This document shows, piece after piece, positions 1 through 64,000 of a stretch of 64,000 nt of DNA. The notes under the pieces were generated by a model, which was not told where the DNA came from, did no database searches, and saw only the letters and a list, made by a program, of their open reading frames with translations. This DNA is from Lachnospiraceae bacterium. GTDB taxonomy: Bacteria; Bacillota; Clostridia; Lachnospirales; Lachnospiraceae. Each line of letters opens with the position of its first letter. Position 1 is the first letter of the stretch. The stretch spans positions 17,625-81,624 of the forward strand of contig JAAWIS010000005.1 in assembly GCA_022796475.1 (NCBI GenBank), in the 5' to 3' direction. The translations under genes and the position numbers were made by a program.

Positions 1-1
1 A

Positions 2-226
2 ATCGAAGCAGCGGTGACCAGCTCAATCGGAGGCATAATCGGAATTTTGTTAGGGGCAGGAGTTACTGAGATAGCAGGAGGTATTATCGGAATTAATGCC
101 ACTCCAACCCCCATGGCAGTTCTGGTATCCTTTAGCGTATCGGTTGGGATTGGATTAATTTTTGGATATATGCCGGCCAGCAGAGCAGCAAAATTAAATC
201 CCATTGATGCATTGAGGAGCGATTAG
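2..226 (+). CDS. ABC transporter permease, C-terminal fragment (MacB/FtsX-like), truncated by window edge
   Basis: ORF open to the window start; C-terminal motif GYMPASRAAKLNPIDALRSD typical of MacB-type permeases. Confidence 0.8.
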   Translation: MEAAVTSSIGGIIGILLGAGVTEIAGGIIGINATPTPMAVLVSFSVSVGIGLIFGYMPASRAAKLNPIDALRSD

Positions 227-321
227 GGATTTATATGAAGCAGACAGTACACCAGTGTCTTGCTATTCCTTCTATAACGTGGTAAGCTTAAAACCAGCCA
301 CATAAATCGGAGGGAATAAAG

Positions 322-1326
322 ATGGTAAGAGTAATTGACATGCACTGTGATACGATTTCGGAGCTTTATTACAACCACAGGGATGGTGGAAATCTTTCGG
401 TACTGGACAGCCCGCTCCATGTAAATTTAGAAAAAATGGAAAAAGGCGGATACGGTCTTCAAAATTTTGCACTGTTTACCCACTTGGAGCGGGCAGGAAA
501 CCGCCCCTTTGAGTATTGTATGAGATTAGCAGATACCTTTTTTACTGAGATGAAGGCTCATACCGATAAAATCGGGATTGTAAGGAATTATGGAGATATT
601 GAAGAAAACTGGAGATTGCATAAGATGTCTGCCTTGCTTACGGTAGAAGAAGGGGGCGTGTGTCAGGGGGAACTGGCATTTCTGCGGATTCTTTATGAGC
701 TTGGAGTCCGTATGATGACGCTCACCTGGAATTTTCAAAATGAGCTTGGCTGGCCGAACCAAAAAGAGCAGACAGAATCAGGAAATACATATTATGTGCC
801 CGATACCCGGCACGGTTTAACGGAAAAAGGGGTTGCCTTTCTGGAGGAAATGGAAGGCCTTGGGATGATAATCGATATTTCTCATTTAAATGACAAAGGG
901 ATATGGGATGTGTTTGAACATACGAAAAAGCCCTTTGTAGCCAGCCATTCCAACTGCCGGCAGTTAACGCCTCATCCAAGGAATTTAACGGACGAAATGA
1001 TCCGGAAGCTGGCAGAAAGAGGAGGCGTGGCTGGTATTAACTTCTGCTCTGCATTTTTGAAAGAAGAAGCGCCAGATACCCAGGAAGTGATGTCCGCCAT
1101 CCAGGATATGATCCGGCATATGAAGCATATGAAGCAGATTGGCGGTATTGAAGTAATTGGTCTTGGAACAGATTTTGACGGAATTGAAAACCCGGTTGAA
1201 ATTTCTGACGCATCAAAGATGCAGCAGTTAGTTTGGGCTATGGAACAGGCTGGCTTTACTTCCGGGGAGATCGACGCTGTATTTCATGGTAATGTTCTGC
1301 GGGTTTATAAGGAAATTCTGTCTTAG
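322..1326 (+). CDS. Membrane dipeptidase (renal dipeptidase, peptidase M19 family)
   Basis: IDMHCDTI start, EGG, DISHL, ASHSN, GLGTDFDGI motifs of M19. Confidence 0.92.
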   Translation: MVRVIDMHCDTISELYYNHRDGGNLSVLDSPLHVNLEKMEKGGYGLQNFALFTHLERAGNRPFEYCMRLADTFFTEMKAHTDKIGIVRNYGDIEENWRLHKMSALLTVEEGGVCQGELAFLRILYELGVRMMTLTWNFQNELGWPNQKEQTESGNTYYVPDTRHGLTEKGVAFLEEMEGLGMIIDISHLNDKGIWDVFEHTKKPFVASHSNCRQLTPHPRNLTDEMIRKLAERGGVAGINFCSAFLKEEAPDTQEVMSAIQDMIRHMKHMKQIGGIEVIGLGTDFDGIENPVEISDASKMQQLVWAMEQAGFTSGEIDAVFHGNVLRVYKEILS

Positions 1327-1553
1327 AGTACTGACACATTTACTTTCAGCTAAACGATGCAGAATGAATGTTCAGCCTGCAAAACAGAGGGCGGCGATGG
1401 GGTTACATTTCGCCATCTGCGCGCTCTGGCTGGATCATAACCATTATTTATGAGCGTTTTTGCAGGATTTCTATCGGATAAAGAAAGAAAAATCAGGCCA
1501 TATTAATGCTGTAGCCGGACTTTCCCTGCTTTTATGCAAATGGCAGGCTGAAT

Positions 1554-1607
1554 TTTACATAAATTTTACATTCCTTTGCTTTGGAATTTACACAGCTCTG
1601 CTATGCT
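1554..1607 (+). promoter_or_regulatory. Candidate Pho box (TTTACA at 1554, 1565, 1587; degenerate TTGCTT at 1576) followed by -10-like TATGCT (1602-1607)
   Basis: TTTACA hexamers phased at 11 and 22 bp directly upstream of a Na/Pi symporter; resembles Bacillus PhoP boxes (TT(A/C/T)ACA every 11 bp). Confidence 0.65.
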
Positions 1608-1642
1608 GGTTACATACGAATGAATCAGCATAGGAGGCAGAT

Positions 1643-3316
1643 ATGGCAGTTGAACTACTTGGGATAGGGATCCAGTTTATCGGCGGACTGGGAATGTTTT
1701 TATACGGAATGAATTCCATGGCAGACGGGCTTCAGAAATCAGCAGGAAGCCGTATGCAGCAGTTATTAGGAGTTCTTACATCCAACCGTTTTTTAGGGGT
1801 TTTGGCAGGAGCGGCGATTACTGCCATTATCCAAAGTTCCTCTGCTGCTACCGTTATGGTGGTAGGTTTTGTAAATGCCGGAATCTTAAACCTGACTCAG
1901 GCAGTAGGGATTATAATGGGAGCGAACATTGGAACCACAATTACCAGTTGGATTGTATCCATGAGCGAGTGGGGGGAGATGCTGAAGCCGGAATTTTTCG
2001 CTCCTCTTCTTGTGGGACTGGGAGCTGGGGCAGTTATATTTTCCAAGGACTCGAAAAAGAAACAGTTAGGAGAAATTTTGGTAGGATTCGGGCTTTTATT
2101 TATGGGCTTGAGCCTAATGTCTTCTTCTATTAAGCCATACCGGGATGCTCCAATTTTTTCTCAAGTGTTTTCTGTCTTAGGAAAGAATCCGGTTTTTGGA
2201 ATTCTGGCAGGGGCTGTGGTTACGGCTGTAATTCAAAGTTCTTCTGCTTCCGTAGGCATCCTGCAGACACTGGCATTAAACGGAGTTGTGAATTGGCAGT
2301 CAGCAGTGTTTATTACATTAGGCCAAAATATCGGCACTTGTGTTACTGCTTTGATGTCTGGAATGGGAGCTCATAAAACAGCGAAACGTGCAGCCGTGCT
2401 TCACTTGTTATTTAACTGTATAGGAGCGGTTCTCTTTGGAGTGATTCTGTTTGTTTTGTTCCAGTTTTATCCGCTTTTGGCATCTGCCCCCATCAGCAGC
2501 GTGGAAATTTCCGTATTTCATACGATCTTTAACGTTGCCAATACACTTTTGCTGTTTCCCTTTGCCAATGTTCTGGTAAAGCTGTCTTGTGTTCTGGTAA
2601 AGGATGAGAAGGCAGATGAGAAAACAGAGCGTGAAAAAACTCAGGATATGGAAGAGGAAATGGAACGTCATCTGGACGTGAGGATTTTGGAAACCCCTTC
2701 TTTATGCCTGGAGCACGCAGAGCGTGAAGTAGTGCGCATGGGAAAAACAGCGCTGCTGAATTTAAAAATTGCCGGGGAGGCTTTTCTGAACAATAGCGAG
2801 TTTGGAGCAGAAGAGGTAATGAAAAATGAGAAAACCATTAACCATATGGAAACCATGCTTACCGGTTATCTGGTTCAGATTAATAACCTGTCATTAAATG
2901 AACAGCAGCATCTTTTAGTAAAGGATCTGTTTTATACAATCAGTGATATTGAGCGGATTGGGGATCACTGCCAAAATCTGGCAGAACTGGCAAGAGAAAA
3001 GATTCAGAATGAAGTTGTGTTTTCTAAGGAAGCAGAGAAAGAAATGGAAGATATGATTCAGGCAGTGACGGCTTCTGTGGAATATGCGGTAGCTTCCAGA
3101 CAATTCCACGATATGGCACGTGTGCGCCAGGTGGTACAAAGCGAAGAATTAGTGGACAACCTGGAAGAAGACTTGAGAGAACGGCACATCGAGCGTCTGT
3201 CAGGCAATTTCTGCAGTCCGGAAAACGGAGTTATATTTTTAGATGCCTTGAGCAACTTGGAGCGGGTATCCGATCATGCGCTGAATATTGCAGGGTACGT
3301 GCGGGATGAGATGTAA
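1643..3316 (+). CDS. Na/Pi cotransporter family protein with C-terminal PhoU-like domain
   Basis: Duplicated QSSSA motifs (AIIQSSSAATV / AVIQSSSASVG) and PhoU-like helical C-terminus (ERIGDHCQNLAELA). Confidence 0.95.
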   Translation: MAVELLGIGIQFIGGLGMFLYGMNSMADGLQKSAGSRMQQLLGVLTSNRFLGVLAGAAITAIIQSSSAATVMVVGFVNAGILNLTQAVGIIMGANIGTTITSWIVSMSEWGEMLKPEFFAPLLVGLGAGAVIFSKDSKKKQLGEILVGFGLLFMGLSLMSSSIKPYRDAPIFSQVFSVLGKNPVFGILAGAVVTAVIQSSSASVGILQTLALNGVVNWQSAVFITLGQNIGTCVTALMSGMGAHKTAKRAAVLHLLFNCIGAVLFGVILFVLFQFYPLLASAPISSVEISVFHTIFNVANTLLLFPFANVLVKLSCVLVKDEKADEKTEREKTQDMEEEMERHLDVRILETPSLCLEHAEREVVRMGKTALLNLKIAGEAFLNNSEFGAEEVMKNEKTINHMETMLTGYLVQINNLSLNEQQHLLVKDLFYTISDIERIGDHCQNLAELAREKIQNEVVFSKEAEKEMEDMIQAVTASVEYAVASRQFHDMARVRQVVQSEELVDNLEEDLRERHIERLSGNFCSPENGVIFLDALSNLERVSDHALNIAGYVRDEM

Positions 3317-3317
3317 T

Positions 3318-4013
3318 ATGGAACGAATTTATATTATTGAAGATGATGAAAATATAAGGAACCTGCTTCTGATCGCATTAAAAGGGTTTGGCTATGAGGC
3401 AGAAGCCTTTGAAACAGCAGAGGAAGGTTTAGAGCGAATACGGAAGTCGCCGCCGGATCTTGCAGTGATAGACTGGATGCTTCCCGGTATCAGCGGAGTG
3501 GCGGCCACAAAAAGCATCCGTCAGACAAAAGGGATTTGCAATCTTCCTGTGATTATGCTGACAGCAAAGGATAAAGAGCTGGATAAGGTTACAGGGCTGG
3601 ATTGCGGGGCAGACGATTATATGGTAAAGCCTTTTGGTGTGTTAGAGCTGGGGGCCAGAATCCGCAGTTTGCTCCGCCGGTCAGGCCAGGAGCAGCAATT
3701 GGAGGAAACCTTGTGCGGCGGCGGAATCTGTGTCTGCCAGAAAGCCAGGGAGGTTACATCAGAAGGACGGAAGGTGGAGCTGACCTTAAAGGAATACGAG
3801 CTGTTAGTATACCTGATGAAGAATGATTTTCGGGTAGTCACAAGGGAGGAGCTGCTGAATCAGATTTGGGGATATGAATATGATGGGGAAAGCAGAACGC
3901 TGGACATGCATATCCGGACACTAAGGCAGAAACTGGGGGAGGAAACAGGTTCCAAAGTCAAAACAGTCCGGGGAGTAGGCTATCGGTTTGCGGATGCAAA
4001 GAAAGATGCTTAA
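3318..4013 (+). CDS. OmpR/PhoB-family response regulator
   Basis: Receiver domain (EDDE, DWMLPGISG, MLTAKD, DDYMVKPF) plus winged-helix DNA-binding domain; ATG 2 nt after the upstream stop. Confidence 0.95.
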   Translation: MERIYIIEDDENIRNLLLIALKGFGYEAEAFETAEEGLERIRKSPPDLAVIDWMLPGISGVAATKSIRQTKGICNLPVIMLTAKDKELDKVTGLDCGADDYMVKPFGVLELGARIRSLLRRSGQEQQLEETLCGGGICVCQKAREVTSEGRKVELTLKEYELLVYLMKNDFRVVTREELLNQIWGYEYDGESRTLDMHIRTLRQKLGEETGSKVKTVRGVGYRFADAKKDA

Positions 4014-4094
4014 GAAAAGGAATCTGTGAATTAAGCAAAAGACGGCGGAAGCAATAAAACATGTTATCGACACAGGTTAAGCGGAGGAAAAGCT

Positions 4095-5522
4095 GTGCGG
4101 AAAGCAATCTTAATGAAATTTGTGCAGGTGCTGCTTGGGGCTTTATGTTTAAACAGTTTGATCTTTTACATTGCAGGCAGCAGTATTTTGCTGAAAAATG
4201 CAAGGCATGATATGCTCTACACACTGGAAACGATTGACAGCATCCTGGATTACCAGGGGGATTTGTCAGGACAGCTCCGCCGTCTGGAAGAAACTGTGGG
4301 GCAGAACCAAAGCCGTCTGACGCTGATTTTCCAGGACGGAACGGTAGCTGCTGATACAGGAGCAGACAGGACAGAGATGGAAAATCATTTGGAACGGGAG
4401 GAAGTAGCGGCAGCTATCATGAAAGGCAGCGGCTATGCCACCCGTTTTTCTGATACCTTAAGCCAGACCATGCTGTACGTGGCTTACCGTTCTTCCCACA
4501 GGGGGATGATTTTGCGGTTAGGAGTGCCATTTTCTGGCATACGGGACTATCTTCCTATGCTTCTTCCGGCAGTATGGCTTAGTTTTGCAGTAGCGGTGAT
4601 GGCTTCTCTTGGAATCACGGATCGGCTGGTAGTTTCCGTTACGAAATCGATCCATGACTTATCCGAAGAGATGAGGCGGGTGCAGGGCGGATGCATTGAT
4701 CTTCATTTTGAGCCAGGTCCTTATCCGGAAATTAATGTAATTGGGGCGACTGCTGTAGAGATGTCAGAGCGGATCCAAAATTACTTCTGTCAATTGGAAC
4801 GGGAACGGGGCATCCGTCAGGAGTTTTTCAGCAATGCCTCTCATGAGCTGAAAACCCCTATTACTTCCATACAAGGGTATGCAGAACTGTTAGAACATGG
4901 GATGATTGCAGATCCGGCAGTACAGAAGGACTTTATTGGCCGGATAAAACGAGAAGCAATTCATATGGCTGATTTAATCAATGATATTTTAATGATTTCC
5001 AGGCTGGAATCAGGAGAAGCAGAAGTAACTTTTTCCAAAATTTTGATGAAGCCTTTTTTAAATGAGATTTGCGATTCCATAGAACCGCTGGCAAAGAAAC
5101 TTGGGGTTTCTCTGTCTGTAGAATGTCCTCCCATCAGCCTGAATGCCAATGCCAGACATCTTCAGGAATTAGTTATGAATTTGGTTTCCAATGGTGTGAA
5201 ATACAACCGTCCGGGAGGACAAGTTAAGGTAACGGCAGCTTATGACAGCACCTCTATTACACTTAAGGTTTGGGATAACGGAGCCGGGATCCCAAAGGAA
5301 GCTACAGAACGAATATTTGAACGGTTTTACCGGGTGGATCAGGGACGGAGCCGGAAGCAGGGCGGCACAGGTCTTGGCCTTTCCATTGTAAAGCATGTGG
5401 TGAATTTTTACGGCGGCAGGATCCAGGTTAAGTCAAAAATTGGAAGAGGAAGCCAGTTTATTGTAATGCTGCCGGCAAAAAAAATAGGTGAGGAAGAAGA
5501 TTCTTTGACTTTACTGCTTTAA
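4095..5522 (+). CDS. Sensor histidine kinase (PhoR-like)
   Basis: H-box ASHELKTPITSIQGYAELL, N-box, G1/G2 (DNGAGIP, GGTGLGLSIVKH); GTG start. Confidence 0.94.
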   Translation: MRKAILMKFVQVLLGALCLNSLIFYIAGSSILLKNARHDMLYTLETIDSILDYQGDLSGQLRRLEETVGQNQSRLTLIFQDGTVAADTGADRTEMENHLEREEVAAAIMKGSGYATRFSDTLSQTMLYVAYRSSHRGMILRLGVPFSGIRDYLPMLLPAVWLSFAVAVMASLGITDRLVVSVTKSIHDLSEEMRRVQGGCIDLHFEPGPYPEINVIGATAVEMSERIQNYFCQLERERGIRQEFFSNASHELKTPITSIQGYAELLEHGMIADPAVQKDFIGRIKREAIHMADLINDILMISRLESGEAEVTFSKILMKPFLNEICDSIEPLAKKLGVSLSVECPPISLNANARHLQELVMNLVSNGVKYNRPGGQVKVTAAYDSTSITLKVWDNGAGIPKEATERIFERFYRVDQGRSRKQGGTGLGLSIVKHVVNFYGGRIQVKSKIGRGSQFIVMLPAKKIGEEEDSLTLLL

Positions 5523-5548
5523 ATTCTCATAAATTTAAAGCAATGAAA

Positions 5549-5577
5549 TTGACGGGAAGGATTTTTTGTAGTATGAT
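5549..5577 (+). promoter_or_regulatory. Sigma-A-type promoter TTGACG-17-TATGAT
   Basis: Near-consensus -35/-10 with 17-bp spacer upstream of the ABC transporter. Confidence 0.65.
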
Positions 5578-5697
5578 ACCATATAGTTTGGATGTATGGC
5601 AGCTTTTTCCATGATTAACAAGTGAAAACAACACTTGAAATGGCAGGCTGTCTGGATGCAAACGGAAAATCATACTTATCAAAGGGAGAGATTAATT

Positions 5698-6768
5698 ATG
5701 AAAAAGAAAGCATTATCTCTGATTCTGGCAGGAGCTATGGTGTTATCCATGAGCGGGTGCGGTTCGAATGGAGGAGAAACCACCACAGCAGCAGGCACAG
5801 AAACTGCCGCAACAACTTCCCAGGATACAGAAAGTACGGAAAGCAAAGAAGAAGGCAAAGAGGAAGCAGAAAAGACAGAAACAGATGGGGATTCCTATAC
5901 CGTAGGCATTTGTCAGCTTGTTCAGCACGCAGCTTTGGATGCGGCAACGGAAGGATTTAAAGATGCGCTGGTTGAGGAGCTGGGGGATGCCGTAACCTTT
6001 GAAGAGGTAAATGCCCAGGGCGATTCCAACACCTGTTCAACGATTATCAATAACTTTGTTTCAGCAGATGTGGATCTGATTTTAGCCAATGCTACACCTG
6101 CACTTCAGGCAGCTCAGGCTGGAACGAATGAAATCCCGATTCTTGGAACTTCTGTAACAGAGTATGGCGTAGCCCTTGGAATCGAAGGGTTTAACGGAAC
6201 GGTTGGAGGAAATATTTCCGGTACTTCTGATCTGGCGCCCCTTGACGAGCAGGCAGCTATGCTCCATGAACTGTTCCCGGAAGCAAAGAATGTAGGCTTA
6301 TTATATTGCTCCGCAGAGGCGAATTCTCAGTATCAGGTTGATACCGTAAAGACTGCCTTGGAAGAACTTGGCTATACTTGTGAATACTATGCATTCTCCG
6401 ATTCCAATGATTTATCCGCAATCGCTACGAAAGCGGCTGAAGAAAATGATGTGCTGTATATTCCTACCGATAATACGGCAGCAGCAAATGCAGAGCTTGT
6501 AAATAATATCTGCCAGCCAGCAGGCGTTCCGGTGATTGCAGGCGAAGAAGGAATCTGTGCAGGCTGCGGCGTGGCAACCCTTTCCATCAGCTATTATGAT
6601 TTAGGCGTAGGCACCGGCAAAATGGCGGCTAAGATTTTAAAAGGCGAGGCGGATATCTCTCAGATGCCCATTGAGTACGCTCCGCAGTTTACCAAGAAAT
6701 ACAATAAAACTCTTTGTGAAGCTCTTGGAGTTGAAGTGCCAGAGGACTATGTGGCAATTGAAGAGTAA
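5698..6768 (+). CDS. ABC transporter substrate-binding lipoprotein (TrpX-like, ABC_sub_bind family)
   Basis: Lipoprotein signal MKKKALSLILAGAMVLSMSGCG; body matches the pfam04392-type family; RBS GGGAGAG. Confidence 0.9.
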   Translation: MKKKALSLILAGAMVLSMSGCGSNGGETTTAAGTETAATTSQDTESTESKEEGKEEAEKTETDGDSYTVGICQLVQHAALDAATEGFKDALVEELGDAVTFEEVNAQGDSNTCSTIINNFVSADVDLILANATPALQAAQAGTNEIPILGTSVTEYGVALGIEGFNGTVGGNISGTSDLAPLDEQAAMLHELFPEAKNVGLLYCSAEANSQYQVDTVKTALEELGYTCEYYAFSDSNDLSAIATKAAEENDVLYIPTDNTAAANAELVNNICQPAGVPVIAGEEGICAGCGVATLSISYYDLGVGTGKMAAKILKGEADISQMPIEYAPQFTKKYNKTLCEALGVEVPEDYVAIEE

Positions 6769-6783
6769 CGAAATCATTCGTGA

Positions 6784-6822
6784 AACAACAGCGAGGCTGT
6801 AAGCTCCCCGCTGTTGTTTTGC
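6784..6822 (+). terminator. Intra-operon stem-loop with T-tract between binding protein and permease
   Basis: AACAACAGCG...CGCTGTTGTTTT. Confidence 0.7.
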
Positions 6823-6876
6823 GCCGATTACAAACATATCCTGCCGGGCGGGGTTGCAGACAGAGGAAGGAATACT

Positions 6877-7851
6877 ATGGCAAGTTTAATCAATGCGTTG
6901 CCTGGCGCTGTTGCGCAGGGGCTGATATGGGGAATTATGGCGATAGGGGTGTACCTTACCTATCGGATTTTGGATGTTGCGGATTTAACAGTAGACGGGT
7001 CGCTCTGTACAGGAGGGGCAGTTTGTATTATGCTGATGCTGAAAGGCCAGAACGTATGGGTGGCCATGTTTGGAGCGCTGCTTGCAGGAATGGCAGCAGG
7101 ACTTGCTACCGGCATTCTGCATACCTTTATGGGAATTCCGGCGATTCTTGCCGGTATTTTAACACAGCTTGGACTGTATTCAGTAAATTTGAAAATAATG
7201 GGAAAGGCTAACCAGGCGATTAATGTTGATAAGTATCCCTTGCTGGTATCGCTGCGTTTTATTAAAGGTGTGTCTTTTTTTAAAAATACAATTTTTCTAG
7301 TTGCAGCAATTATTATTGTACTGATTCTGGTTTTATACTGGTTTTTCGGAACGGAGCTTGGCTGCTCCCTCCGTGCGACAGGGTGCAACGACAAGATGGC
7401 CCGCGCCCAGGGGATTAACACGGATTTTGCCAGAGTTCTTGGTCTGATGCTTTCCAACGGCCTGGTGGCATTTTCCGGTGCGCTTCTTGGACAGTATCAG
7501 GGATTTTCTGATATTAATATGGGCCGGGGCGCAATCGTAATCGGTTTGGCCGCAGTTATTATCGGAGAGGCGATTTTTGGAAAGGTATTTCATAATTTTG
7601 GATTCCGTCTTCTTGGCGTGGCCCTTGGCTCCATCGTATATTATCTGGTACTTCAGGTAGTAATCTGGCTGGGAGTTGACACGGATCTTCTGAAGCTGTT
7701 ATCAGCACTGGTTGTAGCAGTATTCCTTGCAATTCCGACCTGGAAAAGCCGTTACTTTAAAAGAGGCTTTCGAAACACAATAAAGCAGGTAAAGCCCCTG
7801 CTTGACCGTTACTTTAAGAAATCTGGTATCGGAAACGGGGAGAAAGGATAG
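6877..7851 (+). CDS. ABC transporter permease (TrpY-like)
   Basis: Hydrophobic, Leu/Ala/branched-chain-permease-like; GCNDKMARAQGIN, FSGALLGQYQGFSDINMGRGAIVIGLAAVIIGEAIF. Confidence 0.9.
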   Translation: MASLINALPGAVAQGLIWGIMAIGVYLTYRILDVADLTVDGSLCTGGAVCIMLMLKGQNVWVAMFGALLAGMAAGLATGILHTFMGIPAILAGILTQLGLYSVNLKIMGKANQAINVDKYPLLVSLRFIKGVSFFKNTIFLVAAIIIVLILVLYWFFGTELGCSLRATGCNDKMARAQGINTDFARVLGLMLSNGLVAFSGALLGQYQGFSDINMGRGAIVIGLAAVIIGEAIFGKVFHNFGFRLLGVALGSIVYYLVLQVVIWLGVDTDLLKLLSALVVAVFLAIPTWKSRYFKRGFRNTIKQVKPLLDRYFKKSGIGNGEKG

Positions 7852-7868
7852 GCTGGAGGAAAGGGATT

Positions 7869-8666
7869 ATGCTGGAAGCAAAGAATATTGTTAAAACATT
7901 TAATACTGGGACTGTAAATGAGAAAAAAGCCTTACGGGGCGTTAACCTGACTCTTAACAGCGGTGATTTTGTTACCATAATCGGCGGAAACGGCGCCGGA
8001 AAATCTACCTTTTTAAATGCAATTGCCGGAGTATGGCCGGTGGATGAGGGACAGATTATTATTGAAGGAAAAGATATTACAAAATTGCCGGAGCATAAAA
8101 GGGCGGCTTTTTTAGGAAGAGTATTTCAGGATCCTATGAATGGCACGGCTGCAACTATGGGAATCGAAGAAAACCTGGCATTAGCATTCAGGCGGGGGTT
8201 AAGGCGAACCTTAAAAGCAGGAATCACAAACAGCGAGCGGACGCTTTATAAAGATACGCTGAGCCGCTTAGGCCTTGGCTTACAGAGCCGTCTGACCAGC
8301 AAAGTCGGCCTTCTTTCCGGAGGACAGCGGCAGGCCCTTACTCTTTTGATGGCTACATTAAAGCAGCCCAAACTTTTGCTGTTAGATGAGCATACGGCAG
8401 CGCTGGATCCAAAGACTGCCAAAAAAGTTTTGGATCTGACAGAGGAAATTGTAAATAATCAGCATCTCACAGCCCTTATGGTAACCCATAACATGAAAGA
8501 CGCCATTCAGATCGGAAACCGCCTGATTATGATGCACGAGGGCCAGATTATCTATGATGTGGCAGGAGAAGAGAAAAAGTCATTACAGGTAGAAGATTTG
8601 CTTAAAAAATTTGAAGAGGCAAGCGGTGAGAAGTTTGCAAATGACCGCATGATGCTTGCAAAATAG
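7869..8666 (+). CDS. ABC transporter ATP-binding protein (TrpZ-like)
   Basis: Walker A GGNGAGKST, signature LLSGGQRQALTLL, Walker B LLLLDEHTAALDP. Confidence 0.94.
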   Translation: MLEAKNIVKTFNTGTVNEKKALRGVNLTLNSGDFVTIIGGNGAGKSTFLNAIAGVWPVDEGQIIIEGKDITKLPEHKRAAFLGRVFQDPMNGTAATMGIEENLALAFRRGLRRTLKAGITNSERTLYKDTLSRLGLGLQSRLTSKVGLLSGGQRQALTLLMATLKQPKLLLLDEHTAALDPKTAKKVLDLTEEIVNNQHLTALMVTHNMKDAIQIGNRLIMMHEGQIIYDVAGEEKKSLQVEDLLKKFEEASGEKFANDRMMLAK

Positions 8667-8751
8667 AAAATGGTAATGGAATTTTAATAAATTTGTTATT
8701 TTCATATTTGTCTGGCTGTGGTAAAATAACCACGGATTTATTACAAGTATA

Positions 8752-8783
8752 TAAGGCTGCCCCAAATTAGGCAGCCTTTGCTT
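8752..8783 (+). terminator. Rho-independent terminator
   Basis: AAGGCTGCCccaaattaGGCAGCCTTTGCTTT, perfect 9-bp stem. Confidence 0.8.
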
Positions 8784-8784
8784 T

Positions 8785-10440
8785 ATGAACCATTGGTTAA
8801 GGGGAGAGTTAAATATGCTGGATGAGAATAAAGATTATATGGTTCGGTTAAGCCGGGCCAGAAGAAAACGAAACCGCCAGTTTGATCCGCGTTTCTTGCT
8901 GCTGGCTGTCTGCGGGGCAGTTGTGATTGGAGTATTGGGAGCTGGAATTCATCTTGTGCGCTCCCGGTCGGAAGCCGTTTCCGGGCAGGAGGAGCAGAAG
9001 GAAGAAGAAACTGGAGGGGAACCAGTATCAGAAACAGAACCTCAGTCTTTGGAGGAGCCTGCCTTATCACCGGAGGAACTGGCAGCGAAAGAGGAAGCTG
9101 AGGCAGTTCAGGCAGTTTTGGATTCGTATACGAACCTTGGACTGATTCAAGTGGAAGGCTACCTGAATGTAAGGGAAACACCGGGATCCGATGGAAAGAT
9201 AATCGGTAAGCTTCAGCAGAACAGCGCTTGTGAAATTCTGGAGGAAAATGGAGAGTGGGATCGGATCTCTTCCGGCGGAATTGAGGGCTACATCCATAAC
9301 CAATTTGTAATGACAGGCGAAGAGGCAAAAGAAGCAGCCAGGGCTTATGTGGCCAGACGTGCAATTGTAAAAGCAGATAAACTAAATATACGGACTGAAC
9401 CTAACACGGAAACTTCAGAAGTGGTGGGACAGGCTTTGCAGAATGAGCGGTATGAGGTAATCGGCGAGTCGGAAGGATGGGTTCAGATTGAAGAGGGTTA
9501 CGTGTCTGCTGAGTTTGTGGAAGTAAGGTATGCCCTGAATGAGGCAAGAAAGCTGGATATGGTTGCAATGGCGATTAACCGGTATGATAACCTGGTTATT
9601 TCCAAGGTTGATAATTATTTAAATATCAGAAGCGCTCCGGAAGAGGACGGCTACAAAAATGTAATTGGAAAAATGCCAAGTAAGGCGGCCGGCGAAATTC
9701 TGGAAACGTTGGAAGGCTGGTATAAGATAAAATCCGGAAATATTACCGGATATATTTCAGCCGAATATACAGCCACAGGACAGGCGGCGAAAGATATTGC
9801 CATGGAAGAGGCTGAACTGATGGCGGTAGTGAATACAGATATGCTGAATGTGCGGACTGAACCTTCCACAGATTCCACTATTTGGACTCAGATTTCAAAA
9901 GAAGAGCGGTATCCGGTAGTGGAACAGTTAGACGGCTGGGTACAGATTGAGCTGGATACGGAAGACAGTGACAAGGCATATATATCAACCCGGGACAATA
10001 ATGTGGAAGTACGCTATGCACTTGCGGAGGCGATTAAGTTTTCACCAGTGGAAGAAGCAGCTCAGGCCTCCATGTCCAGACGTTCGCAAATTGTAAATTA
10101 TGCCCTTAAGTTTGTAGGAAATCCTTACGTTTGGGGAGGAACCAGCTTAACAAATGGTGCAGACTGTTCTGGCTTTACAATGCAGGTATTAAAGGAGTTT
10201 GGAGTCAGCCTGCCCCATTATTCCGGCTCCCAGGCGAAGATGGGAAAATCCATTTCTTCCAGTGAAATGCGGCCCGGAGATTTGATTTTCTATGCAAACA
10301 GCCGCGGAGTGGTAAATCATGTAGCTATGTATATTGGAAATGGTCAGATTGTCCATGCAGCCAGCAAACGAAGCGGAATCAAGATTTCTACATGGAATTA
10401 CCGCAGCCCAAAGACAATCCGGAATGTTCTGGGCGATTAG
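8785..10440 (+). CDS. SH3-repeat NlpC/P60 cell-wall hydrolase (start may be ATG at 8815)
   Basis: N-terminal TM segment, four SH3b-like repeats (LNVRTEP/LNIRSAP), C-terminal NlpC/P60 (YVWGGTSLTNGADCSGFTMQV, HVAMYIGNG). Confidence 0.93.
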   Translation: MNHWLRGELNMLDENKDYMVRLSRARRKRNRQFDPRFLLLAVCGAVVIGVLGAGIHLVRSRSEAVSGQEEQKEEETGGEPVSETEPQSLEEPALSPEELAAKEEAEAVQAVLDSYTNLGLIQVEGYLNVRETPGSDGKIIGKLQQNSACEILEENGEWDRISSGGIEGYIHNQFVMTGEEAKEAARAYVARRAIVKADKLNIRTEPNTETSEVVGQALQNERYEVIGESEGWVQIEEGYVSAEFVEVRYALNEARKLDMVAMAINRYDNLVISKVDNYLNIRSAPEEDGYKNVIGKMPSKAAGEILETLEGWYKIKSGNITGYISAEYTATGQAAKDIAMEEAELMAVVNTDMLNVRTEPSTDSTIWTQISKEERYPVVEQLDGWVQIELDTEDSDKAYISTRDNNVEVRYALAEAIKFSPVEEAAQASMSRRSQIVNYALKFVGNPYVWGGTSLTNGADCSGFTMQVLKEFGVSLPHYSGSQAKMGKSISSSEMRPGDLIFYANSRGVVNHVAMYIGNGQIVHAASKRSGIKISTWNYRSPKTIRNVLGD

Positions 10441-10443
10441 GGA

Positions 10444-10471
10444 TTGACAGAGCCGATTTATATGGTAAGAT
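10444..10471 (+). promoter_or_regulatory. Candidate promoter TTGACA-16-TAAGAT
   Basis: Consensus -35 and -10-like hexamer upstream of citrate synthase. Confidence 0.5.
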
Positions 10472-10486
10472 AGAAAGCAATACGGC

Positions 10487-10520
10487 AAGGGCGCCAGATT
10501 ACTGGCGCCCTTATTGTCTT
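10487..10520 (+). terminator. Terminator-like stem-loop
   Basis: AAGGGCGCCAG-attA-CTGGCGCCCTT then ATTGTCTTTT; 11-bp perfect stem. Confidence 0.8.
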
Positions 10521-10568
10521 TTGGCGTATAGGAAATTCTTCTGGATTTCCAAAGGAAAGGAGCTTTGT

Positions 10569-11903
10569 ATGAATTATAATTATTTGGCACAATTTTATGG
10601 GAAATCATCAAATTATACGGATATTCCCAACCATCTGTATAAAGAATACAATGTTAAAAAAGGTCTTCGGAATGAGGATGGAACTGGTGTCCGTATGGGA
10701 TTAACCCGGGTTTCCGATGTAGTTGGCTATGAAGTAATTGATGGGGTTAAAGAGAATGCGGAAGGGGATCTGTACTACAGAGGATACAGCGTATATGATT
10801 TGATTAAAGGTAAAACGGGGTGTATTGGTTATGAAGAAGTTTGCTTTCTGCTGCTTTACGGCTATCTTCCCAGCAAAACGGATCTAAACCGTTTTATCGA
10901 TGTGGTAAGAAGCCTGTATGCTCTGCCAGATGAATTTTTGGAAATGAACTTATTGCGGCTTCCCGGGAAAAATTTGATGAATAAGCTTCAGCATGCTACG
11001 ATTACATTATATAATTACGATCAAGATAATCCGGACGATGCTGATGTATATAAGACCATGCTAAAGGGTGTAAATCTGCTGGCGAAGTTTCCGTCTATTG
11101 CCTGCTATGCTTATCAGAGCAAGATTCATCATTTTAATCGGGAAAGTTTGATTATCCATTATCCACGGGAAGATTACTCCATTGCGGAAAATATTTTATA
11201 CATGCTGAGGGAGGATAAAAAATTTACCAGGAAGGAAGCAGAGCTTTTAGATGCGCTTTTGGTGCTTCATGCAGATCACGGCGGCGGAAATAACTCTACC
11301 TTTACCAATGTAGTGATTTCTTCCACAGGGACAGATTTGTATTCCGCGATTTCCGGTTCTATCGGTTCCTTAAAAGGTCCCAGGCATGGCGGCGCGAATG
11401 TTAAGGTTTCTGAGATGATGGAAGAAGTGGTAAATGAAATCGGCTATTCTACAGATGAAGGCAGGATTAAAACATTAATCCGAAAAATCCTTTCTGGCGA
11501 TTTCTATGACCGTTCCGGTCTTGTATACGGGTTTGGTCATGCGGTTTATACGATTTCGGATCCGCGTGCAGAAATTTTAAGAAGCTGCTGTGAATCCGTA
11601 GCCAGGGAACAGTATAAGATGGAAGAATTTAATTTTTACTGCTTATTTGAAACTTGTGTAAAAGAAGTGATTCTGCAGGATAAAAATAAAGTAATTCCTA
11701 CAAATGTAGACTATTACAGCGGTTTTGCCTATGAAATGCTGCAGATGCCAAGGGATATGTATACCCCTTTGTTTGTAATCAGCCGAATCGTAGGGTGGGT
11801 GGCCCATAATCTGGAAAATAAGCTGTATGACGGAAAAATTATGCGTCCGGCAACTAAGTATGTAGGTGAAAATGTAACATATATTCCAATGAAGGAGAGA
11901 TAA
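10569..11903 (+). CDS. Citrate synthase
   Basis: DVVGYEVIDGVKENAEGDLYYRGYSVYDLI, LHADHGGGNNSTFT, GPRHGGAN, GFGHAVY motifs; RBS GGAAAGGAGC. Confidence 0.95.
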   Translation: MNYNYLAQFYGKSSNYTDIPNHLYKEYNVKKGLRNEDGTGVRMGLTRVSDVVGYEVIDGVKENAEGDLYYRGYSVYDLIKGKTGCIGYEEVCFLLLYGYLPSKTDLNRFIDVVRSLYALPDEFLEMNLLRLPGKNLMNKLQHATITLYNYDQDNPDDADVYKTMLKGVNLLAKFPSIACYAYQSKIHHFNRESLIIHYPREDYSIAENILYMLREDKKFTRKEAELLDALLVLHADHGGGNNSTFTNVVISSTGTDLYSAISGSIGSLKGPRHGGANVKVSEMMEEVVNEIGYSTDEGRIKTLIRKILSGDFYDRSGLVYGFGHAVYTISDPRAEILRSCCESVAREQYKMEEFNFYCLFETCVKEVILQDKNKVIPTNVDYYSGFAYEMLQMPRDMYTPLFVISRIVGWVAHNLENKLYDGKIMRPATKYVGENVTYIPMKER

Positions 11904-11907
11904 TCAT

Positions 11908-12903
11908 ATGAAAACAATAACCGTATTTAAAGGCGATGGAATCGGACCTGAGATTACTGATGCAGTACTTAAAATTTTAGATGAAGCAAAAGCTCCCTTA
12001 GAATATGAGATTTTTCGGGTGGGCGCAGCGGAATATGAAGAAAATGGAGCGCTGATTCCGGATGCTGCATTTGCTTCTTTTGAGAAAAATAAATTGTTGT
12101 TAAAATCGCCCATAACAACTCCCATAGGCAAAGGCTTTCGTTCTTTAAATGTTACCCTTCGGGAAAAATATGATTTATATGCCAATATTCGTCCGGCGAA
12201 ATCCAACGCTGCTGTGGAAACGCCTTTCAGGGATGTAGATATTGTAACCTTCCGGGAGAATACGGAAGATCTCTACGTAGGAGTGGAAGAACAGATTGAT
12301 CCAGATACGGTTCACGCTACGAAAATCATTACCCGCAAAGCCAGCACCCGGATCATTACGGATGCATTTGAGTATGCTGTGGCCCAGGGAAGAAAAAAGG
12401 TAACTTGTGTTCACAAAGCCAATATTTTAAAACAATCTGATGGTTTGTTTTTAAGTATTTTTAAAGAGATTGCTCCAAAGTATCCGGATATTGAAGCAGA
12501 CGATAAGATTGTGGATAATGTTTGTATGCAGCTTGTAATGCGGCCTCAGCAGTTTGATATTATGGTGATGCCAAACCTTTATGGTGATATCGTATCAGAT
12601 TTAACCAGCGGCCTGATTGGAGGCTTAGGATTGCTGCCATCCAGCAATTTAGGAAAAGATTACGCAATGTTTGAAGCTGTTCATGGAAGCGCGCCTGATA
12701 TTGCAGGAAAGAATATTGCAAATCCCACAGCGCTTTTATGGTCCGCCTGCATGATGCTGGAGCATTTGGGAGAATTAGAAATCGCCGGAAACATCCGCAG
12801 GGCAGTCGATCAGGTGCTGGCAGAAGGAAGCTGCAAGACACCGGATCTTGGAGGAGAGGCAACCACTTCCCAATATTGCGATGCCATCATTGCCCGGCTG
12901 TAG
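11908..12903 (+). CDS. NAD-type isocitrate dehydrogenase (isocitrate/isopropylmalate dehydrogenase family)
   Basis: GDGIGPEI, FRENTEDLYVGVE, NLYGDIVSDL, HGSAPDIAGKNIANPTA; adjacent to citrate synthase. Confidence 0.92.
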   Translation: MKTITVFKGDGIGPEITDAVLKILDEAKAPLEYEIFRVGAAEYEENGALIPDAAFASFEKNKLLLKSPITTPIGKGFRSLNVTLREKYDLYANIRPAKSNAAVETPFRDVDIVTFRENTEDLYVGVEEQIDPDTVHATKIITRKASTRIITDAFEYAVAQGRKKVTCVHKANILKQSDGLFLSIFKEIAPKYPDIEADDKIVDNVCMQLVMRPQQFDIMVMPNLYGDIVSDLTSGLIGGLGLLPSSNLGKDYAMFEAVHGSAPDIAGKNIANPTALLWSACMMLEHLGELEIAGNIRRAVDQVLAEGSCKTPDLGGEATTSQYCDAIIARL

Positions 12904-13052
12904 GATGCTTTTTTCATGGTGGTTTTGTGAAAAGACAGAGAAGCCTTATTACAATTTCCCTGAAAGCGCCGATATCCTTACAGGGAAGGGTGTTTTAACC
13001 GGTTATAATCCAAACTACAGGAATTATAAGGCATCCATGAAAGGGGAAACTT

Positions 13053-14306
13053 ATGGAAGTAAGAATCGCATCAGAAAACCGTATGAATGAGGGCAGCCAG
13101 CCTGGAATAAAGATGTCAGAAAAAGCGGCTACTGGAAAAGGGAAGGCCCAGCGTTGTGATACATATGAAAGTTCTGTCAGGGACATGCCTTTTGGAAATA
13201 CGATGATGACTGGTTCAAAAGACGGGATCTGCTGGGATAAAACGATTCCGGATCCAGGCACGCTTAAGATATATGAGCCAGATCCAGATGCAGACGGGAT
13301 TGACTGGAAAGAATTGGAACATTGTTTTTCCAACGTAACCACAACGATGGAAAATGCAGACAGAATAGAGAGTACAGTGGAACGAGTTGCTTCCATGTAT
13401 CTTGCTGTGAAAGATCAGTTAGAACAAAAGTTTTCTCATCGGGAAGATAAGCTTGCTGAAAAAATGGAGCAGTTAAATTCCCTTTTCCAGCACTCAAAAA
13501 ATCAGATTATAAGTTCTTACAAAGGGACTGTGGGAAGTTTTTATGAACAGTTAGGGAATAAAGGCGCCAGTTCCCGGATGGGGGAAAGTTTGTCCGCAGC
13601 CATTGATGAAAAGGTGGCGGAAATAGAAGACCATGGAAGAAAACATGGACTTTTAAACAGCAAGAATCCAAAAGACTTTTCTTATCAGGTTACTGCTGCG
13701 TTTTTACAGGTAGGAATGCTGGCAAAACGGGAAAAACTGGAAGCGGCTGACGGGAAAACGGAAGTTTCTGAAAAACCGAAAAATGATAATTCAGAATACA
13801 GCCTAACGGATCTTCAGGCAGCAGGAATTATTGCAAAGGCTGCCTATAAGATGAATCCAAAGGAACTTTCTCTGATGAGCGATGGGGAGCTGGGGATCCA
13901 GATGGCTCTCCGCTATATGAAAACTGCCTGTGTACTGGAAGGATTAGGGGTGGGAGAAAAGATGTCAAATATGATTTTAAGTTCCTTTGAAACCTTTCTG
14001 GATCAGCATTCCGGCGGAGCATTAACCGATAAAAGCAGGGCATTTGGCTCTTATCATTATGCTGTCAGCCAGTACCAGTCCACAAAGGATATGGAAAAAG
14101 CAGTTACTGCAAGCGCGAAGAAATATTTGGGAAAAGAATTTTTTACAGATTTTTACGCCAGCAGCAATGGAGCAGGAACCACCAAATATACCCGCTATCG
14201 GTTTGAGCTTGACCAGTTTAGGAGCTACTTGCAGCAAGGATCCTTTTCAGAAGTGATTAAGTCCATTGCAGGGAACCGGACACCTTTTATGCTGGCATAC
14301 GCATAA
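13053..14306 (+). CDS. Hypothetical protein, 417 aa, no recognised domain
   Basis: Long ORF with RBS (AAAGGGGAAACTT) and TATAAT upstream at 13004. Confidence 0.75.
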   Translation: MEVRIASENRMNEGSQPGIKMSEKAATGKGKAQRCDTYESSVRDMPFGNTMMTGSKDGICWDKTIPDPGTLKIYEPDPDADGIDWKELEHCFSNVTTTMENADRIESTVERVASMYLAVKDQLEQKFSHREDKLAEKMEQLNSLFQHSKNQIISSYKGTVGSFYEQLGNKGASSRMGESLSAAIDEKVAEIEDHGRKHGLLNSKNPKDFSYQVTAAFLQVGMLAKREKLEAADGKTEVSEKPKNDNSEYSLTDLQAAGIIAKAAYKMNPKELSLMSDGELGIQMALRYMKTACVLEGLGVGEKMSNMILSSFETFLDQHSGGALTDKSRAFGSYHYAVSQYQSTKDMEKAVTASAKKYLGKEFFTDFYASSNGAGTTKYTRYRFELDQFRSYLQQGSFSEVIKSIAGNRTPFMLAYA

Positions 14307-14472
14307 TTCATACAAAAGTCCCGAAAAGAAAAGCCAGAAACGTGAATAAAGCTGAAAAAACCTTTTATACTATGGTTAGAGCATGCCGGCTGGCATCTTG
14401 CCTTTTGTGAACATGGGCGCGTATCTCCTTGTCCACCAAGGGTATTATGACTTGAGAAAGGGAAAATTCAGT

Positions 14473-15147
14473 ATGGGACAAGATGAACTGGGACAAAACG
14501 ATCAAAAAATAGAAGAGCTTGGACAAGTAACGCTGGAAGGCAGCAGCGCCCGGCATAAGATTCATCTTCTTTCGATTATCGGAGAAGTGGAAGGCCATGA
14601 AAATGCATCAGGAAACAGCAAGACCACGAAATACGATCATCTTTTGCCGAAGCTGGCAGAAATCGAAGATGATAAAAGTGTAGAAGGGCTGCTGGTTCTT
14701 TTGAATACATCAGGCGGTGATGTGGATGCCGGGCTTGCTATTGCGGAGATGATTGCATCCTTAAGCATCCCTTCAGTGTCTCTTGTGCTTGGAGGAAGCC
14801 ATTCCATCGGCGTGCCTCTGGCAGTGGCTTCGGACTATTCTTTTATTGTGCCCACAGGAACTATGATGATCCATCCGGTTCGGATGAGCGGCATGGTGAT
14901 CGGGACTTCACAAACGTATGAATACTTTGATATGATACAGGATCGAATTCTCAGTTTTGTGGAAAAGCACTCCAATATTGCTTACGATCAATTAAAACGC
15001 CTGATGCATAATACAGAGATGCTGACTAAGGATTTAGGCACAGTGTTAGTAGGAGAACAGGCAGTGAAAGAAGGATTGATTGATGAGGTAGGCGGAATTC
15101 GGGAAGCCTTAGATAAGCTTCACCAGATAATTGATGAGAATTCTTAA
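14473..15147 (+). CDS. tepA: TepA/ClpP-class serine protease (start uncertain: 14383, 14413 or 14473)
   Basis: NTSGGDVDAGLAIAEMIASL, GGSHSIGVPLAVASD, GTMMIHPVRMSG; adjacent to ftsK/spoIIIE as in Bacillus. Confidence 0.88.
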   Translation: MGQDELGQNDQKIEELGQVTLEGSSARHKIHLLSIIGEVEGHENASGNSKTTKYDHLLPKLAEIEDDKSVEGLLVLLNTSGGDVDAGLAIAEMIASLSIPSVSLVLGGSHSIGVPLAVASDYSFIVPTGTMMIHPVRMSGMVIGTSQTYEYFDMIQDRILSFVEKHSNIAYDQLKRLMHNTEMLTKDLGTVLVGEQAVKEGLIDEVGGIREALDKLHQIIDENS

Positions 15148-15198
15148 ACGTATTGTTTTGTGATGTTTTTATGACAAGAGAAAGAAAACAGAAGAACG

Positions 15199-15234
15199 AA
15201 AAAGGCAGACGCATTAATAAGCGGCTGCCTTTTT
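15199..15234 (+). terminator. Rho-independent terminator
   Basis: AAAGGCAGaCGCattaataaGCGgCTGCCTTTTT. Confidence 0.75.
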
Positions 15235-15285
15235 GAATCACAGTAACACAGAAATTGCAAAGTCTTTTGGCTGAAAAGAACTTTG

Positions 15286-15314
15286 TTGCAATTTTACTAA
15301 AATTTTTGTATACT
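15286..15314 (+). promoter_or_regulatory. Promoter TTGCAA-17-TATACT
   Basis: Near-consensus hexamers 17 bp apart upstream of ftsK. Confidence 0.6.
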
Positions 15315-15365
15315 CTTGATAATGGGCAATTTTCGGATTGCTACAAGATACAGGAGGCTTGATTC

Positions 15366-18300
15366 GTGGCACAAAAAAATCGAAATCAAAGAACAGCGGA
15401 TACCAGAAGCCGAAAGGCTGCTTCTGGCAGGGCAGCCAAACAGGGAAGAGGGCAGGAAGAATATTATGAAGAAGAAATTCCTGCATTTTTACAGGCAGAG
15501 GTTATGATTATTTTGTCCTTTGCGGCTGCTGTCCTTCTATTTTTAAGCAATTTTCATTTATGCGGCGTGGTAGGAGATTTTCTCAGGAAGCTGCAGCTTG
15601 GGCTTTTCGGTGTAGTGGGCTATATTGTTCCGGTTCTTGTTTTTATCGGAACCAGCTTTTACACAGCCAATAGGGGAAATTGGAAAGCTGTGATAAAACT
15701 GGCGGCTGTAATCGGAATGGCCTTGATTGTCTGCGGAATTTCACAGATGGTTTTTGGAATTAAACTGTCAGAGGGCGAGTCTGTGCTTGCTTTTTATAAG
15801 CTTTGTGGTGAAAGCGGAAAAGGCGGGGGATTGGTTGGGGGACTTTTGGCCATTTGTCTTCAATCAATCGTAGGAACCATTGGAACGTATTTGATTTTTC
15901 TGGCGGCATTGATTATCTGCGGCGTATGCATTACAGAAAAATCATTTGTAAATGTGGTAAAAAGCAGCAGTGACCGGGCTTATCAGTATGCAAAGGAGGA
16001 TGCAGCACGGCGAAGAGAGGAGCGGGAAGAACGCCAGGAAGAACGGCGGCGGCTCCGGGAAGAGAAAGTAGTGCGGGGAATAGATTTTGGATCCATACAG
16101 ATCCAGGAAAACATGCCCCTTTCAGAAAATCAGAGGGCTGGCAGCCAGACATTCAAACCAACAGGGAAGGCTGGGGCACTTTTTACAGAACAGGAGATGG
16201 AGCGGAAAGAACAGGCGCCGTCGCCGGCAGATGTGTTTTCCGGGAGGATCCAACTTCCGCCGGAATATGCAGAGCCAGTTCCTTTTGAGGAGGATCTGCT
16301 TGCGTCTGCCCAACCTACAGGAATTGATACAGGAATGTATTCTTCCGAAAAAGGAAGAACGGTTTCAATATCAGCGGACAGGCCTGCTGCAAAAGAAGAA
16401 AAGCCAGAAGATAAAATCATGTCATTTTCCAGGAAGCCTTCCAAAAAGAATGAAGGTCCCTTATATGCAGAACGGGAGATTATGACGTTAGAAGAGATGA
16501 ATGTAGGCCTTAATCTGCCTGAACTTCCAGGAAAACCTAATAAAGACAGGGGCAAAGAGGAGGATCTGGATCTTTTTACAGACGAGATATTTATTGAAGA
16601 AGCCGGGGAAGAAATAAAACCTGTCATCCGGGCGCCTAAGGACAGCTTTGGCAGCAGTCTGGATCATCAATATCAAATCGTCAGTCAGCAAGCTGATACG
16701 AAAAAAGATCCCCTTTCGTTTGAATCATTTAGACCGGAACATTCGGAATCTTCTGATTTTGGACAATTGGAACAAAAGAAAGATCGGATCTGGAAGGAGG
16801 AGCCTGAGCAGGAATCATTTCTTGACGATGATGACAGTTTTTACGAAGAAACAGAGTTTGATGATGAATTTGATTCTTTTGGCGGATCCGATTTTTTAGT
16901 GAAAGCAAAGCCGGATAAGGATCAGGGGCCGGAGAAGATGACAAATACTTATGAGGATACCAGCTTTAATGGCAGCCAAAATACGGATAAAGAGGCTGGC
17001 TTTAGCAGCAGCCAAAATACTTTGACGGAAACAGATCCTTATCAGGAAGAAAAAGCAGAAGCGGGCGTGAATTACGACAGCATTTTCGTTCCGGAGGAAC
17101 CTAAGAGGGTGGTAACAGCTTCTGGAAAAGTGATTGAAACGGAAACAGAGCTGCTTCACAAAAAAATTGAAAAGAAGCGGGAGGAAGCTTTGGAGGGAAA
17201 TAACAGGGAGGCAGTAAATGCAGCGGTAAAAAAACCGGAACCAGTAAAGAAACCCTATGTGTTTCCGCCTACCAGCCTGCTGAAAACAGGAACGAAAGCT
17301 GCCGGTTCCTTCTCCGAACAGGAATATAAGGATACGGCCATTAAGCTGCAGCAGACACTCAGGAATTTTGGCGTAGGCGTTACGGTAACCAATATAAGCT
17401 GTGGTCCAACTGTTACCAGATATGAGCTTCACCCGGAACAGGGCGTAAAGGTCAGCAAGATTGTAGGCTTAGCAGACGATATTAAGCTGAGCCTGGCAGC
17501 AGCGGAAATTAGGATTGAAGCGCCCATTCCCGGAAAATCGGCTGTGGGAATTGAGGTTCCAAACAAAGAAAATTCCATCGTATACCTTCGGGAGCTTCTG
17601 GAATCAGAAGGATTTGCAAACAGCAAATCCCGGCTGACTTTTGCAGTAGGGAAAGATATCGGCGGACAGCCGGTAACGGCAGACATCGGGAAAATGCCTC
17701 ATCTTTTAATTGCAGGCGCTACTGGATCCGGAAAATCAGTCTGTATCAATACCTTAATTATGAGTATTATTTATAAAGCAGATCCGGAAGATGTGAAGCT
17801 GATTATGATCGATCCAAAGGTAGTGGAATTAAGCATATATAATGGGATCCCCCATTTGATGATCCCGGTGGTTACGGATCCCAAAAAAGCTTCCGGTGCG
17901 CTGAATTGGGCTGTGGCGGAAATGGGAGATCGATACAAAAAGTTTGCCCAGTACAATGTGAGAGATCTGAAGGGATATAATGAAAAAATCAAAAATATCC
18001 AGGATATTCCTGAGGATAAGCGGCCTCAAAAACTGCCTCAGATTGTAATTATTGTTGACGAGCTGGCGGATCTTATGATGGTGGTTCCAGGAGAAGTAGA
18101 AGATGCTATCTGCCGTCTGGCCCAGCTTGCCAGAGCAGCGGGAATCCATCTGGTAATAGCTACCCAGAGGCCTTCCGTAAACGTTATTACTGGCTTAATT
18201 AAAGCGAATGTGCCTTCCAGGATTGCTTTTTCTGTGTCTTCCGGTGTGGACTCCAGAACGATTATAGACATGAACGGAGCGGAGAAACTTTTGGGGAAGG

Positions 18301-18701
18301 GCGATATGCTCTTTTATCCTTCCGGGGTTCCGAAACCTCAGAGAGTACAGGGAGCCTTTGTTTCCGATCAGGAGGTTTCCAGTGTGGTAGAGTTTTTAAC
18401 CCAGCAGGGGCTGACAGCCAGCTACAATACGGAAATGGAAAGCAAGATGATGTCGTCTGCGTCGGATTTAGCCGGAGGCGGCGACAGCAGCCGGGACGAA
18501 TACTTTGTCCAGGCGGGAAAATTTATTATCGAGAAAGAAAAAGCTTCTATCGGAATGCTTCAGCGGGTTTTTAAAATCGGCTTTAACCGTGCAGCCCGGA
18601 TCATGGATCAGTTGGCTGATGCGGGAGTAGTAGGGGAAGAAGAGGGAACCAAACCAAGGAAGATCTTAATGACCATGGAGGAATTTGAAAACATCTTGTA
18701 A
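15366..18701 (+). CDS. DNA translocase FtsK/SpoIIIE
   Basis: N-terminal TM segments, Walker A AGATGSGKSVCINT, FtsK core, gamma domain; GTG start with AGGAGG. Confidence 0.96.
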   Translation: MAQKNRNQRTADTRSRKAASGRAAKQGRGQEEYYEEEIPAFLQAEVMIILSFAAAVLLFLSNFHLCGVVGDFLRKLQLGLFGVVGYIVPVLVFIGTSFYTANRGNWKAVIKLAAVIGMALIVCGISQMVFGIKLSEGESVLAFYKLCGESGKGGGLVGGLLAICLQSIVGTIGTYLIFLAALIICGVCITEKSFVNVVKSSSDRAYQYAKEDAARRREEREERQEERRRLREEKVVRGIDFGSIQIQENMPLSENQRAGSQTFKPTGKAGALFTEQEMERKEQAPSPADVFSGRIQLPPEYAEPVPFEEDLLASAQPTGIDTGMYSSEKGRTVSISADRPAAKEEKPEDKIMSFSRKPSKKNEGPLYAEREIMTLEEMNVGLNLPELPGKPNKDRGKEEDLDLFTDEIFIEEAGEEIKPVIRAPKDSFGSSLDHQYQIVSQQADTKKDPLSFESFRPEHSESSDFGQLEQKKDRIWKEEPEQESFLDDDDSFYEETEFDDEFDSFGGSDFLVKAKPDKDQGPEKMTNTYEDTSFNGSQNTDKEAGFSSSQNTLTETDPYQEEKAEAGVNYDSIFVPEEPKRVVTASGKVIETETELLHKKIEKKREEALEGNNREAVNAAVKKPEPVKKPYVFPPTSLLKTGTKAAGSFSEQEYKDTAIKLQQTLRNFGVGVTVTNISCGPTVTRYELHPEQGVKVSKIVGLADDIKLSLAAAEIRIEAPIPGKSAVGIEVPNKENSIVYLRELLESEGFANSKSRLTFAVGKDIGGQPVTADIGKMPHLLIAGATGSGKSVCINTLIMSIIYKADPEDVKLIMIDPKVVELSIYNGIPHLMIPVVTDPKKASGALNWAVAEMGDRYKKFAQYNVRDLKGYNEKIKNIQDIPEDKRPQKLPQIVIIVDELADLMMVVPGEVEDAICRLAQLARAAGIHLVIATQRPSVNVITGLIKANVPSRIAFSVSSGVDSRTIIDMNGAEKLLGKGDMLFYPSGVPKPQRVQGAFVSDQEVSSVVEFLTQQGLTASYNTEMESKMMSSASDLAGGGDSSRDEYFVQAGKFIIEKEKASIGMLQRVFKIGFNRAARIMDQLADAGVVGEEEGTKPRKILMTMEEFENIL

Positions 18702-18756
18702 GCTTTGGTCAGGGAAGAACTAAGAAAAATGTTCAAAATGCAAAGGAGGCATCATC

Positions 18757-20427
18757 ATGAAAACAGATATTCAGATTGCACAGGAAGCGAAAATGATCCC
18801 CATTAAAGAGGTAGCTGCAGCTTACGGCATCACAGAAGATGATCTGGAGCTTTACGGCAAGTATAAGGCAAAGCTGACAGACGAATTGTGGGAGCAGGTA
18901 AAAGACCGCCCCGACGGGAAGCTGGTTTTGGTGACAGCAATTAATCCGACGCCTGCAGGAGAAGGGAAAACCACAACTACAGTAGGACTTGGGCAGGCTT
19001 TGGCAAAGCTGAATAAAAAAGCGATTATTGCACTGCGGGAGCCTTCTTTGGGACCATGTTTCGGCATCAAGGGAGGAGCAGCAGGAGGCGGATACGCACA
19101 AGTAGTGCCTATGGAAGAGTTAAACCTTCATTTTACCGGAGATTTTCATGCAATTACCTCGGCGAATAATCTTTTGGCAGCCCTTTTGGACAATCATATC
19201 CAACAAGGAAATGCACTGGAAATTGATACCCGCCAGATTCTCTGGAAACGCTGTCTGGATATGAATGACCGGGTGCTGCGAAATGTAGTCGTAGGACTTG
19301 GAGCAAAACCGGACGGCTTTGTAAGAGAAGATCATTTTGTCATTACGGTGGCATCTGAAATCATGGCAATCCTTTGTCTTGCATCCGATATGAAGGACTT
19401 AAAGGATCGTCTTGGGCGCATTATTGTAGCCTATAACTATGCCGGTGAACCGGTTACAGCCGCTCAGCTTAATGCTGTAGGCGCCATGGCCGCTTTGCTG
19501 AAGGATGCCTTAAAACCAAATCTGATTCAAACCTTAGAGCACACAGGCGCCTTAGTCCACGGCGGACCCTTTGCCAATATCGCCCACGGCTGCAACAGCG
19601 TCCGTGCTACCAGAACAGCATTAAAGCTTGCTGATATTACAGTAACCGAGGCTGGTTTCGGAGCTGACTTAGGCGCTGAGAAGTTTTTTGACATTAAGTG
19701 CAGGATGGCAAGTCTAAAGCCGGATGCAGTAGTACTGGTAGCGACAGTCCGTGCTTTGAAATATAATGGAGGGGTTCCTAAAACAGAACTTTCTCATGAA
19801 AATTTAGAGGCCTTGGCAAAAGGAATTGTAAATCTGGAGAAGCATATTGAAAATCTGCAGAAATTCGGGGTTCCTGTGGTAGTTACCTTAAATTCCTTCA
19901 TAAGTGACACAGAGGCTGAATACGCATTTATTAAGAATTTCTGCGAGGAAAGAGGCTGTGAATTTGCCTTATCCGAAGTTTGGGCAAAAGGCGGGGAAGG
20001 CGGCGTAGCCCTTGCAGAAAAAGTGCTGGAAACCCTGGAAAAGAAGGAAAGCCATTTTACGCCGATTTATCCCGATGAAGCAAGTTTAGAGGATAAGATT
20101 GCGGCTGTGGCAAAGGAAATTTACGGTGCCCAGAAAGTAAGTTATGCCCCGGCAGCCGCCAAAGCATTAAAGAAGGCAGAAGAAATGGGATTTGGAAGTC
20201 TTCCGGTTTGCATGGCGAAAACCCAGTATTCTCTGTCAGATGACCAGACAAAACTTGGCCGTCCGGAAGGATTTACCATTAATGTAAGAGATGCTTACGT
20301 TTCAGCAGGGGCCGGTTTTGTAGTGGTTCTTACCGGAGCAATTATGACTATGCCAGGCCTTCCGAAGAAACCGGCGGCAGATAGCATAGATGTAAATGAA
20401 GAAGGCGTGATTACCGGATTATTTTAG
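18757..20427 (+). CDS. fhs: Formate--tetrahydrofolate ligase
   Basis: [47 protein letters not shown]-terminal [24 protein letters not shown]. Confidence 0.98.
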
Positions 20428-20453
20428 TTATAGAATGGAAAGGGCGTGGGCCT

Positions 20454-21932
20454 ATGGTATTAAAGGATTGGATTAGGGAGCTTAACTGTCAGCTTCTTCA
20501 GGGGAGCCTGGATACGGAAGTGGAAGAAGTGGTCTATGATTCCAGAAAAGCCTGTCCCGGAGCGGTATTTGTGTGTATGAAAGGAGCCAGAACGGACTCT
20601 CACAAATTCTGCAGTCAGGTATATGAGGCTGGTGCCCGTGTATTCGTAGTGGAAGAACCCTTAGAGCTTCCAAAAGACGCGGTAATGCTTCAGGTGGAAA
20701 ACGGGCGGAAAGCTTTGGCCGCCCTTTCAGCCGCCAGGTTTGGCTATCCGGACCGCACCATGGTTACCATCGGAGTTACAGGAACCAAGGGAAAAACTAC
20801 CACTGTCCATATGATAAAAGCAATTTTAGAGGCATGTGGGAAACGGGTAGGAATGATTGGAACGAACGGCGTTTCCTTTGCCGGGGTGTGGGAACCGACC
20901 AGGAATACCACACCAGAATCTTACGAGCTTCATCGGTATTTTTCAAAAATGGCAGAGGCAGACTGCGAATATGTGGTAATGGAAGTTTCCTCCCAGGCAT
21001 TTAAGATGCATCGGACAGACGGGATTTTCTTTGATTTCGGGATTTTTACCAATCTGTCACCAGATCATATCGGGCCAGATGAGCATAAAGATTTTGACGA
21101 GTATTTAGCCTGCAAGGCTATGATGTTTCAGCAGTGCCGGATCGGGATTGGAAATTATGATGATGAACATTTTCATCAGGTCACGGCAGAAGCAGACTGT
21201 CCCGTTTATACATATGGGATAGAAGGAGATGCTGATTTCAGGGCAGAGCAGATCCGCTTCGTAGCGGAAAGTGGCTTTGTAGGACTGGAGTTTGCGGTCA
21301 AGGGACGGCTGGACATGGAGGTTAAAGTCAATATCCCGGGAAGATTTAATATTTCAAATGCTGTGGCAGCATTTAGCGTATGCAGCTTTTTCAATCTTCC
21401 TGTTGATAAGATGGGCCGCGCATTAGAACGTATTTCTGTGAATGGACGAATGGAGCTGGCGTATGCCTCCAGCCGCTGCAAGGTAATTATCGACTATGCC
21501 CACAATGCAGTCAGTATGGAAAGTCTTTTGCATACACTCCGGGATTACCAGCCGGCCAGGCTGGTAGTGGTGTTTGGATGCGGCGGAAACCGTTCAAAAG
21601 ACCGTCGGTATGCCATGGGAGAAATGGCAGGGAAGATGGCTGATTTTTCCATAATTACTGCTGATAATTCCAGGTATGAAAAGGTAGAGGATATTATAGC
21701 TGACATTGTGAGTGCCCTGGCTCCCACAAAGGGAGCCTATATCACGATTCCAGACCGGAGAGAAGCGATTACATATGCGATTGCCCATGCCCGGGAAGGC
21801 GATATGATCGCTATTATCGGAAAAGGACATGAAGATTATCAGGAGGTAAACGGCATCCGCACCCATTTCCTGGATCGGGAAGTAGTGGAGGAAGCGGTGC
21901 TTGCCATGGAGCAGCATCCGGACGCTCCTTAG
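20454..21932 (+). CDS. murE: UDP-N-acetylmuramoyl-L-alanyl-D-glutamate--2,6-diaminopimelate ligase family (Mur ligase)
   Basis: GVTGTKGKTTT, VMEVSSQAF, DYAHN; C-terminal GKGHEDYQ. Confidence 0.94.
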   Translation: MVLKDWIRELNCQLLQGSLDTEVEEVVYDSRKACPGAVFVCMKGARTDSHKFCSQVYEAGARVFVVEEPLELPKDAVMLQVENGRKALAALSAARFGYPDRTMVTIGVTGTKGKTTTVHMIKAILEACGKRVGMIGTNGVSFAGVWEPTRNTTPESYELHRYFSKMAEADCEYVVMEVSSQAFKMHRTDGIFFDFGIFTNLSPDHIGPDEHKDFDEYLACKAMMFQQCRIGIGNYDDEHFHQVTAEADCPVYTYGIEGDADFRAEQIRFVAESGFVGLEFAVKGRLDMEVKVNIPGRFNISNAVAAFSVCSFFNLPVDKMGRALERISVNGRMELAYASSRCKVIIDYAHNAVSMESLLHTLRDYQPARLVVVFGCGGNRSKDRRYAMGEMAGKMADFSIITADNSRYEKVEDIIADIVSALAPTKGAYITIPDRREAITYAIAHAREGDMIAIIGKGHEDYQEVNGIRTHFLDREVVEEAVLAMEQHPDAP

Positions 21933-22001
21933 AGCGTGTCTGAAAATTGCTTTCCGATACGCTCTGGGGTGCTCCATACGTTAACCGCAATATGAATATA
22001 A

Positions 22002-23438
22002 ATGGAAGCAGGAAGTCAGGATATGGAAGATATAACAGTAAAGGATATTGTAAAAGCCTGCGGCGGAAAGCTGCTGTGCGGAAACCCGGAAACCATTCTT
22101 ACACATATCAGCATTGATTCCAGAATGATGAAGGGGGACGATTTATTCGTTCCCCTCATTGGAGAGAAGAATGATGCTCATAATTATATCCATCAGGCCT
22201 TTGAAAATGGGGCCAAAGCTGTGCTGACCGCGCGTCACAGCCATATGGAATCAGAAAAACCGTGGATTCAGGTAGAAGATACCAAAAAGGCTTTGCAGGC
22301 CATCGGAACCTGGTATCGGAACCGGCTTTCTCTGCCTCTCATCGGGATAACCGGAAGTGTGGGAAAAACCACTACCAGAGAAATGATCGGAGCTGCCCTG
22401 GCTGCAAAATATAAGGTATATAAAACGCCGGGGAACAGCAACAGCCAGGTGGGTGTGCCCATTACGATCTCGGAAATTTTAAAAGAAGACGAAATCGGTG
22501 TAATTGAACTTGGCATCAGCGAACCGGGAGAAATGGAACGGATCGCTTTCGTGGCTAAGGTGGATCAGGCTGTGGTAACGAATATTGGCATTTCTCATAT
22601 TGAGCAGTTAGGATCCCAGGATAATATTTGCCGGGAGAAATTTCATATACAGGATGGAATGGCAGAAGGAGGAATTCTCTATTTGAATGGGGATGACCCG
22701 ATCCTGGTGAAGCAAAAAGCCAAAACCGGATGCCGGACAGTTTACTATGGTTTAGGTGAACACTGCGACTATCAGGCATCAGATATCCGGCTGGAAAAGG
22801 GAAAACCTGTTTTTATGGCGATCTGCAGAAAAGGGGGAGAATCTGCAAAAGTTTCTCTTAATGTATTTGGCCGGCATATGATCGGAAATGCCATGGCAGC
22901 GCTGGCTGTGGCAAGAGAAAATGGGATTTCGCTGGAAGACGGAGCAAGAGCCCTGGAAAAGTTTTGCGGGTATCAGGGAAGACAGCAGATTCATGAGGTA
23001 AATGGAATTACCATAATTGATGATTCTTATAACGCAAGCCCGGTATCTATGAAAGCGGGAATACAGGTTTTGTGTGATATCCCTGCTTCCGGAAGAAAGT
23101 TTGCCGTGCTTGCAGATATGAAAGAGTTAGGATCCGAAGCCTCTTCTTATCACAGGGAAATTGGAATATTTTTAGCAGAAAAAAAGATTCATGGGATCGC
23201 CCTTTATGGGGAACTGGCAGCTCAGATCGGAGAAGCTTTAAACAGACAAAAAGAGCTTGCAAACAGCCAGAAGAAAGAGGGAATGGAGGAATTCCCACAG
23301 GAAATCTGCTGTTTTTTAGAGAAGGAAAGTCTGAAAAAATGGCTGAAGGCTCAATTAAAAAGCGGAGATTGCGTGCTGTTTAAAGGTTCTAACAGTATGG
23401 GCCTGAAAACATTGGTTTCAGCATTTTTAAACCAATAA
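22002..23438 (+). CDS. murF: UDP-N-acetylmuramoyl-tripeptide--D-alanyl-D-alanine ligase (start may be 22023)
   Basis: GITGSVGKTTTREM, ELGISEPGEM, DDSYNASP, FKGSNSM. Confidence 0.94.
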   Translation: MEAGSQDMEDITVKDIVKACGGKLLCGNPETILTHISIDSRMMKGDDLFVPLIGEKNDAHNYIHQAFENGAKAVLTARHSHMESEKPWIQVEDTKKALQAIGTWYRNRLSLPLIGITGSVGKTTTREMIGAALAAKYKVYKTPGNSNSQVGVPITISEILKEDEIGVIELGISEPGEMERIAFVAKVDQAVVTNIGISHIEQLGSQDNICREKFHIQDGMAEGGILYLNGDDPILVKQKAKTGCRTVYYGLGEHCDYQASDIRLEKGKPVFMAICRKGGESAKVSLNVFGRHMIGNAMAALAVARENGISLEDGARALEKFCGYQGRQQIHEVNGITIIDDSYNASPVSMKAGIQVLCDIPASGRKFAVLADMKELGSEASSYHREIGIFLAEKKIHGIALYGELAAQIGEALNRQKELANSQKKEGMEEFPQEICCFLEKESLKKWLKAQLKSGDCVLFKGSNSMGLKTLVSAFLNQ

Positions 23439-23601
23439 AAAGGCAGCAGCTTTTAAGTCTTCTGCTAACAGCAGCGGGTCTGCCGGTGGCGCCTGCAGAA
23501 AAGTTTGTCAAATTTGCAGTGAAAATGGTGTGTTTGCTGCCGGGCGCATGAAGGTTGCTGAGGGCATTCAGGCAAAATAACAAAATCGGAGAGAAAAGCA
23601 C

Positions 23602-25866
23602 ATGGCAGAATTTGCCGATATTATTATTGATATCTCACATGAGAAAGTAGACCGGCCTTTTCAGTACCGGATACCAGAATCTTTGAAAAGCCAGGTTTAT
23701 GCAGGCTGCCAGGTGGATGTACCCTTTGGAAAGGGGAACCGGATCCGAAAGGGATATGTAGTAGGCTTATCCAATCAGGCTTGCTACGATCGGGAAAAAC
23801 TAAAAGAAATTGTCAGGATCCATAAGGGAAGTGTTTCAGCAGAATCCCAGTTGATCCAAGTTGCCTGGTGGATGAAGGAGCGCTATGGATCCACTATGAA
23901 CCAGGCTTTAAAAACGGTGCTCCCGGTAAAGCAGAAAGTAAAGCAGAAGGAGAAGCGATGGATTACCTGCCTGATAAGGAAAGAGGAGTTAAGGATTCAG
24001 ATTGCAGAAGCTGCAAAAAGGAAATATAAGGCCAGGGAACGGCTTTTTAGGGCTTTTTTGGAAATGGAGCAGATTCCCTACGAAATGGCGCTGCAGCAGC
24101 TTCATATAACAGCGGCAGCGATGAAGCCTTTGATTGACCAGGGGATGATTCGATTAGATACCTTGGCAGATTACCGGAATCCGGCTGCCGGATTTTTGAA
24201 ATCTCAGGGGAAAACAGGTTCATTGGTTACATTAAACCAGGAGCAGCAGGCAGTTGTTTCGGACATTTGTCTGCAGTATGACAAAGGGATTCAAAAGACC
24301 TATCTGATTCACGGAATTACCGGAAGCGGAAAAACAGAAATTTATATGGAGCTGATTGAACATATGCAGAGTCAGGGAAAAGAATCCATTCTCCTGATTC
24401 CGGAAATTTCCCTTACGTATCAGACGGTTATGCGGTTTTGCAGGCGGTTTGGAAATAAAGTTTCTTTTATTAATTCCAAGCTTTCGGCAGGGGAGCGGTA
24501 CGATCAGTTTGAACAGGCAAGAAAAGGGGAAATTCAGATTATGATTGGCCCTCGTTCTGCGCTGTTTACTCCCTTCCGCAATCTGGGGCTGATTATAATG
24601 GATGAAGAACATGAAACTGCCTATAAAAGCGAAATCACGCCCAGATATCATGCAAGAGAAACGGCTCAGTACAGGGCCGGGCTGTGCGGCGCCAGTGTGG
24701 TGTTAGGATCTGCCACACCTTCTGTAGAAACCTATACGAAGGCGCTTCATGGGATTTACGGCTATTATAAAATCACCAGACGGGCGAAGAAAAACAGTAT
24801 GCTTCCATCGGTTATGGTAGTGGATATGCGAAAGGAGCTGAAGGAAGGGAACCGATCGATTTTCAGCGGCCGTCTGGAAAGTCTGATAAAAGAAAAGCTG
24901 GCTAAAAAAGAACAGATTATTCTCTTTTTAAACCGCAGGGGATATTCCAGTTTTTTGTCCTGCAGAAACTGCGGGGCGGCCATTAAATGTCCTCACTGTG
25001 ATGTTACCCTAACGCTTCACCAGGATGATCGTCTTGTATGCCACTACTGCAACTACCAAATCCGGCGTCCCAGGCTTTGTCCTGCCTGCTCTTCCCCTTA
25101 CCTTGCACCCTTTGGGGCAGGAACGCAAAAAGTAGCAGCTTTGGTTCGGGAAACCTTTCCAGAGGCAAGGGTACTGAGGATGGACTATGACACTACCTCA
25201 AAAAAAGGGGGGCATGAGGCCATTTTATCTGCATTTTCCGGCCATGAGGCAGATATTTTAGTGGGAACCCAGATGATTGTAAAAGGTCATGATTTTCCGG
25301 CAGTTACTCTGGTAGGGATATTAGCGGCAGACCTATCTCTTTACGCCCCGGATTACCGGTGCGGGGAGCGGACTTTTCAGCTTTTGACTCAGGCGGCTGG
25401 AAGGGCAGGAAGAGATGAACGAAGCGGGCATGTAGTGATACAAACTTACAGCCCGGAGCATTACTGCATTGAAGCTGCTGCTACCCAGAATTATGAACAA
25501 TTTTATCAAAAGGAAATGGAGTACCGGAAACTTCTTTCCTATCCTCCTGCCTGTGCGCTGATGGCATTAATGGTTAGTTCCCCAAATGAAGAAATAACAG
25601 GAAAGGCGATGGAAACTGCCTGGCGCATTGCCGAACATTTTTACCGGAACATGGCAGCAGGACCGCACCTGTCCGGTTCCCTAAATATGCAGTTTATCGG
25701 CCCGGTAAATGCGGTTATTTACAAACTTAATGATATGTACAGAAAAATTTTATATATGAAGTGCGAAAATTATGATATACTAATAAAAATCAGAAATCAT
25801 ATGGAAGAGGAATTAAAAGGTCACAGCTTTTATGGCCAGGCATCAATTCTGTTTGATTTTATGTAG
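23602..25866 (+). CDS. priA: Primosomal protein N' (PriA helicase)
   Basis: GITGSGKTEIY, DEEHE, zinc-binding CRNCGAAIKCPHCDV...CHYC...CPAC, TQAAGRAGR. Confidence 0.97.
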   Translation: MAEFADIIIDISHEKVDRPFQYRIPESLKSQVYAGCQVDVPFGKGNRIRKGYVVGLSNQACYDREKLKEIVRIHKGSVSAESQLIQVAWWMKERYGSTMNQALKTVLPVKQKVKQKEKRWITCLIRKEELRIQIAEAAKRKYKARERLFRAFLEMEQIPYEMALQQLHITAAAMKPLIDQGMIRLDTLADYRNPAAGFLKSQGKTGSLVTLNQEQQAVVSDICLQYDKGIQKTYLIHGITGSGKTEIYMELIEHMQSQGKESILLIPEISLTYQTVMRFCRRFGNKVSFINSKLSAGERYDQFEQARKGEIQIMIGPRSALFTPFRNLGLIIMDEEHETAYKSEITPRYHARETAQYRAGLCGASVVLGSATPSVETYTKALHGIYGYYKITRRAKKNSMLPSVMVVDMRKELKEGNRSIFSGRLESLIKEKLAKKEQIILFLNRRGYSSFLSCRNCGAAIKCPHCDVTLTLHQDDRLVCHYCNYQIRRPRLCPACSSPYLAPFGAGTQKVAALVRETFPEARVLRMDYDTTSKKGGHEAILSAFSGHEADILVGTQMIVKGHDFPAVTLVGILAADLSLYAPDYRCGERTFQLLTQAAGRAGRDERSGHVVIQTYSPEHYCIEAAATQNYEQFYQKEMEYRKLLSYPPACALMALMVSSPNEEITGKAMETAWRIAEHFYRNMAAGPHLSGSLNMQFIGPVNAVIYKLNDMYRKILYMKCENYDILIKIRNHMEEELKGHSFYGQASILFDFM

Positions 25867-25894
25867 ATTTAAGAAGGAGAGCAAAGGATACATT

Positions 25895-26380
25895 ATGGCA
25901 ATCAGACAGGTAAGAACCATCGGAGATGAGATATTAAGAAAAGAATGCAAGCCGGTTAAGGAGGTAACTCCGCGGATCCGTGAATTAATAAAGGATATGT
26001 TTGAAACTATGTATGAAACCAACGGAGTAGGCCTTGCAGCCTCTCAGGTAGGTGTGTTAAAACAGATCGTAGTAATTGATGTAGATGACGAAAATCAGTA
26101 TGTGCTGATTAATCCGGTAATTCTGGAAACGGAAGGCAGTCAGACTGGATATGAAGGATGCTTAAGCGTTCCGGGAAAGACGGGAATTGTGACCAGGCCT
26201 AACTGGGTTAAAGTAAGGGCTTATAATGAAGAAATGGAGCCTTATGAACTGGAGGGCGAAGAACTGCTGGCCCGTGCAGTGTGTCATGAATGCGATCACT
26301 TAAAAGGCGGTTTGTATGTGGATTTGGTAGAAGGAGAACTGGAAGATACCGATAGTCTGGAGGAAGAAGAACAGGACTAA
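25895..26380 (+). CDS. def: Peptide deformylase
   Basis: GVGLAASQVG, EGCLSVPG, HECDHLKG. Confidence 0.97.
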   Translation: MAIRQVRTIGDEILRKECKPVKEVTPRIRELIKDMFETMYETNGVGLAASQVGVLKQIVVIDVDDENQYVLINPVILETEGSQTGYEGCLSVPGKTGIVTRPNWVKVRAYNEEMEPYELEGEELLARAVCHECDHLKGGLYVDLVEGELEDTDSLEEEEQD

Positions 26381-26396
26381 TATTTTGGAGGAAGTT

Positions 26397-27335
26397 ATGA
26401 GAATTGTTTTTATGGGAACTCCCGATTTTGCTGTGCCTGCCCTGGAAGCCATAGCAAAAGGCGGTCATCAGGTGATTGCCGCAGTGACACAGCCGGACAA
26501 GCCCAAAGGGCGGGGAAAGGCAGTGCTGATGACTCCGGTGAAGGAAAAGGCAATAGAGCTGGGAATTCCGGTTTTCCAGCCGGTAAAAGTAAGAGAGGAA
26601 TCTTTTATCAGTAAGCTAAAGGAAATGAACCCGGAAGGGATTGTAGTGGCAGCGTTTGGGCAGATCCTTCCAAAAGCCATTTTGGATCTTCCAAAGTATG
26701 GGTGCATTAATATCCATGCATCCCTTCTCCCCAAGTACCGGGGAGCGGCGCCGATCCAGTGGGCTTTAATAGACGGGGAAACAGAAACCGGTCTTACCAC
26801 AATGATGATGGATACGGGACTGGATACAGGAGATATGTTAGAACAGGTAGTGATACCGATTGAAGAAGGGGAAACAGGAGGGAGCCTCCATGATAAGCTG
26901 AGCCTTGCCGGAGGGCCTTTGATTCTTTCTACTTTAAAAAAGGCGGAAGAAGGAAGCCTTTCCCCTATTCCTCAGAAAGAATCGGAAACCTGCTATGCGA
27001 AGATGCTGACCAAATCCATTGGCGATATTGACTGGAACCAGGATGCCAGACAGATTGAACGGCTGATACGAGGATTAAATCCATGGCCCAGCGCCTATAC
27101 CTGCCTGGATGGAAAAACATTAAAAATATGGCAGGCTCAGGTGACTGCAGATGAATTTGACAAAATTCCGGGGCAGGTCGTAAAGGCAGACAAAGAGGGA
27201 CTTTTGATCCAGACGGGAAAGGGGATCTTAAAGATTGATTCCCTCCAGATAGAAGGCAAAAAGCGGATGGATTTTGATGCATTTTTAAGAGGATGCCCGA
27301 TTGAAGAAGGAACCAGATTGGAAAGGAGATCATAA
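26397..27335 (+). CDS. fmt: Methionyl-tRNA formyltransferase
   Basis: MRIVFMGTPDFAVPALEAI, NIHASLLPKYRGAAPIQWA. Confidence 0.97.
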   Translation: MRIVFMGTPDFAVPALEAIAKGGHQVIAAVTQPDKPKGRGKAVLMTPVKEKAIELGIPVFQPVKVREESFISKLKEMNPEGIVVAAFGQILPKAILDLPKYGCINIHASLLPKYRGAAPIQWALIDGETETGLTTMMMDTGLDTGDMLEQVVIPIEEGETGGSLHDKLSLAGGPLILSTLKKAEEGSLSPIPQKESETCYAKMLTKSIGDIDWNQDARQIERLIRGLNPWPSAYTCLDGKTLKIWQAQVTADEFDKIPGQVVKADKEGLLIQTGKGILKIDSLQIEGKKRMDFDAFLRGCPIEEGTRLERRS

Positions 27336-27338
27336 AGT

Positions 27339-28055
27339 ATGGGATATGGCGGATATGGTTATTATGGGTTTGACTGGACCTATATTTTAGTATTAATCGG
27401 CGTGGTAATTTCCATGGCAGCTTCGGCTAAGGTAAACGGTACATTTAACCGATATTCCGGAACCTGGTCTGCTAGCGGCTTAACAGGCGCGGAAGTGGCC
27501 AGGCGGATTTTGCAGGCACAGGGAATCTATGATGTAACTGTGCGCCAGGTTCCGGGAAATTTAACGGATCATTACGATCCGCGTTCAAAAACAGTTAATT
27601 TATCCCAGTCCGTATACGGCTCCACTTCGATTTCTGCTATTGGGGTTGCAGCTCATGAATGCGGACACGTAATCCAGGATGCTACCTCTTATGCCCCATT
27701 AAAGATCCGGGCGGCGCTGGTTCCGGCGGCTAATTTCGGAAGTGTTCTGTCCTGGCCTCTGATTTTAATTGGCGTGATGATCGGCGGTCTTGGATCTCCT
27801 ATAGTAGAAATCGGGATTCTGCTGTTTAGTCTGGCAGTATTATTTCAATTGGTAACGCTTCCGGTGGAATTTAATGCTTCCGCCAGAGCTTTGCGAATTC
27901 TTGGCGACAGCCGCATCCTTGCCCAGTCAGAGGTTTCAAAAGCCAGGAAAGTTTTAAGTGCGGCAGCGCTGACTTATGTGGCGGCAGCCGCTGCGTCCAT
28001 TCTGCAGCTTCTTCGGCTGGTAATCTTATTTGGAGGGCGAAGGCGGGATGACTGA
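27339..28055 (+). CDS. Zinc metallopeptidase (YugP-like membrane protease)
   Basis: AAHECGHVIQDA zinc motif with TM segments. Confidence 0.9.
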   Translation: MGYGGYGYYGFDWTYILVLIGVVISMAASAKVNGTFNRYSGTWSASGLTGAEVARRILQAQGIYDVTVRQVPGNLTDHYDPRSKTVNLSQSVYGSTSISAIGVAAHECGHVIQDATSYAPLKIRAALVPAANFGSVLSWPLILIGVMIGGLGSPIVEIGILLFSLAVLFQLVTLPVEFNASARALRILGDSRILAQSEVSKARKVLSAAALTYVAAAAASILQLLRLVILFGGRRRDD

Positions 28056-29403
28056 TACAAAAAACATTCGGGAACTGGCCCTGGATATTTTAATGGAAAT
28101 TTTAGAAAAGGGCAGTTACAGTCATGTGGTTTTAGGCCAGGCTCTTGGAAAATACCAATACCTTACCAAACAAGACAGAGGATTTATCACCAGGATTACA
28201 GAAGGAGTTTTAGAGTATCTGATTCAAATTGACTGGATGCTAAACCGCTATTCCTCTACAAAGGTGGAAAAGATGAAACCGGTAATCCGCACCATCCTTA
28301 GGATGTCCGTGTATCAGATCGTATATCTGGATCGGATTCCGGATGCTGCCGCCTGCAATGAAGGGGTAAAACTGGCTATAAAGAGAAAGTTTACGGGATT
28401 AAAAGGATTTGTGAATGGGATTTTAAGAAGAATTTCCAGGGAAAAGGAGAGCATGTTAAAGGAACTTGCAGAGCCTGCATTTCCCTGGCCCTTTATCCGT
28501 TATTCCATTCCGGAATGGCTGTATGAAATGTGGAAGAAAGAGCTGGGGCAGGAGCAGACAGATGGAATTCTGTCTGCCTTTTTACAGCAGGCTCCTACCA
28601 CAGTGCGCTGTAACTTAAGTCTGGCTTCTAAAAATGAGATTTTGGACAGCCTATCTGCCCAGGCGGCAGAGGTTACGGAATCTCCTTATTCAGACAAAGT
28701 ACTTTTGCTTTCAGGCTATGACTATCTGGAAGGACTGGAAGCTTTTTTAAAAGGCTGGATACAGGTGCAGGATCTTAGTTCCGTTTTTGCTGGGGAAGCA
28801 GTTTGCCCGGAAAAAGGAAGCTATGTTCTGGACGTGTGTGCAGCTCCTGGCGGGAAAAGTCTTCATATGGCAGATATGCTTGCAGGAACCGGAATGGTGG
28901 AGGCACGGGATATCAGCCAGGCCAAAGCTGAGCTGATTAAAGAAAATATCAGCCGTTCCGGCTTCTCAAACATTTGCGTAACGGTTCAGGATGCACTGGA
29001 ATTTGTCCCGGAATCGGCAGGAAAGGCAGATATTCTTCTTGCGGATCTTCCTTGCTCCGGTCTTGGGATTATCGGAAAAAAACCAGATATTAAGCTGCAC
29101 ATGACTCCGGATAAGCTGGAAGCATTAAAAAAGCTGCAAAGGGAGATTTTAGCTGTAGTATGGCAGTATGTGAAGCCGGGAGGAATTTTGGTCTATAGTA
29201 CCTGCACAATCCATAAAGGCGAAAACCAGGAAACGGCAGAATGGTTTTTAAATCACTATCCGTTTAAACCGGTGGATTTAACCGGACAATTTGGAGATCA
29301 GATTCAGGAAACATCACTAAAGGAGGGGCAGATGCAGTTTTTACCAGGAAAATATCCCTGTGACGGTTTTTTTATAGCCGTATTCAGACGGGATCTGCCT
29401 TAA
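28048..29403 (+). CDS. rsmB: 16S rRNA (cytosine-967-C5)-methyltransferase
   Basis: NusB-like N-terminus, VCAAPGGKSLHMA, DLPCSGLGII, YSTCTIHKGEN. Confidence 0.95.
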   Translation: MTDTKNIRELALDILMEILEKGSYSHVVLGQALGKYQYLTKQDRGFITRITEGVLEYLIQIDWMLNRYSSTKVEKMKPVIRTILRMSVYQIVYLDRIPDAAACNEGVKLAIKRKFTGLKGFVNGILRRISREKESMLKELAEPAFPWPFIRYSIPEWLYEMWKKELGQEQTDGILSAFLQQAPTTVRCNLSLASKNEILDSLSAQAAEVTESPYSDKVLLLSGYDYLEGLEAFLKGWIQVQDLSSVFAGEAVCPEKGSYVLDVCAAPGGKSLHMADMLAGTGMVEARDISQAKAELIKENISRSGFSNICVTVQDALEFVPESAGKADILLADLPCSGLGIIGKKPDIKLHMTPDKLEALKKLQREILAVVWQYVKPGGILVYSTCTIHKGENQETAEWFLNHYPFKPVDLTGQFGDQIQETSLKEGQMQFLPGKYPCDGFFIAVFRRDLP

Positions 29404-29418
29404 AAGAGGAAAGGAAGT

Positions 29419-30507
29419 ATGGAAAAGCAAGATTTAAAATCTCTGACAATAGAAGAGTTAACAAAAGAACTCACTGTCATGGGTTATCCGGCATTCCGGG
29501 CCAGGCAGGTTTACCAGTGGCTTCATGAAAAATTAGCAGAAAGTTTTGATGAGATGACCAATCTTCCCAAGGAGATGCGAAGGGAGCTGTCGGAAGCTTA
29601 CTATCTGAAGGCTTTGCAGATTGTGGATATTCAGATATCGAAAATCGACGGAACCAGAAAATACTTGTTTGCCCTGGGAGATGGAAATATAATTGAAAGT
29701 GTGTGGATGAAGTATAAACACGGCAATTCTGTCTGCATTTCTTCCCAGGTAGGATGCCGGATGGGGTGTCGGTTCTGTGCTTCTACTTTAGATGGACTGG
29801 AAAGGAATCTTCTCCCGTGGGAAATGCTGGATCAAGTTTACCGGATTCAAAAAGAAACAGGAGAGCGGGTTTCTAATGTAGTAGTGATGGGGTCTGGAGA
29901 GCCTTTGGACAACTATGATAATCTGGTTCGTTTTATCCGTCTGTTAAGCGGTGAAGGCGGGCTTCATATCAGCCAGCGGAATATTACGGTTTCTACCTGC
30001 GGGATTGTGCCGGGAATTAAGCGCTTGTCAAAGGAAGGACTTGGGGTAACCCTTGCCTTATCCCTTCATGCGCCAAATGATAAGGTAAGAGAAACCTTAA
30101 TGCCGATTGCGAAAACTTACCGGCTGGAGGAAGTGCTGGAAGCCTGCCATGAATATTTTGTTCAGACAGGGCGGCGGGTTACTTTTGAATACAGTCTGGT
30201 AAAAGGGGTAAACGATACCCAAAAGGAAGCGAGAGCTTTGGGAGTTTTGCTGAAAGGCCGGGAGGGGCATGTAAATCTGATTCCGGTAAATCCTATTAAA
30301 GAGCGGGATTTTAAGCAGTCTGACCAGGCTGCTGTTTGTGCATTTAAAATTTTACTTGAAAAAACAGGAATAAATGTTACTATAAGAAGAGAGATGGGCC
30401 GCGATATTAATGGGGCATGCGGACAGCTTAGGAAACGCTATTTGGAATCACAAAATCAGCCGGTAAGCGGCAGTCTTACAAACGCCGGCATATTGGGGAA
30501 TTTTTAG
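29419..30507 (+). CDS. rlmN: 23S rRNA (adenine-2503-C2)-methyltransferase
   Basis: Radical SAM CRMGCRFCAST, VVMGSGEPLDNYDN, SLHAPND. Confidence 0.96.
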   Translation: MEKQDLKSLTIEELTKELTVMGYPAFRARQVYQWLHEKLAESFDEMTNLPKEMRRELSEAYYLKALQIVDIQISKIDGTRKYLFALGDGNIIESVWMKYKHGNSVCISSQVGCRMGCRFCASTLDGLERNLLPWEMLDQVYRIQKETGERVSNVVVMGSGEPLDNYDNLVRFIRLLSGEGGLHISQRNITVSTCGIVPGIKRLSKEGLGVTLALSLHAPNDKVRETLMPIAKTYRLEEVLEACHEYFVQTGRRVTFEYSLVKGVNDTQKEARALGVLLKGREGHVNLIPVNPIKERDFKQSDQAAVCAFKILLEKTGINVTIRREMGRDINGACGQLRKRYLESQNQPVSGSLTNAGILGNF

Positions 30508-30541
30508 CCGGAAAAATAATCTATCAGGAAGGGGGGATTCG

Positions 30542-31276
30542 GTGCAGGCAGTTGGAAGGACGGATCCAGGTATGGTTCGTGACATCAACCAGGATGCAAT
30601 TTTTATTTCCACCACGCCGGTAGGCCCTTTGCCCAGTCTTTTTTTAGTAGCAGACGGGATGGGAGGGCATAATGCAGGAGATTTTGCTTCTAAGTTCCTG
30701 GTTGAGCATTTGGAAGGTCAGTCTTTGCAGACGCCCCAAATTAAAGCGCTTCAAGATGGCATCCATACAGTAAATCAAATGCTTTATGAAAAATCGCTGG
30801 AAGATATTCAGTTTCATGGCATGGGAACAACCTTAGTAGCAGCAGTTTTTTGCGGCGGAAAGCTTTATGTAGCGAATATAGGCGACAGCCGCCTCTATGT
30901 GGTCGGAAAAGAAATCCGGCAGATCACCAAAGATCATTCTTATGTAGAAGAAATGGTAGCCTTAGGGCTTATGAACCGGGGAAGTGCAGATTATAAACGG
31001 AATAAAAATATTATTACAAGGGCAGTAGGAACTGCCTCGGAAGTGCAGATTGATTTTTTTGAAGTGAGTCTGAGGGAAGGAGAACAGTTTTTACTTTGCT
31101 CAGACGGTCTCCCTAATATGGTGGAGGAAAAATCGATATACAAAATTGTGAAAAATGCTCCGTCACTGGAAGTTGCAGTCCGGATTTTAGTGGATCGGGC
31201 CAACAACAGCGGCGGGTTTGATAATATATCGGTCGTATTGGTTAAGCCAAGGGAAAGCGGGGTGAGGCCATGTTAA
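30542..31276 (+). CDS. prpC: PP2C-family protein serine/threonine phosphatase (PrpC/Stp1)
   Basis: DPGMVRDINQDAIF, VADGMGGHNAGD, ANIGDSRLY; GTG start. Confidence 0.94.
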   Translation: MQAVGRTDPGMVRDINQDAIFISTTPVGPLPSLFLVADGMGGHNAGDFASKFLVEHLEGQSLQTPQIKALQDGIHTVNQMLYEKSLEDIQFHGMGTTLVAAVFCGGKLYVANIGDSRLYVVGKEIRQITKDHSYVEEMVALGLMNRGSADYKRNKNIITRAVGTASEVQIDFFEVSLREGEQFLLCSDGLPNMVEEKSIYKIVKNAPSLEVAVRILVDRANNSGGFDNISVVLVKPRESGVRPC

Positions 31277-33456
31277 GACCAGGAATGTATCTTCAGGAAC
31301 GTTACGAGATCATGGAACAGATTGGGACTGGCGGGATGGCAGACGTATATAAGGCCACTTGCCACACGCTAAACCGTCTGGTAGCAATTAAAGTCCTGAA
31401 GGAAGAATTCAGCAGAAATGAAGAATTTGTCAACCGCTTTAAGATGGAGGCCCAGGCAGCAGCCAGGCTGTCCCATCCGAATATTGTAAATGTATTCGAT
31501 GTAGTGGATGATGGCGATATCCACTATATTGTTATGGAATTGATAGAAGGGATTACCTTAAAGAGCTATATTGCCAAAAAGGGCTTCCTGGAAGTAAAGG
31601 AAACCATCGGCATTGCAATCCAGATGGCTCAGGGAATGGCGGCAGCTCATCAGCAGAATATTATTCATCGGGATATTAAGCCCCAGAATATTATTATTTC
31701 GAAAGACGGGAAGGTAAAGGTGGCAGATTTTGGAATTGCAAGAGCCGCCTGTACCAACAGTCAGGAGTCAGATGCCATTGGATCTGTGCATTATATTTCA
31801 CCGGAACAGGCTACCGGAGATTCGGTGGATGCCAGAAGTGATATTTATTCCCTGGGAATTACTATGTTTGAGATGATAACCGGACGCCTGCCCTTTGATG
31901 GGGAGAATACAGTTATGGTTGCCATGGCTCATTTAAAAGCTCCGATTGCATCACCAAAGGAGAGCAATCCGGATATACCGGAAAGCCTGGAAGAAATTAT
32001 CCTGACTTGTACAGAAAAGAAGCCGGAAAACCGTTATGACACAGCCGAGGAGGTTATCGCTGATTTAAGAAAAGCCCTTATAAACCCGTATGATGGAATG
32101 TTTGTTCCATTTGTGAGGAAAGAAAGACAGAAAAAACTGGAAGGCGAGGCGAAAGGGGAAGAAGCTCTGACACAGGAAGAGAAAGAAAGCAGCATTCAGC
32201 ACAAAGAAGGGAACCAAAAGGAAACAGGTTTCGGGCTGGATGATTTTGAAGGCCGGTGGGAAGAATTAGAACCAAAGGATTCCGAACCGAATTCCGGAAC
32301 AAAACAGCGCCCTGCTGCCAGATATGATATTACCCGCCAATTGGAACGTATTTTTGCGGCAGCAGGCGTGGTGGCAGCCATTATCATTGTAGCGGTGCTG
32401 CTGATTGTGGTGATCCGGCTGGGCGGCATGTTCCGGTTTGGAAGTGCCAACATCGATCCGTCTGAGGAGAAACGGGAAGAAAGCCAGGTGGCAGAAGTCA
32501 CTACAGCAGCCATCGCTGACAGCCAGGTTATTATGCCTAACCTTCTTACTAAGCCATTGCCTATGACAGAAAATCAGGCCAGAAAGCTTCTGGAAGACAG
32601 CGGATTAAAAATGATTGTCAGCAGTGTGGAAAATTCCAATGAAATTCCGGCTGGATATGTGATGGCTCAGGAATATCCGGAAGGAACAACACTGGAAAAA
32701 AATACGACAGTGAATGTTAAGGTCAGCAAGGGAAGCGGAACGATTGCCCTGGACGAACTAGGACTGATCGGCATGGAACAGCAGGCTGCTTTTGCGCTGT
32801 TAGTGGAACGGAGGCTGGTGGTTTCTCTTACAGAGGAATTTAGCGACATCATTCCAGCAGGCAGTGTGATTAGCTACGATCCGGTTAATCCCAAAGAAGG
32901 GGAAACCGTAACATTGCAGATCAGCAAAGGACCTTCTCATGCTTTGGTTCCGGATGTAACCAATTTAACTCCAGGGGAGGCGGAAGCCGCCCTGATAGCG
33001 GCAGGTTTTATTCCGGTGGCAGCAGGTGAGGAGAACAGTGAAACAGTAGATGCAGGGCGTGTTTTTGGACAGTCAGCCCAGCCTGATCTTCCCTATTTAA
33101 AGGGGCAGCCCATTCAGTACTATATTAGTTTGGGACCAAGCGAAACCATAATTGGTGTTACCCATTACGTTGCTTCTATTGATAAGCAGTATAATTTAAG
33201 TATGGATTTAGGTCCCGGATCCTCCAGCACCAGTGTACAGATTGTAATCCGGCTGCGGCAGGAGGTAAATGGAAAAACCGTTCTGAAAAATCTGGTGGAA
33301 CCCAGAAAAGTAGTGGGTGATACGATGATACCCATCTCATTTTCCAGAATTGAAGGTGCAGACGGCGTAGAAGAAGGAGTTGTGGAACTGGTGGATTTGG
33401 ATCAGAACAAGATACTGGCATCTTATCCGGTGTCCTTCTTTAAGACAGAGGATTAA
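31270..33456 (+). CDS. prkC: PASTA-domain Ser/Thr protein kinase (PrkC/PknB-like)
   Basis: GTGGMADVYKA, HRDIKPQNI, DFGIARA, single TM, PASTA repeats. Confidence 0.96.
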   Translation: MLRPGMYLQERYEIMEQIGTGGMADVYKATCHTLNRLVAIKVLKEEFSRNEEFVNRFKMEAQAAARLSHPNIVNVFDVVDDGDIHYIVMELIEGITLKSYIAKKGFLEVKETIGIAIQMAQGMAAAHQQNIIHRDIKPQNIIISKDGKVKVADFGIARAACTNSQESDAIGSVHYISPEQATGDSVDARSDIYSLGITMFEMITGRLPFDGENTVMVAMAHLKAPIASPKESNPDIPESLEEIILTCTEKKPENRYDTAEEVIADLRKALINPYDGMFVPFVRKERQKKLEGEAKGEEALTQEEKESSIQHKEGNQKETGFGLDDFEGRWEELEPKDSEPNSGTKQRPAARYDITRQLERIFAAAGVVAAIIIVAVLLIVVIRLGGMFRFGSANIDPSEEKREESQVAEVTTAAIADSQVIMPNLLTKPLPMTENQARKLLEDSGLKMIVSSVENSNEIPAGYVMAQEYPEGTTLEKNTTVNVKVSKGSGTIALDELGLIGMEQQAAFALLVERRLVVSLTEEFSDIIPAGSVISYDPVNPKEGETVTLQISKGPSHALVPDVTNLTPGEAEAALIAAGFIPVAAGEENSETVDAGRVFGQSAQPDLPYLKGQPIQYYISLGPSETIIGVTHYVASIDKQYNLSMDLGPGSSSTSVQIVIRLRQEVNGKTVLKNLVEPRKVVGDTMIPISFSRIEGADGVEEGVVELVDLDQNKILASYPVSFFKTED

Positions 33457-33457
33457 A

Positions 33458-34336
33458 ATGACAGGTAAGATTATAAAAGGAATAGCAGGCTTTTATTATG
33501 TGCATAACGGCAAAAGCCAAATTTATGAGTGCAAGGCAAAGGGGATTTTTCGAAACCGGAAGATTAAGCCTTTGGTAGGCGATAACGTGGAATTTTCTGT
33601 TTTGGATGAAACGGAATTGGAAGGCAATATTCATGAGATCCTTCCGCGAAAGAATGCTCTTATCCGGCCTGCTGCAGCCAATATTGACCAGGCATTGATT
33701 TTGTTTGCCCTGGCAGATCCAAAGCCGAATCTGAATCTTTTGGATCGGTTTTTAGTGATGATGGAGCAGGCCAAAATTCCGGCAGTTATCTGCTTTAATA
33801 AAAAAGATTTATGTTCAGAAGATGAGCAGGCCAAATACAGAAAGATTTATGAAAATACGGGATATCCTGTCTATCTGATCAGCGCCGAAACGGGAGAGGG
33901 AATTGATGAAATCAAGCAGTTGATCCGGGGAAAAACAACTGTGTTAGCCGGCCCTTCCGGGGTGGGAAAATCCTCGCTGACCAATCTTCTTCAGCCCAAA
34001 GCCGGGATGGAAACGGGGAAAATCAGCGAGAAGATAAAGCGAGGGAAACATACGACCCGGCACTGCCAGTTGTTTTATGTAGAAGAACAGACATTTCTTA
34101 TGGATACCCCCGGCTTTAGTTCCATGTATATTGACGGGATGGAAGCAGAGGAATTAAAAAACTATTTTCCGGAATTCCAGCCAAAGGAAACAGCCTGTAA
34201 ATTTATCGGCTGCGTTCATATAGGAGAACCGGTATGCGGCGTAAAAGCTGCCATAGAATCAGGAGAATTAAGCCGAAACCGGTATGAAAATTACAAGCTG
34301 CTTTATCAAGAGCTGAAAGAGAAAAGGAGATTTTGA
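33458..34336 (+). CDS. rsgA: Ribosome small subunit-dependent GTPase A
   Basis: NKKDLC, GPSGVGKSSLTN, DTPGFSS circularly permuted GTPase; C-terminal zinc motif (CKFIGCVHIGEPVC). Confidence 0.96.
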   Translation: MTGKIIKGIAGFYYVHNGKSQIYECKAKGIFRNRKIKPLVGDNVEFSVLDETELEGNIHEILPRKNALIRPAAANIDQALILFALADPKPNLNLLDRFLVMMEQAKIPAVICFNKKDLCSEDEQAKYRKIYENTGYPVYLISAETGEGIDEIKQLIRGKTTVLAGPSGVGKSSLTNLLQPKAGMETGKISEKIKRGKHTTRHCQLFYVEEQTFLMDTPGFSSMYIDGMEAEELKNYFPEFQPKETACKFIGCVHIGEPVCGVKAAIESGELSRNRYENYKLLYQELKEKRRF

Positions 34337-34337
34337 A

Positions 34338-35009
34338 ATGTATATATTAGCGCCCTCTATATTAGGAGCCGATTTTTCCATGCTGGATCAGCAGATTAAG
34401 GCAGTTTCTGATGCCGGTGCAAGATACCTGCATTTAGATGTGATGGATGGGATATTTGTGCCCAGTATTTCTTTTGGTATGCCAGTAATTTCCGCTATTC
34501 GGAAATGCTCTGACCAGTTTTTCGATGTGCATATGATGGTAAAAGAGCCTGGCCGGTATGTGGAAGATATGAAACAGGCCGGAGCCGATTTAATTTGCGT
34601 TCATCAGGAGGCCTGCATTCATTTAGACAGGACGCTCCATCAGATTCACCAAGCCGGGTTAAAGGCAGGAGTAGCCATTAATCCGGCCACTCCGGTAGAA
34701 ATGCTGGACTGCGTACTGGACCAGGTGGATCAGGTTTTGATTATGTCCGTAAATCCTGGATATGGAAGTCAGAAATTTATCCCATACACCTTAAATAAAA
34801 TCCGTAAGCTGCGCCAGATATTAAAGGAGCGGGGGCTTCAGGCGGACATTCAGGTGGACGGAGGCGTTACCCTTTCGAATGTGAAACAATTTTTAGATGC
34901 CGGAGCAAACATACTGGTGTCAGGTTCCGCTGTATTCGTAGGGGATGGGGCTGAAAATACCAGGGCTTTTATGAAAATTTTAAACGAGTATGAGGCAAGG
35001 GAACAATGA
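34338..35009 (+). CDS. rpe: Ribulose-phosphate 3-epimerase
   Basis: APSILGADFSML, HLDVMDGIFVPSISFG, MSVNPGYGSQKFI, QVDGGV. Confidence 0.97.
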   Translation: MYILAPSILGADFSMLDQQIKAVSDAGARYLHLDVMDGIFVPSISFGMPVISAIRKCSDQFFDVHMMVKEPGRYVEDMKQAGADLICVHQEACIHLDRTLHQIHQAGLKAGVAINPATPVEMLDCVLDQVDQVLIMSVNPGYGSQKFIPYTLNKIRKLRQILKERGLQADIQVDGGVTLSNVKQFLDAGANILVSGSAVFVGDGAENTRAFMKILNEYEAREQ

Positions 35010-35656
35010 AAACCTGTTTGATCATAACCGGAGGATCCTTGGACTTAACGTTTGCCCGTTCCTTCTGCAGCGGACAGACCTTTGACAAAATAATTGCAGT
35101 AGACGGCGGTTTAAAAGCTGCAAAAAGCCTTGGCCTGGTGCCGGATATCATTGAAGGCGATTTTGACACGGCAGAGCCGTCACTGCTGGAAGAATTTAAA
35201 CAGATCCCTTATATTGTATGGGACATCCATAAGCCGGAAAAAAATGAAACCGACATGGAACTTGCCCTTTTAAAAGCCATGGCTTATGGATGTACCCATA
35301 TTACAATTCTGGGAGCTATGGGCGGTCGGTTTGACCATATGCTGGCAAATGTATTTCTTCTCTACCATTGTCTGCAGCAGGGAGTGGAAGCTTGTATTAT
35401 TGACAGGCAGAATAAGATTTATTTAATAGAAGAACACCACGTTTTTAGCCGTTCAAAACAGTGGGGAACTTATATTTCCTTCCTTCCTCTTTTAGGAGAA
35501 CTGAAAGGGATTACGCTGGAGGGGTTTCGGTATCCGCTGCTGAACTACGATCTGGAAGCGGCCAGCAGCCGGTGTATCAGCAATGAACTGATCCAGGAAA
35601 AAGGCACTATTACCATTCGGGAAGGAGTGGCAATTTGTGTAGAGTCAGCCGATTAA
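35006..35656 (+). CDS. thiN: Thiamine diphosphokinase
   Basis: AVDGGLKAAKSLGLVPDIIEGDFDT, ILGAMGGRFDHMLAN. Confidence 0.93.
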   Translation: MKTCLIITGGSLDLTFARSFCSGQTFDKIIAVDGGLKAAKSLGLVPDIIEGDFDTAEPSLLEEFKQIPYIVWDIHKPEKNETDMELALLKAMAYGCTHITILGAMGGRFDHMLANVFLLYHCLQQGVEACIIDRQNKIYLIEEHHVFSRSKQWGTYISFLPLLGELKGITLEGFRYPLLNYDLEAASSRCISNELIQEKGTITIREGVAICVESAD

Positions 35657-35696
35657 GGGTGCCAGTACACCAGAAAGGGCAGGAGAATCTGTAGGT

Positions 35697-36566
35697 ATGA
35701 AGAATTATCACCAAAAAACAATTGCAATGGTAAATGATTTATCCGGATACGGCCGCTGCTCTTTAACAGTGGCTATGCCGATCGTATCGGCTATGGGAAT
35801 CCAGTGCTGTCCGGTGCCAACTTCCATTCTTTCTAACCATACCGGGTTTCCTGTATGGTTTTTTGATGATTATACGGATAAAATGGAGCGTTATATTGAA
35901 AAATGGAACGAGCTGGATTTAACATTTGACGGGATTGCTACCGGATTTTTAGGCTCTCAGCATCAGATCCAGATCGTATCGGATATGATTAAAAGGTTCC
36001 GGAAACAGGAAACCAAGGTGATTGTAGATCCGATTATGGGGGATCATGGCAAGCCTTATTCCACCTATACCCCCGGAATGTGCCGGGAAATGGAAACCCT
36101 TGTAAAGCTGGCGGACGTGGTAACTCCAAATGTAACGGAAGCTTGTATCCTGACGGGAAAAGAATACCGAAAAGAAGGATGGAAGCAAAAGGAGCTGGAA
36201 GAAATGGCTTGTGAGATTCAAAAGATGGGGCCTTCTTCTGTGGTAATTACCGGAGTGTCCAGCGCAAAAAGCCTTACTAACGTGGTACTGGAACCAGACG
36301 GAAGAATTGTTTTTTGGCGCAAAAGGCGGGCAGGCAATGATCGGCCTGGGACGGGAGATGTATTTTCATCGATTGTGGCAGGCTCTGCAGTTCTGGGATG
36401 GAGCCTTTCAGAGGGAGTGGCTCTTGGGGCCGAGTTTGTAAAAAAGTGTATCCAAAAATCAGATGCCTTAGATATTCCTGTGAAAAACGGCGTCTGCTTT
36501 GAACTGCTTCTGCCAGAGCTTATTATGGGCTGTAAAAAGGGGACAAAAGGGGCTTTTCATTCATAG
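35697..36566 (+). CDS. Pyridoxamine/pyridoxal kinase (PfkB-like, PdxY family)
   Basis: NDLSGYGRCSLTVAMPIVSAMG, DPIMGDHGKPY, GTGDVFSSIVAG. Confidence 0.92.
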   Translation: MKNYHQKTIAMVNDLSGYGRCSLTVAMPIVSAMGIQCCPVPTSILSNHTGFPVWFFDDYTDKMERYIEKWNELDLTFDGIATGFLGSQHQIQIVSDMIKRFRKQETKVIVDPIMGDHGKPYSTYTPGMCREMETLVKLADVVTPNVTEACILTGKEYRKEGWKQKELEEMACEIQKMGPSSVVITGVSSAKSLTNVVLEPDGRIVFWRKRRAGNDRPGTGDVFSSIVAGSAVLGWSLSEGVALGAEFVKKCIQKSDALDIPVKNGVCFELLLPELIMGCKKGTKGAFHS

Positions 36567-36647
36567 AAAAATGTGGTATCTTAAAGGACAGAGCAAAATA
36601 ATGGTTACTGTTTACAGCAGCTAATAATGCTACCCAGGAGGAAGATT

Positions 36648-37934
36648 ATGTTAGATATTAAGTTCGTCCGTGAGAATCCGGACATAGTAAAACAGAATAT
36701 TAAGAATAAGTTTCAGGATAATAAGCTGCCTCTCGTAGACGAAGTAATTGAGCTGGATGCCCAGAACCGGGCGGCAAAAGCAGAGGCAGACAGCCTGCGG
36801 GCTTCCCGGAATAAACTTTCAAAAGAGATCGGCAAGCTGATGGGGCAGGGCAAAAAGGAAGAAGCAGAGGAAGTGAAGGCAAAGGTAAACGCTAATGCCG
36901 CCCGTCTGGCAGAGCTGGAGGCAAAAGAGGGTGAGCTGGAGGAAAAGGTTTTAAAGATTATGATGACCATCCCCAATATTATCGATCCCAGTGTGCCTAT
37001 CGGTAAGGATGACAGTGAAAATGTAGAAGTGGAACGATTCGGAGAGCCTGCTGTTCCGGATTTCGAGATTCCGTACCACACAGATATTATGAAGCGTTTT
37101 GACGGGATTGACTTAGACGCAGCCGGAAAGGTTGCCGGAAATGGCTTTTATTATCTGATGGGGGATATTGCAAGACTTCACTCTGCTGTAATCTCCTACG
37201 CACGTGATTTTATGATTAACCGGGGCTTTACTTACTGTGTGCCGCCTTTTATGATCCGCAGCAACGTAGTAACCGGCGTTATGTCCTTTGCTGAAATGGA
37301 TGCCATGATGTATAAGATTGAAGGAGAAGATTTATACCTGATTGGAACCAGTGAGCATTCTATGATTGGAAAGTTTATCGATACCATTACGCCTGAGGCA
37401 GAGCTGCCAAAAACCTTGACCAGCTATTCCCCTTGTTTCCGAAAGGAAAAAGGCGCCCATGGCATTGAAGAGAGAGGCGTTTACCGGATTCACCAGTTTG
37501 AAAAACAGGAGATGATTGTGATCTGCAAGCCGGAAGAGTCGCCTATGTGGTACGATAAACTGTGGCAGAATACGGTGGATTTCTTCCGCTCCCTGGAGAT
37601 TCCGGTTCGTACTCTGGAATGCTGCTCCGGTGATCTGGCAGATTTAAAGGTGAAATCCTGCGATGTGGAAGCCTGGTCGCCACGGCAGAAAAAGTATTTT
37701 GAAGTAGGCTCCTGCTCGAATTTAGGTGATGCTCAGGCGCGGCGTCTGAAAATCCGGGTAGATGGGGAGAAGGGCAAATACTTGGCTCATACTTTAAATA
37801 ATACTGTAGTAGCCCCGCCCCGTATGCTGATTGCATTTTTAGAAAACCATCTCCAGGCAGACGGCAGCGTAACCATCCCTCAGGTGCTGCAGCCTTATAT
37901 GGGCGGCATGAGCGTTATGGTTCCGAAAAAGTAA
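36648..37934 (+). CDS. serS: Serine--tRNA ligase
   Basis: MLDIKFVRENPDIVKQNI, coiled-coil N-terminus, class II motifs; RBS AGGAGGA. Confidence 0.98.
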   Translation: MLDIKFVRENPDIVKQNIKNKFQDNKLPLVDEVIELDAQNRAAKAEADSLRASRNKLSKEIGKLMGQGKKEEAEEVKAKVNANAARLAELEAKEGELEEKVLKIMMTIPNIIDPSVPIGKDDSENVEVERFGEPAVPDFEIPYHTDIMKRFDGIDLDAAGKVAGNGFYYLMGDIARLHSAVISYARDFMINRGFTYCVPPFMIRSNVVTGVMSFAEMDAMMYKIEGEDLYLIGTSEHSMIGKFIDTITPEAELPKTLTSYSPCFRKEKGAHGIEERGVYRIHQFEKQEMIVICKPEESPMWYDKLWQNTVDFFRSLEIPVRTLECCSGDLADLKVKSCDVEAWSPRQKKYFEVGSCSNLGDAQARRLKIRVDGEKGKYLAHTLNNTVVAPPRMLIAFLENHLQADGSVTIPQVLQPYMGGMSVMVPKK

Positions 37935-38007
37935 GAAAATTTAGCTTTCCGTCTGTTTCCGGGCGGAGTTGATTAATAAAAGAAAAAATTCCCAAAATGT
38001 ATGGTTT

Positions 38008-38036
38008 TTGGCATTTTGCTGTTAAAATGTTATAGC
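38008..38036 (+). promoter_or_regulatory. Candidate promoter TTGGCA-17-TATAGC
   Basis: Hexamers with 17-bp spacing in the serS downstream gap. Confidence 0.4.
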
Positions 38037-38103
38037 TGAGCTGCAGAAGGGAAAGCCGCAGAAGCCAGGTACTGTCTGCAAAAATGAAAAAACGAATACT
38101 TAA

Positions 38104-38150
38104 AGAAACCAGCCGTCACGATTCGAAGTGGCGGCTGGTTTCTGTCTTTA
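38104..38150 (+). terminator. Rho-independent terminator
   Basis: AGAAACCAGCCGTCACgattcgaaGTGGCGGCTGGTTTCTGTCTTT, about 16-bp stem. Confidence 0.8.
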
Positions 38151-38536
38151 AAGATTGCACTGCGCTTTAGCGCGTGCCTGGAAATTCAGGCAAGTCATTT
38201 GCCTAAATACACTAGCCGCAATTAAGCGAAAAAGATAGTGAAAAGCATCCTTGAATATGCTATAATAAATACAGTCGTATGAAGGTTCTTTTCCACACGG
38301 AAAGGAGCAGAACAATGTGGCAGAAACATTGGGAAATATGGGTTCTGCCCGCATATAAGAATCTCAAAAAAGATAATCGAATCTGCTAACAGCAGTGGAT
38401 TAGCAGTGCAAGAGAAAAAGAAGGCTGGAAACAGCAGCAAATATATTGTTCTGGCAGGCAACAATCCATCAGCGCAGTTGCTGCTTGCGGAATGATGCAC
38501 CAGATAGAACGAAAAGAATATGAAGCAGGGGGAAAT

Positions 38537-40789
38537 ATGGCAAGACAAGGAAAAAAAACACAGGTTTCCGCACAGGAAAAACTTTCTGCACAGACAAAAG
38601 TTTCAATGAAAGCCCAGGCAAATAATGTGATATTTGCGCTGGATATCGGCACGAGAAGTATTATTGGAATGGTAGGGGTTGTTCAGGAAAATAAGGTAAA
38701 AGTCATCGCTGTGGAAAAAGAGGAGCACGGGGAACGGGCCATGATGGACGGACAGATCGAGAATATTGAGAAAGTGTCTGTCCTTGCGGGGAAGATGAAA
38801 AAGCGTCTGGAAGATAAAGTTCATATCCAGCTTACCAGGGTCTGTGTGGCTGCTGCAGGGCGGGCGCTGAAAACAAAACGGGCTGACTATGAACTGGATT
38901 TGCCCGGCACACAATTAATCGATGACGAAATAATCAGCCGCTTGGAGGCCGGTGCAATTGCAAAGGCAGAGGAAGCATTCGATGCGGAAAATGAGGCGCG
39001 TGACGATTTCAGGCGCTTTTATCTGGTTGGTTATACGGTATGTCAGTATTTTCTGGATCAATATATGATATCAAATTTAAAGGATCACAGAGGACGGCAG
39101 CTAAAAGTAGATTTGATTGCCACATTTCTCCCCAGTGAAGTGGTAGAGAGTTTGTACACCACAATGCATAAAATCGGTCTTGAGGTGGCAAGTCTGACCT
39201 TGGAGCCCATTGCTGCCATTAATGCCGCTATTCCGGAAAATATCAGGCTTTTAAACTTGGTTATGGTGGATATTGGCGCCGGAACTTCCGATATCGCCGC
39301 CTGTACAGGAGGAAGTGTTACCGGATATACGATGGCTACTGTAGCAGGAGATGAGATTACCGAAACGATTATGAAGCAGTATCTGGTGGATTTTCCGACT
39401 GCGGAAGCAATCAAAATGCAGCTTGATGTCCGGGATGAGATTTCCTTTACTAACATTTTAGGTATTGAGCAGAAGTTGGCAAAAGATGAAATTACAAAAT
39501 ATATTCGCGGAACTTTAGAGGCGCTTTCTAAAGAAATTGCGGATAAAGTAGTAGAAATAAACGGCTCTGCCCCTTCAGCGCTGTTTCTGGTAGGAGGGGG
39601 AAGTAAGCTGGCCGGATTAAAAGATGGGATTACGGAAGCACTGGGAATGGATGCAAACCGGGTAACGATAGCAGGAAATTATTTCTTAAGCAGTGCATTT
39701 TCTGATGAGTATGATTTAAACAATCCGGAATATGCCACACCTTTAGGAATTTTAATTTCCTCTGGATTAAATTTAATAAACGACAGTTTTCGTGTCACAT
39801 TAAATGGAAAGCCGGCAAAGCTGTTCCGAAGCGGAAGTTTTACAGCGCTGAATCTTTTAATGATGAACGGTTATAATTTCCGGGATATTATGGGACGTGC
39901 AGGTGTGAATCTGACCATTACCATTAATGGGATGAGAAAGGTGTTTCACGGCACTGCGTCGGAACCTGCATCTCTTTTCATTAATCAAAAAGAAGGGAAG
40001 CTTTCCGATGTGATCCATGCAGGAGATGATATTGAATTCATTCCTGCTATCCAGGGAGTATCAGCCAAGGCTTGTTTGGGGGATATTGACGGAGCGAAGG
40101 ACTGTATCGAAATTACCTTAAACGGCATCCATGCCCCGCTGAATACGGCATTAAAAAATGGAGATACCGTAATGATAAAGCAGCCTGAAAAGCCGGCTCC
40201 TCCAGTTCCAAATATCCAGCAGAACGAACAGGATGATTTCAGAGATCCCTCTTTTAAGGAGGCAGCATCCGAAGAAGCAAAAGCTGCAGAAAATGAACAG
40301 ACAAAAGAAATGATGGCAGAGAGGGAGCTGACAGAAGCGAAAGCAGCGGAAATTGAACAGGCGGCAAAGCCGGAGAATGAATCAGCAGAATGGAACGAAG
40401 CAGAAGAACAAGTGTTATCAGATGAGCCTGAGGAAACGAAAACCTTACAACTGGAAGAAATAGGAGAATCTGCAGAAGCAGAGAATCTGGCAGAAGAAAA
40501 GCCGGAAACAGAAGAGGAAAAAGAAGAAAATATGCTGGAAACTATGACAGAAACAGCAGGAGGCGAACCGCAGGACGGGATCTTTTTTGAGTTAAATGGC
40601 AAGCCTCTTTGTCTTCCTAAAAAGCAGGATGGAAGACCTTACTATTTAATGGATTTGATCCAACATTCCGGAATTGATTTGGAACATCCAAAAGGCGTGG
40701 TGCTGTTAAGAGTAAATGGAGAAGAAGGCCGGTTCCAGCAAGTACTAAAAGAAGGAGATGTGATCTCGATTTTAGAAGCCCAAAAGTAA
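38537..40789 (+). CDS. FtsA-like actin-fold ATPase with C-terminal extension (acidic linker plus beta-grasp-like terminal segment)
   Basis: FALDIGTRSIIGMVG, MVDIGAGTSDIAAC, FLVGGGSKLAGL actin-fold motifs; acidic Glu/Ala linker near residues 570-690. Confidence 0.85.
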   Translation: MARQGKKTQVSAQEKLSAQTKVSMKAQANNVIFALDIGTRSIIGMVGVVQENKVKVIAVEKEEHGERAMMDGQIENIEKVSVLAGKMKKRLEDKVHIQLTRVCVAAAGRALKTKRADYELDLPGTQLIDDEIISRLEAGAIAKAEEAFDAENEARDDFRRFYLVGYTVCQYFLDQYMISNLKDHRGRQLKVDLIATFLPSEVVESLYTTMHKIGLEVASLTLEPIAAINAAIPENIRLLNLVMVDIGAGTSDIAACTGGSVTGYTMATVAGDEITETIMKQYLVDFPTAEAIKMQLDVRDEISFTNILGIEQKLAKDEITKYIRGTLEALSKEIADKVVEINGSAPSALFLVGGGSKLAGLKDGITEALGMDANRVTIAGNYFLSSAFSDEYDLNNPEYATPLGILISSGLNLINDSFRVTLNGKPAKLFRSGSFTALNLLMMNGYNFRDIMGRAGVNLTITINGMRKVFHGTASEPASLFINQKEGKLSDVIHAGDDIEFIPAIQGVSAKACLGDIDGAKDCIEITLNGIHAPLNTALKNGDTVMIKQPEKPAPPVPNIQQNEQDDFRDPSFKEAASEEAKAAENEQTKEMMAERELTEAKAAEIEQAAKPENESAEWNEAEEQVLSDEPEETKTLQLEEIGESAEAENLAEEKPETEEEKEENMLETMTETAGGEPQDGIFFELNGKPLCLPKKQDGRPYYLMDLIQHSGIDLEHPKGVVLLRVNGEEGRFQQVLKEGDVISILEAQK

Positions 40790-40936
40790 CAAAATAAAAA
40801 AAGTAGCTGATTTTTGGTCATTTTAGATATTTTCATTTGGGGTTTTTTGGTATATGATGATATCTGAGGGAATTAGTAAGCGGGCGGTACTCTGGGAAAT
40901 GGGTTTTGCCCCAGACAGTGAAGGGAGAATTTTGTT

Positions 40937-41674
40937 ATGCTGAAGGTTTTTACAGACAGGAAAAATTTTGATCTGGGAATTGAGGATTACGGCCTTTCCG
41001 GAGGGAATGATATTAATATTTATATTTTGGATGAGGACATGAGTGCGCTGTCTTTGATGGAGGCCTTTCGTGCCTGCCGGTATAATCCGCTGAGAACTTA
41101 TTATTATATTCCAAAAACAGAGAGTAATTTTTCAAAATATGCTACAGAATCTATTTCACGAGGAACCGTCAACCTGTTTTCTGACCTGGAAGAAATGAAG
41201 GAAGCCCTTCGCAGCGAAGTGGATGCATGGCGCTCTTATTCCATTCCGGAGTGTATTACAAAATCTGCCGGTAATTTTAAAATTTTATTAAACAGAGAGC
41301 GGGTTACTTCTTTAAGTGTTGCAGTTACGGCAGCTTTAAATAAAAATAGCTGTTATACCGTAGCAGAAGGGTTAACAGCTTTGCTTCAGTCAGGAGCTCC
41401 GCTGCTGCCCCAGGAATTTGAGGCCAGCTTAAATCAGATTTTAGAAAGCTCAAAAAAGGCAAAGAGGGCAAATGATGCATTTGCACAGTACCAGTCCCAG
41501 TTTTTATCTGTGTTAGCTGCCGGCAATCGGGAGATCAACACAGAATGGCATACGGAAGAGTATGACGGCATGGCCCTTCACGTTATGTTTCAGCCATTTG
41601 AACCAGAAGGAAAACCGCTGGATTCCAGAATTAAAATTATTGCACAGTTGGTGAAAGAAAAGCAGAAACATTGA
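40937..41674 (+). CDS. Hypothetical protein, 245 aa
   Basis: Complete ORF with AAGGGAG RBS; no recognised domain. Confidence 0.75.
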   Translation: MLKVFTDRKNFDLGIEDYGLSGGNDINIYILDEDMSALSLMEAFRACRYNPLRTYYYIPKTESNFSKYATESISRGTVNLFSDLEEMKEALRSEVDAWRSYSIPECITKSAGNFKILLNRERVTSLSVAVTAALNKNSCYTVAEGLTALLQSGAPLLPQEFEASLNQILESSKKAKRANDAFAQYQSQFLSVLAAGNREINTEWHTEEYDGMALHVMFQPFEPEGKPLDSRIKIIAQLVKEKQKH

Positions 41675-41707
41675 TTTGTAAATGAAAAAGGAAAAACAGC
41701 CAGAAAG

Positions 41708-41757
41708 GCAGCCAGCAGGTGATATGAAAATCACTGATCTGGCTGCTTATTTTTCTT
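41708..41757 (+). terminator. Rho-independent terminator
   Basis: GCAGCCAG...GTGATatgaaaATCAC...CTGGCTGCTTATTTTT. Confidence 0.75.
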
Positions 41758-41824
41758 TGAAAATCGGGCACTTCTCACGCCGGAGCGCGTCTGCGTCAGC
41801 GGACACTTAATTTAAAAAAGATAC

Positions 41825-41887
41825 TTGACACATAATATTATATAGTGTATAGTATTACTATAATATTATATAACGTATAATATTATA
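41825..41887 (+). promoter_or_regulatory. Consensus promoter TTGACA-17-TATAGT overlapped by repeated ATAATATTATA palindromes (candidate PadR operator)
   Basis: TTGACA 41825-41830, TATAGT 41848-41853; ATAATATTATA at 41832, TATAATATTATA at 41859 and 41876. Confidence 0.65.
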
Positions 41888-41935
41888 GTACAGCATCAAT
41901 ATAAAAACCAGAAAATTTAGAATGGGAGTGAGGAT

Positions 41936-42256
41936 ATGGTTTTCAATACGGGAGCTGCTCTGTTAGACGCCGTTGTTCTGGCTGTGGTGTCAAAAGAAAT
42001 GGAAGGAACCTATGGGTATAAAATTACTCAGGATGTAAGGGCAGTAATCGAGATTTCAGAATCAACCCTGTATCCGGTGCTTCGCAGGCTTCAGAAAGAT
42101 GACTGCCTGGAAGTATATGACCAGGCGATTGACGGCAGAAATCGGAGATACTATAAGATCACAGAAAGAGGAAGAGTGCAGCTAAATCTGTACCGCAGCG
42201 AGTGGGGAAATTATTCCCAAAAAATATCCCGCATTTTTGAGGAGGCTATGGTATGA
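41936..42256 (+). CDS. PadR-family transcriptional regulator
   Basis: GTYGYKITQDVRAVIEISESTLYPVLRRLQKDDCLE winged helix typical of PadR. Confidence 0.93.
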   Translation: MVFNTGAALLDAVVLAVVSKEMEGTYGYKITQDVRAVIEISESTLYPVLRRLQKDDCLEVYDQAIDGRNRRYYKITERGRVQLNLYRSEWGNYSQKISRIFEEAMV

Positions 42257-43101
42257 GGAAAGTTGATTTTATGGAGAAACTGGAATATCTGCTGCAGGAT
42301 ATTCCGGATGAGGATAAAGGGGATGCCCTTGCATATTACCAGGACTATCTGGAAGAAGCAGGTCCGGAAAATGAAGAAACCGTAATCCGGGAATTTGGAA
42401 GCCCGGAACGGATTGCAGCAATTATACGAGCGGATCTAAGCGGAAATCTGGAAGAGGGAGGAGCCTTTACAGAAACAGGGTACGAAGACGAGCGGTTTCG
42501 GGATCCGAATTACCAGCTTGCAAAACGCCTGGATTTGCCGGAAAAGAAAGAAGAAAAAGAGTTTGAAAGCCATGAAGGCAAAGCACATTTCCAGGAAAAA
42601 GGCCAGTCTGGCGGATATGGCAGCAGGTATGGCAGTTGGAAAAAAGGAAATCCTTCAAAATCAAGTACGGATGCCGGTACTGCCAAAACAGGAAGAGGGA
42701 GAAGAGAGTGGTGGCAAGTATTGGGGATTATTCTGATTGCCTGCTGTTTGCTTCCGGTGATCATTCCTCTGGTTTTCGGGATCGGAGGAGGAGCAATCGG
42801 CCTGGCAGCCGGAATTGGCGGCCTTGTGGCAGGGGTTCTTATCAGTGTAACCATTGCATTGGCGGCTGTAACGTTGGCATTGCTGATAGCCGGCGTTTTA
42901 ATGATTATATTTGGAATCGGACAGATAGCAAACCTGCTTCAGGGAATTTTATATATCGGAACAGGAACCGGAGTTTTAGGACTGGGTTTTCTCTGCCTAT
43001 CCTTATGCGGGCTCTATTACGGAAAGTTTTTGCCGTGGCTGACATCGTCACTAATTAATTTTATTAGCCGTTTGATTCATAGAAAGGGGACTTCTGCATG
43101 A
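42253..43101 (+). CDS. DUF1700 (HAAS-type) membrane protein
   Basis: N-terminal MRKVDFMEKLEYLLQDIPDEDKGDALAYYQDYLEEAG then TM helices; overlaps padR by 4 bp. Confidence 0.88.
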   Translation: MRKVDFMEKLEYLLQDIPDEDKGDALAYYQDYLEEAGPENEETVIREFGSPERIAAIIRADLSGNLEEGGAFTETGYEDERFRDPNYQLAKRLDLPEKKEEKEFESHEGKAHFQEKGQSGGYGSRYGSWKKGNPSKSSTDAGTAKTGRGRREWWQVLGIILIACCLLPVIIPLVFGIGGGAIGLAAGIGGLVAGVLISVTIALAAVTLALLIAGVLMIIFGIGQIANLLQGILYIGTGTGVLGLGFLCLSLCGLYYGKFLPWLTSSLINFISRLIHRKGTSA

Positions 43102-43952
43102 AACAATTTATTAAGTACACAGCAATTCTGGGAGCAGTATTATCCATTCTCGGTTTTGGAACTGCCTGGGCAGCGAAAATAAATGGAGGAGATTGGCGCC
43201 GGGATGATATCTGGGCTGCTTCATTTTCGATTCCACGTTCAGAGGGAAAGCATCATTGGGATTGGGATGAAGATTATGAGATACATGTGGAAACGGTGAG
43301 CCAGGATGATTACACCTTAAACGTTCCGGCAGCAAAAAATCTGAATCTGAAACTGGAAGCAGGCGAGATTGTGGTAACAACAGGTGAAGTTTCTGATATC
43401 AGTATTATTTGTGATAAACCTGAAAAGTTGGAAGACTGCTTAAAGATTTACAAGGAAGAAGATGAGGATGAGCTGGAATTTTATGTGAAAGGAAAAGTAA
43501 AGAAAGATGGCAGTTATCCGAAGGTAACGATAGTAATTCCTGCCGGTTATCAGTTTCATGAGGTGGAAATTTCAGTTGGAGCAGGTTCGATTGAGTTTAC
43601 AGGGATGAATGCTCAGGACTTAAATGTGGAGGTTGCAGCGGGAAATGCGACGATTCAGGAGGCTGTGGTTTCCGATGCAGATTTTGAATGTGTAACAGGT
43701 AATATTTCCTATTCAGGAACCATTCAAGGAGATGTGGAAGGCGAAAGTGCAATGGGGAATATTAGTTTAATCCTGATGCAGAAGGAGTCTGATTTTAATT
43801 ACGAATTAGAAGGCGTAGGCGGCAGTATCCGGATTGGAGAAAACGAGTTTGGAGGCCTTGGATTTGAGCGCAATGCCAATAACAACACATTGCAGGACAT
43901 GGATCTGCACTGTGTAACAGGAAGTATCCAGGTTGATTTTACAGGAATGTAA
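43098..43952 (+). CDS. DUF4097-family beta-helix protein, membrane anchored
   Basis: N-terminal signal/TM; LNLKLEAGEIVVTTG, VEISVGAGSIEFTGMNAQDLNVEVAAGNATI beta repeats. Confidence 0.86.
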   Translation: MKQFIKYTAILGAVLSILGFGTAWAAKINGGDWRRDDIWAASFSIPRSEGKHHWDWDEDYEIHVETVSQDDYTLNVPAAKNLNLKLEAGEIVVTTGEVSDISIICDKPEKLEDCLKIYKEEDEDELEFYVKGKVKKDGSYPKVTIVIPAGYQFHEVEISVGAGSIEFTGMNAQDLNVEVAAGNATIQEAVVSDADFECVTGNISYSGTIQGDVEGESAMGNISLILMQKESDFNYELEGVGGSIRIGENEFGGLGFERNANNNTLQDMDLHCVTGSIQVDFTGM

Positions 43953-43996
43953 CTAGTGTTCTGAGAAAAAAGTGAAAAGAAAGGGAGAAAACGGAT

Positions 43997-44188
43997 ATGT
44001 TAGATGGAAGAAAATTATATCGTTCTGAGCATGACAGAATGCTTTTTGGAGTTTGCGGAGGACTGGGAGAGTATCTGGGAGTTGATCCAACTTTGATCCG
44101 GCTGATTTGGGCGCTGTTTGCCTGTTCCGGAACTGGCGCTGTCGTTTACTTTATTGCGGCCATTATTATTCCGCTGCCTCCGGTATAA
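43997..44188 (+). CDS. PspC-domain protein
   Basis: MLDGRKLYRSEHDRMLFGVCGGLGEYLGVDPTLIRLIWALFA. Confidence 0.93.
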   Translation: MLDGRKLYRSEHDRMLFGVCGGLGEYLGVDPTLIRLIWALFACSGTGAVVYFIAAIIIPLPPV

Positions 44189-44251
44189 GCACTGTGAAAT
44201 GGGGTATACTCCTTATGAACCGATTCGCTGATTTACAGAAACAGTGAATGG

Positions 44252-44287
44252 ACAGAAAACGGCCAGTAAGTTACCGTTTCTGTTAAT
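44252..44287 (+). terminator. Possible terminator hairpin
   Basis: ACAGAAAACGG-ccagtaagtta-CCGTTTCTGTTAATATT; weak T-tract. Confidence 0.45.
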
Positions 44288-44311
44288 ATTGGTAAAGGAG
44301 TGTATCAAAAT

Positions 44312-44533
44312 ATGCCGAAAAGCAAAAAAGATGTGAAGGATTCCTTTGATCCTGAAAACATGAAGCCGGAGGAAGTACTTAAATTTGAAATTGCCACAGA
44401 ACTTGGCCTTGCAGATAAAGTGATTTCCGGAGGCTGGAGAAGTCTGACAGCAAAGGAAAGCGGACGGATCGGAGGATTGATTACAAAAAAGAAAAAAGAA
44501 CTAAAAAAAGAATCTGACATAAAGATGAGCTGA
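44312..44533 (+). CDS. Small acid-soluble spore protein, alpha/beta-type-like
   Basis: FEIATELGLADKVISGGWRSLTAKESGRIGGLITKKKK resembles the clostridial SASP signature; AAAGGAG RBS. Confidence 0.8.
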   Translation: MPKSKKDVKDSFDPENMKPEEVLKFEIATELGLADKVISGGWRSLTAKESGRIGGLITKKKKELKKESDIKMS

Positions 44534-44552
44534 CATGCTAAAAAGAGCGTTA

Positions 44553-44631
44553 CAGCAGGCCAACGTGCCGCACAATTTCTTTGAAAGGAAACGTCTGAAA
44601 GAAGGAATTTGTGGGGCGTTTTGGCCTGCTG
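44553..44631. repeat. Long imperfect inverted repeat (arms about 30 nt) upstream of cbiG
   Basis: CAGCAGGCCAACGTGCCGCACAATTTCTTT vs reverse complement of AAGGAATTTGTGGGGCGTTTTGGCCTGCTG. Confidence 0.75.
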
Positions 44632-44653
44632 CAGGCATAACAGGAGGAAAACG

Positions 44654-45799
44654 ATGGGGCAAAATACAGGATATCAGCTTGCTCTGATTTGTTTTACTGC
44701 CAAAGGAGCTGTTCTTTGCAGGGAGATTGCAGAAGCGCTGAAGCAAGATGGTTTCTGCTGCCAGGGATACATAAAAAGGAGCAAAACAGAAAAGGGAGGA
44801 AGTTCTGAAAAAGGAAATGCCGGGCAAACAGATGACGGTGAGTACTTTGGACTGGAGCCGGTAAAGGAGCCTTTGACAGAATGGGCCGGAAAACAATTTA
44901 AGCAGGCTGATGGATTGATTTTTATCGGAGCTGCCGGAATTGCAGTGCGGGCATCAGCAAGATGGATTCAGGACAAATTTCTGGATCCGGCTGTGGTGGT
45001 GGTGGATGAAAAAGGGCAGTTTGTCATTCCGATTCTGTCTGGTCACGTAGGCGGCGCCAACAAACTGGCACAGCGGATCAGCAGATATATTCATGGGATT
45101 CCAGTAATTACTACGGCAACAGATATCCAGGGGAAATTTTCGGTAGACATGTTTGCAAAGGAGCATAATCTGTTTCTTTCCGATCGGGAGTTGGCCAAAA
45201 AGGTTTCTGCAGATATTTTGGAAGGATGCGCTGTTGGATTTTTTTCCGATTTTCCTGTTACAGGCAGTATTCCCAAGGGCTGCATCCAAACTCCGGGATA
45301 CAGGCGCAAGATCGTAATATCGGTGAAAAATAAGGAAAAAAATGATTGGGAAGAAACCCTTTATTTAGTTCCCAGGATCGTAACCATTGGGATTGGCTGC
45401 AGAAGGGGGATTGAAAAGGAGAAATTAAGAGAACAAATCCTGTCCTGCCTGAGGGAGCAGGGGATTTTTATCCAGGCAGTGTGTCAGGCGGCTACGATTG
45501 ATCGGAAAATAAATGAAGAAGCATTAGATGAGCTGTGCCGGGAAATGGGATGGCCTCTTTTTGGCTTTTCAGTGAAAGAGTTAAAAAGCCTGGAAGGGAA
45601 ATTTTCCGATTCTGAATTTGTGGAGCAGACGGTAGGAGTGGGAAATGTATGCGAGCGGGCAGCAGTATTTGCAAGCAGGAATCAGGGCGGGACATTACTG
45701 CTGAAAAAGCAGGTGCTGGAAGGCGCTACATTGGCCTTGGCAGTTTCGGACTGGCAGTTGGATGTGGAAGCGAAAGGCCAGGGTGCCTGTGAACCGTAA
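44654..45799 (+). CDS. cbiG: Cobalt-precorrin-5A hydrolase
   Basis: GAAGIAVRA, LSGHVGGANKLA, TIGIGCRRG, GVGNVCERAA; AGGAGGAAAACG RBS. Confidence 0.93.
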   Translation: MGQNTGYQLALICFTAKGAVLCREIAEALKQDGFCCQGYIKRSKTEKGGSSEKGNAGQTDDGEYFGLEPVKEPLTEWAGKQFKQADGLIFIGAAGIAVRASARWIQDKFLDPAVVVVDEKGQFVIPILSGHVGGANKLAQRISRYIHGIPVITTATDIQGKFSVDMFAKEHNLFLSDRELAKKVSADILEGCAVGFFSDFPVTGSIPKGCIQTPGYRRKIVISVKNKEKNDWEETLYLVPRIVTIGIGCRRGIEKEKLREQILSCLREQGIFIQAVCQAATIDRKINEEALDELCREMGWPLFGFSVKELKSLEGKFSDSEFVEQTVGVGNVCERAAVFASRNQGGTLLLKKQVLEGATLALAVSDWQLDVEAKGQGACEP

Positions 45800-45839
45800 C
45801 AGGCCAGGCCAAATCTCTTACAAAATATTAGTTTTTCTA

Positions 45840-45868
45840 TTCCATTCTGCTTAAAAATTCAGTATAAT
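45840..45868 (+). promoter_or_regulatory. Candidate promoter TTCCAT-17-TATAAT upstream of cbiD
   Basis: Consensus -10, weak -35. Confidence 0.45.
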
Positions 45869-45965
45869 AATCTCACCTGTCTTAGCGGATGAAAAAGGAA
45901 ATTGAAAAGAACAGAAGACAGAGGCTAAAAAGGCCAGGTACAGGCCCAAAGAAAGGAGAGGCTGC

Positions 45966-47264
45966 TTGGTTTTTAAGCAGCAGGAATATTTGGAAGGGCA
46001 ATATACATTAGAAAAACAAGATACATACGGAGAACAAAAAAATATGCGCTGCGGATATACCACAGGAACCTGCGGAGCAGCAGCAGCTTTTGCAGCGGCG
46101 GCCCTGCTGTTTGAGGAAGAGGAACTGGCTAAAGTCCAGGTAGAAACTCCAAAAGGGCTTTCATTTCAAATTGATATTGTACAGTCACAGTTAGAGGACG
46201 GTATGGCGTGCTGCGGAGTGATCAAAGATTCTGGAGATGATCCGGATGTTACAAATGGGGCATTGGTTTTCGTTTCTATTACCCAAAATCCGGAGCTGGC
46301 ATTCCAAAAAGAGGGGACAGACGAAAAAGCGGAAGAACACCTGGTAAAAAAAGAAGGATCTATGTCTGAAAACTGGTATACCTGCCAGCCGGAAGCAGAG
46401 GATGGGGAAAAACCAGAGTTTACCTTGTACTTAAAAGGCGGAAGGGGGATTGGAATCGTAACCCGGGAGGGGCTTAACTGCCCTGTGGGAATGTGGGCCA
46501 TTAATCCAGTTCCCCGGGAAATGATCTTTCAGCAGGTGGCGCTGGTATGCAGACGGTGCAAAATATCCGGACCAGTTTACATTACTATAGAAATTCCAGA
46601 GGGAGAGTCCCTGGCGGAAAAAACCATGAATCCTCAGCTTGGAATTATAGGAGGCCTGTCTGTCCTTGGTACAAGCGGTGTGGTGGAACCCATGAGCGAA
46701 CATGCTCTGCTTGAAACCATCCGGCTTGAAATCAGCCAGAAGGCGGCAGAGGGAATCCATAATCTTTTAGTAGTTCCGGGAAATTACGGGGCGGATTTTG
46801 TATCCCGGTATATGGGAATGTCCTTAGAGCATGGGATAAAATGCAGCAATTTTATAGGCAGCACAATTGACATGGCAGCAGAGGCTGGCATGGAAGGGCT
46901 TTTATTGGTGGGCCATGGCGGAAAGCTTTTAAAGCTTGCGGCCGGAGTAATGAATACCCATTCTTCCATAGCGGACTGCCGAATGGAATGTTTGGCCGCT
47001 TACGGAGCCGCACAGGGAGCTTCTATGGAGATGGTTCAAAAGATTCTTGCCTGTGTTACAGTAGAGGAAGCCTTTCAGATTTTAGAAGAAAGCAGCCTTT
47101 TGGATTCGGTGATGGAAATGGTAATGGAACGGATTTCTGCCCACTTAAAGCGTCGGGCAGGAAGCAGCCTTTTAATAGAAGCTGTGCTGTTTACGAATGA
47201 AAGGGGAATTCTGGGAACTACACCAGGCGCCATTGCACTTCTTGGAAAGTTAGCAGGCGGATGA
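45966..47264 (+). CDS. cbiD: Cobalt-precorrin-5B (C1)-methyltransferase (TTG start; ATG 46044 also possible)
   Basis: RCGYTTGTCGAAAAFAAA, DSGDDPDVTNGALV, GRGIGIVTREGLNCPVG, VPGNYGADF. Confidence 0.94.
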   Translation: MVFKQQEYLEGQYTLEKQDTYGEQKNMRCGYTTGTCGAAAAFAAAALLFEEEELAKVQVETPKGLSFQIDIVQSQLEDGMACCGVIKDSGDDPDVTNGALVFVSITQNPELAFQKEGTDEKAEEHLVKKEGSMSENWYTCQPEAEDGEKPEFTLYLKGGRGIGIVTREGLNCPVGMWAINPVPREMIFQQVALVCRRCKISGPVYITIEIPEGESLAEKTMNPQLGIIGGLSVLGTSGVVEPMSEHALLETIRLEISQKAAEGIHNLLVVPGNYGADFVSRYMGMSLEHGIKCSNFIGSTIDMAAEAGMEGLLLVGHGGKLLKLAAGVMNTHSSIADCRMECLAAYGAAQGASMEMVQKILACVTVEEAFQILEESSLLDSVMEMVMERISAHLKRRAGSSLLIEAVLFTNERGILGTTPGAIALLGKLAGG

Positions 47265-47292
47265 ATCGACAGAAGGAAATGGTGACGAAGAG

Positions 47293-47985
47293 ATGAAAAA
47301 TGGAAGGATTTACGGCGTCAGTGTAGGTCCGGGAAACCCGGAGCTGATGACGCTTTTGGCAGTCCGTGTAATCAGAGAAGCAGATATCATTGCCCTGCCT
47401 CATGAAGAAAAGGAAAAATGTGTGGCATATCAAATTGCCAGACAGGTTTTGCCGGAAATTGAGCAGAAAGCCAGCCTTCTGATTCCGATGCCGATGACCA
47501 AGGATCCTGTCCAGTTGGAAAAAAGCCACAGAAAAGGAGCGGACAGGATTCTGGAATGCTTAAAGCAGGGGAAAAATGTGGCGCTGTTAACCTTAGGAGA
47601 TGTTTCTGTGTATTCCACATGCTGGTATCTGTATCGATTAGTAAAAGAAGCGGGAGCACAGGGAGAATTAGTAAGCGGCGTACCTTCTTTCTGCGCGGCA
47701 GCGGCCAGGCTGGATCGGGCACTGGTAAGCGGAAGCAAAGAGCTTCATATTCTGCCTGCATCTTACCAGATTGGGGAGGGATTAGAGCTTTCAGGGGTTA
47801 AGGTGCTGATGAAGCCTGGAAAGCAGATCCCTTCTTTAAAGCAGGAATTATTAAACAAGGGAGTTTCCGTATGTGGCATACAGCGATGCGGGATGGATGG
47901 GGAGCAGATTTACCGGTCTGCAGAGGAAATTCGGGAAGATGCAGGCTACTATTCCCTTTTTATTGTGGATGAGAAAGAACACTAG
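47293..47985 (+). CDS. cbiL: Precorrin-2/cobalt-factor II C20-methyltransferase
   Basis: GVSVGPGNPELMTLLAVRVI, LTLGDVSVYSTCWYL, GVPSFCAAAA. Confidence 0.92.
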   Translation: MKNGRIYGVSVGPGNPELMTLLAVRVIREADIIALPHEEKEKCVAYQIARQVLPEIEQKASLLIPMPMTKDPVQLEKSHRKGADRILECLKQGKNVALLTLGDVSVYSTCWYLYRLVKEAGAQGELVSGVPSFCAAAARLDRALVSGSKELHILPASYQIGEGLELSGVKVLMKPGKQIPSLKQELLNKGVSVCGIQRCGMDGEQIYRSAEEIREDAGYYSLFIVDEKEH

Positions 47986-48143
47986 TGTGCTGTCTGTATT
48001 CTATCTGGTGAAACTCCGAAGAATAAATTTTCATCAGCAAGGCGGAGAAGGGAGGCGATGCGGTGGCATCGTTGACTGCCGACAACGCAGTCTGATGGAA
48101 ATTCAGGCAAGAAGGTTTAGCTGAATATAATGCAGACAGTACA
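47986..48143. repeat. Structured palindromic intergenic element between cbiL and cbiF
   Basis: Outer arms TGTGCTGTCTGTATTCT / ATAATGCAGACAGTACA; inner CGATGCggtgGCATCG and GACTGCcgacaacGCAGTC; contains GGAAATTCAGGCAAG. Confidence 0.7.
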
Positions 48144-48164
48144 TTAAGTTGGAAAGGAACAGAT

Positions 48165-48950
48165 ATGGTATATATTGTAGGTGCGGGGCCAGGGGCAGAG
48201 GATTTAATAACAGTAAGGGGATTACGGCTTTTGCAGCAGGCGGATCTTGTGATATACGCCGGTTCTTTGGTAAATCCGGATCTTCTGAAAGAAACCAGGA
48301 AGGGATGCCGGATTGTAAACAGTGCCAGTATGACTCTGGAAGAAGTAATGGAGGAAATTCGGCATGGTGAGGAAGCAGGATTTACTACAGTACGTCTTCA
48401 TACAGGCGACCCCTGCCTTTACGGAGCCATCAGAGAACAGATGGACCAGATGGATTCTATGGAGATTCCCTATGAAATCTGTCCCGGCGTCAGCTCCTTC
48501 TGCGGAGCAGCGGCTGCCTTGGAAATGGAGTACACCCTTCCGGGGATTTCACAAAGTGTAGTGATTACACGGATGGAGGGAAGAACCAAGGTTCCGGAAA
48601 GAGAAAGCATCCGCCAATTTGCTGCCCATAAAGCCACAATGGCTATTTTTTTAAGCGCCGGAATGTTAAAGGAATTGGAAGGAGAGCTGCTGGCAGGCGG
48701 CTATACCAGCAATACCCCGGCAGCTATTGTTTATAAAGCAACCTGGCCGGAAGAAAGGATCCTTCGGTGCAGGCTGGGGGAACTTTATGAAACTGGCAGC
48801 CGGGAGAGGATTCGGAAAACAGCATTGATTATTGTGGGGGATGCTGTAGACCAGAAAGGGTATCAGCGTTCCAAGCTGTATCATCCTCAGTTTGAAACCG
48901 GATTCCGGAAAAAGCAGGAATCACGGGAGATGGCGCAAAAGGCAGACTAA
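48165..48950 (+). CDS. cbiF: Precorrin-4/cobalt-precorrin-4 C11-methyltransferase
   Basis: VYIVGAGPGAEDLITVRGLRLL, HTGDPCLYGAIREQ, CPGVSSFCGAAA. Confidence 0.94.
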   Translation: MVYIVGAGPGAEDLITVRGLRLLQQADLVIYAGSLVNPDLLKETRKGCRIVNSASMTLEEVMEEIRHGEEAGFTTVRLHTGDPCLYGAIREQMDQMDSMEIPYEICPGVSSFCGAAAALEMEYTLPGISQSVVITRMEGRTKVPERESIRQFAAHKATMAIFLSAGMLKELEGELLAGGYTSNTPAAIVYKATWPEERILRCRLGELYETGSRERIRKTALIIVGDAVDQKGYQRSKLYHPQFETGFRKKQESREMAQKAD

Positions 48951-48994
48951 AAACAAAGCGCTGCTGCAGCGTATAAGAAGAAAGGAAGTACAAG

Positions 48995-49723
48995 ATGACA
49001 GAGCTGCTGATTGTTGGGATAGGACCTGGATCTTATGAAAAAATGACGGTGGAGGCGGTAAAGGCCCTGGAACAGTGTCAAGTTATTGTAGGGTATACCG
49101 TTTACGCCCAACTGGTGCAGGAATATTTCCCGGATAAAGAGTATCTTACCACACCTATGAAACAGGAGGTGAAGCGGTGCCGGATAGCTTTAGAGAAGGC
49201 TGCAAATGGCCAAAGCACAGCATTAGTCTGCAGCGGCGACAGTGGTGTTTACGGAATGGCAGGATTGGCGCTGGAGCTGCTTTTTGAATTCCCTGAAGTG
49301 AAGGTAAGGGTAATACCGGGAGTAACCGCAGCATTGGCAGGAGGGGCAGTTTTAGGGGCGCCTCTTACCCATGATTTTGCGGTAATCAGCTTAAGCGACC
49401 TTTTGACGCCTTTTGAAACTATTCAGGCAAGGGTCAGGGCTGCCGCGTCAGTGGATTTTGCGATCTGCATTTATAATCCTTCCAGCCAAAAAAGGAAGGG
49501 ATATCTGAAAATGGCTTGCGAGATTGTGATGGAATACCAGTCAAAGGATACTGTGTGCGGTATCGTTTCCAATATCGGGCGCAAAGGGCAGGCGATGGAA
49601 ATCTTAAGCCTTGGAGAGCTGGCGGAAAAAGAAACGGATATGTTTACTACAGTGTTTATCGGAAATTCCAGAACGAAGCAAACAGGCGGCTATATGGTAA
49701 CGCCAAGGGGATATTCGTTTTAA
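48995..49723 (+). CDS. cbiH: Precorrin-3B/cobalt-factor III C17-methyltransferase
   Basis: LLIVGIGPGSYEKMT, VCSGDSGVYGMAGL, IYNPSSQKRKGYL. Confidence 0.93.
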   Translation: MTELLIVGIGPGSYEKMTVEAVKALEQCQVIVGYTVYAQLVQEYFPDKEYLTTPMKQEVKRCRIALEKAANGQSTALVCSGDSGVYGMAGLALELLFEFPEVKVRVIPGVTAALAGGAVLGAPLTHDFAVISLSDLLTPFETIQARVRAAASVDFAICIYNPSSQKRKGYLKMACEIVMEYQSKDTVCGIVSNIGRKGQAMEILSLGELAEKETDMFTTVFIGNSRTKQTGGYMVTPRGYSF

Positions 49724-49764
49724 GAAAGTGAAAAGTTTCAGCTTTTTAGAAAATGGAGGAAAAC

Positions 49765-51300
49765 GTGAAGTCAGGAAAACTGGGAATTTTCGGTGGGACA
49801 TCAGAGGGCAGGCTATTGGCAGAGCTTTGCAGGGAACAGGAAATACCGGCTGTAATTTCTGTGGCAACCTTTTATGGGGAACAGTTATTGGAAGAAGGAG
49901 ATAATTTGTTGGTCTGTACAGGCAGAATGAATAGGGAAGAGATGTGTCAATGGATGGAAGCAAATGGGATTGCAGAAGTGATTGATGCCACCCATCCTTT
50001 TGCAAAGCTGGCGTCTGAGAATATCAGGCAGGCATGCAGGCAGCAGGGAATTTCGTATCATCGTCTTGTGCGGGATAAGGGGCGAAAAACCATTGACCGA
50101 AAAAACAGGAGCATAAAAGAGTCTGATATTTCCTGGGTTCAGTCAGTGGAAGAGGCGGCCTTATTTTTAAATGAGGAATTGTCACGATATCCAAAACGAA
50201 AGGCACTTCTTACGACGGGAAGTAAGGAGCTTTTTTATTTTGCAGGAATTGCCAAGGGGGAGGGAAGGATCTATGCCCGGGTTCTGCCTTCCGCAGACGG
50301 AATTTTGGCATGTCAGAATGCGGGGATTTCAGGGAAACAGATTTTGGCGCTTCAGGGCCCATTCTCCTATGAACTAAACCGTGCAATCCTTCAGGATACA
50401 GGTGTTTCCTATTTGGTAACCAAAGAATCGGGGGAAGCGGGAGGATTTTCAGAAAAGCTTAAGGCGGCTGTGAGCTTAGGCTGTCATGTGATTGCAGTGG
50501 GAAGGCCAGAGGAGGAGCAGGGGGAAAGTTTTCAGGAAATCAGGAATTGGCTGCTGGGAATCCGCCGGGATTGTTTGATGCAAGATGAGAATCTGGTTAA
50601 AAAAAATCTGGCCATCCGGAAGGTTTCCTTAGTGGGAATTGGGATGGGAAATCCAGAACAGATGACATTAGAAGGGATTCAGGCAGTTCTTAAAAGTGAC
50701 GGGATACTTGGGGCTTCCCGGATGGTGGAAAGCGGAAAAAATATATGGAAATGGCTAAAACAGACAGGATGGATAACGGCAGGGGAATGGGATAAAGATA
50801 TCTGTACTGCTTATGCCCCGGAAAAAATGCTTTCCTGGCTGGACTGCCATCCTGATATCAAAAACCCTGTGATCTTATATTCTGGTGATGTAGGGTTCTA
50901 CAGCGGAGCAGCGGCCCTCCTGCAAAAAATCCAAAAAGAAAACAGGCCTTATACCTGCAGATTGATACCAGGGATATCTTCTTTAGCTTATTTTGGAGGG
51001 CGGTTAGGGAGAAGCTGGGAGCATGTTAAGACAGTTAGCCTTCATGGAAGGAAGCTGGAGGATACAGAGGAAGAAGAATGGAGCTTCCAGGATAAAAGAG
51101 AGCGTTTTCTCCTTTTGGATGGAACCAAAAAGCTTTATGAAGTGTGCAGAATACTGAAGGAACAGGGCCAGGCTCAGGCCAGGATTTGGATTGGGGAACG
51201 GCTGTCATACGAAGATGAGAGGATTTTTTGCGGAACGCCGGATCAGCTTTTAAAGGCAGAGATTGATTCTCTTTCTGTAGCATGGATTATTCCAAATTAG
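49765..51300 (+). CDS. Fused precorrin-6A reductase (CbiJ/CobK) and precorrin-6B/7 methyltransferase subunit CbiE; GTG start (49753 ATG alternative)
   Basis: N-terminal LGIFGGTSEGRLLAEL...VIDATHPFA (CbiJ); C-terminal VSLVGIGMGNPEQMTLEGIQAV...YSGDVGFYSGAAAL...IPGISSLAYF (CbiE). Confidence 0.9.
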   Translation: MKSGKLGIFGGTSEGRLLAELCREQEIPAVISVATFYGEQLLEEGDNLLVCTGRMNREEMCQWMEANGIAEVIDATHPFAKLASENIRQACRQQGISYHRLVRDKGRKTIDRKNRSIKESDISWVQSVEEAALFLNEELSRYPKRKALLTTGSKELFYFAGIAKGEGRIYARVLPSADGILACQNAGISGKQILALQGPFSYELNRAILQDTGVSYLVTKESGEAGGFSEKLKAAVSLGCHVIAVGRPEEEQGESFQEIRNWLLGIRRDCLMQDENLVKKNLAIRKVSLVGIGMGNPEQMTLEGIQAVLKSDGILGASRMVESGKNIWKWLKQTGWITAGEWDKDICTAYAPEKMLSWLDCHPDIKNPVILYSGDVGFYSGAAALLQKIQKENRPYTCRLIPGISSLAYFGGRLGRSWEHVKTVSLHGRKLEDTEEEEWSFQDKRERFLLLDGTKKLYEVCRILKEQGQAQARIWIGERLSYEDERIFCGTPDQLLKAEIDSLSVAWIIPN

Positions 51301-51384
51301 TGTGCTGACACATTTATTTTCTGCCAAATGATGCAGACGGAAATTCAGGCAAGCCGTTTGGCAAAATGTAAACGTGTCAGCACA
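51301..51384. repeat. Palindromic repeat between convergent genes
   Basis: 29-nt arms TGTGCTGACACATTTATTTTCTGCCAAAT / GTTTGGCAAAATGTAAACGTGTCAGCACA, 24/29 complementary by eye; core GGAAATTCAGGCAAG. Confidence 0.8.
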
Positions 51385-51401
51385 TTCGTATCGCTTTGCT
51401 G

Positions 51402-52274
51402 TTAGTAGCAGATTACTTCTGCTCCCGTTTCCGTTACCAGAACTTGTATTTCCCACTGGGCAGAGGGCATGTGGTCTTCCGTATACACAGTCCAATTATT
51501 TTCATCATCTACATAAATTCCTTCTTTTCCCATATTAATCATAGGTTCGATGGTAAAAACCATCCCCGGAACCATAAGCATTTCAGTGCCCCGTTTTGCA
51601 ACATATCCTACCCATGGTTCCTCATGGAAGGCCAGGCCGATTCCGTGTCCTCCGATTTCGCGTACCACAGAATAGCCATTTTTGGAGGCATGGTCATGAA
51701 CAGCCTGGGCCATATCGCCTAAGAATCCCCATGGCTTTACCTGCGCCAGTCCTAATTCTACACATTCTTTTGTTACTGTTACAAGACGCTGCTTTTCTTC
51801 GGATACGGTTCCAATACAAAACATACGGGAAGAATCAGAAAAATATCCCTGATAGTTTGTAGAAACATCTACATTAATGATATCTCCATCTTTTAATATT
51901 ACACCAGAAGAAGGGATGCCATGGCATACCTGCTCATTAACAGAAGTACAGACATTTTTGGGATAGCCTTCAAAATTCAGCGGGGCAGGAATGCCTCCGG
52001 CACGGATTGTCAGATCCGATACCCATTGATCAATCTGTTCTGTAGTAATGCCTTCTTTGATGTGTGCGGCAATATAGTCCAGCACAGCAATGTTGATTTT
52101 GGCGCTTTCCCGGATTTTCTCGATTTGCTTTGGAGTTTTGATCATGCTGTGACAAGGAACAATGCAGCCCCTTCTGCGGTAGGATTCGATTTTTTCATCA
52201 AATGCCAGATGACATTTTTTGTATTTCAGCCCGCTGCTGCACCAGCAGAGATCATTTCTTCCAATTAATTCCAT
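51402..52274 (-). CDS. map: Type I methionyl aminopeptidase with N-terminal SEC-C zinc motif
   Basis: GRNDLCWCSSGLKYKKCH (SEC-C) then MetAP motifs GYPKNVCTSVNEQVCHGIP, GHGIGLAFHEEPWV. Confidence 0.95.
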   Translation of the reverse strand: MELIGRNDLCWCSSGLKYKKCHLAFDEKIESYRRRGCIVPCHSMIKTPKQIEKIRESAKINIAVLDYIAAHIKEGITTEQIDQWVSDLTIRAGGIPAPLNFEGYPKNVCTSVNEQVCHGIPSSGVILKDGDIINVDVSTNYQGYFSDSSRMFCIGTVSEEKQRLVTVTKECVELGLAQVKPWGFLGDMAQAVHDHASKNGYSVVREIGGHGIGLAFHEEPWVGYVAKRGTEMLMVPGMVFTIEPMINMGKEGIYVDDENNWTVYTEDHMPSAQWEIQVLVTETGAEVICY

Positions 52275-52448
52275 AACTAATTCTTCCTTTCTGGTACTCT
52301 CAGTGAATTGGGCAAGGATTCCGTTGTCCGCTGAGGGTATAAATTTTTCATACATTCCAGTACATAAGTATAACATAAAAATGAATTTGTAGTTACCGTT
52401 TTTTCATATCTTTTTCATATCTATTTCAGAGTTTTAACAGCAGATATG

Positions 52449-52477
52449 CTGACAATAAAATTTCACTGTGATATACT
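52449..52477 (+). promoter_or_regulatory. Promoter CTGACA-17-TATACT upstream of cbiT
   Basis: Near-consensus hexamers with 17-bp spacing. Confidence 0.5.
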
Positions 52478-52585
52478 TTTTGCAGCATGTGTTTATACAG
52501 CAGGAAAGAGCAGACAGCAGGATGATATTCGTTACACTTGTTTGCACCTGGTAAATCAGCCGCAAAGGCAGGTGCAGGAGAGATT

Positions 52586-53188
52586 TTGAAAATACATGAC
52601 AGCAGAATGGAGGAAATCATGAGGGATCAGGAGTTTTTAAGAGGAAGTCTTCCCATGACTAAAAGTGAAGTGCGGGCAGTTTCCCTGTCTAAACTAGAAC
52701 TTGCGCCAGGCGGCGTCTTTTGGGATATCGGTGCCGGAACCGGTTCTGTTGCAGTAGAGGCTGCCAGGAATTTTGACAAGCTTAAAAGTATCTACGCAAT
52801 TGAGCAGAAGGCAGAAGGAATTCAGTTAATTCAAAAAAATAAGGAGAAACTGGCTCCGGAGTTTTTGGGATTTCATCTGGTCATGGGAAGCGCACCAGAA
52901 CAACTGGAAAAACTTCCGGCTCCCAGCCATGTATTTATCGGCGGTTCCGGAGGAAAACTTGCTGATATTTTACAAGTAATATTTAAAAAGAACCCGAAAG
53001 CAAGAATTGTGATCAATGCAGTCACAATCGAAACACTAACAAAATGCATGGAAGCTGCCAGACAGAACAGCTTCGCTTATTATGAAGCAGTTCAGGTGGC
53101 AGTATCCCGCCTGGAAGCCATAGGAGATTATCATCTTCAAAAGGCCCAGAATCCTGTTTTTGTGATTACGCTCCAGAAAGAAGCGTAA
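52586..53188 (+). CDS. cbiT: Cobalt-precorrin-6B (C15)-methyltransferase, decarboxylating (start uncertain: TTG 52586 or ATG 52607)
   Basis: DQEFLRGSLPMTKSEVRAVSLSKL, WDIGAGTGSVAVEAA, VFIGGSGG. Confidence 0.92.
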   Translation: MKIHDSRMEEIMRDQEFLRGSLPMTKSEVRAVSLSKLELAPGGVFWDIGAGTGSVAVEAARNFDKLKSIYAIEQKAEGIQLIQKNKEKLAPEFLGFHLVMGSAPEQLEKLPAPSHVFIGGSGGKLADILQVIFKKNPKARIVINAVTIETLTKCMEAARQNSFAYYEAVQVAVSRLEAIGDYHLQKAQNPVFVITLQKEA

Positions 53189-53342
53189 AAATAGTATGGG
53201 AAACATTAGAAAGTAAACATAATAGAAATGATCTTTAAATTTGAGGATGAACTTAACAGAATAGCAAAAATCACAGAATATGTCATTAAAATGAAAAAAA
53301 TATATTATTTATCGAATTTATGATAAAATTAAGGTAAGGGAT

Positions 53343-53711
53343 TTGGAGGATAAAGTAATAAAGACTACAATTAACGGTTATGTTCCACAAAAGTGGTATG
53401 ATAGAAATGTGATTTATGGAAGTAATACAATATTTTGGAAAGATTTCACAAAGTTTTGTAATCTGAAAAACGTTCATGGTATGGGAATAATATTAAATGA
53501 GGCAGGAATGCGTGAAGACGGCGTTGAAGTATATGAATGGGCATTTTTGATGCGTTTATTGCTTAAATTGCAAAGTAAGGGGGTAATACAATTAGAATTT
53601 ATATCATCTTTGGGAACAATTAGTCAAAATAATGTTGACCGATTTCATGTAACTTTATTTGGTCAAAATTTGTTGCAGCATATTAAACTGAATGAAAAAG
53701 ATAATGTATAG
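53343..53711 (+). CDS. Hypothetical protein, 122 aa, in AT-rich island
   Basis: ORF immediately upstream of the antitoxin gene; possible TTG start. Confidence 0.55.
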   Translation: MEDKVIKTTINGYVPQKWYDRNVIYGSNTIFWKDFTKFCNLKNVHGMGIILNEAGMREDGVEVYEWAFLMRLLLKLQSKGVIQLEFISSLGTISQNNVDRFHVTLFGQNLLQHIKLNEKDNV

Positions 53712-53722
53712 GAGGGATATGT

Positions 53723-53935
53723 ATGACAGCATTGAGGCAAAGTGCTATTGAAGAGTTAGAGAAAGTACCTGAAGATAAGCTGGCTGTAATTATTCAGTTT
53801 ATTCACAAAGTAACGAAAAATGATGAAGCAGGAAAAAAAGTATGGAATTTAGATCAATTTGTTATGGCACCTACAGAAAGAGGACAAAATGCAGATGCTT
53901 ATGTAAGGGAGTTGAGAAATAATGATAGACTTTAA
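53723..53935 (+). CDS. Putative antitoxin of VapBC-like module
   Basis: 70-aa protein with AGGAGG RBS, overlapping the PIN toxin ORF by 14 bp. Confidence 0.75.
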   Translation: MTALRQSAIEELEKVPEDKLAVIIQFIHKVTKNDEAGKKVWNLDQFVMAPTERGQNADAYVRELRNNDRL

Positions 53936-54344
53936 GAGAGTTTACATTGATACTTCACCATTGATTTATTATCTTGAGAACAGTTCATTATATATGGACA
54001 AAATAAAGAAATTTTTTGTAATGTGTTTAGAGAATCATATACAAATGGTTACTTCTGTAATTACGATTGAAGAATATCTTGTATTTCCATATGCAAGTGG
54101 TAATATGGAGCTGATTGATAATTTTAAACGTTTTATTGAGTATACGAATATTGAGATTGTTGATATAAATAGTGAAATTGCAGAAAAGGCAGCAATAATT
54201 AGAGGGCAGTTTAAATATTTTAAGGCAATGGATTCTTTGCAGATTGCGGCGGCAAAGGTCAGTAAGTGTGATATGTTCTTTACAAATGATAAACAATTAA
54301 GGCAGGAAACAGAGTTGCCTTGTATAACGATAGATGATTTATAG
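53922..54344 (+). CDS. PIN-domain toxin (VapC-like)
   Basis: VYIDTSPLIYYLE, VTSVITIEEYL, KAMDSLQIAAAKVSKCDMFFTNDK PIN acidic motifs. Confidence 0.85.
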   Translation: MIDFKRVYIDTSPLIYYLENSSLYMDKIKKFFVMCLENHIQMVTSVITIEEYLVFPYASGNMELIDNFKRFIEYTNIEIVDINSEIAEKAAIIRGQFKYFKAMDSLQIAAAKVSKCDMFFTNDKQLRQETELPCITIDDL

Positions 54345-54485
54345 AATGGAGAGGAATGGAAAAAACAGTAAGTTCATTAATGGGAAAAGGTGTTTTGGTT
54401 GAATCATAATCAAAATACTTTTTTCGTTTTTTGAATTAGTAAAAAATTGAAAAACCAGAAAATACAGGAAAAAAGGGTGACAGGT

Positions 54486-55967
54486 ATGAGTTGGAATATG
54501 ATTCCCAGGCTGCTGATCAGCGCGCCTTCCAGCGGAAGCGGGAAAACCGTAATTACATGCGGCCTGATGCAGCTTCTTAAACAGAAAGGGCGAAGGGTAG
54601 CCGGGTTTAAATGCGGGCCGGATTATATTGATCCGCTGTTTCACAAAGAAGTTCTTAAGGTAGAAAGTAAAAATTTAGATGGTTTTTTGCAGACAAGAAA
54701 GCAGATGGAAGAAAGCTTTTATGATGGATGCAGAGATGCAGATTTTGCAGTGATTGAAGGAGCTATGGGATATTTTGACGGCATAGGAGGGATTACATGT
54801 CAGGCCAGCAGTTATGAAACGGCAGCATGGTTGCATTGCCCTGTCTTGCTGGTGGCAGACGGAAGAGGCGCCGGCCTTTCCCTTGCTGCAAAAATTCAGG
54901 GATTTTTGGAGTTTCATCCAGGGCCGCCTGTTCCGGTTCCGAAAGAAAAGCAGCAGGCAGGGGAAGGTGGAAACCGAAACAATGGAATCCGGGGAATCTT
55001 ACTAAACCGAATTTCTCCTGGCATGTATCCGGTATTAAAAAAAATGCTGGAGGAACGTTTTTCAATTCCAGTAGCAGGATATGTTCCGGAATTAAACTGG
55101 CTCTCAATTGAAAGCAGGCATTTAGGGTTAAAACTGCCTGCAGAAATCCAACAGATTCAGGAACAAATCCAGCAGCTAGCAGAAAAACTGGAGCAGACCA
55201 TTGACATAGAACTGCTTCTTCAAATCGCCAGTTCAGACCCTTTTAGGCTCAGCTTTCCTCCATCCCCTTCCTTTGTACAGGAAAAGGTACAGGCAATAAA
55301 AAAGACGGATAAAAGAGAGGTGGTTATCGGAGTTGCAAAAGATGAGGCATTTTGCTTTTATTACCAGGACAATTTAGAAATGCTGAAACGTGCGGGGGCA
55401 AAATTGGAGTTTTTCAGTCCCATTCGTGATACTGCTATTCCCAAAAAAGCGTCAGGGCTTTTGCTGGGCGGCGGTTATCCGGAATTATATGCCGGGAAAC
55501 TGGAAGAAAATATCAAAATGCGGGATTCTATCCGTGAGGCGTTTCTGGAGGGAATGCCTATTCTTGGAGAATGCGGCGGGTTTTTGTATTTGCAGGAATT
55601 TTTAGAAGACGAAAATGGAATCCTTCATTCCATGATCGGCGCTCTTTCCGGAACTGGATGCAAAAAGGGAAAATCCCCTCATTTTGGCTATATTACGATA
55701 TGCGGACAGGAGGATGGACTTTATTTGAAAAAAGGAGAGCATATATTAGCTCATGAGTTTCATTATTGGGACTCAGACTGCTGCGGCCGTATGGCTGAAG
55801 CCAGGAAGCCAACTGGAAACAGGAACTGGTACTGTATGCGCCAGGAAAAACAGCTATTGGCCGGATTTCCCCATCTTTACTATCCGTCACACCCTTCATT
55901 TGCCAGACGGTTCGTAACACAATGTGCAATATTTGACACTAAAAAAGGCTTACTGTTCACACCATGA
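54486..55967 (+). CDS. cobB: Cobyrinic acid a,c-diamide synthase
   Basis: RLLISAPSSGSGKTVITCGLMQLL, FKCGPDYIDPLFH, ILGECGGFLYL glutaminase. Confidence 0.94.
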   Translation: MSWNMIPRLLISAPSSGSGKTVITCGLMQLLKQKGRRVAGFKCGPDYIDPLFHKEVLKVESKNLDGFLQTRKQMEESFYDGCRDADFAVIEGAMGYFDGIGGITCQASSYETAAWLHCPVLLVADGRGAGLSLAAKIQGFLEFHPGPPVPVPKEKQQAGEGGNRNNGIRGILLNRISPGMYPVLKKMLEERFSIPVAGYVPELNWLSIESRHLGLKLPAEIQQIQEQIQQLAEKLEQTIDIELLLQIASSDPFRLSFPPSPSFVQEKVQAIKKTDKREVVIGVAKDEAFCFYYQDNLEMLKRAGAKLEFFSPIRDTAIPKKASGLLLGGGYPELYAGKLEENIKMRDSIREAFLEGMPILGECGGFLYLQEFLEDENGILHSMIGALSGTGCKKGKSPHFGYITICGQEDGLYLKKGEHILAHEFHYWDSDCCGRMAEARKPTGNRNWYCMRQEKQLLAGFPHLYYPSHPSFARRFVTQCAIFDTKKGLLFTP

Positions 55968-56091
55968 CGAATCACCGCGCTGATTCGTCATGAGCCAGTA
56001 CAGTTATGGTGGCAAAGCATATGCCCCATCGCCGCCAGGCGATTTTAAATGGGCATATGCGGTTACGTTCACAGGAACCTGCGAACGTAAC
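55963..56091. repeat. Array of three hairpins between cobB and cobT
   Basis: CATGACGAATCA-ccgcgc-TGATTCGTCATG (55963-55992); GCATATGCCC...ATCGCCgccaGGCGAT...GGGCATATGC (56017-56060); GTTACGTTCaCAGGaaCCTGcGAACGTAAC (56062-56091). Confidence 0.85.
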
Positions 56092-56130
56092 AAAAAAGGG
56101 GATAAAGCAAAAGGAGGCATTTCATCAGTC

Positions 56131-56159
56131 TTGCTTTTTGTCTGAGATGCCATTATAAT
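56131..56159 (+). promoter_or_regulatory. Promoter TTGCTT-17-TATAAT upstream of cobT
   Basis: Consensus -10 and good -35 at 17-bp spacing. Confidence 0.55.
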
Positions 56160-56196
56160 AGATGGTAGTATAATTGCATGTAAGAGGACAGAAACC

Positions 56197-57330
56197 ATGA
56201 CATTATTAGAAAAGACAACGAAGAACATCGACGGACTTGACATAAAGGCCATGGAACAGGCCAGAAAACGTTGGAATAGTGTTGCAAAGCCTTTAAAAAG
56301 TTTGGGGCTTTTGGAAGATGCCATAATACAGATTGCAGGCATTACAGGAAACAGTCAGATTGAAATTAGTAAAAAGGCTGTGGTTATTTTTTGCGGGGAT
56401 AACGGAATTGTAGAGGAGGGAGTTACCCAGACAGGCCAGGAAGTAACGGCTGTGGTGACAGAGAATTTTTCAAAAGGAGAAAGCTGCGTCTGCATTATGG
56501 CGGAGCAGGCCGGTGCATGGGTGTTCCCGGTGGATATCGGAGTAAAAAGAAAACTTTTGGGCTATGGAAACTTTGCAGAAGGGAACGATCGGTTAGTCTG
56601 CAGTGTAGATTCAAAAGGAGCTTCCAAAATCCGGTATCCCATTTGGAATCAAAAGCTGATGGCCGGAACCAGGAATTTTATAAAGGAACCGGCGATGGAC
56701 AGGGAAATTGCAGTTAAGGCAATTGAAACCGGAATCCGGCTGGTAGGTTTATTAAAAGAAAGAGGATATCAGATTATAGCAACCGGTGAAATGGGGATTG
56801 GCAATACCACCACCAGCAGCGCTGTAAGCGCCGCATTTTTAAGAGTACCTCCGGAAATGGTAACGGGAAGAGGCGCCGGCTTGAGTACGGAAGGGCTGAA
56901 GCGGAAGAGGAAAGTGATCTATCAGGGGCTTTCTTTGTGGAAACCGAATCCGGAAGACGGAATCGACGTGATAGCGAAAGTAGGCGGCCTGGATTTGGCT
57001 GGTCTTACCGGAATTTATCTGGGAGGAGCTTGTTACCGGGTTCCGGTGATTGTAGATGGATTAATTTCATCAGTAGCAGCCTTAGCTGCCGTTTCTCTGT
57101 GTCCCATGTCAAAGTACTATATGATAGCCTCCCATGCTTCGGCAGAGATCGCCGGGGAACTGGTGTTAAATGCTCTTGGCTTAAAGCCGATTATTTATGG
57201 AAATCTGTGCCTGGGAGAAGGAACCGGGGCAGTGGCGCTGCTTCCTGTGCTGGATATGGCGGCTGCTGTCTATCATAAGATGAGTACATTTTCTCAGATG
57301 CAAATTAAAGAGTATCAGCCCCTGGATTAG
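56197..57330 (+). CDS. cobT: Nicotinate-nucleotide--dimethylbenzimidazole phosphoribosyltransferase
   Basis: RWNSVAKPLKSLGLLED, FCGDNGIVEEGVTQTGQEVT, GEMGIGNTTTSSAV, MIASHASAE. Confidence 0.96.
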   Translation: MTLLEKTTKNIDGLDIKAMEQARKRWNSVAKPLKSLGLLEDAIIQIAGITGNSQIEISKKAVVIFCGDNGIVEEGVTQTGQEVTAVVTENFSKGESCVCIMAEQAGAWVFPVDIGVKRKLLGYGNFAEGNDRLVCSVDSKGASKIRYPIWNQKLMAGTRNFIKEPAMDREIAVKAIETGIRLVGLLKERGYQIIATGEMGIGNTTTSSAVSAAFLRVPPEMVTGRGAGLSTEGLKRKRKVIYQGLSLWKPNPEDGIDVIAKVGGLDLAGLTGIYLGGACYRVPVIVDGLISSVAALAAVSLCPMSKYYMIASHASAEIAGELVLNALGLKPIIYGNLCLGEGTGAVALLPVLDMAAAVYHKMSTFSQMQIKEYQPLD

Positions 57331-57379
57331 TATACTGTCTGCAGATGTGAAAGAAACAAGAGAAAGGATGACAGTAACG

Positions 57380-60300
57380 ATGGAAAAAGAGATGGTATTT
57401 CATATTCTTGGAATTTCAGAAACCAGGGATTCAGATTTAATAAAAAAAGCTTATATGGAACATCTGAAATCTGCTAATCCGGAGGACGATGCAGAAGGGT
57501 TTAAACGGCTGCGTCAGGCTTATGAAACTGCCTTAGCTTTTGCCGGAAAGCCGGAAGATGAAGAAGAGGCTGAAAAACCGAAGACAGAAATTGACAATTG
57601 GATTGAAAAGGTAAATCAGTTGTATCAGGATCTATTATCCCGTGCCGATGAAAATCAATGGAGGGAAGTTTTGGCTGATCCGGTATGCGAGGAACTGGAT
57701 ACATCCTTTGAGGCCAGGGAAAAACTTATGGTTTATCTGCTGAACCATATTCGCCTCCCTCATAATATCTGGAAGATTCTTGATAATAAATTCGAAATTC
57801 TGGAAGATCTGGAGGATTTAAAACAGCGTTTTCCGGCAGATTTTCTGAATTATGTTTCTTATTATATTCAAAATCCGACTTTTATCCCTTACGAATACTT
57901 CCAATTTAACGGGCTGGATGAAGAATCCTTAAACGGCGATGGCTACATAGATGGGTATCTGAAAGTAAAACATCAGATTGATGACGGGGAGATAGAAGGA
58001 TGCCTTCAGATATTGGATGATTTAAAGGGATTTGATCTGTATCATCCCTATGAGGATGTGGAACGAATCCGGATTTACTGCGAAACGGATCGGGCTTTGG
58101 ATGGTGCAAATTTGGCTGAAAAGCTGTTAAAAGACTATCCAAAGGATGAATATATCCGTTTTTATTCCGGGGAAGCCAAGTGGAAGGCAGGGGATAAAGA
58201 ACAAGCTTATGATATTTGGAACCATCTGTTAGAAGAATGTCCGGATCATTATTCGGCGAAATTGGGAGTGGCCCGGTGTCTGATGGAAAAGGGTGATTTC
58301 TATGAGGCACGTGAGATGATGCTTGAGCTTTTGGACAAAGGCCGAAATGAAGATGTAGAATCCATGATCCGAAAGGCAAATGACAGTTTAATTCAGGAAT
58401 TCAAAACTACCCTTTCAGAAGGGCGGGATGATGAACGGCTTCCAGGCCATGAGCTGCAGATAAAGCTTGGCTGGTGCCTGTTCCAGAATGAACGAATGGA
58501 AGAAGCAGTAGAACTTTTAGCTGGATTCAAACCGGAAGCAGAAGAGGAGTATCTGTATTACAATTTATATGGCCGGGTTTTGTATCAGATTGACCGCCAC
58601 GAAGAAGCGCTTCCATTTTTGCAGCGTTGGCTGGAGCTGATAAAAGGGCTGACAGACGACGGGACAGCAGAAACTAAGAAACGAATCTCCAGGCATGGAG
58701 GAGCCTGTTATATTCTGGCCGGATGCTATTATGCATTAAAGCGGCAGAATGAGGCAGAAGAAATGCTTGCAGAAGCTGTGGAAGCTGCCAGTACAGTCAG
58801 GGACCGCCTGGAATATAAACAGTATTTAGCCAATATTCTGCTGTGGTCCAATCAGTATGAAAAGTCCATTGACGTGTGCGATCAGATTATTCAGGAGGAT
58901 GAGAACTATTTTCCGGCATACTTAACCCGTCAGGAATCCTGCTATCAACTGAGGAAAGCACAGCAGGTGGTTAACGATTATTATAAGGCCATAGGGATTT
59001 ATCCTGGTTATTACAAGCCCTATTTGTTTGCTGCAAAAGTATTTTTCTTTTATGACCAATACGAAGATGCCAAAGGCGTAATCGATCGCGCCAAGGAAAA
59101 TCAGGTGGAGTTTTCTCCTGAATTAAAACTGTATCAGGTTAAGATTTTAAGAAATCTTGCCAAGAACCGCCAGGACAGAGATGTGCCAAGGCAGATTCTG
59201 GAGGAGATTAAAAACGAGCTGGATCAGGAAAATTGTGATATTGAAGACAAGTCAGAGGTCAATTATGAGATGGGGCTTCTCTGGTGGGATGATGATGAAT
59301 TTGATGCCTCTTTGGAAGCCCTGGGACTTGCCATAGAAGGAAATCCGAAACGGCTTCAGTACCGTTTGATCCGCGGCGATGTTTATCTGGAAATGAAGCG
59401 GTATGAGGATGCCCTTGAAGAATATAAGCAGGCAGAACCGGACTATGAAGGCCGCCCTGGTATCCATTATGCAAAGGGGCTGTGTCAGGAGGGCCTTGGC
59501 AATATGGAAAAGGCTGTGGTCCACTTTAAAAAGGCTGCCGAACTGCAAAATGGTTATAAAGATGTGAATGAAAAGCTGTCCGATTATTATAAGGACCGGT
59601 ATGAAGATTACGGCAGAATTGAGGACTATCAAATGGCGCTGTCCTATATTAATGCACAGCTTCAGTTAAAAGAAAACTGCTACTATCTGATTTGCCGCGG
59701 GCTGATTTATGATGTGGCCATGGAGCAGGAGCTGGCTATCCGGGATTATGAAAAAGCGGCAGAGTATTCACCGGATAAATGGATTGTCTGGAATAATATG
59801 GGATGCAGTTACAAATATTTAAAGCAGTACGAAAAGGCCATTGAATGCTGTGAAAAGGCAATTTCGATTATGGGGGAAAAGAAAGATCGGATGCCTTACC
59901 GAAATCTGGCAGATTGTTATAAAGCTCTTGGAGAGAAAGAAAAAGCCATCGAATGTTACCGGAAGGGACTGGAGATAACCCCGGACTATGCTTATTTTTG
60001 GGAGGAAATCGGGGATTTATATTATGAGATGAACCGCTTTGATGAGGCTTTGGAAGCGTATGAGCATACAAAAGAGCGGAATAAGCATTACAGCGATATC
60101 GGGGATGTATGGCTGAAACAGGGGAATGCTGAAAAATGCATTGCCTGTTATCTGGAAGGGATTGAGAAAGGGGAAGGCAGTGTAAAAATCAACCGGTTAA
60201 GCAGGCTGGGCAGTCTTTATATGGAAGAGTTGTGGGAGTTTGACAAGGCTGTTATCTACTTTAAAAAAGCTATTAAACTGGAAACCGATCCTTATGAGCT

Positions 60301-60745
60301 GTTTGACTATGAACGCTACTTAGCCAGAGCTTATTATATGCTTGGCCAGAAGAAGATGGCAAAGAAACATGCTCTGGCTTCTCTGGAAAATTTTAGAAAA
60401 AGCGGGCGGGATGAAGAGAATTATTTGGAGTTTCGAGGCTATGCGCCGGCCAGACTTGCCAGCTTTGGCTGGATTTATTTGTGCATTGGAGATGTAGAAA
60501 AAGCGAAACAGCTTTTTCGGAAGATGGATCAGATTATGCGCTGCAAAAGCTGCAGATTTCATGGATGCTACGAAAGTTTCCTCTACATGGGTTATGTATA
60601 CCTGGGTCAGGGACAATACAAACTGGCATTGCAGCAGTTTCAGAAAGCTTTTCAGTTAAACCCGGAAAGCAATGAGGCCAGATGCGCTGTGGAAAAACTA
60701 GATAAAAGACAGAAAAAAGACAAAATAAAAGGACGAAAAAAATGA
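57380..60745 (+). CDS. Large TPR-repeat protein with N-terminal degenerate J-domain (start uncertain: 57347, 57368 or 57380)
   Basis: N-terminal FHILGISETRDSDLIKKAYMEHLKSANPEDDAEGFKRLRQAYETAL (J-like helices, HPD replaced by NPE), then many TPR-like units (e.g. WNNMGCSYKYLKQYEKAIECCEKAI). Confidence 0.85.
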   Translation: MEKEMVFHILGISETRDSDLIKKAYMEHLKSANPEDDAEGFKRLRQAYETALAFAGKPEDEEEAEKPKTEIDNWIEKVNQLYQDLLSRADENQWREVLADPVCEELDTSFEAREKLMVYLLNHIRLPHNIWKILDNKFEILEDLEDLKQRFPADFLNYVSYYIQNPTFIPYEYFQFNGLDEESLNGDGYIDGYLKVKHQIDDGEIEGCLQILDDLKGFDLYHPYEDVERIRIYCETDRALDGANLAEKLLKDYPKDEYIRFYSGEAKWKAGDKEQAYDIWNHLLEECPDHYSAKLGVARCLMEKGDFYEAREMMLELLDKGRNEDVESMIRKANDSLIQEFKTTLSEGRDDERLPGHELQIKLGWCLFQNERMEEAVELLAGFKPEAEEEYLYYNLYGRVLYQIDRHEEALPFLQRWLELIKGLTDDGTAETKKRISRHGGACYILAGCYYALKRQNEAEEMLAEAVEAASTVRDRLEYKQYLANILLWSNQYEKSIDVCDQIIQEDENYFPAYLTRQESCYQLRKAQQVVNDYYKAIGIYPGYYKPYLFAAKVFFFYDQYEDAKGVIDRAKENQVEFSPELKLYQVKILRNLAKNRQDRDVPRQILEEIKNELDQENCDIEDKSEVNYEMGLLWWDDDEFDASLEALGLAIEGNPKRLQYRLIRGDVYLEMKRYEDALEEYKQAEPDYEGRPGIHYAKGLCQEGLGNMEKAVVHFKKAAELQNGYKDVNEKLSDYYKDRYEDYGRIEDYQMALSYINAQLQLKENCYYLICRGLIYDVAMEQELAIRDYEKAAEYSPDKWIVWNNMGCSYKYLKQYEKAIECCEKAISIMGEKKDRMPYRNLADCYKALGEKEKAIECYRKGLEITPDYAYFWEEIGDLYYEMNRFDEALEAYEHTKERNKHYSDIGDVWLKQGNAEKCIACYLEGIEKGEGSVKINRLSRLGSLYMEELWEFDKAVIYFKKAIKLETDPYELFDYERYLARAYYMLGQKKMAKKHALASLENFRKSGRDEENYLEFRGYAPARLASFGWIYLCIGDVEKAKQLFRKMDQIMRCKSCRFHGCYESFLYMGYVYLGQGQYKLALQQFQKAFQLNPESNEARCAVEKLDKRQKKDKIKGRKK

Positions 60746-62433
60746 TTATAGGAATTGATTTAGGGACAACCAACAGCCTTGCAGCATATTTTACTGAGGA
60801 GGGGCCGAAAATAATACCGAACCGCCTTGGAAAAAAACTGACGCCTTCGGTGGTCAGTATGGATGAGGATGAACAGATTTATGTAGGTGATTCTGCTGTA
60901 GAACGCAGCCTTCTGTATCCCCAAACAGCGGCCAGAGTATTTAAACGGGATATGGGGAGCCAGAAAAAGTTTAAGCTGCTTCACAAAACCTTTACAGCAG
61001 AAGAACTGTCATCCTTTGTGCTGCGGGCTTTAAAAGAAGATGCCGAACACTATTTAGGGGAGGAAGTGACAGAAGCTGTTATCAGTGTGCCAGCCTATTT
61101 TAACGATGCCAGAAGGCGGGCAACGAAAAAGGCAGGGGAGCTGGCAGGGCTTAAGGTCGAGCGGATTATCAGTGAGCCCACAGCAGCCGCCATTGCCTAC
61201 GGCTTATACCAAAGTTCCAAGTCCGCTAAATTTTTAGTGTTTGATTTAGGAGGCGGAACCTTTGATGTATCAATTTTGGAGCTGTTTGATACCATATTAG
61301 AAGTTCGCGCCGTAGCAGGAGATAATTTTTTAGGCGGAGAAGATTTTACTGCAGTACTGGAAGAAATGTTTTTTGAGAAATATTCCCAGTTTGATAAGCT
61401 GGCTCTGGACGAAAAAACCATACGTCATATCCACAGGCAGGCAGAGCTGTGTAAGATCGGATTCTCTCAGGGGAAGACTTCCGCTATGAACTGCAAGATT
61501 GGAGAAGAATTATTTCCAATGGAAGTGGATCTGTCCAGATATGAGGAGGCCTGCAAAGAGCTGTTAGGCCGCATTCGCCAGCCGATTAAACGAAGCCTTT
61601 CAGATGCCCACATCCGCCTGGCAGATATTGATAAGGTGGTGCTGGTAGGAGGCGCTACGAAAAGCCCTGTAGTCCGCCGGTTTGTAAGCAAACTGTTTAA
61701 AGCGCTTCCGGATACGAATGTAAATCCGGATGAGGCAGTAGCTCTGGGGGCAGCTATCCAGGCGGCAATGAAAGAGCGGAAGGAAGCAATTAAAGAAGTA
61801 ATTTTAACAGATGTATGTCCATTTACATTGGGAACTGAGGTAGTAAGGGAATGGGAGAAAGGTGTTTTTGAGAACGGAGTGTTCTGCCCCATTATTGATC
61901 GGAATACGGTTATTCCCACCAGCCGCACGGAACGGCTTTATACGGCCCATGACCATCAGTCAAAAATCCGTGTGAATGTGCTTCAGGGAGAAAGCCGGTT
62001 TGCGTCTAATAACTTGTCCTTAGGTGAGCTGATGATTGATGTTCCTTCCGGCAAAGCAGGGGATGAAGCAGTAGATGTAACGTATACTTACGATATTAAC
62101 TCGATCCTGGAAGTAGAAGTAAAAGTATTATCGACAAATCAGGTAACAAAGGAAGTATTCCGGGGACGGGATGTAGATATGACGGATGAGGAGATCAAAG
62201 AGCGGTTTGAAACCTTATCTTATTTAAAAATCCATCCCAGAGATCGGGAGGAAAATAAGCTTCTCCTTCTTAGGGGCGAACGGATTTATGAGGAAAGTTT
62301 AGGCGAGAAGCGGCACTATATTGAGGCTGCTCTTCATAAATATGAAAAGGCTCTGGACACGTATGATACCAGGCTGATTGATGAGGCTAAGGAAGAGTTT
62401 AAAAAGTTTTTAGAGGAACTGGAGGAACTCTGA
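60742..62433 (+). CDS. Hsp70-family chaperone (HscC/DnaK-like paralog, 563 aa)
   Basis: GIDLGTTNSLAAY, AVISVPAYFNDARRRATKKAGELAGLKVERIISEPTAAAIAYGL, FDLGGGTFDVSIL, VLVGGATKSPVVRRF; ATGA overlap with the TPR gene. Confidence 0.93.
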   Translation: MIIGIDLGTTNSLAAYFTEEGPKIIPNRLGKKLTPSVVSMDEDEQIYVGDSAVERSLLYPQTAARVFKRDMGSQKKFKLLHKTFTAEELSSFVLRALKEDAEHYLGEEVTEAVISVPAYFNDARRRATKKAGELAGLKVERIISEPTAAAIAYGLYQSSKSAKFLVFDLGGGTFDVSILELFDTILEVRAVAGDNFLGGEDFTAVLEEMFFEKYSQFDKLALDEKTIRHIHRQAELCKIGFSQGKTSAMNCKIGEELFPMEVDLSRYEEACKELLGRIRQPIKRSLSDAHIRLADIDKVVLVGGATKSPVVRRFVSKLFKALPDTNVNPDEAVALGAAIQAAMKERKEAIKEVILTDVCPFTLGTEVVREWEKGVFENGVFCPIIDRNTVIPTSRTERLYTAHDHQSKIRVNVLQGESRFASNNLSLGELMIDVPSGKAGDEAVDVTYTYDINSILEVEVKVLSTNQVTKEVFRGRDVDMTDEEIKERFETLSYLKIHPRDREENKLLLLRGERIYEESLGEKRHYIEAALHKYEKALDTYDTRLIDEAKEEFKKFLEELEEL

Positions 62434-62435
62434 TT

Positions 62436-63083
62436 ATGCTTTACATGGTAACAGGAGGCTGCGGCAGCGGAAAATCAGAGTATGCAGAAAGCCTTATTAT
62501 GGCATCTGGGGCAGCAAGGAAATACTACGTTGCAACCATGGAAGTTTATGGGAGAGAAGAAAGGCTGAAGGTGGAACGCCATCGAAAGCTTCGGGATGGA
62601 AAAGGATTCGTTACGATTGAATCCCCGAAAAACCTTGGAGGGATTTTTCTTGATCAGGAAGAAAAGAACAGGTCTGGCTCCATCGTACCCACAAGTCAGC
62701 GTGCTGTTTTGGTAGAATGTGTATCCAATTTAGCAGCCAATGAGTTATTTAGGGATACTGGTACAGCCAAAAAAGAGTCCGGTTTTCCGGACTCTTTTGA
62801 TATTAGAAAAAAGGTTTTCCATCAGGTGATGGACGGGATTCTCAAATTAAAATCTCAGTGCGGCCTGCTGGTGCTGGTAACGAATGAAGTATGTTCTGAC
62901 GGTATCGACTATGGAACGGAAACAGGCACGTATATCCGGCTGCTGGGAGAAATCAACTGCAGTCTGGCAAAGCTTGCCCACAGGACCATAGAAGTGGTAT
63001 ACGGGATTCCTCTGCTACTTGGTGCCGAAAATCCGATCGCCGGCATCTCCAAGGCCGGGGCAGATATAAGCGGCAGAGTTTAA
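62436..63083 (+). CDS. cobU: Adenosylcobinamide kinase / adenosylcobinamide-phosphate guanylyltransferase
   Basis: [18 protein letters not shown]-loop, [36 protein letters not shown]. Confidence 0.9.
62771..62798. repeat. Perfect 12-bp inverted repeat with TTTT loop inside cobU (terminator-like)
   Basis: AAAAGAGTCCGG-TTTT-CCGGACTCTTTT. Confidence 0.9.
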
Positions 63084-63644
63084 TTCCCGATCAAGGTGGC
63101 CGATATAAATCTGAATATCCGGATGTGCGGCCTGAAGCCGCTTTAAGCCTTCCGGTGCAGCAATAATCGACATAAATTTAATATGTTTTCCGCCATGTTC
63201 TTTTATAAAATTAACAGCCGCCACAGCCGATCCTCCGGTGGCCAGCATGGGGTCTGTTACAACAATGGTTCTTAATTCAATCGGGGAGGGAAGCTTGCAG
63301 TAATACTCATGAGGTTCATGGGTTACTTCATCCCGGTAAAGACCAATGTGCCCTACCTTCGCGCTGGGAACCAAAGCAAGGATACCATTTACCATTCCAA
63401 GCCCGGCACGGAGGATAGGAACCACAGCCAGCTTTTTTCCCGCCAGCATAGGCGTCATACAGGTTTCAAGAGGCGTTTCTACCTCTACGTCCTCCAAAGG
63501 CAGATCACGGAGGGCCTCATATCCCATCAACATTGCGATTTCTTCGATTAATGACCGGAATTCGCTGGTTCCGGTAGCTTTATTGCGCAGGATCGATATT
63601 TTGTGCTGAATCAGCGGGTGGCTGAATATTGTAACATTTTCCAT
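63015..63644 (-). CDS. upp: Uracil phosphoribosyltransferase
   Basis: [37 protein letters not shown]-terminal [14 protein letters not shown]. Confidence 0.97.
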
Positions 63645-63779
63645 AGCATTTTCTCCTTATCTGTTTTATGGCTGCACGCTGCAACATGATTGTTTTCCGA
63701 TCCCACTGCATTTTTGGGGATTCTTAGATGATTTTACCAAATTAAGAAGAAAATGACAAGAGTGGTTTGTGGATTAATT

Positions 63780-63974
63780 TTATTTGCGGATATACTGAAG
63801 GGCAACACAGCCTGGCCCGCCGTGGGTAATAAAAACATGGCTTAACAAATGAATCCGTACATCAATTCCCGGGAATTCTTCTTCCGCCATTTCTTTTATC
63901 TGTTTAGCAGTTTCCGGAACTGCTCCGTGAACAATATATAGAATGTGCTCACATCCCACATGATCTTTTTTCAT
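63780..63974 (-). CDS. 64-aa ORF resembling the C-terminal end of a DegV-family protein (possible truncated gene)
   Basis: HILYIVHGAVPETAKQIKEMAEEEFPGIDVRIHLLSHVFITHGGPGCVALQYIRK; in-frame stop just upstream of ATG, AGGAG upstream. Confidence 0.55.
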   Translation of the reverse strand: MKKDHVGCEHILYIVHGAVPETAKQIKEMAEEEFPGIDVRIHLLSHVFITHGGPGCVALQYIRK

Positions 63975-64000
63975 TTGCTTGACATCTCCTGTTTAAAACA

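Follow-up and report, generated by a model that had tools for sequence, protein, structure and literature searches.

Four long open reading frames in the 64,000-nucleotide window (the whole stretch of DNA analysed here) end on a TAG with which a repeat also begins, and this raises the question of how a dispersed element comes to start again and again on stop codons, and what it does to the genes that it meets there. The terminal motif TAGWRTRCTGWC has four exact matches in the window, all on the plus strand (1324, 47983, 51298 and 57328), against a chance expectation of 0.07 (shuffle mean), and none of the shuffles reaches four. An earlier note on this DNA had placed these four loci on the TAG of a gene, and each is in fact the in-frame stop of a long ORF:

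322..1326, plus strand: probable dipeptidase; TAG formed at the element junction; orthologues end -1 to 0 codons from it
47293..47985, plus strand: cbiL/cobI (TIGR01467); TAG formed at the element junction; orthologues end at -4 to -2 codons, one at +10
49753..51300, plus strand: cbiJ/cbiE fusion, precorrin-6A reductase with a CbiE domain (TIGR00715, TIGR02467); TAG formed at the element junction; orthologues end at +2 to +10 codons
56197..57330, plus strand: cobT (TIGR03160); TAG formed at the element junction; orthologues end at 0 to +1 codons

Family models provide the assignments of cbiL/cobI, cbiJ with cbiE, and cobT. The ORF at 322-1326 has no NCBIfam match, and we take its product to resemble a membrane dipeptidase. 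The repeats in the window, none of which is given a strand, are:

1324..1420 (right limit approximate): family A copy reduced to its left part, without a right end
38180..38215: family A, remnant of the right end, GGAAATTCAGGCAAGTCATTTGCCTAAATACACTAG, ending in CACTAG
47983..48146: ~164-bp copy between cbiL and cbiF
51298..51387: hairpin derived from MITE family A, with the palindrome at 51298-51384
57328..57345: left-hand terminal repeat, TAGTATACTGTCTG, at the cobT stop, the remainder deleted or decayed

The copies at 47983 and 51298 had both been described as full palindromes, a description that nearly fits the second but fails for the first. In 51298-51384, 28-bp arms are 86% complementary and the RNA fold reaches -39.8 kcal/mol (z = -5.0), whereas the 47983 copy is a ~164-bp element that is complementary only at its short ends (about 14 bp). 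The latter runs from a left end TAGTGTGCTGTCTG to a right end GCAGACAGTACAT followed by TA and then A, and this right flank, TAAG, suggests either that the ancestral stop was TAA or that a CTAG changed later. At 51298, TA (51298-51299) and the G of the element make up the TAG stop of cbiJ/cbiE, and the right end is GTCAGCACA followed by TTC, the target-site duplication having decayed. Both halves of this 87-bp copy match other genomic copies at 85-92%, and it is an internal-deletion derivative of family A, as are also present elsewhere in the genome. The 1324 copy shares 83% identity over 46 bp with 51297-51342, and GACAGTAA at about 57370 may be what is left of the right end of the 57328 copy. 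Exact matches to the core GGAAATTCAGGCAAG lie at 38180, 48097 and 51339; the occurrence that had been reported near 38176 is thus present, with its exact position at 38180, and no left end was found for the remnant at 38180-38215.

The further genomic copies whose absence would have counted against the family are abundant. A search of the genome with the 87-bp copy returned 59 matches, exact matches of the terminal motif number 97 against 14 for the reversed control, and CTAGTGTKCTGWC occurs 59 times against none in the reversed control and 0-7 times in relatives. Complete elements fall into two families, A (165 bp) and B (168 bp), which start with CTAGTGTTCTGWC, finish with its near complement and differ in their interiors; the ends common to the superfamily read (TA)GTGTNCTGWC...GWCAGNACAC(TA). 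The elements are short, non-coding and present in many copies, they have terminal inverted repeats, and TA flanks them on both sides. On these sequence features, the repeats form a superfamily of MITEs in a single genome of Lachnospiraceae type. A Rfam scan of five carrier loci gave no match, which sets aside a known RNA family for these loci. The ends of family B have a mean identity of 96-98%, and this family has probably spread recently; many of its nearly identical copies lie ~85-100 bases from contig ends and so explain assembly breaks. In the genome collection, from which records near this genome were possibly left out, family B had no exact match.

The outer tetranucleotides of one locus, L064, are unlike (TTAG and CTAA), so that TA alone is the duplicated unit and CTAG as a 4-bp duplication is ruled out. 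C precedes TA at 65 of the 97 ends in this genome, with about a third lacking it, and three other copies, in the window, read TTAG; ends without C could reflect either a looser target or drifted junctions. An empty site is available in another species of the genus (L167), where the cbiL junction is short, free of the element and closed by TAA, at the place where the present genome has its 164-bp insertion.

What could have moved these elements is suggested by relatives, which carry a complete IS with the ends of the MITE and a coding start MARPKKY. Its ORF2 matches NF033545 at 157.9 bits (cut-off 100; 3.7e-46), and the element is assigned by this model to the IS630 family; ORF1 alone scores 43.6 bits, under the cut-off. 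The two ORFs overlap at an A-rich run, TTTAAAAAAAACAAAC, which suggests programmed frameshifting, and are probably joined in this way. Many relatives turned up in the named genomes scanned, mainly in Lachnospiraceae; 12 distinct copies (1.26-1.28 kb) are complete and have ends that can be recognised, and their outer bases are C in 24 of 24 cases, which identifies CTAG, with TA duplicated, as the target of the related IS. In the MITE-bearing genome itself the IS is visible only as ends at contig breaks: two end types occur (L075; L067 and L054), both stopping at such breaks, and that of L075 leads into a coding start MARPKKYIIS. A search for ORF2 in this genome found none, the assembly breaking inside the IS. 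The IS630-family element (~1.28 kb) is the likely source of the transposase for the MITEs.

Taken together, it is highly probable that the repeats are non-autonomous MITEs moved by an IS630-family transposase, inserted at CTAG and able to rebuild a stop with their own G. The family, its ends, the TA duplication, the CTAG target of the related IS, the phasing and preserved C-termini described below and the adjoining elements are all seen in the data. Mobilisation in trans, cut-and-paste chemistry and selection as a filter are inferred. An IS630-family (Tc1/mariner-like DDE) transposase would recognise the common ends GTGTNCTGWC and move the MITEs in trans; insertion at CTAG would duplicate the central TA, giving junctions CTA/G... 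and ...C/TAG and rebuilding CTAG on both sides. If the target TA were to open a stop codon, the G of the element would yield TAG and leave the end of translation unchanged. Insertions within genes would be lost to selection, while those at stops and between genes would persist, and the rebuilt CTAG sites could take further elements and give rise to arrays. Each insertion would turn one CTAG into two, with which the nine ends that abut another inverted end agree. Another repeat, starting CTAGAGCGTGWCTGAAAATTGCTTTCCG, abuts MITEs at a common CTAG at five loci and may be a separate MITE family with the same target.

The phasing of the stops argues against the alternative that long ORFs run by chance into a common terminal motif. 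The motif does start with TAG, and a random insertion within a gene would frame that TAG one time in three. However, credible genes running into an exact-motif end are distributed among the three TAG frames (f0:f1:f2) as 15:2:0, far above one third in frame (P = 4.5e-6), credibility being partly our judgement, from coding score and orthologues; an f1 ORF at one locus and short ORFs at three others were set aside as not being credible junctions. Two degenerate ends, at rsfS and proS, are also in frame, bringing the total in frame to 17. Orthologues of all 17 genes were taken from other genomes of the genus, and in 16 of them at least some orthologues end within about five codons of that point, in many genes exactly, which is not expected of random truncation; orthologues running well past the element in most of the 17 genes were looked for and not seen. 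Chance coincidence is accordingly very improbable.

Orthologues stop at TAA, TGA or TAG, and those of rsfS and proS all end at the same codon, TAA. The spread is wider for modC (-3 to +5) and cbiL (-4 to +10), which we read as ordinary C-terminal variation. The earlier proposal of a dispersed, MITE-like element found repeatedly at gene 3' ends is thus borne out by the copies and the phasing, and its further suggestion that the element supplies those ends holds for one base, the G of TAG, but not for a new C-terminus. New C-termini or frequent truncation do not describe these genes, given the like ends of orthologues in 16 of 17. The LysR gene alone is truncated, being 11-22 codons shorter than its orthologues; in this LysR-type regulator, at a contig end (L054), the IS end supplies the stop. 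Two insertions lie in the +1 frame (L069, 1487; L080, 1505), one in a Crp-like regulator with a short element-derived tail and one in an acyltransferase-like ORF that is apparently broken.

The same note had left the class of the element between REP and MITE. REP/BIME palindromes, whose spread depends on a RAYT (IS200/IS605-like) enzyme, would likewise be dispersed, extragenic and palindromic, but the present repeats have true terminal inverted repeats, a TA duplication, a full length of 165-168 bp and a partner of the IS630 family that shares their ends; hairpins that lack terminal inverted repeats and target-site duplication are a poor description of them, and we give the REP reading hardly any weight. 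The MITE half of the proposal, with an IS630-type partner, is the part that stands.

A further question is whether stop codons are a real insertion hotspot, or are positively kept, beyond what CTAG supply and selection provide, for example if a hairpin right after the stop protected or ended the transcript with the native terminator intact. Null statistics were drawn from the window and 400 kb of other stretches of this genome, and in these 464 kb CTAG occurs 92 times against 398 expected from a Markov estimate, about fourfold under-represented. The 272 TA sites at stops took 14 insertions and the 1780 lying 3-152 nt downstream took 17 (P = 2e-5, odds ratio 5.4), and recent family B alone gives 5 at stops and 3 downstream (P = 0.002). 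Weighting for flank preference on both sides shrinks the excess, with 14 of 31 insertions at stops against 0.18 expected (P = 4e-4), and a strict CTAG baseline leaves only 2 native sites at stops and 6 downstream, so few that its P = 0.04 is untrustworthy. Moreover, the search motif itself contains TAG, which selection keeps at stops; the full IS copies of relatives show no excess there (one each in f0, f1 and f2, of 24 sides), and few of the relatives' MITEs lie at stops (2-4 of about 32). Insertions are almost absent from gene bodies, where about 80% of TA sites lie. CTAG targeting and selection account for most of the clustering and are taken as sufficient, and an added hotspot or positive retention seems unlikely. 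It is equally doubtful that the MITE ends were shaped for stops as a preferred safe harbour exceeding CTAG supply and purifying selection.

The closest known cases to these CTAG-targeting MITEs are RUP with IS630-Spn1 and TnRErm46. RUP of Streptococcus pneumoniae, for which mobilisation by IS630-Spn1 has been proposed, is similar in size, numbers about 110 copies, has ends matching an IS630-family element, inserts at TA, contains stops in all frames, clusters, and is enriched between convergent genes; compared by its description, the 107-bp RUP differs in that the portions of these sources used here yielded neither stop regeneration nor a CTAG target (PMC2229807, PMC3049150). IS630 itself prefers TA within 5'-CTAG-3' (Tenzen & Ohtsubo 1991, as cited in PMC6811581) and so resembles the partner in target as well as in family by NF033545, although it is a full-length IS of another lineage and in the partner two ORFs are joined at a run of A. 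Correia/NEMIS elements share a length of 104-157 bp, TA insertion and hairpin transcripts, but belong to Neisseria only, where no transposase partner has been identified for them (PMC2649163, PMC2229807). The effect on stops has one clear precedent in the literature, TnRErm46/ISRe46 of Rhodococcus equi, in which the TAG of the CTAG target supplies the stop of some targets without interrupting their function; unlike the present MITEs, this large transposon carries resistance, has a different IS and is described with a duplicated repeat NCTAGN (PMC6794481). As far as the searched libraries show, the elements described here are a new, previously unnamed set.

They offer a quantified case in which the end of a mobile element renders one class of gene-end insertions harmless by rebuilding both stop and target, and they allow a natural test of the idea that the ends of transposons evolve toward host-neutral insertion. 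They also account for arrays of adjoining elements and for contig breaks in these genomes, and pose a risk for annotation, in that element DNA can be mistaken for a gene or operon 3' end. At the 51298 copy, cbiJ/cbiE is convergent with a methionyl aminopeptidase gene on the minus strand (end 51402), and the hairpin occupies most of the gap between them (51298-51402), where it might terminate transcription in both directions or serve as a 3' stabiliser.
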